NCBI GenBank assembly: GCA_022494885.1
Contig: JAGVSM010004959.1
Location: 24,540 to 88,539 of the forward strand
Reading direction: 5' to 3'
Source: Micrasema longulum
Taxonomy: Eukaryota; Arthropoda; Insecta; Trichoptera; Brachycentridae
DNA length: 64,000 nt
The position numbers and the translations under genes are program-made. The notes beneath the pieces are model-generated. The model was given only the letters and a program-made list of their open reading frames with translations, was not told the DNA's origin and made no database searches. Shown in pieces: positions 1 to 64,000 of this stretch. The stretch's first letter is position 1. Each line of letters begins with the position of its first letter.

Positions 1-60
1 GCAGACTGGACACGATCCAGAGAAATCTATTACCTAAGTGTGTATGTACTTGATAAAGAA
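1..60 (+). mobile_element. LINE-B fragment
   Basis: The first 50 bases resemble 60594-60625, just upstream of the LINE-B C-terminal coding region (shared 'ccagagaaatctatt'). Only a sliver is inside the window, and it is not coding on its own. Confidence 0.4.
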
Positions 61-232
61 ATTGTTATTTGAAATGTTTCATTACAAAGTTAAGGCTGTA
101 GTCTGAAAAAACGAACGCAAAATAAGGAAATTATACGATTTTGCCATTTTAAAACGAATGTTTTTTTCAATCGCGCAATAATAATAAAAAAAATAAAAAA
201 TAAAAAAATTGGATAAAAACAATATTTTTTTC

Positions 233-302
233 AGGTCATAAGCCCTGTAAATGCCTAGACTTCCATATTCCCTTCTCAAAAATGTTTTTTGAGTTGCAAT
301 AA
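233..302 (-). repeat. Pal-A fragment
   Basis: It carries the Pal core in reverse: 'aggtcataagccctgt' followed by 'gcctagacttccatattccc'. It is truncated on both sides. Confidence 0.8.
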
Positions 303-372
303 GTTTCTATGTCTACCGGTTCGAGACGTACGCGACTCTTTGTCAGGACGCCAATGAGGAACTTCAGCCCTA
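303..372 (-). repeat. Repeat J terminal fragment
   Basis: It contains 'gtctaccggttcgagacgta' and 'tttgtcaggacg', the reverse complement of the right end of repeat J at 6660-6770. Only this terminal arm remains. Confidence 0.65.
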
Positions 373-379
373 CGGGAAA

Positions 380-775
380 TTGGATACAAAAAATGTTTTC
401 TTACGGGGGGTAAAAATTAAAGCATTAAATTGTACTGCAAAGTTTCTTGAAAATGTACAGAAAAAATAATAAAAACTTTTTTGATAAAAACGCACTACTT
501 TAAATGACGTCACTGGTTCATGTTAATCAACCTATGATCTGAGAGCTATGGAAGATTTCCGGTCTGCTTGTCGCTTCTGGACCAATAGGAAGAACTGAAT
601 GGGAATAAGCGGAAATGAACCTCTGACGTCACACGCGGAGTTATTTCAGAAATACAAAACTTTGAAAAATCGTAGCGCCGATAATACGATATGTAAAAAT
701 AAAAAAATAAAAAATTGACTTAGTTTAACAGTCTATTAACGAATAAAACATTTGTAAAAAAAAACACTGAACTTC
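380..775 (+). repeat. Repeat E, copy 1
   Basis: A non-coding repeat of about 395 bp that matches 46000-46395 almost base for base in long blocks. Shorter reverse pieces lie at 40595-40725 and 25490-25600. It carries two TGACGTCA-type sites. No clear terminal repeats were seen, so the class is unknown. Confidence 0.8.
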
Positions 776-1298
776 CTAATTAAACCTACATGCAAAAACT
801 ACTTTACATCTTCCTTTTTATACAAATAAGAATATCTTAATAATAAAGATATTTTTTTAATATTTATAATTCGGGTGTTCACCAATTAAAATGCAATTCG
901 TGTCCACCACTTACACATGTAATATTTAGTAAGCTGGTGGTAAAAATTACGTACTCCACAGGATGTAATATAACTTGAGCTCTGATGCATTTGGCACTTA
1001 GCCATCTAGTAAAGCCCCCTGGGACTGATATTAACATCTTACTCTATGCAGAAATCATGTATTTTCGAAAAGGGTAGTCTATAGTATGCACTTGAAAACC
1101 ATATGCTTCAGTGCGTGAGAAATGTAATTTTGCGGTAATCTCAAGATGTCGGAAAAATAAATGTACCTATTTTTTGTATCAAACTTACCCCTCCAAAGGA
1201 CCAAAATTTGCATTATTTAAATCCATACTAAGTCCTTTAGAAGGACAATTAGAGATATAATCTTACGCCGTTACTACTCTAGTACGACGTTATACTTA
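776..1298. other. No recognisable feature
   Basis: AT-rich sequence with no open frame, repeat partner or motif that I can support. Confidence 0.5.
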
Positions 1299-1790
1299 TA
1301 GTACTTAAAATTTAGCTTGATTAAAATGACAGCTGCCAAACTAATGTCACTAGTGATGGGAAATTACTGATCACCGATCATGTACCGATCAAATCGATTT
1401 TTTCAGTTTTTTCATACAAACATGAAACTCTGTTTCCGGAAATTGATATAAAAACGTAAAATCAAGCCTATTTTAGTGTGTTTAAGACCAAAAAATAAGA
1501 CATTTATACTTTTTTTCATTCGATCAATTTACATTGATCAATTTGTCCCATCTCCTAACCTTTTTGCAAAATGATGTAACCACAAGGTTACAAAAGAACG
1601 TCGTTAATAATTAGGATTATTTTTATTTTTTTATTTATATGTTAAGTATTGTATAAAAAAAATAAATGAACATACAAGATACGAATGATTTTTCGTGTCA
1701 ATATAAATCACTCCTTAGACGTCACTACAAAGTTATGTCGTCACTTTTGCTGACAACTGTCATTCTAATCAAGATATATTTTAAGGAGTA
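1299..1790. mobile_element. Repeat F, copy 1 (DNA-transposon MITE)
   Basis: The ends are near-matching inverted repeats of about 37 bp (left 'gtacttaaaatttagcttga', right the complement of 'tcaagatatattttaaggag') bounded by TA. There is no coding capacity. A second copy at 50001-50534 confirms the boundaries. The TA target suggests a Tc1/mariner-type non-autonomous element (inference). Confidence 0.75.
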
Positions 1791-1889
1791 TGGTTAAATA
1801 ACGCAGCTTCCAAGTGTAGGAGAATTGCTTTGTCTTTTGAATAATAAATGAAAACACGAAATCTTTGTGTATAGTTGATTGATCTGGTG

Positions 1890-1992
1890 GACTTCAAATA
1901 ATCATTCTCTAGCCATAAGCCCGGTAAATGCATAGACTTCCATATTCCCTTCTCAAAAATGTTTTCCCTCTCTGTTGAAATAAATTTAAAAT
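1890..1992 (-). repeat. Pal-A fragment
   Basis: Reverse Pal core 'ccataagcccggtaaatgca' through 'ctctctgttgaaataaattt'. It runs directly into repeat G. Confidence 0.75.
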
Positions 1993-2155
1993 TATTGTAC
2001 ATTATTTGAGACATAAGTCCCAACTCCATGGGACTTAAAGTCCTGTGTTGAGATGGGACGAGCGATTAGTTGACACAGTCACGTGAGTATATCACCATGA
2101 ATATAGGATCAGAAACATAAAAAAAAAAAATTATTGGTAAACAGTAAACTCAAAC
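1993..2155 (-). mobile_element. Repeat G, copy 1 (LINE 3' end-like)
   Basis: It matches 27993-28190 ('acattatttgagacataagt', 'gttgacacag', 'aaacagtaaactcaaacatt'). The second copy has a (TAAA)n tail on the minus strand, as expected of a LINE 3' end. Confidence 0.6.
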
Positions 2156-2735
2156 ATTTGGAAAATCATTAAGGAGTTTCGTACTCAAATCCTCCCACTA
2201 AGGAAAATGTAGTCCTTAACTACTTTCTTGAAAATAATTTTGTCCTTGAGAGCTTAATACGCTCTTCCAAAATTCAAAATATTGAACACTCTCGGTGCGA
2301 TAAATGAGAGATGTCTCTGAGCAAAAGTCGTACGGGTTTTGGGTATTTTTTTATATATTTTTTTTATTAAATTGAAAACATATTATACATAATTATATAC
2401 AATATTCCCAAGGGATTTTAAAAAAAAAAACTCATTTAGGGACATACAGATAACAAATTTATTTAAAGACGTTTTTACATTTTAAACTATAATATTATTT
2501 ACAAAAGCAGAAAAATTAAAATTATGATATACTACAAATTAAAAAAAAAAAAACAAAATAAACAGAATACTAGGCATGGAAATAAATTCAAAATAAAATC
2601 TTTTTTTTTAATTAACAAAATATGCGCACACCCAATACAGGTTATTTTTTTTTTTATCAAAAACGTATTGAAATTATGTATACAAGCTAAAAAAGTATTA
2701 AAAAAAACACAAATAACATTTAAATAGTTCATAAT
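2156..2735. other. AT-rich stretch, no gene seen
   Basis: Poly-A and poly-T runs with no supported coding region or repeat partner. Confidence 0.5.
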
Positions 2736-3060
2736 TCATACTCTGGGAAAACCTCGTACGGACATTTTGCTGAGATCTCTCCCCACTGTTCGACCAGAAG
2801 TGTGTAAGTGCTTCTTTTAGGTACAGTTGTCTCATATCCAGCACCTTCGTGCATTGGAACAGCTGTTCGGGCGCGTATGTTGGAGGGCGCCGAAATATTA
2901 TTCTCGATAATAATTTCTATAAAATTATAAGAGACTTTAAAATGGATGCCGCACAACCCCCCCAGCCAGCTGTTCCATAGGTTGCAGTGGATTGAAACAG
3001 AGCAAAATACACATTTCTGAGAATGATATTTAAATTATTTTTTTTCATTGATTTTTTTTT
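2736..3060 (-). mobile_element. LINE reverse-transcriptase C-terminal fragment
   Basis: The minus strand reads a degenerate 'YGTAGWGG' block followed by 'LFQCTKVLDMRQLY'. This is the order seen in the LINE-X fragment at 30378-30647 (GIIGWGG, then IFHKSQ, then PKQLY). One stop interrupts it. A longer open frame on the same strand but in another frame is a shadow. Confidence 0.6.
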
Positions 3061-3061
3061 G

Positions 3062-3310
3062 TTTTCTTTATTTATTTATTTATTTATTGTGGATAACTTA
3101 TATAGCGCCATTTTCGTAATAAAATACCTCAAGGGCGCTTTACATGGTGATTCTACTGTTAAGTTAATTTAATTGAAGCTTTAAATTTGTAATTTGATTA
3201 AAATAATTTATTTTGTTGTCACGTGCTACGGATTTATTCAAATGATTTAGAGAACAAGTGGGTCTTAAGTTTTTTCCGAAACATCACTTCACTTTCACAG
3301 CACACTTTCT
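3062..3310 (-). mobile_element. CR1-like LINE 3' end
   Basis: On the minus strand, 'FRKKLKTHLFSKSFE' and a stop are followed by a 3' segment with 'GGCGCTATATAA' and a (TAAA)n tail. The GCGCTATATAA tail also occurs at 47730-47800 and 63470-63535 and is typical of CR1-like LINE 3' ends. Confidence 0.55.
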
Positions 3311-3719
3311 TACAATAAACATAATAATAAAACAGAGTATTAAAAAATAAAGCATAATTACATATCAACGAAATACATATTAATAGAAAAATAGTAAACA
3401 AAAAAATCCCACAAAGGCATGGCCTGTTCGTGGGTATACAAGAAAATGTTAATGAATTTTTGCTCCTTTAGTAAATAATGGACAGTTATAATATTTTGTA
3501 TAAAATAATAAAGAAAAAATAAAATATTCTGTAAAAGATAATATGATTTTTTTTATAGTAATTAAAAAAGGAAATAAAAAATATTGAAAAAAAACACAAA
3601 AATATTCCTTATTATTAAAGGGCAACAAAATAAATCATAGAAAAAAAGAGTTCATATCTTTAGTTTGAATCCAGAATAGTGCGTGTTTTTTAAAAGGAGT
3701 AAAATTTTAAAAGTTTAGA
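3311..3719. other. AT-rich stretch, no feature
   Basis: Low-complexity sequence between two LINE fragments. It may be 3' untranslated sequence of the next LINE, but I see no motif. Confidence 0.4.
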
Positions 3720-4310
3720 ATCAATTAAATACTATCGTTAAAAAAAGAATTAAAAATTTTTGGGCCTTTAAAATATGCATGTCTCTGTGCGAGCCTCGTT
3801 TTACAATGTGCTATTTCTAACACACGATTCCTTCTTTGACTCGATCTATTTGAATTACTTGTAAATAAATTTTGGTTCTTAAATATATATTTTAAACATT
3901 TAAAACAATATGTTTGTCTTGGATCTAAAAGTTTAGCTTCTTGGAACAATTGGAAAGAGGGAAAAGTGCGATTTTTGTGAAGAATTATTTTAAATATAAA
4001 TTTTTGAACAGTTTATAATGGTTTGATATGGTTGTTGTAAGCTCCCCCCCATCCAATTATTCCATAGGAAAGCGATGACTGTACAAGTGCATAATATACC
4101 TTTTTAATCTTATTTAGCTGGGCGTAAATACTTAGTCTTTTGAACACATAGGTTTTTTAACCTATGTGTTCAATGTGTGTTAATCTTATTTTATTAACAA
4201 TTACTTCAAAATGATTAGTCCATTTAAGTTGACAGTCAATGATTACTCCTAGGTATTTTATGCACCTTTTAGACTCTATGTTTTCGCAGTTATTACATAT
4301 GTCAAGATTA
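3720..4310 (-). mobile_element. LINE RT fragment (Jockey/CR1-like)
   Basis: Reading leftward from 4310, the minus strand gives 'IKYLGVIIDCQLKW', then 'VQSSLSYGIIGWGG', then 'GPKIFNSFFN'. These are the thumb and C-terminal landmarks of a LINE reverse transcriptase. Stops break the frame near 4160 and 4000. It is a 5'-truncated dead copy. Confidence 0.7.
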
Positions 4311-4324
4311 CAAGACGAACCCAG

Positions 4325-4450
4325 ACGTTAACATCTAGTCATACTTTCATCTCTTTCAAAAACCTCAAATCGACATTCTTTAGCAAATAACTCCCCTAGC
4401 ATCTTCAGCATAAAACATGTACCACACGTTCTCCTGAGAAATCGCATTTC
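4325..4450 (-). mobile_element. Rearranged RTE-1 fragment
   Basis: The minus strand reads 'AVEMRFLRRTCG' directly followed by 'EVFERDESMTRC'. In the longer RTE-1 copy at 12217-12888 these blocks lie about 100 codons apart and in the opposite order, so this piece is scrambled. Confidence 0.6.
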
Positions 4451-4589
4451 GACAGCGTGATTTGAATTATTTACAGTAATTGATATGATAAGATAAAAAC
4501 TCTGATAATTAAGTAATAATTTAATTTTTCTTGAGAACGAACTTAAACAAAAACAAATGATAGTGATTTGCTGCGATTACGAATATTTA

Positions 4590-4672
4590 TCGTAAAGGGA
4601 ATCAAATAACCATCGACGTGCGTAAAAATATGCTACGCATTTGAGCGATCACAATTAACGATAATGAAAATT
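4590..4672 (+). repeat. Repeat H end fragment
   Basis: It resembles the left end of repeat H at 18172-18240 ('accatcgacgtgc', 'gagcgatcacaat'). It adjoins the Pal array on its right. Confidence 0.5.
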
Positions 4673-4674
4673 TA

Positions 4675-5397
4675 AATTTATTTCAACAGAGAGGGAAAAC
4701 ATTTTTGAGAAGGGAATATGGAAGTCTAGGCATTTACAGGGCTTATGACCTGTCATTGGCTGGTTTAAGTGGCCACTTTACACACTGTGAAACATTCACA
4801 TTCTGCCTATGTTCGAACATCCACATTTCCTCAACTCTTCCATCTGTTGAGTTTTGTGAAGTAATTGTTGTATTACTACCTGGTAAAAGAAGAAGTATAT
4901 AAATTGGAAAATTGTTTTCAGGCGTTGCCTAGTGTTGAAATAAATATAAATATTAATAACTCCCTAGAGAGGAAATCCAGTCAGTCTGCAAGCATTTGGA
5001 CATACTCAAACATTGTTGAATTACTACCCGGTAAAAGAAGGAGTATAAAAATTGGAAAATTGTTTCCAGGCGTTGCCTAGTAGGTGATTTGGTTCAGCCG
5101 GATGAATCTCACCCACGTGATAAAGGTTTCAGCTCTTTTACTTCACAAAAGTCAACAGATGGAAGAGTTGAGGAAATGTGGATGTTCAAACATGGGCAGA
5201 ATGGTGAATGTTACACAGTGTGTAAAGTGGCCACTTAAACCAGCCAATGACAGGTCATGAGCCCTGTAAATGCCTAGACTTCCATATTCCCTTCTCAAAA
5301 TTGTTTGCCTATCTGCTGAAATAAATTTAAATATGAATAACTCCCTAGGGAGGAAATCCAGCCAGTCTGCAAGCATTTGGACATACTCAAACATTGT
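4675..5397. repeat. Pal-A inverted and tandem array
   Basis: It starts in plus orientation (CAACAGAGAGGG, tctaggcatttacagggc, AAGTGGCCACTT). It flips near 4862 and runs in minus orientation through one complete unit, ending with the CTCCCTAGGGAG palindrome and 'ctcaaacattgtt'. The minus part holds two copies of the 'ggcgttgcctag' block, one truncated. No long frame is conserved between copies. Confidence 0.85.
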
Positions 5398-5915
5398 TAA
5401 ATAATGAACATGCTTAAGTTATCGCAGTCATAAGTCAACGCGTGTGTAATCTCTAAGTCAACGCTCGTGTCGGTTTGTTTTTTGTTTTCCTCGTAAATAA
5501 ATACAGTTCACTGGCAAAAAATCGGCGTTTACTATAAAAAAATAATACAATATATTGCATTTGCAAAATAGTAAGGAGTATCTAATACAAAAAAATAAAA
5601 ATTAAATTACAATTACGACTGCTTTTCTTGACATTTGGCTCGCCAACCGCCGGCTAAATGCAATGAATAGCGTGATAAATAATAAATAAATAAAAATAGC
5701 AGTTTTGGAATATTTTCTATATTTACACCGGTGAAATTCGAGTATGTGATTGCGCAGCAGGATTATACGTCGCAAAACGTAAATATTTTGATATTTAATA
5801 TTAAGTGTTCACGGATGTTGCATTGTGATCGCGAATACGATAAACAAGCTTGGTGAGTAATTGTTATCACGTCGCTTATTAGCACGTCGATAGTTATTTG
5901 TGATTGAGCTACTGC
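5398..5915 (+). mobile_element. Repeat H, copy 1 (MITE)
   Basis: About 520 bp shared with 18164-18680 and, in reverse, 48544-49126. The right end 'agcacgtcgatagttatttg' is the inverted match of the left end of copy 2. The left terminus is missing here. Confidence 0.8.
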
Positions 5916-5944
5916 TTGTAAGACTCAAAAGTAAAATATAAGCA

Positions 5945-6240
5945 TATTAACTCTTGTGTGGCTGTGATGTCATACGATACAAGACTTGATGTATCTCTAT
6001 TTTTTTTTAAATTGTAAAGTTATATTTTTTGTAATCTTCAAATAGACATTTTCACACCGGATTTGGAAAGTAAAATTTGTATAACGTTTCGAAGAATGAT
6101 GTCCGCAAATACAGCAATACATCTGTAATAGAGGGAGCACGAAGATAGAACACATAACAAGGAAGACAGAGACGCTGTTTTGTAGCCAGTGTTGTGTGAA
6201 ACAAATTCGGTCGGTTGTTGACAGTGATGGGGTAAAGGGC
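5945..6240 (+). repeat. Repeat I, copy 1
   Basis: It matches, in reverse, the two halves of a copy at 31850-31912 and 32396-32660 ('aacaaattcggtcggttg', 'ttcacaccggatttgg'). Non-coding, class unknown. Confidence 0.65.
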
Positions 6241-6770
6241 TAAATTATTATGTTTATTTTTAAATCAAATCTCCTAATCAATTTAAATAATGACTTTAAT
6301 AAAAATACAGGAGTTAAAATCTTACATACAAATAATAAAGGGTTAAAAGTGAATAATATGGAAATATTTCACATTAGAAAAGCTTTAAAAAATAATGTTC
6401 CTTTGATCAATAATCAAACAACCTTTCAATATAGTCCGTTATGCGATGTTCCACTGTAATGGTCACCCTAAACCTACTAACTCACCCGCTCTCTCCACCC
6501 CTCTATCTGTTTTTAACTATTTCTCAAAAAACAAAGAATATTTTCATAATTTAATCAGTGCATTGTTGTCCTAATCGGTGCATGTGCTTATTAAAACGCA
6601 TGTCGTGATGGTTTTATATTATTGTGCAACAACTATGGTGAAGGTGTATAGTGAGTTTTGCATGTTGGTTTAATTGGTGTCCTCACGAAGAGACAAGTAC
6701 GTCTCGAAACCGGTAGACATAGAAAAGTCGGTAAGTGGTTATATACAAATATTAAATAACATTGTTTTAT
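6241..6770 (+). repeat. Repeat J, copy 1
   Basis: It shares its body with 19986-20712 ('aataaaaatacaggagttaa') and ends in the arm with 'ggtgtcctcacgaagagaca' and 'ctcgaaaccggtagacat'. The left inverted arm present in copy 2 is absent. Confidence 0.75.
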
Positions 6771-6989
6771 TTTATTTTATTTTATTAACATAATCAGCAA
6801 ATCTGCCTTTTACAAACATTTATAATACTAACTTATTTGGCTTAATATATATATATATATTTTTAAACATAAATTTCCTTATACCTAAATTATAAAAAAA
6901 AATTAAACCTAAAAATTTTACAAAATTTATATTTTTTAAAATAACCTAATAATTATGCAGCATATTCATACAACAAGAAAATCATAAGT
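6771..6989. repeat. Simple-sequence stretch
   Basis: A short (TTTTA)n run at 6766-6788 and (TA)n at 6846-6863 in AT-rich sequence. Confidence 0.6.
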
Positions 6990-7600
6990 ACTGTTTCACA
7001 CAGCTAGGCAAAGTGAAATGCATGAATAAATAAATACAATTACCATTCACCATCTTTGAAAAAGTTCAAAAGGTTTGTTCTATAGGAACAATACCCTACA
7101 CTAAATATATCAGATACGTGGGAATAACTATTGCCGAGTTCATGAAGTCTATTTAATACGGCATTACAAGTATACACCGTCCGTGAATTGTTGCTACAAA
7201 CGGTGGCACCTGTCTAGTCATTCTTCCAGGCACCCTGAAGTTGATGAGAGATAATAGTTTAGGGCAATTTGAATTTAAAATTTTGAATAAATTAAAAAGG
7301 TCTATAATTTTTCTTCTATCGTTAAGTTTTAAAAAAAATAAATGTTTTTAGTAAAAAATCGTAATTTAAAAATTCATGACTGATTCTAAGTTTAAAATGT
7401 ATATACCGTAAGAATTTTATTTGGACTCTTTTAAGAGAATTTTGGTGACAGTTGTAGTAAGGAGTCCATATTGTAGAGTTATACTCTAACTGGCTTCTCA
7501 CTAATGAAGTATACATCAACTTCAAAGTGAAATATATGTACATTTTTATTATTAGAGCAGACTTAAGAATATGTTTATGTGTGTCATATTTCAAGATTAT
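6990..7600 (-). mobile_element. LINE RT C-terminal fragment
   Basis: The minus strand from 7594 reads 'MYTSLVRSQLEYNSTIW' then 'KRVQIKFLRYI', a standard LINE thumb-region order. After a stop at 7322 further decayed homology follows in another frame down to about 7060 ('PGRMTRQVPPFV'). It is a dead copy. Confidence 0.7.
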
Positions 7601-7759
7601 GAATAAAAATAATTTGCAAGGTAAATAGTTATGCGACTCACATCTAAAAAAATGGTGCCATAAACCAAGGAGAATATATGGGAATACGTTTGTAAGAAGA
7701 AAGGTCAGACCGCGTTACCTCTTAAAAACTTTAAACCTAAATTTACATTTTGGAGAAAA

Positions 7760-8520
7760 TAATTCAAAATGTCACTAGAAGTCAAAATCTGCTATTTATA
7801 AAATCTTCTAAGAGCAACTTTGGTTTTTATGCCCCAATGTCCAGAATGTGTAGATTAGTCAATTCATCACACGACTTGGAATTTTTTGGGATAGATCTTC
7901 CGGCTTTTCGTAGATCTCTTCGCGACTAAACAGTGTGGGATGAAGTTGGATTGGCATGGTTTAGCTCGAAGTTTTTGGTCTTTCGTTTTTTTTAATATAT
8001 TGTATACGAATGATGAAATCAGGCGAGAGTGTAAATCTGAGACAAGTATAATTGATAAGATTAAGAAAGGGTCTCTGAGATGGTTTGGTCACGTAGAATG
8101 AATGGACGACGAGAGAATGGTAAAACAAGTATATATGGCAAAAATGAACGGCAACGTTAGACGAGGACGACCAAGGAAGACGTGGCATGATCAGATAAAC
8201 CAAAATCTTAAGTCTGGTCATGTCAAAAGCAGACAGAACCGAAGGGCGTGTATGACAAGATGTATGAATGTGGAAGAGGCTAGGATTGTATGCCAGGATA
8301 GACGCGTGTGGCGGTCCATTCTCTCTGCCTACGCCTACGGGAAATGGCGTGATGGTAGTAGTAGTAGTAGTAGTAGTAGTTGTATACAATTATTGTTTTG
8401 CCCTTGTTTGTCTTTGCTAAATAGTTTTATGTTCTTTTTGTTCAGTTTCTTGCATTTCTGTTTCTTCATGTAACTGTTGTAATTGGCTTAGGCCGTATAT
8501 ATAATAAATAAATAAATAAA
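7760..8520 (+). mobile_element. LINE-K 3' end, split by an RTE-1 insertion
   Basis: It encodes 'SRMCRLVNSSHDLEFFGIDL' to a stop near 7926, then a 3' region ending in 'ggcttaggccgtatata' and a (TAAA)n tail. The same 3' region occurs uninterrupted in reverse at 46736-46920. An RTE-1 copy sits inside it at 8008-8387. Confidence 0.75.
8008..8387 (+). mobile_element. RTE-1, 5'-truncated, with target duplication
   Basis: A 372-bp RTE-1 3' fragment flanked by an exact 8-bp direct repeat, TTGTATAC, at 8000-8007 and 8380-8387. It reads 'IIDKIKKGSLRWFGHVE', then 'RGRPRKTWHDQ', then 'VWRSILSAYAYGK'. A (GTA)n tail starts right after the coding end. The run of serines in the open frame is just this tail translated. 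Confidence 0.85.
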
Positions 8521-8524
8521 TAAA

Positions 8525-8964
8525 ATGGTGACATTACTTACTGAATGAATGTTTGCTAAATAGCTGTCACTGGCACAAAAAAAAACACTCGTGAAAGGTT
8601 TAAAAGCACTTATAACTGTAATATCAACATTTTACGAGGAAGAAAGTATGAAAACTCTGACAGAATTGTGGTATTTTTTCCCGATCATCTCCGCGGCTTA
8701 CTAAACTTATTTTAAAGGTGTGTTTTCATTAGTAATGCAAATTAAATAGTGTGTTTTGAGTGCGAAAATATACACACGTTATTCGTAAGAAAAATATTAC
8801 GACGTATTCAATTTGTACGAGTGACTCTCATGGCAGGAAAATTGTGACTAAAATCATATTATGATACGAACGAAATGTACGTTCATAATATTTCTTTCGA
8901 ACTATTTAGTCCCGATAGCGACCTAACAAGAAAAATTGTGTTATTATTTTAAGTTAAATCATTA
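8525..8964. other. No recognisable feature
   Basis: AT-rich sequence with no repeat partner, frame or motif that I can support. Confidence 0.5.
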
Positions 8965-9408
8965 AAGTCTAGGCATCTACAGGGCTTACGACCTGTCAAT
9001 GGTTGGTTTAAGTGGCCACTTTACACACTGTAACATTCACCATTCTGCCCATATTTAAACATCTATATTCCTTAAATTATTTCATATGTTGATGTTTGTG
9101 AAGTTAAAGAGCTAAAACCTTTATTTATGCGGGTGAGATTCATCTAATTTAATTATTTCACCTACATACTATACTAGGCAACGCCTGATAATGTATTTTT
9201 TTCAATTTCTATACTTCTTCATGGACCAGGGCTGGTATTCCGAACGCGTTTACAGAGCGCTATAATGCGTATTTAGTAAGTAAAAACGCGCTATACCGCG
9301 CTATAATTTCGTTTGGAATACCAGCCAAGGTGGATATTTATCAACAATATTTTGAGTTTGTCCAAATTTTTGTAGACAAGGACTGGATTCAACTCCCTGG
9401 GGAGCTCT
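8965..9408 (+). repeat. Pal-B copy, split by a tiny MITE
   Basis: Plus-oriented Pal-B from 'gtctaggcatctacaggg' through 'tactaggcaacgcctg' to 'aactccctggggagct'. It is interrupted at 9231-9328. The uninterrupted sequence of the same spot is seen in reverse at 22560-22580 and 35920-35935. Confidence 0.8.
9231..9328. mobile_element. 98-bp MITE with terminal inverted repeats
   Basis: It starts 'ggctggtattccgaacg' and ends with the inverted match 'cgtttggaataccagcc'. Repeated 'gcgctata' words fill the centre. It interrupts Pal-B between 'ggaccagg' and 'tggat', which are adjacent in other copies. Confidence 0.65.
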
Positions 9409-10600
9409 CAACACCTCAAACTCAACAGCAATTGGCAAAAGCATTTAATGTGTCGCAAGAAACAATCAGCAGACGTTTACGAGAAATGGGGAAGATCAGT
9501 AAACTCGGTAAACTCGGTAAATGGGTCCCGCACGATTTGAATGAACGGCAAATGGAAAATCGCAAAGTCACTGGTGAGATGCTTCTTCAACGCCACGAAA
9601 GAAAATCATTTCCATACCGAATTGTGACGGTGGACGAAAAATGGGTTCATTTTGAAAACCCGGGGCGGAGAAAATCGTGGATGTCACCTGGCGAAGCCGG
9701 TCCTTCAACACCAAGGCCAAATCGCTTCGGCAAGAAGGCCATGCTTTGTCTGGTGGGACTAGAGCGGTACAGCGGATATTATCCATGGTTTTATCCCACC
9801 GAGTTCCTCGAGGGTATGCTCGGTTACAGCAGTATGAAGACCAGAAGGAATGTGTATTTAACTACGCACTCCTTTCGATTGTTGCGCGCTATTATTGACA
9901 ACCCTGAAATTATGCGGAGCATTGGCTTTTATGTTCCGAATAATTACCTTAGACAGCGTCAGCATAGACTCTTTCACATTCCAATATACAGGATCAACCT
10001 GCCTGTTGGAAGGGCTATCTCTATGTTGAACAATATTACTATGAACATTGACATTTTTCACGTCTCTGAGGGAGTTTTTCGTTACGAGATTCTCTTATTT
10101 TTTTAACATATTATTCTCTGGATATTATGTATACTTATGTGTCATTTTTATACATACATAATTTTACCTTATTACTTTAACTGTTTCTGCATGTATGAAT
10201 TAAGATATTCCATTTTGTAATGTACATATATATGAATAAAATTGAAATTGAAAAAAATGTATATTATGAACACTCGAAACCCGGCGAAACCGTCAATGCA
10301 CAACGCTATCGACAACAATTGATTTATTTAAATCACGCATTGATCGAAAGACGAACGGAACGTGCCAGAGAACATGACAGAGCGATTTGTTACACGACAA
10401 TGCGCCAACTCACACAGCAAACCTAGCGAAAAACACCTTGAAATCGCTTGGATGGGACCAAAAGGTGCACTTAGAACAGTTTTTTATCCCGTTTTCAAAT
10501 ATGCATTCGGAATTTTTCCACACACAGAATTTCGTCAAAGCCATGGACGATACTCCCGATTTAATTTACTTCAAACAGTAGTTTAATAAAATTAGTGATG
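9409..10600 (+). pseudogene. Mariner transposase pseudogene in two pieces
   Basis: The first piece (9409-9765) shows the helix-turn-helix part ('VSQETISRRLREMGKI'), the 'WVPHDLNERQ' motif and 'VTVDEKWVHFENP' with the first catalytic Asp. The second piece (10256-10600) resumes with 'SKPGETVNAQRYRQQL' and 'LLHDNAPTHTA' with the second Asp. A LINE fragment separates them. The N-terminal third is missing, the usual third-Asp 'SPDLAPSDYHLF' block is not found, and frameshifts break the rest. It cannot encode an active enzyme. Confidence 0.85.
9766..10255 (+). mobile_element. LINE 3' fragment inserted in the mariner
   Basis: It reads 'IGFYVPNNYLRQRQHRLFH' and continues to a stop at 10106, followed by a short 3' region ending in 'aaaattgaaattgaaaaaaa'. 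By chance the LINE frame is open with the mariner frame upstream, giving a 258-codon chimeric frame that starts inside Pal-B. This is not evidence of a fusion gene. Confidence 0.75.
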
Positions 10601-11339
10601 CAAAAATTTAAGGAGGAATAATCGTCCTTTCCACGAACCACTACCCCTCCCCTACTCTGCCGCTTCCTCTGTCCGCGTCTGGTGCGTATAGCTTCGTTGG
10701 TCAAATACGTTTTTTATCTTAATTTCTTCGAAGAAGTTTGTGGAAGGGATGCTAGTAGGAGAAATTAAAGTTTTACTCCATTTTAAAATTATACATTTTA
10801 AAAAAGTTTTAGAAAAAAAAATATTATGATTTTTTAAAAAGTTTACCATGAAGAATGTTCCCCTGGAGTTTCGCGGTCTGGCGCTGAGACACGTGTATAA
10901 ATAAAGAGATGTGATTTAATTCCGTTTTTTTTTTGTCCGGGTTCAAACGGGTTAAAACTCAAACTTTGTACATTCATGATGTTATGTATGTGTGTGTTTA
11001 TGGATACATAAACACCACATACATATACAAATCTAATACATTAAAAAACGCATGTAATCTAAGCGAGGTCGTGTCGCCTTGATAATGATTTAAAAAAATA
11101 TTATTAATGAATTTTTTAGAGTTTAAACTCTCAAAGGATTGCTCTAGAACTAATAAATCTCAGCCGAAATCAAGTGAGAGTTATCACAAGAGCCCTTATC
11201 ATAGAAAATAGATGACATACGCACACGGCTACTATTCGGCCTATTCGGCTACTTTTTAAAATATTCGATATTCGGCAGAATGGTATGCAGTATTCGGCCA
11301 TATACCGAATACCAAATCATGAAGAAAAAACGCACATGT
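10601..11339. other. Unassigned stretch
   Basis: No gene seen. At 10985-11035 there is an imperfect inverted repeat ('tatgtatgtgtgtgttta' against 'aaacaccacatacata'). At 11225-11315 the word 'attcggc' recurs several times, resembling repeat T. Confidence 0.45.
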
Positions 11340-12985
11340 GTCGGATCAGAAATTATAAGTTTATTAGACTATTGCTTTTCTGTATAAAGACAGCACAGCA
11401 TGTGTTAGGATAAATGAATCATACACATCGTGGTTTGACATTCATAAAGGAGTCAATCAGGGATATGTGATGTCACCATGGCTGTTCAACGTGTATATGA
11501 TTTAAGCTGTGAGCAACTAGATAAACTTGAACGACTTCAGAATACATGCATAAGGTACATTTTTAGTCTTAGGAAATATGACCACATTTCTGATTATCGT
11601 AGGCAACTGAAGTGGCTCAAAATTAGACAGCGGAGAGACTATCACTCCCTCTCACTTCTGTCCGCTGTACTTCAAAATCCTGACGCTCCTATATACCTGC
11701 GTGAAAAATTTCAACGCTTATCAGTTCATGGTTTACTTCTTCGTTTTAATTCTCAAGGCACTCTCTTAATACCTATGCACAATTCCTCTTTCTTCTTTAA
11801 CTTTCGTCCATGCGGCTCTACTGTGGAATCATCTCCCATCCACCATCAAAGATGTTACTACATTATCTCTGTTTAAATCACGTCTGAAGAAACATCTCCT
11901 TTCTCTTCCTTAATCTCACCTCCTTTCCTCTTTCCTCTTTTTTCCTTTTTCTCATTGAGTAATAGTTTTGAATTAAGGTAATTTATTACGTTTATTTCTA
12001 TTTGTATATATCTTTAACTTTTTAATCTTTTTTTTCTATTGAATATGTTCTGTAATATGAATTATAAATTTTTATTTTTATTTTATTGGTTGGTTGGAAG
12101 AAATTGCCATTTGGCAATAAGCCCGCCAATGTACAAATAACATTTTGTACAAAAAGTTAAATAAATATATCGATAACTAAATTAAATAACTGAAAGGCTT
12201 AAGAATAGGAGCAGAAATGGGTGATTTAACTGTCAATTGTCTTTTGTATGCTGATGATGCCGGGCTTCTTACTAACAACAAAGAGGAACTGCAATTCTTG
12301 GTAACAAAGGTCTACGATGTATGCGAGGGAAGCGATTTGCTGATGAATGTCGATAAATCGAATGTGATGGTTTTTGAAAGAAATGAAAGCATGACTAAAT
12401 GTGAAATCGCTGTGAATGGGGTTATACTAAAACCGGTAGAGGAATTTGTGTATCTGGGAAGTATGATTACTAGGGATGGAATGACCGAGAAAGATATTCT
12501 GAGGGTGAGTGCCAGGAGCAGAGTGAACGGTGCACTTAAATCAACGTTGGAAAATAAATGTTTGTCGCAAGAGGCAAAATTAGCAGTTCACAATGGAGTC
12601 CCGGTCCCGACCTTGGTGTATGGGAGCGAAGTATGGACTTGGAAAAACAGGGATGAAAGTAGGCTGGATGCTGTCTAAATGCGATCTCTCAGGCGAATTT
12701 GTGGTAAAACTATATACGATAGATGCACAAATGTCGAGTTCCGTACATCATGCAACGCCGAGATAAGCATTATCGACAAAATCAAGAAAGGAGCTCTGCG
12801 TCGGTTCGGACATGTAGAGCGAATGGACAGCGAAAGAACGGCTAAAAATATCTACGAAGCAAATGTTGATGGATGCGAAATAGAGTAAGACCGAGAAAGA
12901 CATGGCATGACCAAATCATACAAATACTAAAATATGGTTCTATCCTCTCTGCCTACCCTTACGGGAAAACGGCATGATGGTTTGT
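11340..12985 (+). mobile_element. RTE-1 pseudogene, split by LINE-L
   Basis: The longest RTE-1 copy. 11340-11495 has decayed RT fingers and palm ('VNQGYVMSPWLFNVY'). 12184-12678 carries the catalytic YADD box at 12247-12258 and the 'FVYLGSMITRDG' and 'VPTLVYGSEVWTW' blocks. A TAA at 12676 and later frameshifts kill it. Homology continues ('RSLRRICGKTIYDRCTN', 'FGHVERMDSERTAKNIY') to a final 'PYGKTA' and stop. The tail is (TTG)n with essentially no 3' UTR. Confidence 0.85.
11496..12183 (+). mobile_element. LINE-L 3' fragment, nested in RTE-1
   Basis: It encodes 'LDKLERLQNTCIRYIFSLRK' and a C-terminal stretch to 11876, frameshifted near the end, then a 3' region with 'gttggaagaaattgcca' and an AT-rich tail. 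It falls between the 'LFNVYM' motif and the YADD region of RTE-1. A second copy of its 3' end is at 47516-48115. Confidence 0.8.
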
Positions 12986-13061
12986 TGTTGTAAATTATAG
13001 AATTATACAATAAAAATTATAGGTAGTTAGCATTTTTTTGTATTAACATATTACAGCAGAG

Positions 13062-13612
13062 ATGAAGAACATTTAAGATAAGGTAATATAGAAGTCTAGG
13101 CATCTACAGGGCTTATGACCTGTCATTTGCTGGTTTATCGCTGTGTAACATTCACCATTCTGCCTACATCTATATTCCCTCAATTCTTTCATCTGTTGAT
13201 GTTTGTGAAGTTGAAGAGCTGAAACCTTTATTTATGCGGGTGAAATTCATCTAATTGAATTAGACTTCTATATTACCTTCTCTTAAATGTTCTTCACCTC
13301 TGTTGTAATATGTTAATATAAACAGCTCCCAGGGAGTTGAATCCAGTCCTTGTCTACAAAAATTTGGACAAACTCAAAATATTGTTGTTAAATCAATAAG
13401 TTTGCGGTCGTAAATTTCGACACACATTAGTGAATGTTATTTTCCGACACATGCGGGCCAAAGGTGTGCGGAATGTTGCATATCAATACCCTTAAAATTC
13501 TCTTCTGTTCCCTAGTTCGACTGGATTCGACTCCCTGGGGAGCTGTTTATATTAACATATTACAACAGAGATGAAGAACATTTAAGTATTTAATTTTTTG
13601 TATTTATTGGTA
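13062..13612. repeat. Pal-B inverted copy
   Basis: Plus-oriented a-b-c modules to 13260 flip to minus orientation ('gacttctatattaccttctc' to 'ctcaaaatattgttg'). A non-Pal spacer at 13385-13518 follows, then a plus-oriented end with 'actccctggggagctgttt'. The termini are therefore inverted repeats. Confidence 0.8.
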
Positions 13613-14235
13613 GCAAACGATTGCGCTTTTCCTCATAAATAACTCACAGCCAGTTTATAATATATCCTCACTACAAATCTCATCATATTTCCAAATGGGC
13701 GATTTATTATTAAATAATGCCACGATGTACAATGAACTAATAATCACTACCGCACATTCGCGGAGACTGGACCGCTGTGCAGTTGTGCACGCGTAAACCA
13801 CGAGCCCACTGCGTGACATCGCATGATTGGCCCATTTCACACCACGGCAAAAGTCTACACGGCGTGATAAAATTCAATACAGTAGATCGGTATTTATGGT
13901 TTTACAATTGTTCTTTTTCTTAGTGGTGGGGGTCAGTGCTATGCAAGCTGACGTCACTACGACCTGTGAAGATCTATTGTGACGGGTCCCAGTGAATAGT
14001 TCTCGCTCTTCGAGCACGGGTCTATAAAGAGCCTGGCTCCTGTGTGGAAGGCGAGAATAAACATTTTGCTAAATCTCCCCCTCCAAGCCCAGATCCGTAA
14101 AGTATCGGGCTATTAGGTAGGGGGCGCGCTCTTTAACATCCTCAGGGCCTCGATTATGATGGGAAGATAAATACGTCCTTGACGGTATAGTTGAAGATAA
14201 AATTTCTCTAGCAATTATAAAGATATAGATTGAAT
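13613..14235. other. Unassigned, with promoter-like and poly(A)-like motifs
   Basis: At 14024-14059 a TATAAAG is followed about 30 bp later by AATAAA, the spacing found in a short LTR. No paired LTR, primer site or coding region was found, so a solo LTR is only a possibility. Confidence 0.25.
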
Positions 14236-14409
14236 CGGGTTGTGGTCCTGTGGCTAGTGTCTCGGACTCACGGACCATTGGTCAGTGGTTCGAATCCCAC
14301 TATACTCCAAATTTATTTCCATTTTCTAATAGTGAGTTATTTACAACTCGTTGAAAATGGCCCTAAAAATTAAATATTTGGGCAAATCATGACAAAAAAA
14401 AAATTCTAC
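14236..14409 (+). mobile_element. SINE2 copy 1 (tRNA-derived)
   Basis: The head has A-box-like 'tggctagtgtc' and B-box 'ggttcgaatcc'. The body has 'agtgagttatttacaactcg', and it ends in an A-run. Matching copies at 24511-24709 (-) and 27727-27915 (+) fix the extent. It is a SINE, not a functional tRNA gene. Confidence 0.85.
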
Positions 14410-14439
14410 TGACCCCCCACCTTCAAGTTTTGGGTAGGT

Positions 14440-15430
14440 ACACGGTTTATACCGACGGGTCTAGAACCCCTCGATATGTTTATCTACGCATTAAAAGTTT
14501 TAAAAATTTTGTTCCACCGAGCTATTTTTCTTTTAATTATGATTTATTAAAAATTTTAATCGTTTTGAGGTTGGCACTTTCTTTCTTAAAATTCAATTAA
14601 AAATATGAGAGAGAAATAAGAAAACTTTAAAGTCGAATTTTCCGACATAACTGTCACTTTAATAAAACGAACGCCTAGATGTGAGTATCTAGGCGTTAGA
14701 AAGTTGCCACTCTAAAAAAATTATTTAGTTATTATAATTTTTCCATCTGTTTTACTATCTTTCAGAGTGCATGTATCGAGACGTTAAAGGAGCCGGCTTT
14801 GTAGTCGATCTGTACAGATCGGTATATACATACAGAGGATCGTTAAACGTACCATCTAGGTGGTTTTTTAAGTCATACAAAATTCTTGTACAAGCTAGCA
14901 TTTTTCGCTGGAATTGGGATTTATTGGAGTTTGTAATCGCTTTGAAGTGAGCACTTTTTATTACAGAAGCCTATTTAAACTATAACTGAGAACTATTTGA
15001 AATGTTAATGACGTAAGGAACGCGGATTAATTGTTTGCGGTCATTCCATTGGCTTGTTTCGATCATATGATGTCGATATGACGAGCAGGTAGAACATACC
15101 GAGGTAAGATACAGATAGTACAGAAGTTAAGTATACCGTCTCGATATATACAGATGAAGATAGCATTCATAATCGAGGCACAGGTTAAACAGTGGTCCCC
15201 CGAGGATAAGGCTTCTTTTACGATGTAAAGCATCACATTCACATATAATGTGTTTAGGTGTTTCCTCATCTGCACTGCAGAACCTACATCTAGAAGTTTC
15301 GGAAAGGTTCATTCTAGTTTGGAGGGCATCGCCAACAAGCGTGAGGTTGGCAGAACCGAACGCCGTTTTGGCCCGCAACGCGTAATCCGATGCAACGTCA
15401 GCTCGGACAAGTTATTAAACGTCGTGCATC
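14440..15430 (-). mobile_element. LINE-M: 3' region and C-terminal zinc knuckle
   Basis: 15127-15378 on the minus strand encodes 'TRMNLSETSRCRFCSADEET' and then 'KHIICECDAL', the CCHC-like C-terminal knuckle of R1/Jockey-type LINEs. A long non-coding region down to 14440 matches 55140-55965. The shared 3' region includes 'gccggctttgtagtcgatc'. Confidence 0.65.
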
Positions 15431-16052
15431 GATAGAATATCCACATTCCGTCTTGGCATTTCGTGTCGCCCGTCCACCAGCTCCTCGCCAGTGTTCGCTA
15501 TTGTAAATTTCTTCTGTACAAAATTGTAAGGATGTAACTCGTGTGTATAAATAACTTCAATTGTAATCCATAGTTTTCATTTAACCTCAAGGTGCAAGGC
15601 GTTTGTTCAATCTGCAGTGTCCTGGGCGGGCCCTGGTGATAACCCTCACTCACTAGAGGAGGCTGAGCTTTATCAACTTTGCGAGTACCCTTTTGTCAGT
15701 TCCTTTGCATGGTGCTGACAGGGTAATTTTTGCCAGAGCATAACGCATTGCTTCTTGGCCCATGACCTAAGCTCGTTACGAGGACCACATCTGGGCAACC
15801 CACAGGTCCAACAGTAGGGCTCAGGGCCTTTTGGGGCAGTCTCAGCTTCCAGTTGTTTTTTGTCTTGCTTTACAATTACTTATTTATTTAATGCCTGGCA
15901 AACGCAATAACCAGTACACCATGAGACCGACTAATCTCCAGTCGATTTCCTTTTCCGGGATTTTTACCTGAGACTACTCGCTAAGTTTAACTATACGGTA
16001 CTTAATTGTAAAAAATCACTTAATTTATGTGTTTTAATAACTTAAAAATAAT
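15431..16052. other. Unclassified moderate-GC stretch
   Basis: 15600-15880 is less AT-rich than its surroundings and precedes a short frame from 15893 ('MPGKRNNQYTMRPTN'). It could be the 5' end of a retroelement. No homologous copy is in the window. Confidence 0.3.
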
Positions 16053-16520
16053 TTAACATTTCCCTCACTGTCCTAAAAACACCCGCGCGTTACGGTTCTG
16101 TGTAGTCACTACACATTAAAAATATAAGAGATTTAACTTTTTTTAAAGATTTTCAGTATTACTCCCTTACACATTTACGTATCGACTGAAATAATTTGTT
16201 ATTACATAATAAGTACTTATTAGGCACAAAAAAAAACATTTTATCGGAAATCGGGGATAAATTACAAATATCATCAAACGTATACTCTCAGTCAGTCACG
16301 TAGTCCAGTACTATATAGCTTCTCAGTAGCTCTCGGGAAGTTGGCGCGGGTGCACGTTTCGCCCGAGTCGTTAGCGATACCCAATGTTTTTTTCATGTGT
16401 CCAGCAGTTAGATTTGAAATATTCCATTTTTCCCTTTTAAATCTCTTATTTTTTTAATGTGTAGTGACTACACAGCACCGTAACGCGCGGGTGTTTTTAG
16501 GACAGTAATGGAAAGGTTAA
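16053..16520. mobile_element. Element N, copy 1 (TTAA-flanked MITE)
   Basis: It is bounded by TTAA at 16053-16056 and 16517-16520. The arms are about 80 bp and nearly perfect inverted repeats ('cccgcgcgttacggt', 'tgtagtcactacacatta'). The centre is non-coding. The TTAA target suggests a piggyBac-type non-autonomous element (inference). Confidence 0.8.
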
Positions 16521-16690
16521 AACTGTCTGAACATTTGTTAATTATTTCTGTTTATTAAGTTAGTCTTCTTTGTTTATTCTCAAATGTAAAAATATTAAAA
16601 AATTAGTATATTTTTAAGTGTCCTCGGCATTGGTAACCCCAGTGAGGTCACATTATTTTTATTATTAATCATAGTTTATGAAAAAATATG
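16521..16690 (+). mobile_element. LINE-X 3' end
   Basis: It has 'aactgtctgaacat', 'taaccccagtgaggtcacat' and 'attattaatcatagttta', the reverse of the 3' blocks at 22055-22265, 29885-30060 and 36600-36760. Confidence 0.65.
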
Positions 16691-16707
16691 AATTAATAAA
16701 AATTTAA

Positions 16708-16905
16708 AAAACCAGCCAATGACAGGTCATAAGCCCTGTGAATGCCTAGACTTCCATATTGCCTCTCCGTCGCAACAAATTTAGATCTGAATTTAGGTCA
16801 AATTTACTCCCTAGGGAGGAAATCCGGCCTGTCTGCAAACATTTAGACATACTTAAAACATTGTTGAATTAACCAATCGGTAAAAGAAGAAGCATAAAAA
16901 TTGGA
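16708..16905 (-). repeat. Pal-A copy joined to RTE-1
   Basis: Reverse Pal from 'ccagccaatgacaggtcata' through 'ctccctagggaggaaatcc' to 'gcataaaaattgg', where it switches without spacer to RTE-1 sequence. Confidence 0.8.
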
Positions 16906-17165
16906 GCGAAGTATGGAATTGGAAAAATAATGATGAAAGTAGGTTAAATGCTGTCGAAATACGATCCCTCAGCCGAATGTGTGGTAAAACGATGTATGAT
17001 AGGTGCACAAATGTCGAGATCCGTGAACTGTGTAAGGCTGAGACACGCATTATCGACAGAATCAAGAAAGGGGTGCTGCGTCGGTTTGTACATGTAGAGC
17101 GAATGGACAGCGAAAGTCCCAATGACGTCACATTATTTTTATTATTAATCATAGTTTATGATGGA
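16906..17165 (+). mobile_element. RTE-1 fragment joined to a LINE-X 3' end
   Basis: It reads 'VEIRSLSRMCGKTMYDRCTN', then 'IIDRIKKGVLRRF', then 'HVERMDSE'. It breaks at 17118 into the LINE-X 3' block ('gtcacattatttttattatt'). Both ends are chimeric. Confidence 0.75.
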
Positions 17166-17284
17166 AAAAAATATGAATAAATATTACAATGTAAGCACAG
17201 TTAAAAACAATAAAAAAAATAAATAAAAAAACTTTCAAAAACCCATAAAAAATCATAACTCGAAATCTACGCAAAATCGCGGAA

Positions 17285-17766
17285 CATACAAGGGTGGATT
17301 GATAATGAAGCTACCTAGCGCTAGATGGCAGCACAAACACATTTTTTTTTTTCCAAATTGCGATCTGTCAAACGGCAGCTGTTAAGATGTCACCCAAATT
17401 CATCGATTAGTTTATTTGTTGTAGTCGTTTGAAGTAAACAACTTTTGTGTTTCTTGAAAAATGGAAAAAAAGCGAATTTCGTGCAGTGATTAAACACTAT
17501 TATTTGAAAGGGAAACGGCGAAAGAGACAAAAGAAAAGCTCGATAAACATTACGGTGAGTCTGCTTCGTCAGATTACATGGTAAAATATTAGATTGCAGA
17601 ATTTAAACGCGGCCGAACGAGCACTGCAACAATGCCATCAACAGGAAGGCCAAAAGAGGTGGTTACTGAAGAAAATATCAAGAAAATCTTCGATATAGTT
17701 ATGAATGATCGCCGAGTGAAGTTGCGTGAGATTGTTGAAATGGTAAACATCTCATATGAACGTGTG
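17285..17766 (+). pseudogene. Mariner 5' end with transposase N-terminus
   Basis: A terminal-repeat-like start ('acaagggtggattgataa') is followed by a leader and a frame from 17461 that, with frameshifts, gives 'EFRAVIKHYYLKGK', 'IAEFKRGRTSTATMPSTGRP' and 'DRRVKLREIVEMVNIS'. This is the N-terminal DNA-binding region of an irritans-type mariner. All catalytic residues lie beyond the break at 17766. Confidence 0.8.
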
Positions 17767-18054
17767 TTCAACTCCGGCCACCCTATATATACACATATCT
17801 TTTGAACCTATGGAAATTTCTGTCCCTCTTAAAATCACCAATATGTTTATGTACATAGATCAAGTTTTCATAAATATGTTGATTTCTTTAAACTTATCTC
17901 TAAGTCATGTTTGTTATGTCTCGTCTGGAAGGTGTCGTCATCACGTGCTTTTCCAGGGCCGCGATTACAAACGCTATCTACATCGGTACAAATCGAAATT
18001 ATATAAAAAACAATATTTACGTAATGTGTATATTTGTATAAAACCTGTGATTGG
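17767..18054. other. Unassigned
   Basis: An open frame covers 17756-18088 but starts in mariner sequence and ends in Pal, so it has no support as a gene. At 17955 'cagggccgcgattacaa' resembles the terminal repeat of the element at 19844-20984. Confidence 0.35.
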
Positions 18055-18163
18055 ACAAGTTCAACATCTGTTGACTTTCGTTAAGTAAAAGAGCTGAAAC
18101 CTTTATCATGTGGGTGAGATTCACCCGGCAGAGCATTTTAATTTTTTATACTTCTTATACCAG
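18055..18163 (+). repeat. Pal-A fragment
   Basis: Plus-oriented 'catctgttgacttt', 'agagctgaaacctttatcat' and 'tttttatacttctta'. It abuts repeat H. Confidence 0.75.
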
Positions 18164-18680
18164 TAGCTCAATCACAAATAACTATCGACGTGCTGAAAAA
18201 CATACTAAGCATTTTAGCGATCACAATGAACAATAATGAACGTGCTTAAGTTATCGAAGTCATAAGTCAACGCGGGTGTAATCTCTAAGTCAACGCTCGT
18301 GTCAGTTTGTTTTTTGTTTTCCTCGTAAATAAATACAGTTTACTGGCGAAAAATCGGCGTTTACTATAAAAAATTGAACAATATATTGCACTTGCTAAAT
18401 AGTAAGGAGTATCTAATACAAAAAAGTGAAAATTAAATCACAATTACTATGGCGACTGTTTTTCTTAACATTTGGCTCGCCAACCGCCGGCTAAATGCAA
18501 TAAATAGCGTGATAAATAAAAAAATAAATAAAAATAGCAGTTTTGGAATATTTTCTATATTTACACTGGTGAAAATCAAATATGTGATTGCGCAGCAGGA
18601 TTATGTCGCGAAACGTAAATATTAGGTGTTCACGTTTAATATTAGGTGTTCACGGATGTTCCATTGTGATTGCGAATACA
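18164..18680 (+). mobile_element. Repeat H, copy 2
   Basis: It has a complete left end, 'tagctcaatcacaaataact', inverted with the right end of copy 1, and is truncated at the right. Body words such as 'ttggctcgccaaccgccggc' are shared by all three copies. Confidence 0.8.
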
Positions 18681-18689
18681 TGCTCCCTA

Positions 18690-19635
18690 GCTGAAGAATA
18701 TTGTATCTAGAAAGAACCTCCATGCATCTATGTAGGTTGCCAGCTCCTGTGCATCCTTCCAAGTCAGGTTCTCATCCCGAAGTTCTGACATAAACTGCCG
18801 ACGAACAGTCAGCAGTGGACGTCCAGGACGTCGAGAACCTGATGCCTTGTAAAGTAGGCGAGCGTGGTAAAGGCTCTCTATATGGCCTAGCTAACCGTAT
18901 CGCCTCCGCTTGACGACAGTTGTCACCGGAGTTTGCTGCGTCCGTTCTCTTATTACTTCATTCCTCACAAAGTCAAACCACCGCACACCCAAGATTCTTC
19001 TGACACCTATTGTCAAAACTCAGAATTTTGCTATTTTGGGCCCTAGTGAGGTGTCACAATTCACATCCGTAGAGAATACGTGTTATGCAGGCGTTATATA
19101 GGCGGCATTTGGTTTTCACAGAGTAAATATCCGATCTCCAGACAGTTTTCATACTGTTGAATGTGGCGCCTGCTACTCCTAACCGCACTCCCAGTTATTT
19201 TTGAAAGCTGCCATTTTCTGTAACATTTACTCCCAGGTATTTGAAACTCTCGACCCTTTTGATGATTTGGTTTGATAGTCAGGGGATTTTGAGCATCAAG
19301 GCACGAAGTATTACACAGTACATGGGTATTTGCTATATTGATTTTTAAACCCATCCATGCGGAGTACCTATTTAGGCTATCTGCAGCGGCCTGAAGACCG
19401 CCGACTGAATCGTCAATTATAACCGCATCACTCTAGGTCGCAGAGTTTTCGGGAGAAGGGGATGGATATTCCTCGATCTAGTGGAGTTGACTTCCTCAGG
19501 ATGAAGTCCATAAAGATTATAAAAATGAACGGTGCAAGGACGCAACCTTGGCGAACTCCGGTGGTGACCCCAAACCAATCTGTGACAACATCGTTAATTC
19601 TGATTCGGCATTCGCTTCTTGAGTGAAGGGCTTTA
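18690..19635 (-). pseudogene. LINE-Q reverse transcriptase pseudogene
   Basis: The minus strand from 19620 reads 'RINDVVTDWFGVTTGVRQGC' and 'LAPFIFIIFMDF', then a frame with 'YSAWMGLKINIANTHV' and 'VESFKYLGVNVTENG', then 'CRLYNACITRILYGCEL'. The GVRQGC palm motif differs from the GVPQGS of the other LINEs here, so it is another clade. The catalytic YADD is not recognisable. Several stops and frameshifts. Confidence 0.7.
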
Positions 19636-19736
19636 CAACAGAGTATGAATAAAAAAATATATATTATTTTTGTAAAATGAATAATCCGGAAGGGTAAATA
19701 ATTAAATTCTAAAATATTTAATTAAAAAAAAAAAAC

Positions 19737-19835
19737 AGCCAATGACAGGTCATAAGCCCTGTAAACGCCTAGACTTTCATATTCCCTTCTCAAAAATGTT
19801 TTCCCTCTCTGTTGCAACAAATTTAAAGAGTTCAG
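19737..19835 (-). repeat. Pal-A fragment
   Basis: Reverse Pal core 'agccaatgacaggtcataag' to 'ctctctgttgcaacaaattt'. Confidence 0.8.
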
Positions 19836-19889
19836 GGCTCCGATTACAATGGAAAGTTTACATTTATCTTCAACTAAATGTAATTGAAT

Positions 19890-20712
19890 ATTTGTATATA
19901 ACCATTTACCGACTTTTCTATGTCTACCGGTTTCGAGACGTACCCGTCTCTTCATCAGGACATCAATTAAACCAACATGCAAACTAACTTTAATAAAAAT
20001 ACAGGAGTTAAAATCTTACATCGTCATCGTCGTTCCCTTTCCGCACCTAATGGTGCATAGGGCACTGCATTGGTATACCAATCGCAGCGTATCTTGATCA
20101 TTTCTGTTTCATAAAGGTAAGGTGATCAGTATTACGCTTCAGATCCCAGTCGAGGGACTATGAAATATTCTAGTGTAAAGACACCCTTTTAAATAATATT
20201 CCATGTCAACCATGTCGGGAATCGAACCCGAGACCTCTTGCATGGTAGGCAAACGCGCTGACCATTACACCACGAGGCCGACAATCAATCAAAAAAACTT
20301 ACATACTAATAACAAAGGGTTAAAAGTAAATAATATGGAAATATTTCACATTAGGAATTTAAAAAATAATTAAACAACCTTTCAATATAGTCGTTTATAC
20401 GATGCTCCATTGTAATGGTCACCTTATTAAACCTATAAAGCTTACCCCCTCCCTCCATCCCCTCTACTTTTTTCATTTATATCTCAAACAACAGAATATT
20501 TTCATAATTTAATCGGTGCATGTTTGTCCTAATCGGTACATGTGCTTTTTGAAATGCATGTCGTGTTGGTTTTATATTTTTGTGCAACAACTATGGTGAA
20601 GGTATATAGTGGGTTTTGCATGTTGGTTTAGTTGGTGTCCTGACGAAGAGACAGGTACATCTCGAAACCGGTAGACACAGAAAAGTCGGTAAGTGGTTAT
20701 ATACAAATATTT
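19890..20712. repeat. Repeat J, copy 2 (foldback), carrying SINE1
   Basis: Both ends are present as inverted arms of about 95 bp: left 'tctaccggtttcgagacgta' and right 'ctcgaaaccggtagacac'. SINE1 occupies 20025-20290. The J sequence resumes after it with 'cttacat' repeated on both sides, which would be a target duplication. Confidence 0.75.
20025..20290 (-). mobile_element. SINE1 (tRNA-derived), nested in J
   Basis: The reverse strand carries a tRNA-like head ('ggcctcgtggtgtaatggtc', B-box 'ggttcgattcc'), a body, and the 3' block with 'gtgcggaaagggaa' leading to an (ACG/ATG)-type tail. It is flanked by 'cttacat' on both sides. Confidence 0.85.
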
Positions 20713-20984
20713 AATAGCGTTTAGTAAATTTTTTAGCACAAAGTTAATGGTTCAAATATTTATCTTTAATTTTATCTACAACAAAGTGATATAAAGTTGT
20801 CTGTATGAACAGCAGAATATGCATACAATTTTTTCTTCTAAACATGTTCAATTATAGGTTACCGACGAAGATACTTTAAATGTGCATGCAAATATGCTCA
20901 TTTTCGTACTCAAACATAGGTCTTTCTTTATAGACAGTCGACGATAACTCTGTTAACTTCCTATTGTAATCGGGGCCCAGTTAT

Positions 20985-21190
20985 ATTTTATTTAAACAAT
21001 GTTTGAGTATGTCCAAATGCTTGCAGACTGGCTGGATTTCCTCCCTAGGGAGTCAATTTATATTTCAATTTATTGCAACAGAGAGAAAAAACATTATTGA
21101 GGAGGGAATAAGGAGTCATTGACTGGTTGAAGTGGCCACTTTACCCACTGTGTAACATTCACCATTCTGCCTATGTTTTAACATCCATAC
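20985..21190 (+). repeat. Pal-A copy
   Basis: Plus-oriented from 'caatgtttgagtatgtccaa' through 'ctccctagggagtcaattt' to 'ttcaccattctgcctatgt'. A short deletion removes part of the 'tacagggcttatgacctgt' hairpin. Confidence 0.8.
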
Positions 21191-21480
21191 TTAAGCATGT
21201 TCATTATTGTTCATTGTGATCGCTGAAATGCTTAGCATGTTTTTAAGCACGTCGATAGTTATTTGTGATTGAGCTACAGGGGATACGATATATTCTAGTG
21301 TGAAAACACCCTCTTCAATAAATATTTCTCATCAACCATGTCGGGAATTAAACCCGAGATATTTTGAATGGCAGGCAAATGCGCTGACCATTACACCACG
21401 AGGTCGACATACCGTTGATTATAGTGAAGTCAAAGAGCTGAAACCTTTATTGCTGTGAAGAAATTTATCTGATGGTTTAA
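21191..21480 (-). mobile_element. Composite unit: H end + SINE1 + Pal
   Basis: It contains an H terminus (21191-21279), a SINE1 piece (21284-21415) and a Pal piece (21418-21475). The same three parts with identical junctions recur at 49020-49330. The SINE1 part lacks its 3' end. Confidence 0.75.
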
Positions 21481-21768
21481 TCTCGATCTCGACATTTGTG
21501 CACCTATCATACATCGTTTTACCACACATTCGCCTGAGGATCGCATTTCGACAGCATTCAACCTACTTTCATCATTATTTTTCCAATTCTATCTTCGCTC
21601 CCATACATTAGAGTTGGAACTAGAACTCCGTTGTGAACTGTTAGTTTAGCCTCCTGCGATAAACATTTGTTTGCCAAAGTAGATTTTAGTGCACCGTTCA
21701 CCCTGTTCCCGGCACTCACCCTCCTTTCAATATCTTTCTCGGCCTTTCCGTCCCTAGTAAACATACTT
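21481..21768 (-). mobile_element. RTE-1 fragment joined to Pal
   Basis: Minus strand 'MFTRDGKAEKDIERRVSAGN' and 'KLTVHNGVLVPTLMYGSE', then out of frame 'SLRRMCGKTMYDRCTN'. The right edge passes directly into Pal 'aatttttatacttcgtc'. Confidence 0.8.
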
Positions 21769-22045
21769 CCAATTTTTATACTTCGTCTTTTACCAGGTAG
21801 TTAATTTAACAATGTTTGAGTATGTCCAAATGCTAGCAGACTGGCTGGATTTCCTTCCTAGGGAGTCATTCATATTTCAATGTATTGCAACATAGATGGA
21901 AAACATTATTGAGAAGGGAATATGAAAGTCTAGTCATTTACAGGGCTCATGACTTGTCATTGGCTGGTTATAGTGGAAATAAATTTTCATATTCCCTTTC
22001 AATAATGTTTTCTCTCTCTGTTGCAATAAATTTAAATATTTAATT
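21769..22045. repeat. Pal-A copy
   Basis: Plus-oriented units through 'tgtccaaatgctagcagact' and 'tttacagggctcatgactt', then a short reverse end ('ttcatattccctttcaataa'). Confidence 0.75.
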
Positions 22046-22054
22046 TTATTTATT

Positions 22055-22265
22055 TATTCATATTTTTCCTTTTACAAAATACAATTAATAATAAAAATAA
22101 TGTGACCTTACTGGGGTTACCCGTGCCGAGGACACTTAACAATAGACTTTTTTTTAAATGTTTTTACATTTGAGAATAAACAAAGAAGACTAACTGAATA
22201 AACAGAGATAATTAACAAAATGTTCAGACAGTTTTAAACACTAATAATTGTTTTGTTTAAAGAGT
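22055..22265 (-). mobile_element. LINE-X 3' end
   Basis: 'aataatgtgaccttactggg', 'gaggacacttaacaatagac' and 'gttcagacagttttaaacac' match the other LINE-X 3' blocks. No coding part is left. Confidence 0.7.
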
Positions 22266-22309
22266 TCTTTAGTTGTGGTTAGATAAGGGAGGTCATACTA
22301 ATATATGTT

Positions 22310-22385
22310 TCATCATCATAATCCCTTTCCGCACCTAATGGTGCAAAGGGCACTGCCTTGGTACACCAAACGTTTATTATCTTAA
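22310..22385 (-). mobile_element. SINE1 3' end
   Basis: 'catcatcataatccctttcc' and 'taatggtgcaaagggcac' are the reverse of the SINE1 tail and 3' block. It is 5'-truncated. Confidence 0.75.
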
Positions 22386-22397
22386 AAAAGACATATT

Positions 22398-22945
22398 TTA
22401 TAGCAATATTTTGAGTTTGTCCATTTTTTGCAGACAAGGACTGGATTCAACTCACTGGGGAGCTGTTAATGTATAGCAACAGAGATCGAGATCATTTAGA
22501 TTTAGGATTCCAGTCTTTGTCTACAAAAAATTGGACAAACTCAAAATATTGTTGATAAATCCACCTGGTCCATGAAGTATAGAAATTGAAAAAATAACAT
22601 TTTCAGGCGTTGCCTAGTATGTAGGTGAAATAATTCAATTAGATGAATCTCACCCGCATAAATAAAGGTTTTAGCTCTTTAACTTCACAAATGTCAACAG
22701 ATGAAAGAATTAAAGGAATATAGATTTTCAAATATGGGCAGAATGGTGAATGTTACAGTGCGTAAAGTGGCCACTTAAACCAGCCATTGACAGGTCATAA
22801 GCCCTGTAGATGCCTAGACTTCTATATTGCCTTCTCTTAAATGTTCTTCATCTCTGTTGTTATATGTTAATATAAACAGCTCCCCAGGGAGTTGAATCCA
22901 GTCCTTGTCTACAAAAATTTGGACAAACTCAAAATATTGTTGATA
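22398..22945. repeat. Pal-B inverted copy
   Basis: A short plus end (22398-22505) with 'aactcactggggagctgt' is followed by a long minus copy ('ggacaaactcaaaatattgt' to 'ttggacaaactc'). The two terminal segments are inverted repeats around the internal part. Confidence 0.8.
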
Positions 22946-23070
22946 TAAAACAAATTTTATTTTACATAAAACGGATATTTTTATATCATGTTACATAATA
23001 TTTGATGTTTTAAAAATAATGTCGGTCAAATGTCCACCACAGAGTTGTTTAATCCCAGGTCCAATTTTTA
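22946..23070 (+). repeat. Repeat O, empty site for a TTAA insertion
   Basis: It matches 54640-54690 plus 54960-55035 ('cggatatttttatatcatgt', 'aatatttgatgttttaaa', 'tgtttaatcccaggtccaa'). At 22990 the sequence is uninterrupted where the other copy carries the 54688-54962 element. Confidence 0.65.
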
Positions 23071-23454
23071 TTAGTTTTCTCATTAGATGAGCAAAGTAGG
23101 GTAAAAAAAATTACTACCCTGGCAACACTAACGAAATGTCCATTTTGTTTCTTCAGCGATCTGACAGATGGAAAAATAATTCATTTTTTAAGTAATGCAT
23201 TTGCTACATACACATTCATTTGGTAATTACACATGAAATGTGATTCCATCCTGTTTCTTTAAGACCCTAGCAGTATTTCTACACTTTAAAAGGTAACAAC
23301 ACGGCATAGTTGAATTCAAATCAGGAGCTGCGTACTGAGCGACGTCTACAAAGAATCTAATGGGTCAAAACGTAAACCTGCTCATTTATGAGTAGTTTAG
23401 TCGCCTTCTGTTTGATGTGCGTATGCGGTTTCTGGTCAATTCTTAATTTTATGG
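23071..23454. other. No recognisable feature
   Basis: Unique-looking AT-rich sequence. No frame, repeat partner or motif supported. Confidence 0.5.
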
Positions 23455-23545
23455 ACAGGTTATAGGCCCTGTGAATGCCTCGACTTCCATATCACCTTCT
23501 AAAAGACGTTTTCCTGTCTGTGGCAGTAAATTTCAATCTTAATAA
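23455..23545 (-). repeat. Diverged Pal fragment
   Basis: 'acaggttataggccctgtga' and 'gcctcgacttccatatcacc' match the Pal core with more substitutions than most copies. Confidence 0.6.
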
Positions 23546-23569
23546 TTGCAAAATTACAGATAGAAATTC

Positions 23570-24010
23570 TCAAACCCGTTTCGCAACGCGAGAGAAAACT
23601 GTGCGAAACGCGATACGGATAGCATTACGTAAATCCGCGGCGATTATCTTACGAACAATTATATAAAAATATCATTAGCCACTTACGCGCTTCCATCGCG
23701 AGTGTTTATTGCAAAACAGCACTGCAGACCTGGTGCATTGGATAACAGCGCCGTGCGGGCGAGCCGGGCGCGCGGCGTATCTGACCGGCGGGAAGATGGC
23801 TTGTGGCCTGACCTCTGCTGATATAACCAATAACAACCGCTAGCGAGGCGACGGGACGAATAATTACGCGGATTCCGATAAACTTTTCGCAGATTCGAGG
23901 TCAATTCGCCTTCAATCGGGCCCGTTGTTGACAATTCAATTGAGAATTGAGGACATAAAAAACCGGCCCCCGTCCTCTTGACATTTGTCTGTGGTTTTAC
24001 GATTTCGAAA
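23570..24010. other. GC-rich unique patch
   Basis: Clearly higher in GC and CpG than the rest (for example 'gcgggcgagccgggcgcgcg'). It has no repeat partner in the window. An 83-codon open frame on the minus strand looks incidental. It could be a promoter or 5' untranslated region, but no TATA or splice signal decides it. Confidence 0.35.
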
Positions 24011-24510
24011 TGAGAGTGCGTTCGAAAAACACCTTTTCGCCAATTGAACCAAAAATCTTCATACAGATTTATATTTTTTTATTTCGTCATGATTGTATGA
24101 CAACGACGCATGTGATTATCGGTTTATTTATTTTTTGACATCTTATGTCACAACTCGATAAGAACAAATGAATATCCTTTAAAACTTGGGTTACTTACAA
24201 ATTTAGATTTTTTCAAACCTTTCAAATAAAGCCTTTATAATATAAAGGCTTTGTTTTAGTCGTTTGCTTACTCCCACACCACACAAACACACCTTTACAC
24301 TTATTATTATGCAAATACCCTATCTTTTTTTAAGTTATTATATCATCGTCGACTGTTTCTGTAAAATAAATAAATAAATAAATAATCTGTTTTAAATCAA
24401 ATATAAAAGAAAACCAATGTCGGATTTTCACACATACGTCGTTTTTCTGCTACCACGACTCAATATTTTAGTTTATTTTATTTTATGTATAAATCATATG
24501 ACAAAAAATA
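24011..24510. other. No recognisable feature
   Basis: AT-rich with (TAAA)n at 24369-24385. No gene or repeat partner seen. Confidence 0.5.
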
Positions 24511-24709
24511 TTTTTTTTTTTTTTTTGAAAAAAAGAAATATTTTCGTTCTTATGATTTACCCAAATATTTAATTTTGAGGGCCATTTTCAACGAGTTGTA
24601 AATAACTCACTATTAGAAAATGGAATCGAGTTGGGGTAGAGTGGGATTCGAACCGCGGACCTTCGGTCCGTGAGTCCGAGACACTAGCCACAGGACCACA
24701 ACCCGATTA
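24511..24709 (-). mobile_element. SINE2 copy 2
   Basis: Reverse SINE2: poly-T at 24511-24526, 'cgagttgtaaataactcact', B-box complement 'ggattcgaacc', and head complement 'gacactagccacaggaccac'. Confidence 0.85.
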
Positions 24710-24944
24710 ATACATTAATACGTTGATAAACCTTCCCAGGAGTTACAAATACTCAATTCGGGACAAAAATAATATCAACATTTAGAAAATAACACATATT
24801 GAGAACAACAAAGAAATAAAGCATGTTTAGCATCTTTATAACTAAATTTAGCACAACAATATATACGCAAGCAGAATAAATATATTTTAAAAAAACGCTT
24901 TTAAGAATAAAAATAAGGAGTGAATCTACTAAGGGAGATAAGGT

Positions 24945-25315
24945 CATTAACGTCACATGCCATGCAGATGATGCTGCCGTAGTGATGATGATAACATATC
25001 CATCTCAGTTAGTAAACATCTGGATGCCTAAGAAATGTCGTAAAGTACAATGAACACATTATTATTGGAAACATTATTTGGATATACAAAACGTGTGTCA
25101 GACCAAATCATGGTGTATAATACAGAGGCGAGGATAGATAGAGAGAAAATAAAAAATACAAAAAACCAAGTAGAAAAACTAAATAGAAAAACTAAATAGA
25201 AAAACCAAATAACTGCTTAGAACGTCAGAGATGAAAGTAGAAACCCAAAAAAGGCAGAATCTAGTCAAGAAGTTAGACGGATTTGCGCATGTAATTATAT
25301 GTCGTATCCAGCCAC
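24945..25315 (+). mobile_element. Decayed RTE-like LINE remnant
   Basis: Broken frames give 'VINVTCHADDAAVV' (a YADD-like box with H for Y) and later 'RTSEMKVE', which echo the palm and C-terminal regions of RTE-type LINEs. Strongly degraded. Confidence 0.4.
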
Positions 25316-25880
25316 TTAATTGAACGACTAGGTTGTTCATGAAATGCTCGTTTTTAATTGAATGGCTATCGGACGCTTAGCCATAATGTTGAAAGCAACG
25401 TTTAACCAAAGGGCTGAACGTGGCTTAGCCTTTTAAATTTGAATACAACAATAATAATTATAAAGAAGTTCAATGGTAAAAAAAAAATGTTCATGGACTA
25501 TTAAACTAAGCCAAATTAAAAAAAAAAAACAACAAATGTCGTGTTATCAGCGCTTTGATTTTTTTAAGTTTTGTGATTTTGACATCATTTTTCCCTGCGA
25601 GGTATCAAATTTTCTAAAGTCAGTTGTTTTGATTGAGGGGTAACCGGAAATGTACCAAACGTTAAAATTTTTGGGATCATTTTCATCGAATTGCAAATAA
25701 ATCACATGGTTTCACTTATTTAGAATCCATGACCGGGACTCTGCCATGTGTGAACGTCAGCTTGAAGAGGAAGATCTACAACATGTTTTTTTTATGCCCT
25801 ATAAATGATTGTTATATTGAGTTCCGATTCGACTCAAATATTAAACACTAACGCACTAATGTATGCGTAGATATTTAAAT
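25316..25880. repeat. Mixed remnants: repeat E and SINE2 pieces
   Basis: 25490-25600 is a reverse, diverged piece of repeat E ('ttaaactaagccaaatta', 'tcagcgctttgattttt'). 25665-25710 resembles the SINE2 body. The rest is unassigned. Confidence 0.4.
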
Positions 25881-25881
25881 A

Positions 25882-26370
25882 ACTTAAAATCTAAAGAGCC
25901 GTTTACACCTGAACAATACAATAGATATGACAATTTTGTCGTGTTCCAGCTTCGCGAATAGCCTCGACCGCGCGGAAAAGAAAGTTGGGACAATACGAAA
26001 ATTTGTAAATTAATAGACGACGGCGTTTATTACGAGGAAAATGACTATGTATTGTATATCAAGAGAACTAAAAAATAATTTAAAACATACTGCCTCCATT
26101 TCAGTAGAAAAAAATGTGCGGAAGTGACACGTTCACGTCGAGAAAATCGTTATTGTCACAAGGTTCTGTCCGTGTGTGTTCACGTGAGGACAATGAATCT
26201 GCTGGCGATCGATGCGCATGATGTTCTGTAGAGATAGCCTGCCCGTCTATCTCAGTGGCGATGTCTCGAAACAATTTTTGTCCTACAATTTGCTGTTAAC
26301 ACGTAAAAATGGTCGAGTTCTAGGACAAAACAAAATTTTATGTCCTGGTGTGAACGATTTTTAAATCTCG
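25882..26370 (+). mobile_element. Possible PIF/Harbinger-like remnant
   Basis: The ends 'gagccgtttacacctgaaca' and the complement of 'tgtcctggtgtgaacgattt' form imperfect inverted repeats of the type found in PIF/Harbinger elements. Inside, a short frame reads 'TKICKLIDDGVYYEENDYVL', with no catalytic motif. It lies about 400 bp upstream of the zinc-finger gene. Confidence 0.35.
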
Positions 26371-26786
26371 ACACTGGCTAGAACATCCCAGTAGGTAATG
26401 TAAAAAAGCCAATAAATAATGAAGAACCAACGATCGCAGCTTTTATCTATGGAAGTTTGACAGATGACAGCGATGGTCCAAAATTCAAAACAAACCTTGA
26501 TCTCGACTAAAAAGTTTAATTAATTACAAAATTAACATATTACACTGTATTTAATTCTAGTATCAAACTGACGGCCATCTAAATATTTCAAAATTGCTAC
26601 TTTTATTCAGCAAAAGTCACTAATAATTTGATTGATATAACATTTTATATTTAAAGGTCGAAATTTCTTCAACACATATTTTCGATAATTTTTGCTTTAA
26701 AATTACATACACCAATAATGTATTTTTTATCTCGGTTGGGTATTAAAACGGCGGTTTCGTTATTATAAAATAGTTTTACCCCTAAA
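26371..26786 (+). promoter_or_regulatory. Presumed promoter and 5' UTR region of the ZAD gene
   Basis: AT-rich and without a repeat partner in this window. No convincing TATA box at a fixed distance. The start codon context is 'cctaaaATGg', with A at -3 and G at +4, which favours initiation here. Confidence 0.4.
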
Positions 26787-26957
26787 ATGGCCGATTTGGA
26801 CTCGCAGAATACGAATAGAAAAAACGTAAAATTCAACAATGCCGTGTGCCAGTGTTGTCTTTCTAAGGAAAATCTCAAAAGTATGCTGGACACTAAATTA
26901 ATTGATTGTAAAATGGAATCTTATGGGAACATGCTACGTAAATGCTTCTCTATTGAG
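26787..26957 (+). CDS. ZAD gene exon 1
   Basis: 57 codons from ATG to a phase-0 donor 'gag|gtgatc'. It encodes the first half of the ZAD including 'AVCQCCLSKENL', whose C21 and C24 form the first zinc pair. Confidence 0.92.
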
Positions 26958-29900
26958 GTGATCATTGTATTATATTATTACTGGCTTTTACCATCGTGGG
27001 ATTAGGGAGAAATTATTTATTATACGGCACAAGTGCCTTTTACAATATAAAGTATACAAAGTAATGAGTTAGTTAGGTATACAAAAATTTAAAAACAATA
27101 TTAAAACATGGGTATAAAAAGAAAAATAGCAAGAAATATACACCTACATGTATGTATGTCAGCATACAAAAGATATAAAAAATATAAAATGAATAAACAC
27201 CAGATCATTAGCATAAGTAGCTTTTGCAAATAATTATTTAATCGTAATTATAGAACATCATGAAATATTTATAAAGAGATGATTTGAATACACAGAGACT
27301 CGAGTTAAAAATGTCCATATGAGAGGTACACTCGTTTCCTAGTCTGTGTATACGCTGTATTGGTGAGCGACAAATATAGCTGATTTGAGAGGGGTGACAA
27401 TAATATAGACTATTTTGTCTAGTTCTACGTGTTGGTACATCAATATTTATTAAATCCGGGAGTTCGCAATAATCGAATTTAGAATTGATGAGGTCATTTA
27501 TTTTCCTGTTACCCTCCAGAGTAGGTAAATCCATAAAAGTTTAACAAAGACATATAACAAATTAGTTAATTAATTAGTTTTTTTCATTTAACAATCAGAA
27601 TTTTTCTGATTTACGGTCCTCCAACGACAATAAAGAAATGATCATTGATTCGACAATGGTTTGAGTATGTCCAAATGTGTCTAGACAGGCTCGATTTCGA
27701 GTTATTTAGATCTAAATCTTGAATTTGTCGGTGGTCCTGTGGCCAGTATCGTGGACTCACGAAGCAAAGGTCTGAGGTTTGAGGTTTGCACCCCGCTCTA
27801 CCACAAGTTGATTCCTATTTTCTATTAGTGAGTTATTTACAACTCTTCAAAATGGGCACCAAAATTAAAATATTGGTGTTAATCATAAGAACCCTAATGT
27901 TTTTGTCAAATAAAATATATAATGAAATAAACGGCATTAATTAATTGATTTGTTATGTTTATTTTATTTATTTATTTATTTACATACACAAGTTTACTGT
28001 ACATTATTTGAGACATAAGTCCCAACTCCATGGGACTAAAAGTCTTGTATTGAGTTGAGACGACCAATTAGTTGACACAGACACATGAGTATATCACCAC
28101 AAATATAGGATCAGAAACAAAAATTAATTTTAAAAAAAAACATATATGGCACATTAATATGGTAAACAGTAAACTCAAACATTGCACCAGGTGGATTTAT
28201 CAACACCTTCTCTAAATTGTTCTTCATCTCTGTTATAATATGTTAATATTAACCAAAACCCCCTCTACAAGGGGGTTTTGGTTGAATCCATTCCTTGTCC
28301 TTGTTTAAGCCAACTTTTTCGCCGAAACCGCAGATGAAGCTCTTTTTACTGGCCGTAATCCAAACTTCGGTCGGTCACTGTTAGTATTGATTCAATAATA
28401 CAGGGGCTGCCTTAAATGATGAAATAATTATTTTTTGTTACAAATCGTTTAATTGCTTTTAAAAATATTCGCCCTTAAGTTTCATGCAGCTTTGCATGCA
28501 TTCGAACCTCTCGAATCTTGGAGGTGGTATCTCCAAAACGTGGTCTTGGAAGGCTTCAACGGCCTCTCGAGGTAATGAATATCACTATCCGCAGATTTTG
28601 GTTTGACATTTGGGAACTCAAAGAATTCGGCAGTAAGACTTTTATTCTGTTTTTTTACCCTGAAATAATCAATAAGAATGCAAACATCTCGATTTTACCT
28701 CGAATCGAATGAGAAAGCTCGTTGACGGCAAAAACCAAACGAAACTTATGTTCTGACACTCTTGCCAATGTATTTTTTGTTTGTTTCAGTTTATAAAAAC
28801 CGAGCAAATAAATCCATTCATTTGCGACGGATGCATCCAAAAGTTGATCAGTGCTTTATATTTTCAAAGAGATATTCTCAAGTCAAGAAAGATTCTAACT
28901 GACATAACTCTGAAGAATACAGAATCACAGAAAGAGCGTAAGTCTCCATTTGATTTTATTTTTTGCAACTGTTTGTACAATACACGTGGAGCATTACACA
29001 AACACTTAAAATTGTTGGAAGTAGATAAATAAATCATTCTTAAACCATGCACAGAAACCCCACTGCACATCTCTTCAATTATTTATTTCAAGCCTGATAC
29101 TCCACCCTGATGCTGCAAAAACAATTAAAAATTAATACAACCTTAGGTTAAAGAGGATTGGTCTACTACTTGGTTAAAGTGAACAATCTACTTCCATTAG
29201 CTATAAGGACAATTAGTAAGTACTTACAATGTAAAGTTGCTATTTAGAAATTGATTTTTATTTATTTATTTTTTAATAAAGGAGTTACATATTTTTTGCC
29301 TTGCTTATTATGTACAAGGCTTATAGTAACTGCAATATGTATGTTCCGTCTAATTTTTAAACTATAGTGTGAGGATCTGGTGGTGGAGATTCATACAGGA
29401 GAAGCCGGACTATTGAAGCAGATCTTCCGTTCCGCTTTGAGAGCGTTCGGCATTTTGTGTCCTATTTCAATTTATTTCAACAATCGCCTTTACTATTTTT
29501 ACCATGTATGATATTACCTCATGTGATAAATCCTTATGTCTTATTACTGTTACGATATTATCTAGGTCCTCATCCAGACTTCTTTTTCATTGCCTTGAAT
29601 TCCGCAGTGGCCTCTTATCTGTGATCTGGATTAAGATTATTATTATTATTATCAGTGATTAAGATTAAGAAATGGATAGTGGAGGTGGGTTGCGCACGTA
29701 TTGATGAGTGGATCAAGCCAAATAGTTACAATTTTGTGTCCTGTTTGTGAAATTTGGTCGACAGGTCTATATGAATTTTTTTGTTTTTTATGATTATTTT
29801 AGTTTAAGATGATAATTAGGTTAATTGGATTAGTTACGTTTTTATTTTTGTTGTTATGTTTATTTTTTTATTATTTATTTATTCAAATTTTTTGCTTACT

Positions 29901-32900
29901 AACTATAATAAATAATAAAAATAATGTGACCTCACTGGGGTTTCCCGTGTCGAGGACACTTAACAATATACTTTTAAAAAATTACATTTGAGAATAAACA
30001 AAGAAGACTAACTTAAAAAAACGAAGATAATTAACAAATATTCAGACAGTTTTAAAAACAAGGTATTTATATAACACACAATGAAAATAACAAAAACCTA
30101 ACATAAGCTATACACTTGTAAAGCAGTTGATTCAATATTGGTATTGGCAAATGAGACAATCCATTTTACTTTTACCTAGCTCCACTATCCATTTTTTTAT
30201 AGCCTTTTTAAACATTTTCTCGTTACTAATTTTAATAGATTAATAGATTTTAATAGATTTTAATAGATAGTGGAAGTAGGTTATAGATTTTAATTGAATA
30301 ATACTCAAAATCCCTTTGTTCAAAAGCGGTGTTAGTTTGTATTTGTTTAAGTTGTCTATGTGTTGAGGATCTAGTGATTATATTATTTGTATGTGATGTA
30401 TTGTGGGGTTATGTCTTTCATTTGAGTAAGAGTAGTTTTTGAATCTATAAGTGAGTATTGTTTTAGCGTATAATTGTTTTGGTGTCATAAGTTGTGATTT
30501 ATGGAATATTTCTTCAGTAGATATCTGTATCGGGACTCTGAGTATTATTTTAAGTATGGATTTTTGTGCAACAAATACACTATTTAAAACTGTGTCACTC
30601 GCACCACCCCAACCGATTATACCGTACTCCAAAATTGATCGGCGCAATGCGAAATAAATCTTTAAAAGTTCATGTACATTAATTATATTTCGAATTAACT
30701 ATGTTCAATAACTAATTTAAGGCATGTTTCACTTAATGTTAAATGTTTCCCTCGGCACGGGACACCCCAGTGTATTCTGTTTAAAAAAAATAATACAAAC
30801 ATAGTAAAAGTATAAATAAATGAAAAAAATGTATAAAAATTTGTAATCGGGGCCCTGGTGCCTCAAAAGTAGATTAGTAAAATCAACATTATACAAAGTG
30901 TTTTTATATACAAACCATTTTTAATTTTTTGTTCGACAGATAAAGCAAACATTGATTCTGAGGAAGAAAATGACAACACAACCCCATTTGTTGATGACAT
31001 CTCAAACAAAATTGATAATTTTAAACCCCCAGAAATTACATCCCTTCCTTATACGCTCGACAGGTCAAATTTCACGTGCGCAAAATGCAACGTCCAGTTC
31101 ACATCTTACAAAGAACTGGCTTCTCACATGCCCGAACACCGTCCCAACCGCATTTGCGAAGTTTGCGGAAAAATATGCGTGTCCGTCAAAAGTTTATTTT
31201 TTCATCTCAAAACGCACTCCGAGCAGAGATACAAATGTACCCAATGCCACAAAGAGTTCAAGACTAAACGCTATTTACTGACGCACGAAAGAGTGACGCA
31301 CCAGGGAAGTCGCTTGAAATTTAAATGCAAAAGTTGCGAGGAAGTTTTTCTGACGTATAACGCACGAGTGAAACACATGGTCGAGAAGCACCAAATGGAG
31401 GACAAAATGTACAAATGTAACCAATGCACATGTCGATACAGGTGACATTTATTTATTGAAATTCTTAAGTCGCACACCTGCGGTAGTTGCTGATAGGACA
31501 CGTGCTGTTAGTAGCTAACATTAACGTGCATGTCGGTTTTGTGCAACTACTATGGTGGAGGTGTATAGCTAGTATAGATTTCCTAAGAATGAATTATTTT
31601 TCACATTGCGAAAATAATTCAGTTGTATCCTCAACTCTTAAAAGACTGTGGTAAATAATCCCTTTGCGAGCAGTGATGTAACATTGTGTTACAACTAGTA
31701 AGAGACGGAATATTCTAAAGTTCAGACGTTTGAGAGAAAAAAACATGGAGACATACTGTTTAATAATTATTTTTCCATAATTTATGCAAATGAACGTATA
31801 ATTTAGCCTTGTTATAGCAAAATAAATTAAAAATCATAAATACTCCGCTCATACTACGCGCGTGCGTCCCCCATCACTGTCATCAACCGACTGAAGACTG
31901 AATTTGTTTTATTTATTTATTTATTTATTAACGGACATTGTCCATGTATACAATTTATAAGGTTTAAATATTACAATAAAAGAGTAGTTTAAAACATTTA
32001 AAGAAAAAAGAAAGAAGCATTGACAAACATAGGGACATCGAGACAAGATCTGAACTATTTATTTAGTGCTCGTTTAAATCGTTGTAAACCTAAACCAAAA
32101 AAGTCCAGATCCTGTCTTGAGTTAACAATACGACAAAGGCGGGTCATTGGAGAATTTAGGCCATAGTTTGTTCTATGCTGATCGATGAACAGTACTTCAT
32201 TGTTTCTCAATCTACGAGTCGGAATATTGAATTTTACTTGTCCCAGTAATGATGGAACATCGATTATACCATTTAGTATGCCGAACATATATATGGAGTC
32301 AATATTAGTTCTACGTTTTTGTAAACTAGAAATATTTAACATTGACTCTATTTCAGCATAAGAATAATTATCTCTCTCTAGTCCAAGCATCCACGCTATT
32401 TACACATCACCCGCTATAGAACAGCGTATCTGTCTTCTTTGCTATGAGTTCTATCCTTGTGCTCTCTCTTATACAGATGTATTGCTGAATTAGCGGACAT
32501 TCATTCCTTTATTTTTTGTATTAACATCCAGCTTATTAACAAATTTTACTTTCCAAATCTGGTGTGAAAATGCCCATTTGAAGATTGGAAAAAATACGAG
32601 AGATATGTCAAGTCTTGTGTCCTATGTCAACTAGTGTGCCATCACAGCCACACAAGAGTTAATATAGCTACCTACTGAAACAAGATTTTCAGCTTCTGTT
32701 CGTTTTTCAGCCGAAACGGAAACTAATTTAAACAAGTTAAAAATCTTTAAATTTATTTCAACAGAGAGGGAAAAAGTTTTCGAGAAGGGAATATGGAAGT
32801 CTAGGCATTTACAGGGCTTATGACCTGTCATTGGCTGGTTTAAGTGGCCACTTTACACACTGTGTAACATTCACCATTCTGCCCATGTTTGAACATCCAC

Positions 32901-33876
32901 ATTTCCTCAACTCTTCCATCTGTCCAGCCAATGACAGGTCATAAGCCCTGTAAATGCCTAGACTTCCATATTCCCTTCTCAAAATATTTTTTTCCCTCTG
33001 TTGAAATAAATTTAAATATGAACAACTCCCTAGGGAGGAAATCCAGCCAGTCTGCAAGCATTTGGACATAATCAAACATTGTTGAATTACTACCTGGTAA
33101 AGGAAGAAGTATAAAAATTGGAAATTGTTTCCAGGCGTTGCCTAGTAGGTGATTTGGTTCAGCCGGATGAATCTCACCCACGTGATAAAGGTTTCAGCTC
33201 TTTCACTTCACAAAAAGTCAACAGATGGAAGAGTTGAGGAAATGTGGATGTTCAAACATGGGCAGAATGGTGAATGTTACACAGTGTGTAAAGTGGCCAC
33301 TTAAACCAGCCACTGACAGGTCATAAGCCCTGCAAATGCCTAGACTTCCATATTCCCTTCTCGAAAACTTTTTCCCTCTCTGTTGAAATAAATTTAAATA
33401 TGAACAACTCCCTAGGGAGGAAATCCAGCCAGTCTGCAAGCATTTGGACATAATCAAACATTGTTGAAGTTAAAAATCAGTTAAAAATGCTTAAAATTAG
33501 GCTAATTACGCATAATACAGCGCTACCTGGCGGGTATTTTACCAACGAAAATTATATACAAGATAAAGGTTACAGGCCCCGTGAATTCCTAGACTTCCAT
33601 ATTAATAAAGAATCTCTTTTCAGGCTCGGCAGCCATTTGCGCGCACACGTCAGGAGCGTGCACTCGCACGAGAAGCAGCACACGTGCCAGGAGTGCGGGC
33701 GATCGTTCTTCTCGCGCAGATCGCTGACGGAGCACCTCGTCCGCCACACGGGAGACAGAAAGTTTTCCTGCGAGACGTGCCACAAGGCGTTCGGCAGGAA
33801 GCGGTCGCTCAAGCTGCATTTGGCGACTCATCTACGCACGCGGGACATGTCTTCGCACAAGCGAGATCGCTTATAG
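26787..33876 (+). CDS. ZAD-C2H2 zinc-finger protein, four exons
   Basis: A probable DNA-binding transcription regulator of the arthropod ZAD class. Exons are 26787-26957, 28790-28937, 30940-31441 and 33624-33876 (171, 148, 502 and 253 nt, together 358 codons with the stop). The N-terminal ZAD uses C21 and C24 from exon 1 and C69 and C72 from exon 2; this domain binds one zinc and usually dimerises. A short acidic linker follows (about 108-150). Then come seven C2H2 fingers at about 151-173, 177-199, 204-227, 234-257, 264-287, 293-315 and 321-343, with a TGDRKF linker between the last two. Finger 5 is split by intron 3. All junctions have GT and AG and matching phase (0, 1, 2). DNA target and biological role cannot be read from the sequence. 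ZAD families are large in insects, so orthology is open. Confidence 0.93.
27015..27545 (-). mobile_element. LINE fragment in ZAD intron 1
   Basis: Minus frame 27534-27238 with 'KFDYCELPDLINIDVPTRRT', then 'RIHRLGNECTSHMDIF', the conserved C-terminal order of the Jockey/CR1-like LINEs here, followed by an AT-rich 3' region. Confidence 0.65.
27727..27915 (+). mobile_element. SINE2 copy 3, in ZAD intron 1
   Basis: 'ggtggtcctgtggccagtat', 'agtgagttatttacaactct' and 'caaaattaaaatattgg' match SINE2. The B-box is damaged by a local duplication ('tctgaggtttgaggttt'). Confidence 0.8.
27945..28190 (-). mobile_element. Repeat G, copy 2, in ZAD intron 1
   Basis: A (TTTA)n start (a minus-strand tail) and then the block shared with 1993-2155. 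It reads as a LINE 3' end with no coding left. Confidence 0.6.
28191..28310 (-). repeat. Pal-B fragment with an enlarged hairpin
   Basis: The Pal-B words 'ttgttcttcatctctgtt' and 'ttgaatccattccttgtc' flank a perfect 14-bp stem (28251-28264 with 28270-28283) with loop 'ctaca'. In other copies this spot is the short palindrome around 'ctccctggggag'. Confidence 0.7.
28330..28620 (-). pseudogene. Mariner C-terminal fragment in ZAD intron 1
   Basis: Minus strand 'AFQDHVLEIPPPRFERFE' then 'CMQSCMKLKGEYF', matching the transposase C-terminus of mariner elements (arginine-rich helix, then a C..C.....GxYF end). No catalytic part. Confidence 0.5.
28790..28937 (+). CDS. ZAD gene exon 2
   Basis: Acceptor 'tttgtttcag' and perfect donor 'gtaagt'. 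It encodes 'NPFICDGCIQKLISALYFQR', the second zinc pair and the terminal helix of the ZAD. It ends one base into a codon. Confidence 0.93.
28938..29884. other. ZAD intron 2, first part
   Basis: No recognised element. There is a short (ATT)n run at 29636-29652 and AT-rich sequence throughout. Confidence 0.5.
29885..30660 (-). mobile_element. LINE-X with RT C-terminus, in ZAD intron 2
   Basis: The minus frame 30647-30378 reads 'YGIIGWGGASDTVL', then 'KSILKIILRVP', then 'MTPKQLYAKTIL'. More decayed coding follows to about 30170 ('KMFKKAIKKWIVELGKSK') and then the LINE-X 3' block (29885-30060). A 5'-truncated dead copy. Confidence 0.75.
30661..30935 (-). other. ZAD intron 2, LINE-X-like remnant
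   Basis: 'ccctcggcacgggacacccc' around 30752 weakly resembles the LINE-X 3' block. At 30845 'tgtaatcggggccctg' resembles a terminal end of the element at 19844-20984. Confidence 0.35.
30940..31441 (+). CDS. ZAD gene exon 3
   Basis: It starts after 'gttcgacag' and completes the split codon as CAT. It encodes the acidic linker, fingers 1-4 and the first half of finger 5. The donor is 'tacag|gtgaca'; reading past it meets a stop after one codon, which supports splicing here. Confidence 0.93.
31625..31845. repeat. Repeat R, copy 1, in ZAD intron 3
   Basis: It matches 61750-61970 ('tgtggtaaataatccctttg', 'atgtaacattgtgttac', 'ttccataatttatgcaaat'). Non-coding, class unknown. Confidence 0.7.
31850..32680 (-). 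repeat. Repeat I, copy 2, split by LINE-B
   Basis: Reverse matches to 5945-6240 occur at 31850-31912 and 32396-32660, with a LINE-B fragment between. The uninterrupted copy 1 shows the pre-insertion order. Confidence 0.65.
31912..32395 (-). mobile_element. LINE-B 3' end in ZAD intron 3
   Basis: Minus frame 32390-32055 (111 codons, intact): 'LQKRRTNIDSIYMFGILNG', then 'TRLCRIVNSRQDLDFFGLGL'. The 3' region ends at a (TAAA)n tail near 31915. It is closely related to 56736-57190. Confidence 0.8.
32740..33480. repeat. Pal-A tandem and inverted array in ZAD intron 3
   Basis: A plus segment (32755-32923) meets a minus array. In the minus array 'ccagccaatgacaggtcat' at 32933 and 'ccagccactgacaggtcat' at 33307 mark one complete unit of 374 bp. 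A second partial unit runs to 33470. The conserved palindromes AAGTGGCCACTT and CTCCCTAGGGAG occur in each unit. Confidence 0.88.
33560..33606 (-). repeat. Pal remnant next to the exon 4 acceptor
   Basis: 'aggttacaggccccgtgaat' and 'cctagacttccatatta' are a diverged Pal core. It ends about 18 bp before the splice acceptor at 33622-33623. Confidence 0.6.
33624..33876 (+). CDS. ZAD gene exon 4 and stop
   Basis: Acceptor 'aatctcttttcag'. It completes finger 5 and encodes fingers 6 and 7, then a basic tail ending 'HKRDRL'. It is much more GC-rich than the flanks. A Pal remnant ends about 18 bp before the acceptor. No AATAAA lies close behind the stop, so the 3' UTR end is unknown. Confidence 0.93.
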
Positions 33877-33939
33877 CGCGTGCAAAGAAGTACGTGAAAG
33901 AATATTATTATTAGTTATAAGCCGTCAGCCTTTGCTGAT

Positions 33940-34062
33940 GGGCCTATCGATCGTTGCGCGGTATGATCGATAATTCTGAGATTATGATGAGCATTGGTTT
34001 GTATGTTCCTGATACAGATTGTTCCTAAGACAGATTGTTTCATATTCCAATAACCCTTTCTT
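33940..34062 (+). mobile_element. LINE fragment downstream of the ZAD gene
   Basis: It reads 'IDNSEIMMSIGLYVPD', then 'DRLFHIPI', the same segment as in 9880-10000. It begins some 60 bp after the ZAD stop codon. Confidence 0.55.
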
Positions 34063-34084
34063 AATCTTATCAGTTAAACTTGAC

Positions 34085-34515
34085 TTCGCCATCAATTTTT
34101 CATCATCGTAACCCTGTCATACATTGATTTCCCACACATTCGTCTAAGAGATCGCATTTCAACCGCGTTCACTCGGCTTTCATCCTTCCTCTGCCAGTTC
34201 CATGTTTCACTTCCACACATAAGTGTTGGGACTAAAACTCCGTTGTGCACTGCCAGTTTAGCTTCGATTGACATATTTTATTAGAAATTACTGTGCTTAG
34301 TGCTCCGTTCATTTTGTTGCCCGCATTCACTCTTCTTTCAACATCTTTTTCTACTCTTCCATCTCTTGAAAACATGCTTCCCAGATACACAAATTCTTCT
34401 ACTTGCTCGAGACATTCGTTGTTTACATTTATTATGCAGTCAGTAACCTCACTATCCCTTATCAGCTTCCAGTTATGACCCTGTAAATTTGTGTTGGGAT
34501 TTAATTGATACATCT
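34085..34515 (-). mobile_element. RTE-1-related LINE fragment
   Basis: Minus strand 'CLEQVEEFVYLGSMFSRDG', then 'EAKLAVHNGVLVPTLM', then 'VEMRSLRRMCGKSMYDR', with one frameshift near 34270. Amino-acid differences from the other copies suggest an older subfamily. Confidence 0.75.
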
Positions 34516-34599
34516 CATGCAGGGGGCAGTCCTAGTAATTATTGAGTATCTTATAAGTTTCTATCAAGTCCCTTATCTTCCGTCATTCTTCCAATGAAG

Positions 34600-34850
34600 T
34601 TCTAGTGCTTTTAATCTACGGTGGTAGGGACTCCTTTTGTGTAATTTGGGGATTTTCGTAGCACTTCTTTGGAATGCAGCTCGATGTCTTTAGTAAAGAA
34701 GAGACTCCATACTCCAGGATGAAGAGGATCGGGCCAAGGACTGAACCTTGCGGGACCCCACTGAGTATGTTATGTCCTGTAGATAAGGTGTTGCCTTTTT
34801 TGGCTTGAATGATACGATTGTTCAAGAAAGCTTCACTACGTCTTAGTAGT
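34600..34850 (-). mobile_element. LINE RT palm fragment
   Basis: Minus frame with 'ILSGVPQGSVLGPILFIL', the conserved palm motif of Jockey/CR1-type reverse transcriptases. Nothing else of the domain is readable. Confidence 0.65.
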
Positions 34851-34854
34851 TTAA

Positions 34855-34900
34855 TATTAACATATTACAACAGAGATGAAGAACACTTAATACAAGGTAA
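34855..34900 (+). repeat. Pal-B sliver
   Basis: 'attaacatattacaacagag' and 'gatgaagaacactta' match the Pal-B left part. Confidence 0.65.
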
Positions 34901-34904
34901 TTTA

Positions 34905-35065
34905 TTTATTTATTTGACGGATTTATGCAGTCCATTCTAACGATGGTAAATACAATTTCTTTTAATAAATACAGGCACTAATAAAATAAAATACAACTAA
35001 ATAAAATTAAAGCTAGGACAAAAAAAATAAAAATTACTACCTCAAGACAAGATCCAATCTATCTT
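34905..35065 (-). mobile_element. LINE-B-type 3' end
   Basis: The reverse of the 3' region at 60892-61030 ('tgcagtccattctaacgatg', 'aatacaggcactaataa'), starting with the (TAAA)n tail complement. No coding part. Confidence 0.7.
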
Positions 35066-35069
35066 AGTT

Positions 35070-35415
35070 AATTTTTACCGTGTCGCAGTCGGCAATAGGC
35101 CCATTTCTATTAGTTTTTGTAGTATGTAGTGCTGGGAACCATGTTGAGTTTGATTTAAGCCCGTCGTCTTTGTTTATGTTATTTGGGTGTCTGTGTATTT
35201 CAATTGCCTCTTTTATTATTCGTGCACTGTAATTACTGGATTTTTATAAAATTTTCAGTTCGAAGGCGAAAAAATGTCCGGTGTCTATAAAGTGTTCCGC
35301 TATTGCAGATTTTTCAGGGTGCCCAAGTTTACACGCTCTTTTGTGTTTGTCATTCCTTTTCTTCGCTGTGCGCCCTGTTTGCCGACTGCGACACGGTACA
35401 AATTACTAGTACTTA
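35070..35415 (-). pseudogene. Penelope-like GIY-YIG endonuclease fragment
   Basis: The minus strand reads 'RQTGRTAKKRNDKHKRACKL', then 'EKSAIAEHFIDTGH', then 'SARIIKEAIEIHRHPNN'. These are the central and C-terminal motifs of the GIY-YIG nuclease domain of Penelope-like retroelements. One stop and a missing GIY/YIG start make it dead. A 19-bp inverted repeat (35076-35094 and 35380-35398) bounds the fragment. Confidence 0.75.
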
Positions 35416-35439
35416 AACACATTTTTTTTTATACAAAAC

Positions 35440-35650
35440 ACTTTCTCTGAAGTTTTCTATACAGACAGTTTCCCTGAACATGGCTCCTCAATGGTAGCCG
35501 AAACGTCGGAACAAATCCAACACACAAGGTATCACCCAAAAAAGAAACATATTAATTTAACAGCATTTGTAAATATTTTTAATAAAAAAATTGTAATTAG
35601 GTATTTTTATGGATGTAGTCTCTCCAGTGGTCCAAAGTCACATTCTAGAG
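35440..35650. other. Unassigned, with a Penelope-style hinge motif
   Basis: 'ctgaacatggctcctcaatg' then 'gtagccgaaacgtcgga' at 35474-35510 has the form of the hinge seen near Penelope-like elements. No coding region. Confidence 0.4.
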
Positions 35651-35654
35651 TGTC

Positions 35655-36195
35655 CAGTGTACTTTATTTATCAACAATATTTTGATTTTGTCCAAATTTT
35701 TGTAGACAAGGACTGGATTTAACTCCCTGGGGAGCTGTTAATATTAACATATTACAACAGATATGAAGAACATTCAAGAGAAGGCAATATGGAAGTCTAG
35801 GCATCTACAGGGCTTATGACCTGTCAATGGCTGGTTTAAGTGGCCACTTTACACACTGTGCAACATTCACCATTCCGCCTATATTTGAACATATATAACT
35901 CAAAATATTGTTGATAAATTACCTGGTCCATGAAGAAGTATAGAAATTGAAAAAATAATATTTTCAGGCGTTGCCTAGTATGTAGGTGAAATAATTCAAT
36001 TAGATGAATCTCACCCGCATAAATAAAGGTTTCAGCTCTTTAACTTCACAAACATCAACAGATGAAAGAATTGAAGGAATATAGATGTTCAAATATAGGC
36101 GGAATGGTGAACGTTGCACAGTGTGTAAAGTGGCCACTTAAACCACCTTGTTTATAATAATTTTGACTAACTCAAAATACTGTTGATAGTTTTAG
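35655..36195. repeat. Pal-B palindromic copy
   Basis: Plus a-b modules (35655-35898), then minus c-b modules (35897-36150), then a diverged end. Arms 35838-35898 and 36078-36140 are inverted repeats that share substitutions absent from other copies. Confidence 0.85.
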
Positions 36196-36454
36196 GACAT
36201 ACGTTTTTCGTACGTCAATAAAAATTTTTTGAAAAAGGAAAATCATAGACTCAGATGCGATTTAAGGTAATGTATATTTTCACAACTCTATAGTTTTATA
36301 TAATCATCATTTTTAATTTATATTTCAAAGGGATCCAACAGAATGAACAGCGCCCATAGCTTTGACATCGGCAGCCCAAATACTCTAAAACTCTGCATTA
36401 GCCCTGCAAAAAATGTGTTGCTTATTTATGTGTATCTGTTGACAAATCCATATA
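36196..36454. other. No recognisable feature
   Basis: Unassigned AT-rich sequence. Confidence 0.5.
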
Positions 36455-36565
36455 TATAAAAGGTATTGTTCGTATGTGTGTCCTCGATTGACTAAAAAAT
36501 TACTCGACCGATTTACGTGCGGTTTTTTGCAAAGCAACGAACTTTGCTCTGGGCATGTTTTTAGT
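36455..36565 (-). repeat. Repeat S end fragment
   Basis: 'gaccgatttacgtgcggttt' and 'cgaactttgctctgggcatg' match in reverse 63355-63450. The same wording is common in insect repeats. Confidence 0.5.
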
Positions 36566-36599
36566 TCTTAATATTTATTCATTTTTTCCGCTATAAACA

Positions 36600-37330
36600 A
36601 TGATTAATAATAAAAATAATGTGACCTCACTGGGGTTACCCGTGCTGAGGTCACTTAACAATATACTCTTACATGTGAGAATATACAAAGAAGACTTAAT
36701 CAATATACAGAGATAATTAACAAAGTGTTCAGACAGTTTTAAACACTATGTATTTATATAAAGTTTATATTTGAAGCACTAACTTTGTGGTTATTCATTA
36801 TAATAAAATAAATAAAACAACTTTGTTTTTAACCACTAATTTTTATTTTCCACCGACCGGTTTCAAAGCAAACAAGCTTCTTCGATTCATAATACGAAAA
36901 CAATAATTAATAACCAAATAAACTATTTTTCTTTTAGTCCTCTCCTGTCTAACTTCGAAAATAATGATATCAAATTACCACCCGTGTAAGGAAAAAAACG
37001 ACTTTATTTATTAATAGTATTTAGTGAACATGATATAAATAAAAAAGGAATCAATTCATTTGTTACGTAAACCTTGACGAAGAAGCTTGTTTGCTTTGAA
37101 ACCGGTCGGTGGAAAATAAAAATCAGTGGTTAAAAACAAAGTTGTTTTATTTATTTTACTACGTATTTATGTTTATAATTAATTTATGTACATTTTTATT
37201 ATTTATATTACAAAACGCACATTTGTGGAGCAGTTGATTTAATATTGGTTTGGGCGAATGAGACAATCCATTTTACTTCTACTCAGCTCCACTATCCATT
37301 TTTTTATAGCCTTTTTGAACAATATATATA
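36600..37330 (-). mobile_element. LINE-X 3' end split by foldback U
   Basis: 36600-36765 and 37205-37330 match consecutive parts of the LINE-X copy at 29893-30200. The piece between is foreign (foldback U). Confidence 0.7.
36790..37170. mobile_element. Foldback U
   Basis: Arms of about 87 bp at 36801-36888 and 37074-37160 are near-perfect inverted repeats ('accgaccggtttcaaagcaa', 'gaccggtttc'). The loop is about 185 bp. It is inserted in LINE-X. No coding region. Confidence 0.75.
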
Positions 37331-37436
37331 TACATACCTGTTATATCTTTAATTCAATTCGTAGAAAAAAAAATAGAAGCGTAATTGTTTTATTCATCTA
37401 TCACCCGGGCTTGGGTTGCGTTTGACGAGAAGGCAT

Positions 37437-37545
37437 ATTTATTTATTTCTTATATATGGCCTAAGACAATAACGATAGTAACGTGAAGAAACATATATAC
37501 ACAAGAAACTGAATAAAAAGGACTTAAAACTATGTATCTGTGCTG
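37437..37545 (-). mobile_element. LINE-K 3' end
   Basis: 'atatatggcctaagaca', 'gaagaaacatatatacac' and 'aagaaactgaataaaaagga' match the reverse of the LINE-K tail at 8400-8515. Confidence 0.6.
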
Positions 37546-38440
37546 GGCACCATTTTTTTATATTAGAAATTTAATTTATCTATTTTTTATAGACTTTTAT
37601 GTACAATTTAGGAGATATTTTTCGGGAATTTGAATCCCACGAGAATCTTGTTGTAATTTAAATTCATACTTTTTTGAAATTTTTTTAAACTTTGTATTTT
37701 TTAAACTTTGTAGTCCGACTCACTCCGATTTAAATTTTGTTTACGTTATTAATTTAGAATCATTCCGGGTTGTACAGGTTATTTATTTCAGATTTTAAAA
37801 AGCAACGTTTAATATAGTTATGCAGAAAGCAGCCAGCTATAGTGGTTGGTGGGATTGAGTGGTTTGTGGCTGGATGGACCGCCAGTGGATGAAGGTCCAC
37901 CTGACTTACCCATCCTGTGATTTCCCAACTTTCAATGTCTGTATATTCTCCTCGTCTCTATGGCCATGGGTATTTACGGTTGCTATGAGAACAATTTTCC
38001 ATATCCATAGCAACCTAGCAAATAATTTTGTTCTGTCAACAATCGCATCCATCATATTTTATCTGCCCGCATCCGCTCGCTTTTTAATCATCTGCCCGCA
38101 TCCGCACACTTTTACATCTGACTCGTCTATATATTCCCCGCATAACATAGTGAAAATGCTGTGTTCACTACCCAGAAGCCAGGACTTGGAGATAGCATCC
38201 GGATTCCTGTCCCTGATTCCCTTTTCTGACTTCCCAAAGGTAGGATTTTTGTCTGCTGTGGTTTGTTTAGCCGCATACTGTTCTTTTCCGCATCTGCCAT
38301 CATCGCGCAAACGCATCTTTTATCACCCCGCAAAAATTAACACAGATCAATGATTCATTCAAATAATACCCACGCAAATTATCAATCGCCACCCCACATA
38401 GAAGAGTTAAAGAGAGAAAAGTAACTGACGAAAAATATGT
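37546..38440. other. Unassigned, no supported gene
   Basis: An open frame of 164 codons (37859-38353, +) has no recognisable domain. A repeated phrase 'tctgcccgcatccgc' occurs at 38060 and 38091. I see no splice or promoter evidence. Confidence 0.35.
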
Positions 38441-38444
38441 TTTT

Positions 38445-38588
38445 CAGTATGAGGGAAACCGTTATGAACACCTACATTCATTCTTTCGTTGTCCATTCGC
38501 TCTGCAATACTCTGCACGCCCAAACCAGTGCAGAACCTCTATCTTTATTTCATCGACAACGTTCATCTCAGCTCTGATTTTTTTTTTA
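38445..38588 (-). mobile_element. RTE-1-type fragment joined to the secreted-protein exon
   Basis: Minus strand 'AEMNVVDEIKIEVLHWFGR', which corresponds to the 'IIDKIKKGxLRWFGHVE' block of RTE-1. It is in frame with exon 3 of the secreted-protein gene if the donor at 38589 is not used. Confidence 0.6.
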
Positions 38589-38589
38589 C

Positions 38590-38721
38590 CTGGGAATCCT
38601 TGAGAAGTGTCGATTGCATTGAACAAATCCTTGATTTTGTTCAATCTTTGGTTCAATCCAACGCTCATCTTCTCCAGAATATCATTTTCTTCGGGACTCA
38701 AACTTGCTTTGTTCCAGTGAT
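38590..38721 (-). CDS. Secreted-protein gene exon 3
   Basis: Acceptor 'tattttttag', potential donor 'ccag|gtaaaa'. It encodes 'SPEENDILEKMSVGLNQRLN' and 'KDLFNAIDTSQGFP'. If the donor is skipped it reads on to 38462. Confidence 0.72.
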
Positions 38722-41700
38722 CTAAAAAATATATCATTTATGTTCAAAGCATTAACTTTGTGGTCAAACATTTTAATTGATGCTATTAAATATTAGTACG
38801 TACCCGTCTCTTCTTCAGGACACTCACTACACCAACATGCAAATACTAAAATAAACTTTCAGCTTTATCATCACCGTAGTATACATTGTATCAAAAATTA
38901 ACTAATCGTGTAACTTTAAACCTTCTAGCCCCTCCCCCTCCTTACCCTTACCCCACCCCACACATTCTGCAACATATCACTAAATATTATTAATCTGATT
39001 TTAGTACATGTTCGGTCATGATGGTGTTTGCATCCTCTTTGCATGTTATTTATGTATTTTTTCGTAAATACTATGCGTACAACGGTGAAAGTGTATTTGC
39101 ATGTCGGTGTAGTGAGTGTCCTGACGAAGAGAAAGGTATTGATATTTAAGACCTGTTTGTTCGCAAAAATCATATACGATGGTTTTTTGACATTCAAACT
39201 TAATTTATTTAATCTCATCCAGTCAGCTAGACTATTGAAATCTGTCTCCACTGTGTTTTCGAGTTCTTTCAGGTACCTTTAGTTAACTTTCAGTTAACTT
39301 TCAGGTAACTTTCAGGTAACTTTCAGTTCTTTCTACCGTAATCGTAATTACGGTAGAAAATAACAGTATCATCAGCATACAATTGAAGAGTAACCCTTAA
39401 ACTCCACTTAGTAATCTCATTAATATATATAAGGAAAAAAAGTGGACCAAGGATTGACCCCTGCGGAACTCCACAAGTTATCCTACCTAGATCACTGGAT
39501 TCTTTTCCAACTTGAACCGCGCAATGTCTGTTAGTAAAATAGTTTCGAAATGTTTCCAGAGGTATGCCAGTTATGCCCAAATGTTACAGTTAAATCAATA
39601 GAATCTCATGGTCCACCGTATCAAAATCCTTTTTTAAGTCTATAAAAATAGCCGGAGAAAATTCACCACCATCCAGTTTTTTTGTAGACTTGAGACAAAG
39701 TCATAGACAGCACACTTAGTATTTGAAACATTCGGAACCCATAGTGTTGAGATGTAAGAATTATTTTACTAGTGGTCAAGTATTTCGTGAGTCTGTCTTT
39801 TAAAATTTGTTCAAATATCTTAGAAAATACTGGCAGTTCTGAGATAGGGAGGTAGTTGGAAGCATTTTTTTGCAGGAATCTTTATGAATTGGAATTATTC
39901 TTGCGATTTTTAGCTGGTCCGAAAATATATCACGCGACAAGGATTTATTAATGAGAAATACTAATGGTTCAACTATATCATCTTTACATATACCAAGGAT
40001 GGCAGGAGTTATGCCATCTAGACCTGGGGCCGCTCATTTCATTCATCACAATTCATCACAATTCTAAGTTTGGAAATAATCTTAAGAATTTTTGATTTAT
40101 GTGTTCTACCTATAAACATTGAATGGATGGCTTTGGGCTCGGTGTAAATTGTAATTTTATCATCAGGATAAGATGGAATAGCTCTAAAAGATAGTATGAT
40201 CACGAACATAAATACAGCCTTGAACATAAATAGCTTTGTTTTTACCACCCTTTTTAAAAAATATATTAATGAATATAATATATGATAACTCACGATTGCT
40301 AAGAGAGTCCAAAACCTTTTCCAATTTGGATGTAGCCTCTTGAATAATGCGACATTTTTCCTCACTTTCGCCATTTGCAAGTCCTTTGCACAAAATTGGA
40401 AGATGAAAATCTCTCACTTCAGCCTTAGAAACATCTGCAAATAATTAAATAATTTATTTATCAACGGTCAGTCCGCAAAATATGATGACGAGATTCGAGG
40501 GTGTCGTAGTCCAGCAGTAAAGCGTCCCGGCTAAGAAAAATGATGAATACACGAATGGATGGTAATAAGGAAATTCAGGGGATTAAAAAAATTGTTAAAG
40601 AGACTATTTAACTAAGCCAATTTTAAAAATAAATCGATTGTGTATCGTATTATCGGCGCTATGATTTTTAAAGTTTAGTATTTCTGAAATTACTCCGCGT
40701 GTGACGTCTCATGTTATCTTCCGCTTCTTTATTTTATTTTAATTTATTTAGATAACCAACAGCTATAATTATCTTGTATATATATATATAACAAAACAAA
40801 TAACAAATAAGCCAATTACACGTTTTCACAAGTAGCATCGCAGTAAGTTAAAAAAGATTCTCGAACATAAAATGAATAGTAATTTAATGTAAATTCAAAA
40901 GAAGATAAAAATATTACGAATTATTTCGAAAGCAAACGCCGTACGTCATTAAGATTATTTGCAAATAAATCTATGTCAAATGATTTATTTATTACATTAA
41001 AATTATTAAAAGTTCGCCATAAACATGAATTTTGCCTATAATTAGATGAAACAAGAGGTATGTGAAGAAAAGAGTTATTTCTTAAAACTTTGGAAGGAAC
41101 ATTGATAGAAAGTTTGCATAGTAGTTCGGGATAGTCAATTGAACCAGAGGCAATTTTTAGTAAATAAATTTTATGCGCTATTTCACGACGTTTTTGCAGA
41201 GGCAATAGGTGATGTTTTTTTACATATATGAATATACTGGTCGGATTTAAACTCAAGTTTCAACCGGAAACACATGAACTTTACGATTTTTTAAAATTTA
41301 TTCAATGCGTGATATCTGCACATTGTACATAGGATTCAATATTCTTCTCGGTCAGTTCTGCCGATTGGTCCGTTCATTTACTACGACAAGTAAATATTTA
41401 ACACCCAAATTTCCTCAACTCTTCCATCTGTTAAAAAAACCACTATCACGCGGGTGAGATTCATCCGTCTGAAACATTTCACCTACTAGGCAACACCTGA
41501 AAACATTTTCTGCATTTTTATGCTTCTTCTGATATCAGTCAGTTAAATCCACAATGTTTTGAGCATGTCCAAATGTTTGTAGACAGGCTGGATTGTCTCC
41601 CTAGTATTTACGAGCGTTTTGAAGCGCTGTGAACGCTTAATACTTCGGATCACGCGGTACTAGCTTTCACGCCGGCAGCGCCTCTAGCGGCGAAGAGGAG

Positions 41701-44660
41701 AATAACTGGTCACGTGGGAGACGGACTGACCGACAGCATTGTGAATATATTATTGCGCAACAAAAAGTAATACCGTTAAAATATTGAAGCTTTCTATTTT
41801 AATCAAATAAAATTCTAACAGATTAAATACTCAACTATAACTCTAACACTAGGGAGTTATTTTGATCTAACAATTGCAACAGAGAGTGAAAACATTTTCG
41901 AGAAGTGAATAAGAGGAATGAAGTAATAAGAGAACAGACGCAGCAAACTCCCGTGACAACTTTCGTCAAGCAGGGGCGAATGCTCCTTATAATCGATTAC
42001 TTGCAGCTTACCGTATTTTTTTTGACATCGAAAGTAATGTTTTATGTTACAGTATTATTAGGAAAAAACACATCACCAAAAAAATATATTACTTTTCTTG
42101 GGCAAGTAAATTTATATCATATTCCTTAATTCCATACAGCGACAAGTTGCGCCTCTATTGGTCAAAAATATTACTAATGGATTACACGAGATTATTCTGC
42201 TGATGAAAAAAAAAACGTCTTAAACCTAAAATTTTAGAATCTTGTTAAAAAAATTACACTTGCAATTACAGTAAAATCTTGCAGCTTTCATTAATGCAAT
42301 TTAGTCTTTCAATACTTTTTCATAAGGGCTAGTATTCTTTAAAGTACATCAATTTGACTTACGACAGTCTAAGGGAGGTGACAATATACGCACTCGTTAT
42401 GTGTGAGAAAGAGATAACGAATATATTTTGTATGTCTTAACACGGAAGTTACAATGATAAGTAAGTACTTATGTTTCGGTGGTCTGAAAGTAAATTTACT
42501 TTAAAATAAATTAATATTTTGATATTTTAATCGAAACGAATTGATATTTTAATCCATAATATAGTATAAATCCTTTAGTGGGTTTTAAAAAACAAAGATT
42601 CCCTAATTGTTTTTTAATTGTAATTCGTTTTTGTGCATACGATGACAGTTGAATATTGTAGGTTATTCTTCATTATCCATTTAAACTTTTAAAATTAAGT
42701 TAGAGTTATGATAAAAACGTTACTAGTGTATAGTGTTAAGAATAAAAATATATGAAGAATTATAATACGTATAACTTATGTCGTTTTGTGAATAATAATG
42801 TGAAATAAAAGTCGATGAAACAATGATTCTTAAAACGTAATTTATGTTTTGTTTGGTGAACTATCGTACTCGGTAAGGAATACTTTTAAATTATTTAGTT
42901 TTTATCTCATTTATTAAGAAATGGTGTTTTATTTCAAGACAAGTTATAATAGTCAGACTTAAACTAAGATGCACCGGTACGCTAATGAATTATCCAGTTT
43001 GATTAATGACTTTTTCGGCACTTGGTCCAAAACACGAAATAGCTGCGCGGATGGGTTATTGCTTTCTAATGGCGAAGGCGGGGTTCGAGTCCTTAGGGGG
43101 TTCCAATTTTTTTTTGCGATTATGTTTTTTTAAATTGTATTTTATAAATCAAATGTTTTTGTTACATTAGAAAATATTTTTACTAAAACTATTAGCCACT
43201 GGAGCCATTTGTTATGGATTATTTATCAAATTTAAAATAGACTTGTTTTTTATATGCCATACTACCGCTATGGACATTTTATCAGAATTTTCGTAGCTTG
43301 CCAATTTAAAAACTCACTGCTCGCCACTGTCGTCAAGAGGAGGGAATACTGTTGGATGGGGCCATATACTGCGGATGCCTCCTGAGAGTCTTAACCACGC
43401 TCGCCTACTTTACATGGCAGCCGGTAGAGATGAATGGAGGCTCTTTGTGGATACCATATGTTCCAACTAGGGAGCGGACATGGAATGATGATGATGAGGC
43501 ATTTACAAGACTTGTGACCTGTCAGTGGCTGGTTTAAATGGCTACTTTACTCTTTGTAATATTGCGTTCAGGCGCAGCCTAGTAGGTTTTAGAAGGATGA
43601 ATCTCACCCACAAGATAGACTTTACAAAAAGTTAACAGATGGAAAAGTTGAGGAAATGTGGCTGTTTAAACGTGGGCAGAAATGGTGAATGTTACACTTG
43701 TGTAAAATAGCCACTTAAACCTGGCAATGACGGGTAATAAGCGCTGTATATGTCTAGACTTCCATACTCCCTTCTCAAAAATGTTTTTTTATTTATTTAA
43801 ATCTTAAAATAGGGCACACATATCATACATATTGTTATGTGTGTTCTAATAATAACATTGCAAATATATTTAATTTATAAATTGTTTATCACATGTCTTG
43901 ACCATTATTTTAAATTTTGATATGTTTTTTTCTTCATAAATATTTTTTTCCATTTCGTAATACTTTTTAATTGCTTTAAATAAAATTGAATTTTGTAACT
44001 TTGCCTTTTTCCTAAATGGAAGTCTAATTTTGTTCTTTTCTCTAGTATTGTGATTGTGTTCATGCTGGTTCCGATCAATTTTTTTCCAAAATTCTGTTTT
44101 TTTATCAGAGTTTATAATTTTATGAACAAATATCATTGTATTGTAAAATATTCTTTGTTTATATGTTAATAATTTCATTTCATTTACCATCGACTTTTGA
44201 TATTTTTTGCAACAAATTTAGATCTAAAAAACTCCCTAGGGAGGAAATCCAGCCAGTCTGCAAACATTTGGACATGCTCAACACATTGTTGAATTAACTA
44301 ACTGATATAAAAAGAAGTATAAAAATGAGGATATAAATGTTTCAGACGGATGAATCTCACCCACGTGATAAAGGTTTCGGCTCTTTTTCTTCACACAAGT
44401 TAACAGACGGAAGTTTTGATGAAATGTAGATGTTATAACATAGGCAAAATGGTGAATGTTACACGGTGTGTAAAGTGGCCACTCAAACCAGTCGATGACA
44501 GGTCGTAAGCCCTGTGAATGCATAGACTTCCACATTTCCTTCTCAAAAAGGTTTTATCTCTTTGCTGCAACAAATAAAAAATAAACAAATATTTACCATT
44601 CGCTCCTAGAGATGATGACGCCATTATTAAAACCCCCAGGAAAATAATTGTGGACGCCAT
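38590..44660 (-). CDS. Small secreted helical protein, partial gene model
   Basis: I do not recognise the family. Three exons on the minus strand join in phase: 44660-44597, 40434-40294 and 38721-38590 (64, 141 and 132 nt, all junctions phase 1). Residues 1-20 form a signal peptide (core 'TIIFLGVLIM'). The mature part has only two cysteines so far, C37 and C49, and charged, probably helical segments ('SKLEKVLDSL', 'LNQRLNKIKDLF'). A TATA box and good start context support the 5' end. The 3' end is open: either the donor at 38589 leads to an unseen exon, or translation continues to a stop at 38462 through RTE-1-derived sequence (154 residues). The introns hold LINEs, Pal and J-like repeats. 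Confidence 0.7.
38795..39140. repeat. J-like foldback
   Basis: Left 'gtacccgtctcttcttcagg' with 'caccaacatgcaaa' and right 'ttgcatgtcggtgtagtg' with 'tcctgacgaagagaaaggta' are inverted arms. It is more diverged than J copies 1 and 2. Confidence 0.6.
39130..40035 (-). pseudogene. LINE reverse transcriptase (Jockey/CR1-like) pseudogene
   Basis: The most complete palm domain here. Reading leftward: 'PGLDGITPAIL', 'FIDLKKDFDTVDHE', 'ITCGVPQGSILGPLFFLIYI' and 'LQLYADDTVIFY' with the catalytic YADD near 39370, then, beyond a tandem repeat, 'LADWMRLNKLSLNVKK'. Stops and frameshifts occur throughout. It lies in intron 2 of the secreted-protein gene, in the same orientation. Confidence 0.82.
39270..39330. 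repeat. Short tandem repeat of about 12 bp
   Basis: 'ctttcagttaa' and 'ctttcaggtaa' alternate about five times. It separates the two parts of the LINE reading frame and may be a local expansion. Confidence 0.75.
40294..40434 (-). CDS. Secreted-protein gene exon 2
   Basis: Acceptor 'ttatttgcag', donor 'gtgagt'. 47 codons including 'DFHLPILCKGLANGESEEKC'. Phase 1 at both sides. Confidence 0.75.
40595..40725 (-). repeat. Repeat E fragment
   Basis: 'cgtattatcggcgctatgat' and 'attactccgcgtgtgacgtc' match the reverse of 590-690. Confidence 0.65.
40915..41265 (-). mobile_element. LINE C-terminal fragment
   Basis: Minus frame of 111 codons, intact: 'LPLQKRREIAHKIYLLKIAS', then 'PELLCKLSINVPSK', then 'FDIDLFANNLNDVRRLL'. 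A Jockey/CR1-like C-terminus. (TA)n lies just downstream at 40775-40792. Confidence 0.7.
41400..41910 (+). repeat. Pal-A copy with an internal insertion
   Basis: Plus-oriented from 'aatttcctcaactcttccat' to 'gattgtctccctag', then 243 bp of foreign sequence, then 'ctagggagttattttg' to 'cattttcgagaag'. Confidence 0.78.
41605..41848. mobile_element. Insertion in the centre of the Pal palindrome
   Basis: CTAG stands on both sides (41601-41604 and 41849-41852). The inserted piece has CG-rich wording ('gcagcgcctctagcggc') unlike Pal. No convincing terminal repeat. Confidence 0.5.
41911..43319. other. Mostly unassigned; one tRNA-like head
   Basis: No supported gene. At 43035-43110 'gcgcggatgggttattgc' and B-box 'ggttcgagtcc', followed by a T-run, look like a tRNA-derived SINE head, but there is no second copy. 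Confidence 0.35.
43320..43497 (+). mobile_element. RTE-3: second RTE-type LINE 3' end
   Basis: It reads 'AGRDEWRLFVDTIC' after a decayed stretch, then 'ggaatgatgatgatgag'. The W-R-L-F-V block close to the end and an (ATG)n tail are typical of RTE/BovB-type 3' ends. It runs directly into Pal at 43498. Confidence 0.5.
43498..44570. repeat. Pal-A inverted copy split by a LINE
   Basis: A short plus part (43498-43562) and a minus part (43563-43785), interrupted at 43790-44208 by a LINE. The minus unit resumes with 'tgcaacaaatttagatct' and continues to 44570, 27 bp from the donor of the secreted-protein exon 1. Confidence 0.8.
43790..44208 (-). mobile_element. LINE 3' end nested in Pal
   Basis: Minus frame of 106 codons, intact, with 'LLTYKQRIFYNTMIFVHKII' and 'LQNSILFKAIKKYYEM', then a 3' region and a (TAAA)n tail. 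The flanking Pal words are continuous across it. Confidence 0.75.
44597..44660 (-). CDS. Secreted-protein gene exon 1
   Basis: It encodes 'MASTIIFLGVLIMASSSLGA' and one further residue, then the donor 'aatg|gtaaat'. Start context 'ctacaATGg'. Confidence 0.75.
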
Positions 44661-44737
44661 TGTAGATGAGAATGAATGTTTACTAACTTAAAATAAAACA
44701 AAATAAATTTCTGTAAGAATACACGATTTTTCAACGT

Positions 44738-44745
44738 ATTTATAC
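44738..44745 (-). promoter_or_regulatory. TATA box of the secreted-protein gene
   Basis: TATAAATA on the minus strand, about 78 bp upstream of the start codon. This allows a transcription start near 44710 and a 5' UTR of about 50 nt. Confidence 0.65.
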
Positions 44746-44851
44746 CGTGCAAAAAAAATACGGAATGATTTTATTGACAGAAATTTTTTTTTTACAAACA
44801 AGCCATCGCGTCGTTTCCCCGAGGGATGGTTTGGCGTACAATGTCTACATT

Positions 44852-45624
44852 AACCCTCCCTCCCCGGTGATGTGTAGCTAGTACAGTATAGTATAAATAT
44901 AATCTATATTGGGTTTAGATTTTCAGTATTCCTCCATTACACATTTACGTATCGACTAAAATAATTTGTTATTAAATAATAAGTACTTATTGGGCACAAA
45001 AAAAGCATTTTATCGGAAATCGGGGATAAAATACAAATATCATCAAAAGTATACTCTCAGTCAGTCACGTAGTCCAGTACTATATAGCTTCTCAGTAGCT
45101 CTCGGGAAGTTGGCGCGGGTGCACGTTTCGCCCGAGTCGTTAGTGATACCTAGTGGTTTTTTCATGTTTTCAGCAGTTAGATTTGAAATATTATCTTCTT
45201 TGAATTAAATTATGGTTAATTAATGCCATTCCCCGTAATATTCTATTTTTTCCTTTTTATATCTCTTATTTTTTTAATGTGTAGTGACTACTCAGCTTTT
45301 TTGTCGGCCTCGTGGTGTAATGGTCAGCGCATTTGCCTACCACGCAAGAGGTCTCGGGTTCGATTCCCGACAGGTTCAATATGAAATATTTATTCAATAG
45401 GGTGTTTTCACGCTGAAATATTTCATAGTCCCTGGGCTGGTACCTGAGGCGTAAGACTGATCATCTTACCTTCATGTTGCAAAAATGATCAAGATACGCT
45501 GCGATCGGTGTACCAATGCAGTGCCCTATCCACCATTAGGTGCGGATAGGGAATGATGATGATGATGATGACTACACAGCACCGTAACGCGCGGGTGTAT
45601 ATAGGACAGTAAGGGAAAGGTTAA
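44852..45624. mobile_element. Element N, copy 2, carrying SINE1
   Basis: The body matches 16143-16520 for long blocks ('ggaagttggcgcgggtgcac', 'tcgcccgagtcgtta'). The right end is TTAA at 45621-45624. The left arm is degraded or replaced. SINE1 interrupts the right arm. It lies about 110 bp upstream of the secreted-protein TATA box. Confidence 0.72.
45301..45572 (+). mobile_element. SINE1, most complete copy
   Basis: The head 'gtcggcctcgtggtgtaatg' has an anticodon-like loop CTACCAC and B-box 'ggttcgattcc', resembling a glycine tRNA with ACC. A body and (ATG)n tail follow. The flanks 'gactactcagc' and 'gactacacagc' are an 11-bp target duplication with one mismatch. The empty site is at 16460-16475. 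Confidence 0.88.
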
Positions 45625-45639
45625 GATAGATAATTATCT

Positions 45640-45985
45640 AAGCACTCTCTCAATACCCACCCACAATAAGGGAATGTACAGAGCTGCTTGGTTTAATAAC
45701 AATACATGTGCCAGCCAGGATTTGTAGACGGTACCACCTGTTTCATATACCAATAAGTCAAACATCGTATGTTAAAAATGTTTTTTTTTGTAGGACTTTT
45801 TCAATGTACAATACAAAATTTAAAAATACAGATTACACAAACATCACTCTGTCAGATTTAAAATTTACACTAAAAATGTATTATGTAACTTAGTAGACAT
45901 TATAACAATAAATATGTACATCTCCCCTCCCTTCCTTATCCTCTCTTCAAGCATTTTTGTTCCATACCGCCCAAATGAGGGAAAC
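45640..45985 (+). mobile_element. LINE-Z 3' end
   Basis: It reads 'VPARICRRYHLFHIPI' to a stop at 45893, then a 3' region with 'catctcccctcccttcctta'. It is the plus-strand relative of 57905-58314. Confidence 0.75.
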
Positions 45986-45999
45986 CTTATTCTGGTAAA

Positions 46000-46395
46000 A
46001 TTGGATACAAAAAGTGTTTTCTTACGCGGGGTAAAAATTAGAGCATTAAATTGTCCTACAAAGTTTCTTGAAAATGTACAGAATAATTAAAAATATCTTT
46101 GATAAAAACGCACTACTTTAAATGACGTCACTGGTTCATGTGAATCAACCTATGATCTGAGAGCTATGGAAGATTTCCGGTCTGTTTGTCGCTTCTGGAC
46201 CAATGGGAAGAACTGAATGAGAATAAGCGGAAAATAACTTCTGACGTTACACGCGGAGTTATTTCAGAAATACAAAACTTTGAAAAATCGTAGCGCCGAT
46301 AATACGATATATAAAAATTAAATAAAAAATTTTTTTGACTTAGTTTAACAGTCTATTAACAAATAAAAAATTAAAAAAAAAACACCGAACTTCCC
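46000..46395 (+). repeat. Repeat E, copy 2
   Basis: It matches 380-775 with few differences ('atgacgtcactggttcatgt', 'agcgccgataatacgatat'). Confidence 0.8.
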
Positions 46396-46735
46396 CATTA
46401 ACAGTAACTTAATGTTCTTAAAATAAATGTTTAAAAAAATCTTTGATTATTGAGTACATGAAAATAACATTTTATGTAATATATTTTCTTTACTAACTTT
46501 GTATACTTTGTGGAAATCTGTTATTAGTCCTGAGTTTATACACTATATCTGTTTGTTTACTAAAAATATGTATGTAGAACTGTTGATTTCTCAAATAAAA
46601 AAAATATAAAAAAAATACCACATACTAAGAATACAGATAAAATATATGAAATGGATTAAAAATAATTAATTGTATTTTCAAAATCAATATGGATATATTG
46701 GAGAAATGTTTTAACACATATTTTTTAAATTTAAT
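46396..46735. other. No recognisable feature
   Basis: AT-rich, no supported element. Confidence 0.5.
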
Positions 46736-47225
46736 TTAATTTATTATATATACGGCCTAAGCCAATTACAACAGTTAAATAAAGAAACATAAATACAAGA
46801 AATTGAACAAAAAGAGTATAAACCTATGTAGCAAAGACAAACAAGGGCAATACAATAATGGTATACAATATATTTTTAAAAACGAAAGACATAAGACTGC
46901 GAGCTAAACCACGCCAGTCCAACTTCATCCCACGCTGATTGAGTCGCGAAGAGATCTACGAAAAGCCGGAAGATCTATCCCAAAGAATTCCAAGCCGTGT
47001 GACGAATTGACTAATCTACACATTCTGGACATTGTGGCATAAAAACAAAAGTTGCTCTTAGAAGATTTTAAAAATAGCAGATTTTGACTTCTGGTGACAC
47101 GGGTGGGAACATAAAAAGAAATTGATTGCAACAGAGATGGAACATCACTTATAGCATTAAGTATAATATTTTTTTAATGCATATAAGGTCCATTTCAGTT
47201 CTACGTTTCTCCAATAAATGAAAAA
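46736..47225 (-). mobile_element. LINE-K 3' end, uninterrupted
   Basis: Coding on the minus strand from about 47225 ('SISFYVPTRVTRSQNLLFLK', 'SRMCRLVNSSHGLEFFGIDL'), then the 3' region to 'cggcctaagcc' at 46760. It provides the empty-site reference for the RTE-1 insertion at 8008. Confidence 0.8.
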
Positions 47226-47515
47226 AAGAAATTGAATAAAAATACGTTGCTAAAAAAACGCGACGAGTTTGGCCTTGGTTGTTGTGACGTCAAGATTCGT
47301 GGTAACGTTCTAAACTAATTTCAATGGCCCGGAACAAATAAACACGAATCGTGACGTATTAGGGGCGTGGGCAATGCAATGACCATTTTTGCGGGAATTC
47401 AAAATTACAATTTTAAAAATAATTTTTATGCGACTAATAATTAGCAATTTTTTTTTTTACTGGAAAGTACTTCATAGACCTTTATTACTTTAAAAATGCA
47501 AAAAAAACATAAAGT
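47226..47515. other. Unassigned
   Basis: There is a small inverted pair 'gtcaagattcgtg' and 'cacgaatcgtgac' (47289-47362). No other signal. Confidence 0.4.
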
Positions 47516-48115
47516 GTCTATGCGGCTCGACTGTGGAATCATCTCCCATCCACCATCAAAGATGTTACTACATTTTATTGTGAATAGGGGCTAGATTTCT
47601 TATTGTCTATGCGCTCTGTAGCTGCAAGACGTGCTGTAATCTAGCTCCTGTATATCATAATTGGAGACGAAGAACAAGAATCCCAACCGTCCATGCGCTC
47701 TGTAGCCGCAAGACGTGGTGGGATATTTATTTATTGTACAGTGCCCTTGAGGTGATTTTCACAAAAACGGCGCTATATTAATTATCCAAATATATAATAT
47801 ATATATCTCCGTTTAAATCATGTCTGAAGAAACATCTCCATTCTCTTCCCCAATATTTTCTCTTTTCCTGTTTTCTCTTTTTTCCTTTTTTGCATCGGGT
47901 AATATTATTGGTTGAGGATCATTTATACTCAAATACATTTATTTATATTTTTATGTATCTTAAGCATTTTAATTTTCTATTGAATATGTTTTTTATCTTG
48001 AATTATAAATTCAAAATTTTATTTTATCGGTTGGTTGGAAGAAATTGCCACTTGGCAATAAGTCCGCCAAAGTATTCATTCTTTGTACTTTAAGTTTTAA
48101 ATAAATAATTATGAT
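47516..48115 (+). mobile_element. LINE-L 3' end with a nested insertion
   Basis: 'gtggaatcatctcccatcca' to 'gatgttactaca' and, after the insertion, 'gtttaaatcatgtctgaaga' to 'gttggaagaaattgcca' match 11820-12180. Confidence 0.75.
47575..47807. repeat. Nested repeat with 'atgcgctctgtagc' units
   Basis: Two degenerate units with 'atgcgctctgtagctgcaag' and 'atgcgctctgtagccgcaag', then a CR1-like tail block ('aaaacggcgctatatta'). It interrupts LINE-L exactly where 11860 is continuous. The same unit is tandem at 52085-52445. Confidence 0.65.
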
Positions 48116-48304
48116 TTTTAATTTAAATTAACAAAATAAACATCCTGTATATGTTATCGTTAAAAAAATATATAAATCACACCTTATCACATGTTCGACT
48201 TCAAACCGTCAAATATTTTAGAATATTGTACATTATGCAAATGCCAGTTTCTGCAAAATTATTAGAACCTGTCCATTTCATACTGTTTTTATTGCTTTTT
48301 TTAT
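48116..48304. other. No recognisable feature
   Basis: AT-rich, unassigned. Confidence 0.5.
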
Positions 48305-48365
48305 TACGCAATTTCCCTTCGGAGTAGGCAGAGAGGATAGAACGCCGCACGCGTCTATCCTGCCA
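48305..48365 (-). mobile_element. RTE-1 3' terminus
   Basis: 'ggagtaggcagagaggatag' and 'aacgccgcacgcgtctatcc' are the reverse of the last 60 bases of RTE-1 coding sequence. Confidence 0.65.
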
Positions 48366-48434
48366 TACTTAGGTATACCCATTCCTACGTTCTTTAAAAC
48401 GGTTTCTGGTGGAGAATTTACTTTCATTGTTGAT

Positions 48435-48520
48435 TATAATCATCGTCATTCCCTTTCCGTACCTAACGGTGCATAGGGCACCGCATTGGTACACCAATCG
48501 CAGCGTATCTTGATGATTTT
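48435..48520 (-). mobile_element. SINE1 3' part
   Basis: 'catcgtcattccctttccgt', 'gtgcatagggcaccgcattg' and 'caatcgcagcgtatcttga' are the reverse SINE1 3' half. Confidence 0.8.
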
Positions 48521-48543
48521 TACAATTTCTAGTACCAGTTCAG

Positions 48544-49126
48544 TGGCCTAATCACAAATAACTATCGACGTGCTAATAAGCGACGTGATAAAAATTTCTC
48601 ACCATGGTTGTTTATCGTATTCGCGATCACAATGAAACATCCGTGAACGTGAACACCTAATATAAAATGTCAAAATATTTACGTTTGCGACGTATAATCC
48701 TGCTGCGCAATCACATATTTGAATTACACCGGTGTAAATATGGAAAATATTCCAAAACTGTTATGTTTATTTATTTATTCATTATTCACGCTATTTATTG
48801 CATTTAGCCGGCGGTTGGCGAGCCAAATGTCAAGAAAAGCAGTAATTAAATTTTCACTTTTTTTTGTACTAGATACTCCTTACTATTTTGCAAATGCAAT
48901 ATATTGTATTATTTTTTTTATAGTAAAGGCCTATTTTTCGCCAGTGAACTGTATTTATTTACGAGGAAAACAAAAAACAAACCGACACGCGCGTTGACTT
49001 AGAGATTACACACGCATTGTTTTATGATTGCGATTACTTACGCATGTTCATTATTGTTCATTGTGATCGCTCAAATGCTTAGCATGTTTTTAAGCGCGTC
49101 GATAGATATTTGTGATTAAGCTACAT
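48544..49126 (-). mobile_element. Repeat H, copy 3 (complete)
   Basis: Both ends are present: 'aatcacaaataactatcgac' and the inverted 'gtcgatagatatttgtgatt', about 30 bp each. It encloses the H body ('gagccaaatgtcaagaaaag'). An open frame of 92 codons inside is not conserved in copies 1 and 2. Confidence 0.8.
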
Positions 49127-49330
49127 GGGCTATGATATATTCTAGTGTGAAAACACCCTCTTGAATAAATATTTCTCATCAACCATGTCGGGAATCGAAC
49201 CCGAGATCTTTTGAATGTCGGGCAAATGCGCTGGCCACTACACCACGAGGTCGACAAACCGTTGATTACAGTGAAGTCAAAGAGCTGAAACCTTTATTGC
49301 TGTGAAGAGATCCATCTGATGGTTTAATGG
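49127..49330 (-). mobile_element. SINE1 + Pal, second copy of the composite unit
   Basis: SINE1 (49130-49262) and Pal (49263-49328) follow the H end exactly as at 21284-21480. Confidence 0.78.
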
Positions 49331-49354
49331 AAAGGGAAAACATTTTTATATATC

Positions 49355-49608
49355 ACACTGTGTAACATTCACCATTCTGCCCATATTCAAACATCCACAT
49401 TTCCTCGACTCGTCCATCTGTTGACTTTTGTGAAGTAAAAGAGCTGAAACCTTCATCACGCCGGTGAGATTCATCCGGCTGAACCAAATCGCCTTCTAGG
49501 CAACGCCTGAAAACAATTTTCCAATTTTTATACTTCTTTTACCAGTTTGTTGATTCAACAATGTTTTGAGTGTGTCCAAATGTTTGCAGACTGGCCGAAT
49601 TTCCTTCC
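49355..49608 (+). repeat. Pal-A copy
   Basis: Plus-oriented from 'cactgtgtaacattcaccat' through 'taggcaacgcctgaaaacaa' to 'tgtttgcagactggcc'. Confidence 0.82.
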
Positions 49609-49611
49609 AGT

Positions 49612-49740
49612 CTAATAAGAATGACAAATTTCGGACGTTTCGAAGTTTCGGGTCCTGCCGAAACTAGAACAGAAGCCGAAATTCGGTTTCCGTTTCAGAT
49701 GAAAATCTCGTTTCGGTCGGAAACTACAATCTGTATGTTA
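49612..49740. repeat. Repeat T (CCGAAA-rich)
   Basis: The words 'ccgaaac', 'gtttcgg' and 'cggaaac' recur in both orientations. Related stretches are at 32680-32720 and 61650-61735. Confidence 0.5.
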
Positions 49741-50000
49741 ATCCTAAAATAAAAAAAAACTAATTGTATTTTTTTAAATAATTTATTTCATGAAGCGTCT
49801 AAAGCAGTGGTTCTTAACCGGTGCTCCGCGAGCTTGTTGCAAGTGCTCCGCGAAATTATGAAAAGCAAAATTTTATGTTGACTCATTTACTGTGCGATTT
49901 GAGTTGCAGACGTAATGGCCGGATGGCAGCACCCTTGCAAAGTGACGTTGTGTGCTCTCATCTCACAACAGCGGTCAAGAGAACCGTTGCTCGGTTACCA

Positions 50001-50534
50001 TAGTCCTTAAAATTTAGCTTGATTCAAATGACAGCTGTCAACTCATGTCAATAGTGATGAGAAATTACTGATCACTGATCATGTACCGATCAAATCGATT
50101 TTATCAGTTTTTTCATGCAAACATGAACCTCTGTTTCCGAAAATCGATATAAAAACGCATAAACGAGCCTATTGTAGTGTGTTTACAACAATTATTCACA
50201 AAAAATAAGACATTTATACCTTTTTCGTGAACAACATCAAATGAACTATTTTTTTATTCGATCAATTTGTCCCATCTCTAACGTTTTTGCAAAATGATGT
50301 AACCTTGTAAGAACGTCATTAATTAGGTTTATTTAATTTTTCTTTTAGTTTTTAAGCTGATTTTATATATTTATGTTGAATTATGTGTCAAGCATTGTAT
50401 AAAAAAAATTAACACGCCAGATACAAATGATTTTTCGTGTGTCAATATAAATAACTCCTTAGACGGTACTACAAAGTTATGTCGTCTCTTTTTCTGACAA
50501 ATGTCATTCTAATCAAGCTATATTTTAAGGAATA
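50001..50534. mobile_element. Repeat F, copy 2
   Basis: It has the same 37-bp inverted ends as copy 1 ('tagtccttaaaatttagctt', 'tattttaaggaata') and the shared body ('gatcatgtaccgatcaaatc'). Confidence 0.78.
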
Positions 50535-50597
50535 TAGCTCTTCCACGCGGGGATTCCCCTTGCGTTATTGCGTTCATACAGGGAGTTCATTAAACCC

Positions 50598-50896
50598 TGT
50601 CACATCCGAAACCACGATGATCAGTATGAGAAAGAAGACATATTGGCACATTAAAATAAATTTTTAGAACGACTAAAATCTTAAAAAATAAAAGATAAAT
50701 ATAAAACAAATGCTTGCTTACTTCTGCAGAGGAGAAATGAGGAGGGGGCAGTCTGATACACCGTCAACCGCAAGACCGCGCCCCTCTCGCTTCACCCCTG
50801 CAGAAGTAAGCAACCATTTGTTTGTTTTAAATATTTTTTTTAATATGCTAATATGTCTTCTTGCCCATACTGATCATCGTGGTTTCGGATGTGTCA
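50598..50896. repeat. Foldback inside the hAT-like element
   Basis: Outer arms 'cacatccgaaaccacgatga' and 'catcgtggtttcggatgtg' and inner arms 'tgcttacttctgcag' and 'ctgcagaagtaagca' make an imperfect hairpin of about 300 bp with a short loop. Confidence 0.75.
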
Positions 50897-51350
50897 GAGT
50901 TTAAAGAACACCTGTACAGCTAATAGACAGACCCTGTGATTAAATTATCTTTTGTTTGTTTATTTAGCGTTGTGCGTATGCTGTTTATAACATAAGTGCA
51001 TCTTTATTTATTTTTTTTTAAATATTACAGTTTTCAACATTATATTTGTCTGAGCTAGGTTTTTCGACATTAACCAGTATTAAAACGAAAAACGCGAGCA
51101 GCTTTATCAAATTTTAGACCTAATATCGCTGAAATTTGTAAAAGCTGACAAGTTTAGGTGTCACATTTAATCATTTTAGGCACAAAAAGTTTCATTTGAG
51201 TATTTATGTTTTTGTGTAATTTTTTACTTGTCTGTTGTAAAATAATCAATATTATTTTTAAAAAGTTATCTTTGTGTGTTTTTTTAATCTTTAGTTTTGA
51301 TCTTTTCCCGACTTCAAAAAGGTTCAGAACCACTGGTTAGATGATAGAGT

Positions 51351-51469
51351 CTAGATGTATTTGAAGACCACGGGAGTCGCGAGCGGAGTGCGCCGAATTT
51401 CGTCCCGTAGCGAACGCATCTCCCGCAGAAGAACATATTGGACTTGGCGAAGTTGCTCCCTCACTTCAC
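51351..51469 (-). CDS. Unidentified gene, last exon
   Basis: Acceptor 'gtattttgcag'. It completes an Arg codon with the preceding exon, then 38 codons and TAG. A hAT-like element ends 15 bp beyond the stop. Confidence 0.7.
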
Positions 51470-54400
51470 CTGCAAAATACGACAAATCACAAGTAAAAAT
51501 ATTGAAATTCTGGCCGTGATGTAAATACAAAAAGTGTTTTTTTATTTTTTTTTATAGCCAATCAACAGGCTTAAGAGAGGCCTAATAGATTGACATTAAT
51601 GATATTTATTTATTCAAATGTACAAAACAGCACTACAGCAAATTACGATGTACCTTTTTTTTATTTGTTTATTTTTCCATACATATATTATTTACAAAGA
51701 GATAAAATTACAAAAATACTCTTTAGAAAAATACATCTTAAAATTAAGCTATAACATGAATTAGAAAAAATGCCCACAAAGACTTCAGCGTCTGAGTGTA
51801 GACCAAAATGGACACCAAGTCATTGGAACAAAAGGCATAATACTACTAAACACGTGCGTTTCCAGAAACTATCTAGCAGCCAGCGGGCCACATGGCGACG
51901 GTATCTACCTACTTACTGTCTACAAAAGCTTCTCTTCGGACATCTATCTCCCTTTGTTAACCATGGAGTTGAAACAGTGTTTGATTTATTTAGTTTTTTA
52001 TTGCTTACTTCTTGGCATGAACACTTGACCAATTTACTACTATACTCTATTTTTTATAAATTTATTGATATTGTTTTAACTTTGCTGGAATTCCTCTCGT
52101 CCATGCGCTTTGTAGCTGCACGATGATTGGTTATCTAGCTTTCATATATCAACTTTAAAATACCTAAATTTTGTAAATGGGGTCCAGAATTCCAATCGTC
52201 TATGCGCTTAGTAGCTGCAAGACGTGTTGTAATCTTACTCCTTTTTTAAATTCATATTATTATTATTTTTTGATGCACTAAATTTATTTGTCAATTTTTA
52301 AAATGTGTAAATGGGGGCTAAATTTCTAACTGTCTATGCGCTCTGTAGCTGCAAGACGTCCTGAAATCTAGCTCCTATCTGTTATAATTTTTAATTGATC
52401 TTAATTGAACACGAGGAACTAGAATCCCAACCGTTCATGCGCAAATAACAGAAAACGCGAGTTTAAAATGTCATTTTTAATATTATTAATAAAAATAGAG
52501 AACAACAATGGACCCAGGTGAGAGCCTTGCGGGACACCCGAGAAAGTATGGAAACACTCTGATGCGAATAGACCGTAGAAGACGTATTGGTTTCTATTTT
52601 GGAGGTAGCTCGCCATTAATTTTAACATACCATCCGGGAAACCGATATCATACAGCTTTTTTAATAAGAGATCATGGTCGACAGTATCAAAGGTTTCCTC
52701 ATTATATCCGAGATCTCGCTATTTCCGCGATCGTCACAACCAAGTTCGACCGTGCTCGGCTCGTGTAATGGATGCGATACTCACGCGCTTGGCACGCTCC
52801 TATGATGTGCCGGCTCACCGACGCGCGCGCCGCCAGCTCGCCCTGCTCCGTCTTGAGGGAGCACAGCGTCCGCTGCACCTCCAGAGGAGCGCTGTCTCGA
52901 GCAGCTGGACAAAAATACAAGCTCATTATCTGTACCTACCTTTAAGATCTAAATTTATTGTAACAGAGTCAAAACATTTTGAGAACGGAATATTGAAGTC
53001 TAGCCTTATGACCTGTCATTGGCCGGGTTGAGTGACCAGTTTTCACATTGTGTATCATTCATTATTTTGCCTACGTTTAAACGTCCATATTTCCTCGACT
53101 CGTCCCTCTGTTGACTCTTGCGAAGTAAAAGAGCCGAAACCTTTTTTAAAGTGGGCGAGATTCATTTGGATGTTTTATTTAACTTACTAGGCAACGCCTG
53201 AAAACAATTTCCAATTTTTATATTTCTTCTTGTACCAGATTCATACCGTTCAGCGATGTTTTAAGTATGTCCAAATGTTTGCAGACAGGCCGGATTTCTT
53301 TCCTAAGGATTCCATTTGTTGCACGAGTATTTTGTACCTTTTATACCAGTTAGTTTAATAAACAATGTTTTCGGTATGGACAAATGCTTGCAGACATGCT
53401 GGATTTCTGTTGCAAGAGAGTTTTGATGCATAGGTATTAGAACATGTATTTCTGTCACTTTCTCACAGATGCCTCCCCAATGCTGTGCGAAAAAGACAAC
53501 CGGTCGTCGAATTGATTATGCTTTACTAAAATCGACAAAACCGATTTTTTTTATAATGAGGATCAATAATGAAATTTTGAGTATCTGGGAAGTATGCTTA
53601 CTAGGGATGGAATGACTGAGAAAGATATTGAAAGGAGGCTGAGTCCGGGAACAGAGTGAACGGTACACTTAAATCAACCTTGGCAAATAAATGTTTTTTG
53701 CAAGAGGCAAAATTAGCAGTTCACAATGGAGTCCGGGGTATGGGAGTGAAGTATGGACTTGAAAAAACAGGGATGAAATAGGCTGAATGCTGACGAAATG
53801 CGATCTATCGGGCGAATGTGTGGTAAAAATATGTACAACAGATGCACAAATGTCGAGATCTCTACATTATGTAAGGCTGAGATAAGCATTATCGACAAAA
53901 TCAAGAAAGGAGCTCCGCGATGGTTTGGATATGTAGAGCGAATGGACGGCGAAAGAACGGCTAAAAATATTTACAATGCGAGTGTTGATGGATGCAAAAA
54001 TAGAGGAAGATCGAGAAAGACATGGCTTGACCAAATCCAACATAATACTCAAAGATGGACGTGTTAAAAGTCGGAACAATCGGCGCGCGTGCATGAGAAG
54101 ATGTATGAATGTAGAGGAAAGATATGTATGCAAAGATATAGTGATGTAGCGTTCTATCCTATCTGCCTATCCTTACGGGGAAACGGCATGCTAATTTATT
54201 TTTTTACTATACTTAATGTTCGGTATTTATGTGTTGATCTGTACCTTTGTTGTCATAAGGAATAGGTTCAAACACATTGCTGCCATCTGAAAAGTAAAAA
54301 TAAACAAATATTATGTCAAGTAGCCAATAAGAACATAAGATAAAATTTTGTTAAAATTATAATTCAAATCATAGAATGGTCCAGAAGGAGCGTAGAATCA

Positions 54401-57298
54401 TATTTGAATACATCGGACTGTGTCCAAAAATCCCCCCACTTTGCCTCACTTTAACCGTGCGCATGCGTGAAGTCGCCGCGTCATGTTGCCAGATCGCGAA
54501 AATTATAATCATAAAACAAATGTAAAGCAATTTGTTAATTTCTCTAAAATTTTATTTTACACGCGGAAACATTGATTAACACAACCGAATAAATAAGTAA
54601 AGGGTCATTTAATAAGAGTAATTTTATTAATGAACGTTGAACTTAAAAAAAAAAAAAATTACATAAATCGGATATTTTTAAGTCATGTTAACCTTTCCCT
54701 CACTAAGCATTCAAAAATTACACATGATCCGAACGGGGGGACTAAGCGACCCCAGCGCCTACTTGTATATGGCATCAGAAGAATAAAACGTTGGAAGTGT
54801 TTATGACCGTGGAATAATTTATTCATGTTTTCGCGTACACATATTTTCATTCGTAAATTATATACATTTTTGCTAGTTTGCCGAATGCTTGTATACATAA
54901 AGTGAAATTGAACATATTGATATATGGGGGATTCGAAACCCCACCTTGTCCGGCTAGGTTAAATAATATTTGATGTTTTAAAGATAATGTCAGTCAAATA
55001 TCCACCACGGCGTTGTTTAATTCGAGGTCCAACATTCCAGTTTAATGAATTATTTATCTGTGAGTCCCCAATGTACCCAAGTTTGTTTTAAATTTCAAGA
55101 GGCGCAATCTGCCGGTCGAAAGGGGGGGCAATTATAAACGCTTTCTTCATCGATACATATCGAGACAGTATAAAGTAAAATCGATATTTATTTTTGAAAA
55201 TGTGTATATTCGCATGAAAATTAAAAGTATCTTTGTCCTTTTCTATTTTTCACACAAAAAACTCAATTTTACTGCGGACGATATTAACTTTCCATAGAAT
55301 ATAATGGTATTTAATTGTTTTGTGGTTGGCACCTTTTTTATTAAAAGCCTATTTAAAATATAAGAAAGAAATAAGTAAACTTCGAAGTCGAATTGAATTC
55401 CGACATAACTGTCAGTTTCTGAAACGAGTGGCTAGATGCAATAAATGATGTCGCTAGATTCTGCCATATTAACATATAAGTATCTGGTAGCCACTATAAA
55501 AAAAATTAGTTTTTTTATTTTTTGCTTCGGTTTTACTTTCTTTCTGAGTGTACGTATCAAGATGTCAAAGGAGCCGGCTTTGTAGTCGATCGGTAGATAC
55601 ATACAGACGATCATTAAACGTGCCGTCTTAGTAATTTTCAAAAGTCATATAATAATCGTATACGAGGGGGAAATTTTGGCTTCAATTGGGATTTATTGGA
55701 GTTTATAATCGCTTTGAAGTGGGCACTTTTTATCACAGAAGCCTATAAAATATAAATGAGAACTATTTTAAATTTTAATGAAGTAAGGAACGCGGACTAA
55801 TTTTTGCTGTCATTCCATTGGCTTGTTTCGATCACATGTCGATATGACAGTAGGTAGAACATACCGATGTAAGATACAGATAGTACATAAGTTAAGTATA
55901 CCGTCTCAATATGTACAGATGAAGAAAGCGTGCATAATCGAGGCCTAGATACTTTCTCCTGTATCGAGTTTATAATACAACCCAATCAGGATAATGTTTG
56001 TACCGTGCTGATCGTGTTTTAGAAAAAGAAATAATTATTATTGTCAGTACAATCAAAACTCTTTATTGCTGAACTGTTCGCCCTCTTCTAGAATATGTCT
56101 CCTAGAATAGTGGTCTGGTCTCCATTCTATGTCAATCGCATAAATCACATTAAATCAGTCCAACATCGCTCGCTTCGAAAAGTAGCGTGGATGCTCAGAC
56201 TAGAGAGGTAATTATTATTATTTTTATTTATATCCCTACAGAGATGGGGTAGATTTTTTTCAAATTCAGGATTATGGATATTCGAGCGTTTACAGGGCTT
56301 ATGACCTGTCATTGGCTGGGTTAAGTGGCCACTTTAAGTTAAATTTAACTCGGAAGAGTCTTAACTACATGAAATAAAGTAATCTGCTAATTAAAATACT
56401 TAACTTCAATATCAATACATAGATGGCGCTCCAACTCGCTTGTGAATGGTTTCTCATTTAATAACATATATACAAAAATCAAAAATGTTACCTGTGTGGA
56501 TATTCGCTAATAAGCGAAATGGGGAATGTTGTAGTACCTACTTAAAGTGGCCACTTAACCCAGCCAATGACAGGTCATAAGCCCTGTAAACGCTCGAATA
56601 TCCATAATCCTGAATTTGAAAAAAAAAAAAAATCTACCTCATCTCTGTAGGGATATAAAATAAAAATATATACCTACTCCCCCTTGGGAGAAATCCAGAT
56701 TTGTGTATGTACAAAATACACGTACCAAAATAATGAATTATTATTATGCTGATATAGAGTCAATGTTCGATATTCCTAATTTACAAAAACGCAGAACTAA
56801 TATTGATTCCATATATATGTTCGGCATACTAAATGGTATAATCGATGTTCCATCATTACTGGGACAAGTAAAATTCAATATTCCGACTTGTAGGTTTAAA
56901 AACAATGAAGTAGTGTTCATCGATCAGCATAGAACAAACTAAGGCCTTAATTCTCCGATGACCCGTCTTTGTCGTATAGTTAACTCGAGACAACATCTGG
57001 ACTTTTTTGGTTTGAGTTTACAGCGATTTAATCGAGCACTAAATATATAGTCCAGATCTTGTCTCGATGTCCCTTATGTTTGTCAATGCTTCTTTTCTTT
57101 TTTTTATTTGTTTTAAACGATTCTTTAATTGTAATATAAAAACCCTATAAATTGTATACATGGACAATGTCCGTTAATAAATAAATAATTGTAAAATAAT
57201 ATATTACCCTTTGAGAAGTACGCTGGTGCTGCTGGGACGCGGGAGTTTGTCATTAAAAATATCGTAAAAGTTATAAACCAATCCATTGTCCTTTAACG
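51351..57298 (-). CDS. Unidentified gene, 3' part
   Basis: I do not recognise this protein. Minus-strand exons 52904-52785 and 51469-51351 join in phase 1 with consensus GT/AG sites and end at TAG. They encode 'LCSLKTEQGELAARASVSRH' and a charged helical C-terminus ('VREQLRQVQYVLLREMRSLR') ending 'VVFKYI'. A 42-nt exon at 54286-54245 fits upstream in phase 1. A further exon at 57298-57208 ends in phase 2, so it needs the alternative acceptor at 54281 or an unseen exon. The 5' end and start codon are outside or unrecognised. The two terminal exons are more GC-rich than their surroundings. A coiled coil is likely for the last exon (heptad-like spacing), no more. Confidence 0.6.
51480..52084. 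other. Unassigned
   Basis: A 118-codon plus-strand frame (51770-52126) has no recognisable domain and runs into the tandem repeat that follows. No supported gene. Confidence 0.4.
52085..52445 (+). repeat. Tandem repeat with 'atgcgctctgtagctgcaag' units
   Basis: Units start near 52102, 52200, 52333 and 52434, each with 'tgcgct' and most with 'gtagctgca'. Spacing is about 98-133 bp. Two more units are at 47610-47720. Confidence 0.7.
52446..52700 (-). pseudogene. LINE RT palm fragment
   Basis: Minus strand 'FDTVDHDLLIKKAV', then 'CFHTFSGVPQGSHLGPLLFS', then 'IFINNIKND', with one stop. Jockey/CR1-like reverse transcriptase. It lies next to the penultimate exon of the unidentified gene. Confidence 0.75.
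52785..52904 (-). CDS. Unidentified gene, penultimate exon
   Basis: Acceptor 'tatttttgtccag', donor 'gtgagt'. 120 nt, phase 1 on both sides, high GC. It contains 'SRHIIGACQA' just before the donor. Confidence 0.7.
52942..53425 (+). repeat. Pal-A copy, diverged
   Basis: Plus-oriented with many substitutions: 'cttatgacctgtcattggcc', 'ttactaggcaacgcctgaaa', 'gtttgcagacaggccggatt'. The end block is duplicated in tandem at 53260-53300 and 53360-53410. Confidence 0.75.
53572..54190 (+). mobile_element. RTE-1 pseudogene copy
   Basis: It reads 'IDKIKKGAPRWFGYVERMDG', then 'RGRSRKTWLDQIQ', then out of frame 'YLSYPYGETA'-like coding to 54187. Deletions at 53730 and several frameshifts. The simple tail is replaced by 'taatttattt'. 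Confidence 0.8.
54191..54687. other. Intron and unassigned sequence
   Basis: Apart from the small exon at 54245-54286, no feature seen. The last 40 bases belong to repeat O. Confidence 0.4.
54245..54286 (-). CDS. Unidentified gene, small exon
   Basis: Acceptor 'acttttcag', donor 'aaag|gtacag'. It encodes 'GSNVFEPIPYDNK'. A second AG six bases inside ('ggcag') would give a 36-nt exon in phase 2. Confidence 0.5.
54688..54962. mobile_element. TTAA-flanked insertion in repeat O
   Basis: TTAA on both sides (54688-54691, 54959-54962). The left start 'cctttccctcact' resembles the end of element N, while the right end ('ccttgtccggctagg') does not. The empty site is at 22986-22994. Confidence 0.65.
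54963..55139. other. Repeat O right part and unassigned sequence
   Basis: The first 75 bases match 22994-23065. Nothing else recognised. Confidence 0.4.
55140..55965 (-). mobile_element. LINE-M, second copy (3' region)
   Basis: It matches 14440-15175 over most of its length ('ggagccggctttgtagtcga', 'ccattggcttgtttcgatca', 'taagttaagtataccgtctc'). It stops just before the zinc-knuckle coding part. Confidence 0.68.
56040..57190 (+). mobile_element. LINE-B copy, split by a Pal palindrome
   Basis: The first part reads 'YVNRINHIK'-type sequence to 'MLRLERx' with frameshifts. After the Pal insertion it resumes with 'IPNLQKRRTNIDSIYMFGI' and, past a stop at 56941, 'TRLCRIVNSRQ'. The 3' end and (TAAA)n tail are at 57150-57187. 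Confidence 0.75.
56217..56702. repeat. Self-contained Pal palindrome
   Basis: Arms 56225-56336 and 56545-56665 are near-perfect inverted repeats (each with 'tacagggcttatgacctgtc' or its complement). The loop of about 210 bp is not Pal core. It is inserted in LINE-B. Confidence 0.85.
57208..57298 (-). CDS. Candidate upstream exon of the unidentified gene
   Basis: A strong pyrimidine tract and acceptor 'ttttttttacag'; donor 'aaagg|gtaata'. One frame is open: 'LKDNGLVYNFYDIFNDKLPR'. The phase conflicts with the main model of the next exon. Confidence 0.45.
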
Positions 57299-57339
57299 CT
57301 GTAAAAAAAAACTGTTTTCAAAAATATATTCGCTTCACA

Positions 57340-57425
57340 GTGGAGCCCCGGTGTATTGGAGCAAAGTATGACATTGAAAAAACAAGGAACAAAGTAGGCT
57401 GAATGCTGTTGAAATGCGATATCTG
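57340..57425 (+). mobile_element. RTE-1 fragment
   Basis: 'cagtggagccccggtgtat' and 'gctgaatgctgttgaaatgc' match 12590-12690 of RTE-1. The long pentanucleotide tract follows shortly. Confidence 0.6.
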
Positions 57426-57443
57426 TGTGGTCAAATTATTTTT

Positions 57444-57697
57444 ATTTTCTATTATTTTATTTTATTTTATTTTATTTTATTTTATTTTATTTTATTTTAT
57501 TTTATTTTATTTTATTTTATTTTATTTTATTTTTTTATTTTATTTTATTTTATTTTTTATTTTATTTCAGTTTATTTTATTTTATTTTATTTTATTTTAT
57601 TTTATTTTATTTTATTTTATTTTATTTTATTTTATTTTATTTTATTTTATTTTATTTTATTTTATTTTATTTTATTTTATTTTATTTTATTTTATTT
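57444..57697 (+). repeat. (TTTTA)n microsatellite, about 250 bp
   Basis: Nearly pure ATTTT repeats, with a few interruptions around 57531-57570. Open frames across it are artefacts of the repeat. Confidence 0.95.
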
Positions 57698-57904
57698 GGG
57701 AAATCAACAGTTCTACACTCATATTTATAGTAAACAAACAGATATAATGCCTAAACTCAGAACTAAAAGAAAATATATTACATATCAAATAAATACACAT
57801 AAGTTTATACATATAAAAATGTTATTTTCATTTACTCGTAAATGTTTTTCAATAATCATAGATTTTTTAATATTTTTTTTTAAGAACAGTAAGTTTTTGT
57901 AAAT

Positions 57905-58530
57905 TGGGCGGGATTAGGACAAGGATGCTTGAAGAGAGGATAAGGAGGGGAAGGGAGATGTACATATTTATTATTGTAATGTCTACCAAATTACATAATG
58001 CATTTTAAGTGTAAATTTTAATCTGACAGAGTGATGTTTGTTTAATCTATATCTTTAAATTTTGTAATGTACACTGAAAAAGTCCTACGAAAAAAAGCAT
58101 TTTTAACATGCGATGTTTTATTTATTGGAACATGAAACAGGTGGTACCGTCTACAAATCCTGGCTGGCACATGTATTGTTATTAAACTAAGTAGTTCTGT
58201 ACAGTCAACTATTCCTGTCATAATTTTGTGAAAGCAGTAGTTGGTCCGCACACACTCTGCGGTATTGTAGAGAAGTGATTCCATGGTAGGTGGAGGCAGT
58301 GAGAGTTGATACATAAGAAATACCGGTTTTGTATTTAAGGTACTTTATAAATTTGTTTGGAATATTTTCTGTTCTTGTTATATATGTTTATGGCATACTG
58401 AGGATTCCATATCTGAGATGCGTATTCCAAATGGATTCTGACAAACGTATAATATAATGAAATTAGGGTCTTTGGATTATCAAAGTGTTTACTCATTCGA
58501 ATTATGAAACCTAACATGCTCAATGCTCAT
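57905..58530 (-). mobile_element. LINE-Z copy
   Basis: Minus frame 58314-58042 (90 codons): 'IDVPARICRR'-type block read as 'IHVPARICRRYHLFHVPI'. Upstream 58523-58335: 'YYTFVRIHLEYASQIWNPQY'. The 3' region ends near 57905. The two frames are offset by a short break. Confidence 0.75.
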
Positions 58531-58620
58531 TGACATATTAATATATTAATACACGAACGCGCCCCATACAATAAAATAGTAAAAACATGAATATTTTTTT
58601 TCGGTTGCTCGGATTGCAAA

Positions 58621-58835
58621 GGGTTAATTTTTCCTATTTTGTGCATTAAGGTTTATCTGAGCAAGGATATCATGGGCATCTATACAGTTAGATATTAATT
58701 TGTGCAAGAATATCAAACCAGCCAAAATCGTACTGAATTCTAATCTGAAGATATAAAGGAACTCTAGACGATCGTTATAGTTTATTATGAAAATATTTGA
58801 TCCGATTCTAAAAATTAACGATTTTAATAACAAAG
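58621..58835 (-). mobile_element. LINE C-terminal fragment
   Basis: Minus frame with 'LIFLHKLISNCIDAHDILAQ' then 'INLNAQNR', the LINE C-terminal order (…INLNVPR in related copies). Confidence 0.6.
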
Positions 58836-59612
58836 GTCTACGATGTATGCGAGGGAAGCGATTTGCTGATGAATGTCGATAAATCGAATGTGATGGTTTT
58901 TGAAATCAATGAAAGTATGACTAAATGTGAAATCGCTGTGAATGGGGTTATACTAAAACAGGTAGAGGAATTTGTGTATCTGGGAAGTATGTTTACTAGG
59001 GATGGAATGACGGAAAAATATTGAAAGGAGGATGAGTGCCGGGAACAGAGTGAACGGTGCACTTAAATCAATTCTGGCAAATAAATGTTTGTCACAAGAG
59101 GCAAAATTAGCAGTTCACAATGGAGTCCCAGTATGGGAGTGAAGTATGGACTTGGAAAAACAGGGATGAAAGTAGGCCGAATGCTGTCGAAATGCGAACT
59201 CTCAGGCGAATGTGTGGTATAACTATGTACGATAGATTCACAAATGTTGAGATCCGTACATTATGTAAGGCTGAGACAAGCTTTATCGACAAAATCGAGA
59301 AAGGAGCTCTGTGCTGGTTTGGACCTGTAGAACGAATGGACAGCGAAAGAACGGCTAAGAATATTTACAATGCGAAGGTTGATGGATGCAGAAATAGACA
59401 AAGACCGAGAAAGACATGGCATGACCGAACCCAACAAATACTCGAAGATGGACATGTCAAAAGTCGGAATAATCGGCGCGCGTACAAGAGAAGATGTATG
59501 AATGTAGAGGAAGCGAGATCTGTATTCAAAGATAGAGTGTTGTGGCGTTCTATCCTCTCTTCCTACCCTTACGGGGAAACGGCGTGATGGTTTGTTTGTT
59601 TGTTTGAAAAAA
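58828..59612 (+). mobile_element. RTE-1 copy with intact C-terminal frame
   Basis: The 5' part has frameshifts ('LLMNVDKSNVMVFE', 'VEEFVYLGSMFTRDGM'). From 59120 a 155-codon frame is open to the natural stop: 'VEMRTLRRMCGITMYDRFTN', 'RQRPRKTWHDRTQQILEDGH', 'LWRSILSSYPYGETA'. The tail is (TTTG)n straight after the stop. Confidence 0.85.
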
Positions 59613-59639
59613 TTACATTGCACCGAATATTACTCGTAA

Positions 59640-60540
59640 AATTAGGAGACCATATTATGGAACTAAATTCAAGCAAACTACGAACAAATTATTTATACAA
59701 CGTAATTGCAATTTTTGGGCTTTTGAATAGCTTAGATATTCGCAAAAAAAATCCACAGATTTTGGACGCTTTCTTGGAAATGTGGTCAATGTGATGGTTG
59801 AATTTAAGTTAGTTATTAAACAAAAAGTATCCCAAGATCTCGAGTTGTCTCGCCATTTATCAAAATTGTGTTGTTGATTGAATAGTTGAAAACGATTTTA
59901 TTTATTTTTCTTGTAAATTTAATAGACATACATTTATTAAGAAAACTTTCCCATATCTTCAAGTCGATACGAAACATCTTATCCCTAATTAAACTCAAAC
60001 AATTTTATTATATTTTATGTAACTCAATTATAACTTATGGCATAATAGGATGGGGATGCACTAATAAATCGAAATTAAAACCTCTCGAATCTGCTCAAAA
60101 ATCAATAGTTAAAGTAATTTTTAAAAAGTCCTTTAGGTACCCCAGCGTCAAGTTATTTGAGGAATTTGAGATCTTGAATATAAAGCAATTATATATTTTT
60201 AGAATAATAATGTTTGTGAAAGCAAATTATTCTATCAAATCCCAAAAGGAACACTCCCATACTACACAAGTCAAACTAGAGAATGGGTCATGGGGTCTAC
60301 CACAAACTCTGAATTCGGGAAAAGAAATTTCAGATTTCTGGGCCCCAAAATATTCAATATGTTACCCAAACATTGCAAAACCATGACTCGGATTCAATTT
60401 AATAAATTTGTAATAAATTGGTTACTGGGTTTAGGCCGAGAAAAATCGGAAAATTTACTCAAAAACATTCTTAAATAATAAATGGTATAAATTAATATTG
60501 TTTAACTGTATAGTAAATAAACTAGTGGGTAATAATGTTA
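59640..60540 (+). mobile_element. LINE, Jockey/CR1-like, C-terminal half
   Basis: Frame 59886-60386: 'NSIITYGIIGWGCTNKSKLK' and 'ESAQKSIVKVIFKKS', then in another frame to 60478 'RFLGPKIFNMLPKHCK' and a stop. Upstream sequence is decayed. Confidence 0.75.
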
Positions 60541-61030
60541 TTGTTTATTTTGCATGAAAATGTCTGCCTTAAAACAGGTTGTATCAAACATCCAGAGAAA
60601 TCTATTTACTATGTGTGTATATTAAAAACCTCACGTCTACAAAAACGTAGAAATAACATTGACTCCATATTTTTGTTTAATTTGCTGAATGGCTTAATTG
60701 ATGTACCATCGTTACTGGAACAGGTGGCATTCAATGTTCCGAGATAATAATGTGATGTTCCTCGATCAACACAGCACAAACTATGGCTCGCATGCACCAA
60801 TGTCCCGGTTGTGTCGTATTGTAAACTCGAGACAAGATCTGGACTTTTTTGGTGTAAGTCTGTATGGATTTAAAAATTCACCAAGATAGACCGGATCTTG
60901 TCTTGAGGTAGTATTTTTTTTTGTCCTAGCTTTAATTTAATTTAATTTTATTAGTGCCTGTATTTATTATAAGAAATTGTATTTGCCATCGTTAGAATGG
61001 ACTGCATAAGTCCGTCAAATAAATAAATGT
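60541..61030 (+). mobile_element. LINE-B-type C-terminus and 3' end
   Basis: 'LQKRRNNIDSIFLFNLLNG', one frameshift at 60745, 'MSRLCRIVNSRQDLDFFGV', a stop at 60889, then a 3' region ('cgttagaatggactgcataa') and a (TAAA)n tail at 61017-61027. Confidence 0.8.
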
Positions 61031-61339
61031 AGTAGATAAAGTAATTGTTATTTTTGTTAGTAAACTATGATTGTTATTATTTTTATTTATACTAAAAAAT
61101 AAGTCGTTTTCATGACACTAAAATAACAAAGAATGTAGGTCATTTTGTATTTTATGACGGTCATCAATTGATTTTATAATTTTGAATTTTAAAATATGAC
61201 CTTAAAAGGTCATCCGCAAATAAAAGTTATTTTTCATTGAAGTCGTTTTATGATCTTAACTAATTTTAAGCTTTTTTTTAGTTAAGTCGTTTTCGTTATC
61301 ATATAACATGCGATATTATACAACCTTGCTGCCAGAAAT
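61031..61339. other. No recognisable feature
   Basis: AT-rich. Contains the short palindrome 'atgaccttaaaaggtcat' near 61195. Confidence 0.5.
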
Positions 61340-61470
61340 TAGCATATGACATATTACTGTAATATTTCATTGAAGGGTAGGACTGATCGTCCTAGCTTCC
61401 AAGTAACAAACGTGATGCGTGGATTCCCTTGCACCAGTGGGTGCGTATAGAAAAAATGATAATGTTATGC
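61340..61470 (+). mobile_element. SINE-like 3' remnant
   Basis: 'ggtaggactgatcgtcctag' and 'ccagtgggtgcgtatagaaa' resemble the SINE1 body and 3' block but are strongly diverged. Confidence 0.35.
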
Positions 61471-61639
61471 GTTCTATTTTTTAAATAATGCATATTTTGT
61501 CTCGCCCTATTGATTTTGAACAATGAACAATAATTTTCGGTAAGTAATTTAAAAGGAATTTATTTCTCCATTGAAAATTCGTTTGAATTGTATTATTATG
61601 GCTTTCTCAAAGCGTGTTTAAATATTTTGTTTCTTTGAA

Positions 61640-61740
61640 GAAGTGATTGACTGAAACAAGATTTTTCGCAAAAGCCGAAATCGAATTTCGGCTTCTGTTC
61701 TCTGATAGTTTCGGTTGAAACCGAAACATATAAATAAGTT
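61640..61740. repeat. Repeat T copy
   Basis: 'gccgaaatcgaatttcggct' is a near-palindrome, followed by 'gtttcggttgaaaccgaaac', another perfect one. Related to 49612-49740. Confidence 0.6.
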
Positions 61741-61749
61741 AGCTTTTTT

Positions 61750-61970
61750 TTGTTAACTCTTAAAAGTCTGTGGTAAATAATCCCTTTGCGCGCGGTGATG
61801 TAACATTGTGTTACCGCTAGTAAAGACGGTATATTCTAAAGTTCCGACATTTTAAAAAAACAAAAAACATGAAGACGTACTGTTTAATAATTTATTTTCC
61901 ATAATTTATGCAAATAAACATTATTTAGCCCTGCTATAGCAAAATATATTGAAAATCATCAATACCTATT
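61750..61970. repeat. Repeat R, copy 2
   Basis: It matches 31625-31845 with about one difference per 12 bases. In both copies it adjoins a T-like or I-like stretch. Confidence 0.7.
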
Positions 61971-62009
61971 TCTTCAGGTAACTCGTTGTACAGCTTCAAT
62001 CCCTCGTAC

Positions 62010-62850
62010 AATGAGTTTTGAGATTCTGTTTTTCTCCTCATTGCTAATCTTATCTTTTTTTATCCCCTGTTTCACAAGTATGACATTGTTGGTTAAATCG
62101 TATTATTGTTTTTATTTTATTCATCATCTTAATTATTTAATGTATAAAATTGCTACATTATATTTAATTCGCCGCTTTACTGTGAGCGAGCCAATTCCTT
62201 TGTGCATTCTTTCTACATTAGAATAGATATTTCTTTTGAGTATAATCCTCATCGCCTTATTTTGAAGAATTTGTATATTTTTAATTTTTCCTTCATTACA
62301 TAAAAAAAGAATGAAAGAACAGTAATTTATATGTGGACATATGATTGTTTTATATATAAGAACACTACTCTTAATATTCCATAAATGATTTTTTTTGTTA
62401 CATATTGATAATGTGTTTTGAAATTCAAATATCTATCCAAGTAAACTCCGAGATACTTTATTCCATCCACAGAATTTATATTTAAATAATCATATTAATA
62501 TTGTATCCCTGGGGTATATTTTTTCGCCCAATATTCACATATTTCGTTTTTGAGATATTTCATTTTAATTTATTCACTTTTAACCATTTTGATATATTTC
62601 CTGAATTGTAATTAATCTTATTTATCACTTTATCATAATTATCTTCTGATATGTAAACTAGTGCATCATCTGTACATAAGTGTCTAAGTACCTGATTGGC
62701 GTTTTCGCCGACAACATTGACAAAGTATCGCACATATGGTTGAAATTGCGAGTAAAAAATCTCAGCTTTGTGAACTTAGTAAGTACGGCTCGGCACCTTA
62801 TTACAATTTACAACTTCACAATGTTTTTTAAATTTTTTTATGTTATATAG
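62010..62850 (-). pseudogene. LINE RT fragment (Jockey-like)
   Basis: The minus strand from about 62680 reads 'TDDALVYISEDNYDKVINKI', then 'ISKWLKVNKLK', then, past decayed stretches, 'IYKTIICPHINYCSFILFL' and 'RMHKGIGSLTVKRRIKYN'. The catalytic box is TDDA instead of YADD. Many stops. Confidence 0.7.
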
Positions 62851-62852
62851 CG

Positions 62853-63460
62853 GACCCGACAGACGTTGTCCTGCCCGAACCTTAGCTTGCCTGCTATTAG
62901 TTTGGAAAAAGACTTTTAATTGATAAGTAGGTACCTAGGTATTTGTTTATGGTTGATTCCAAAACATAAAATAAATATTTTTTCAAATATGGCATCCTTT
63001 TTACAAACGTCAAACTCCGATCTTCTCACCAACAGACCGGTGTACTTATGTAGGAATACGATTTTTTTAAATGCATTGTATTTAATATTATTTTAGTGTT
63101 ACCAAACATCCAGTAAAAAGAAATAAATGGAAGAAATTATAAGGAATTTAAGAAAATAATCGGATTGGAATCTATAAAAAGCAAATGTCGTTTATAAACA
63201 TTCAAAAACAAACTTGTTTTTACACAAAAAAACAACATCTTTCCATTTTTGTGTAAACGCATTTTTCTCCAATGTAACCCTGGTAGATCGACGAATAAAA
63301 CATTTATGCTCTAAACTTCTTTTTTACACATTATATTGGCGATTTTAATATCCACGAACACGTACAGAGCAAAGATCTATATTTCTCTGAAAACCGCACG
63401 TAAATCGGTTAAGCCGTTTAGGAGTTTTAGGAGGTGACATCACACGTACAGAGGAATTAT
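62853..63460. repeat. Repeat S, possible full element
   Basis: It starts 'agcggacccgacagacgttg' and ends 'ttaggaggtgacatcacac'. This wording at start and end recurs in insect repeats. The end matches 36455-36565 in reverse. No frame supported. Confidence 0.4.
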
Positions 63461-63464
63461 AATA

Positions 63465-63535
63465 ATAATAATATTTGACTGATTTATATAGCGCCACTTT
63501 TGTAAAAAATCACCTCTAAGGCGCTTTACAATTGT
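63465..63535 (+). mobile_element. CR1-like tail block
   Basis: 'atttatatagcgccactttt' and 'cctctaaggcgctttacaa' match the blocks at 3090-3145 and 47735-47795. Confidence 0.5.
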
Positions 63536-63574
63536 ATACCTAAACTGACGTTCTAACTAGAGTAAAGTGATATA

Positions 63575-64000
63575 TTATATTATAGGGTATGATGCCCATG
63601 AACATTGACTATGCCACGGCTGCCGCTGGTTCAAGTGATTTTTCCAGTGGTACCTCGGTAACGGTTCCCCCGACAACGGAGTCGGCGGTTGCAGTCCTCC
63701 CCGGTGTGCCTTCTTCAAAGACTGGAAAACTGTTACATACAAAAGACGTGTCGTCGTTCGGGGCACCTTGGGAAAGCTGAGGGAAGAGGAAATAAAGTTT
63801 TATCACTTTTATCCCTTCCATAAGGACACTGCGAGCGACGATATGTCATCTTATTTGACTTCATTGGCGAGTACCGCCTCATTTCATGTGACAAAAATCA
63901 AATCGCGGGGTGGCTACTCGTCATTTAAAATCGGAATCCCGAAAATTGCCGTTGATTGAATCCCGATTTTGCGAAGCGAGAATTGGCCGCGTAAATCATA
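63575..64000 (+). pseudogene. Retroelement ORF1-like fragment
   Basis: One frame (63589-63780) reads 'VLPGVPSSKTGKLLHTKDVS'. After a frameshift a second (63768-63959) reads 'FYPFHKDTASDDMSSYL', then 'FHVTKIKSRGGYSSFKIGIP', a stop, and 'ENWPRKS' in frame beyond it. The 'YSSFK…W P' end resembles the ORF1-type protein of insect LINEs. It runs off the window. Confidence 0.5.

Follow-up and report, generated by a model that had tools for sequence, protein, structure and literature searches.

Pal, a dispersed 382-bp repeat of Micrasema longulum with a twister-like motif and a probable Penelope-type mode of insertion

Results

The focal insertion and the Pal unit

The window, a stretch of 64,000 nucleotides (64 kb) from the genome of Micrasema longulum, carries at 32746-33466 an insertion of a repeat referred to here as Pal. 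The insertion is bordered on both sides by the 12-bp sequence AAGTTAAAAATC (32734-32745 and 33467-33478), from which its borders were set by hand and which we regard as a target-site duplication, in line with the statistics of 39 insertions given below. The left arm (32746-32923) is inverted and lies on the minus strand. It comprises u298-u382 followed by u1-u93, numbered after the 382-bp reference unit U (u1-u382, window 32924-33305), and its outer end, at u93, is of the type denoted A. The right arm (32924-33466, plus strand) is 1.42 units long, with one full unit (32924-33305) followed by u1-u161, and its outer end, at u161, is of type B. BLAST alone places the two edges at 32743 (u96) and 33468 (u163), respectively.

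The tandem and self-complementary arrangement noticed in a previous sequence-only reading is real. At the focal site the direct repeats (32924-33086 and 33306-33468) are 95% identical and the inverted arms (32743-32923 and 33221-33401) 98% identical, and the 12-bp palindrome CTCCCTAGGGAG occurs at 12 sites in the window at no more than one mismatch, six of them exact, where 0.01 would be expected. Copies can indeed be read as circular permutations of one unit, but the period, given in that reading as 374-375 bp, had to be corrected to 382 bp. BLAST of the unit gives 34 non-overlapping pieces (5,943 bp of the 64 kb) at about 20 places in the window, including two pieces of a sister family, Pal2, and two short pieces adjoining tRNA-like SINEs.

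The palindrome CTCCCTAGGGAG lies within a 68-nt stretch, the "tail", that separates end positions A and B, and is found as a hairpin at 33026-33037 with a second copy at 33408-33419. A TATA-like box, TATAAAAATT (33110-33119, plus strand), may represent a promoter. A frame of about 46 codons from an ATG at u8-10, seen by eye, was judged to be due to chance, since the same letters form the ribozyme motif described below. A second Pal insertion in the window (4670-5402, plus strand) has an A-type inverted arm and a B-type right end, with a flank match of 8 bp only.

Across the 584-Mb genome (5,184 contigs) there are 7,985 exact CTCCCTAGGGAG sites, whereas the reversed control word occurs 4 times, and a search with the whole unit gave at least 133 matches with 40 of 3,581 first-look candidates scored. 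The tandem unit of 382 bp and its high copy number agree with the 150-450 bp and high copy number of animal retrozyme units. Pal is dispersed as insertions, and its longest unbroken arm among the loci fetched from the genome spans about 3.6 units, unlike the long head-to-tail arrays of a satellite. A 27-base word from the Pal core had no exact copy in viral or prokaryote collections, in which near relatives of the source genome may be absent.

Several other sequences in the window touch on Pal. A different element at 18040-18200 (minus strand) shares u236-304 and a TATA-like stretch, and BLAST of the unit showed no ribozyme match there. Two tRNA-like SINE heads (21333-21450 and 49180-49297, minus strand) are each immediately preceded by a short piece related to u262-299. 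Long open frames that cross the Pal tail in antisense and continue into other sequence are present at 9192-10106 and in two fetched loci, L075 and L078. The window also holds a TTTTA pentanucleotide array of about 52 copies (57440-57697). A zinc-finger frame gave no homologue at E 1e-10; its sequence and those of the LINEs give an impression of insect origin.

A type-P5 twister motif in Pal

A permissive Rfam scan of 32600-33600 gave the type-P5 twister (RF02684) as its best match, on both Pal copies. Copy 1 (32812-32876, minus strand) scored 22.9 bits (E 0.028), with a predicted cut, placed by hand, between 32842 and 32841. Copy 2 (33260-33341 including P5, plus strand) scored 21.4 bits (E 0.067), and its predicted cut, with coordinates likewise assigned by hand, is U33302|A33303. 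The helices of copy 2 would be P5 (33260-33264/33337-33341), P2 (33268-33271/33305-33308), T1 (33274-33276/33322-33324), P4 (33316-33320/33329-33333, with an A.C as the outermost pair in this copy) and a P1 formed by the palindrome AAGTGGCCACTT (33291-33302). All four hairpins described in the sequence-only reading are present, ACAGG-n8-CCTGT corresponding to twister P4 and AAGTGGCCACTT to P1, while CTCCCTAGGGAG belongs to the tail. No hammerhead was among the five Rfam matches in 32600-33600, in which the twister is listed twice.

The gathering score of RF02684 (37.6) was not reached, either at the focal site (22.9 bits) or by the best match scored in the genome (32.5 bits). With 80 of 35,165 candidates scored, the genome held at least 22 matches at E up to 10, none of them above the cutoff, and all 20 loci fetched from the 22 best matches overlap Pal copies. 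The score alone proves little, since weak matches to RF02684 also occur in 13 of 14 control genomes. Written out by hand, the elements are P2 UGGU/ACCA, P4 ACAGG/CCUGU enclosing a UnnnAAGC loop, the open stem P5 UGGGCA/UGCCUA, the pseudoknots T1 AUG/CAU and T2 GC/GC, whose positions in Pal we take to be those of known twisters, and the cut motif U|AA. P2, P4 and the conserved core (GA, UAA, GC, AAGC) appear as a motif in type-P5 order. A strict motif requiring P2, T1 and P4 together was found at five sites in the window, all within Pal or Pal2, whereas dinucleotide shuffles of the window, 25.6 Mb in all and scanned on one strand each, contained none; this contrast is strong, albeit not blind, the motif having been composed after viewing the Rfam alignment and with the pseudoknot positions of known twisters.

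Conservation was followed in 119 distinct copies, drawn from 145 of 202 matches after those missing most of the ribozyme region had been left out. UUAAA at the cut was kept in 93 of these copies, AAGCCC in 90 and UGGU/ACCA in 87. T1 reads AUG/CAU in 80 of the 119 and AUG/CAC in 14, which leaves one T1 pair as a broken A.C. This CAC for CAT in the P4 loop, seen in L057, L060, L062-L064, L067-L070 and others, is nearer to the Rfam consensus.

A second set of 106 distinct copies, of which 71 were selected, supplied an alignment of 30 of those 71. In these 30 copies standard pairs fill 92.0% of the predicted pair cells, compared with 24-41% in slid controls and 90.6% in shuffles. Double changes affect 12 cells, where shuffles give 4.6 and two slid versions give 11. 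They affect 5 pairs, where shuffles give 3.6 (113 of 500 as high) and two slid versions show 7, and further types of pair are not in excess of the controls either. The covariation of the stems is thus modest, supportive but not decisive. For the pseudoknots the same copies give possible pairing only, in 90.0% (T1) and 93.3% (T2) of cells. When the ribozyme stretch is folded with a program that cannot form pseudoknots, the nested structure of best energy contains P5 and P4 but pairs UGGU of P2 with the P1 palindrome instead of ACCA; within this limit, the modelled absence of P2 counts against that helix. Folding the unit as a circle was considered as further support and discarded, because the result is not clearly stabler than that of shuffled sequence (z -1.1; at least as low in 11 of 100 shuffles). 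As judged from sequence, the Pal hairpins fit a type-P5 twister self-cleaving ribozyme, and self-cleavage is predicted.

The sister family Pal2

Pal2 is present in the window at 56222-56735 (plus strand) and in the fetched loci L051 and L059. The window copy has an A-type inverted left arm and a B-type right end, with BLAST ends at v33 and v106, and a 12-bp duplication, AATTATTATTAT, read by hand at 56210-56221 and 56736-56747. The copy in L059 also has A and B ends and a 12-bp duplication read by hand (ATATATCATTCG), and its BLAST match extends to v127 on the B side. The unit is about 461 bp long, as measured in one locus. RF02684 is again the best Rfam match (56520-56586, plus strand, 19.5 bits), and the window copy has CTCCCCCTTGGGAG where Pal has its tail hairpin CTCCCTAGGGAG.

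In a global alignment Pal and Pal2 are identical at 56 of 65 positions of the twister, 46 of 67 of the tail and 111 of 165 of the body, and local alignment of the body scores up to 37, with 29 as the maximum of 200 shuffles. These values indicate a distant relationship over the whole length of the two units, with the ribozyme as the most similar part. The P1 palindrome AAGUGGCCACUU, a perfect 12 nt, is the same in both. Two-sided changes between them replace one A-U and one G-C pair of P5 by G-C and A-U, respectively, and one U-A pair of P2 by G-C, and Pal2 has lost one further P5 pair.

Outer ends, target-site duplication and central joins

Both outer ends could be assigned in 42 of 121 elements from the window and the fetched loci, a set from which chains were left out if they were shorter than 120 bp or lay no more than 30 bp from the edge of a locus. 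Duplicate loci (L005, L018, L023) were omitted from the arm mapping, and L002 in addition from the end histogram and from the 106-copy and 121-element sets. In 39 of the 42 elements one end is of type A and the other of type B; three have ends of the same type, although L102, counted among these, is probably an A+B copy next to an older piece. A ends fall at u84-101, mostly u93-95, and B ends at u155-169, mostly u159-164, the two classes having been defined after the histogram was seen. The A and B positions are 68 nt apart, one on each side of the insertion, and both ends face outwards as expected of RNA 3' ends. The same 39 of 42 elements show the arrangement of Penelope-like elements (PLEs), in which one of the two outward ends carries the tail and the other lacks it. 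The ends are fixed, but A and B differ in sequence, and identical terminal inverted repeats of the MITE/TIR kind were not found.

Among the 39 A+B insertions a duplication of at least 8 bp was present in 30 (2.2 expected by mixing flanks) and one of at least 10 bp in 26 (0.23 expected). The length has its mode at 12 bp, with 14 insertions at 12 and 6 at 13. Elements with a single assigned end are probably truncated copies, since only 2 of 30 had a duplication of at least 8 bp (0.5 expected); when hidden short left arms were looked for, L054 appeared to have one and L010 perhaps another.

The central joins differ in position between copies. Across the 39 A+B insertions 20 joins have an overlap of 0-3 bp and 19 a filler of 1-15 bp. 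Microhomology is not in excess, since 16 of the 39 joins overlap by 1-3 bp and 16.7 would do so by chance, as in plain end joining. One insertion of 2.85 kb, in L107, consists of two arms, roughly 3.6 and 3.0 units long, on either side of 311 bp of GC-rich foreign filler (1869-2179), for which no Rfam match up to E 1 was obtained. The plus-strand length, summed over pieces, exceeds one unit in 8 of 42 elements of the pattern-chosen loci. In that pattern-chosen set arm ends at the predicted cut site number 3 of 42 versus 1.2 expected. A crowding of arm starts at u374-381 was considered as a cleavage footprint and rejected, since it appeared in loci chosen for a full 1-382 match and this choice favours arms slightly longer than one unit.

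Of 141 cases of a rare variant (frequency below 15%) in one arm, 29 recur in the other arm of the insertion, where 5.4 would be expected; for the next tandem unit the figure is 25 of 201 (8.3 expected). The rate between different elements is 3.5%. Overall divergence is similar between arms (5.8%), tandem units (4.9%) and different elements (5.7%). Taken together, these figures suggest a trace of a common source RNA inside insertions, and not close identity.

Search for a helper

No reverse transcriptase (RT) or endonuclease tied to Pal was found in the fetched DNA, which yielded one degraded PLE-like fragment only. The unit itself, at 382 bp, is too short for the ORF of RT and GIY-YIG endonuclease that PLEs possess. 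The fetched DNA contains 14 frames of at least 170 aa, of which at least those of L075 and L078 cross the Pal tail antisense, and none of the 14 resembled RT plus endonuclease by eye. The fragment, in L074 and L109, is a frame found with a script whose motifs suggest a PLE-like endonuclease; hammerhead-like motifs lie close by. Database searches did not confirm it (one spurious weak match in Pfam; none in NCBIfam or PDB), and a protein search gave two relatives, 40-42% identical. No twister was recognised in the fragment. Remnants presumed from the same motifs to be PLE-like lie at 35069-35557 of the window, where there are relatives of the fragment, and at 7548-8107 of L109. They comprise the endonuclease-like frame (L109) and hammerhead-like blocks, CCTGAAGATGGCT..AGCCGAAACGTC, with an AC-rich stretch after them. 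Elsewhere in the window, a tRNA-headed SINE (19700-20300, minus strand) carries a hammerhead-like core (CCTGATGA..CGAAAC) at about 19958 that has no Rfam hammerhead match.

Discussion

We consider it probable, at roughly two chances in three, that Pal is a non-coding, non-autonomous, retrozyme-like retroelement in which a twister takes the place of the hammerhead and which is inserted by PLE-type machinery from circular or multimeric RNA. The type-P5 twister would cut the transcript once per 382-nt unit, between U379 and A380, and the cut RNA would probably be ligated into a 382-nt circle (or multimer) that serves as template. PLE machinery would then cut the target DNA with a 12-nt stagger, and each exposed 3' end would prime reverse transcription internally, at A (u93) for one strand and at B (u161) for the other. 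Both cDNAs would extend inwards over variable lengths, at times for more than one turn of the unit, and finally be joined in the middle of the insertion by end joining. We infer insertion of the PLE type because end positions A and B, which are separated by 68 nt and occupy opposite sides of the insertion, fit the behaviour of the PLE tail. A circle would be the simplest source of arms that exceed one unit and start at a fixed internal point, and by analogy with hammerhead retrozymes it could follow from twister cleavage and ligation.

The alternative that survives best retains this scheme but does without the circle, the template always being a linear multimeric transcript of tandem genomic copies and the ribozyme merely trimming ends. 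Such tandem copies occur in the genome, and hammerhead cleavage is dispensable for insertion in vitro according to the available part of PMC11167929. By argument, varying arm ends should shorten the arrays, yet arms of about 3.6 units occur, and we hold this alternative to be rather unlikely.

It appears improbable that Pal is a ribozyme-bearing SINE mobilised by an ordinary LINE such as RTE, with inverted arms made by twin priming. LINE duplications usually vary in length whereas that of Pal peaks at 12 bp, and twin priming does not in itself explain a second outer end that is fixed and different. In favour of this reading, ORFs that look like those of RTE-like LINE fragments seem common in the window, and truncated twisters are mentioned at the 5' end of RTE as work in preparation (PMC7761336, available part). 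No Rfam match to a SINE head (tRNA, 7SL or 5S, with a Pol III promoter) was obtained in the focal insertion, and the four tRNA matches of the window all lie outside it. That Pal is a satellite or foldback DNA element, its arms and tandems produced by recombination, replication slippage or a DNA transposase and its twister likeness due to chance, could draw on the inverted arms and tandem units typical of foldback elements, on a sharp peak of duplication length that is also usual for transposases, and on the Rfam score under the cutoff, but is very improbable given ends that are not inverted copies of one another and differ by the 68-nt tail, the A+B combination in 39 of 42 elements, the variable central joins, the absence of the strict twister motif from 25.6 Mb of shuffled sequence and the retention of the same core in Pal2.

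Returning to the twister-bearing retroelement that we favour, a more far-reaching version of it can be put forward tentatively. Dimeric working has been proposed for PLE hammerheads. Twister-made 382-nt circles might be satellites of PLEs in which the P1 palindrome AAGUGGCCACUU gives rise to a dimeric ribozyme and an enzyme dimer loads the two start sites. One start site would then serve each target strand, and the A+B ends with their 12-bp duplication would be fossils of this mechanism across the genome.

If Pal is what we suggest, the retrozyme life style would not be tied to the hammerhead, another fast self-cleaving ribozyme could be used, and ribozyme classes would be interchangeable parts. 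The A+B rule and the 12-bp duplication, seen over dozens of insertions, would then constitute genomic evidence on the Penelope-type mode of insertion. The combination of a twister and Penelope-type insertion in one element was not found in the open-access literature searched, where the one related statement, in the available part of PMC7761336, announces work, still in preparation in 2020, on RTE elements with truncated twisters.

The sequence-only reading had held that Pal fits no ordinary MITE, SINE or satellite. This stands, but the structure is not without known counterparts, namely PLEs and animal retrozymes, since its ends are fixed (A and B), its duplication peaks at 12 bp and its hairpins fit a ribozyme. 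As far as the available parts of PMC11167929 and PMC3846280 go, PLEs and Pal have in common a partial tandem with an inverted copy, an optional tail on one inverted end, a short target duplication and a ribozyme close to the starts of reverse transcription. A purified PLE protein cleaves both strands of the DNA and extends them, and reverse transcription begins at two neighbouring sites inside the RNA; what lies between these sites is the optional genomic tail, which is termed unique to PLEs (PMC11167929). Two internal starts in Pal, one per strand, would match this in vitro behaviour. Inverted pLTRs with a 31-bp tail on one of them were described together with duplications of 8, 9 and 10 bp and one case of none (PMC3846280). 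The tail of Pal, at 68 nt, compares with 30-40 in PLEs, and its duplication, with a peak at 12 bp, with the 8, 9 and 10 bp of rotifers. PLEs encode RT and a GIY-YIG endonuclease and carry hammerheads (PMC11167929, PMC3846280, available parts), whereas Pal is without either.

According to the available part of PMC7229834, animal (non-LTR) retrozymes resemble Pal in being non-coding and present in many copies, with tandem units of 150-450 bp that each hold one self-cleaving ribozyme, and a PLE is the suspected helper in both cases. The ribozymes of animal retrozymes are type I hammerheads, and circular RNA has been demonstrated for hammerhead retrozymes, whereas the twister-like motif of Pal is known from DNA sequence. 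The twisters of RTE elements share with Pal a place of this ribozyme class inside a eukaryotic retroelement; they are truncated and located at the 5' end (PMC7761336, available part), whereas the motif of Pal comprises all type-P5 parts within a tandem, non-autonomous unit.
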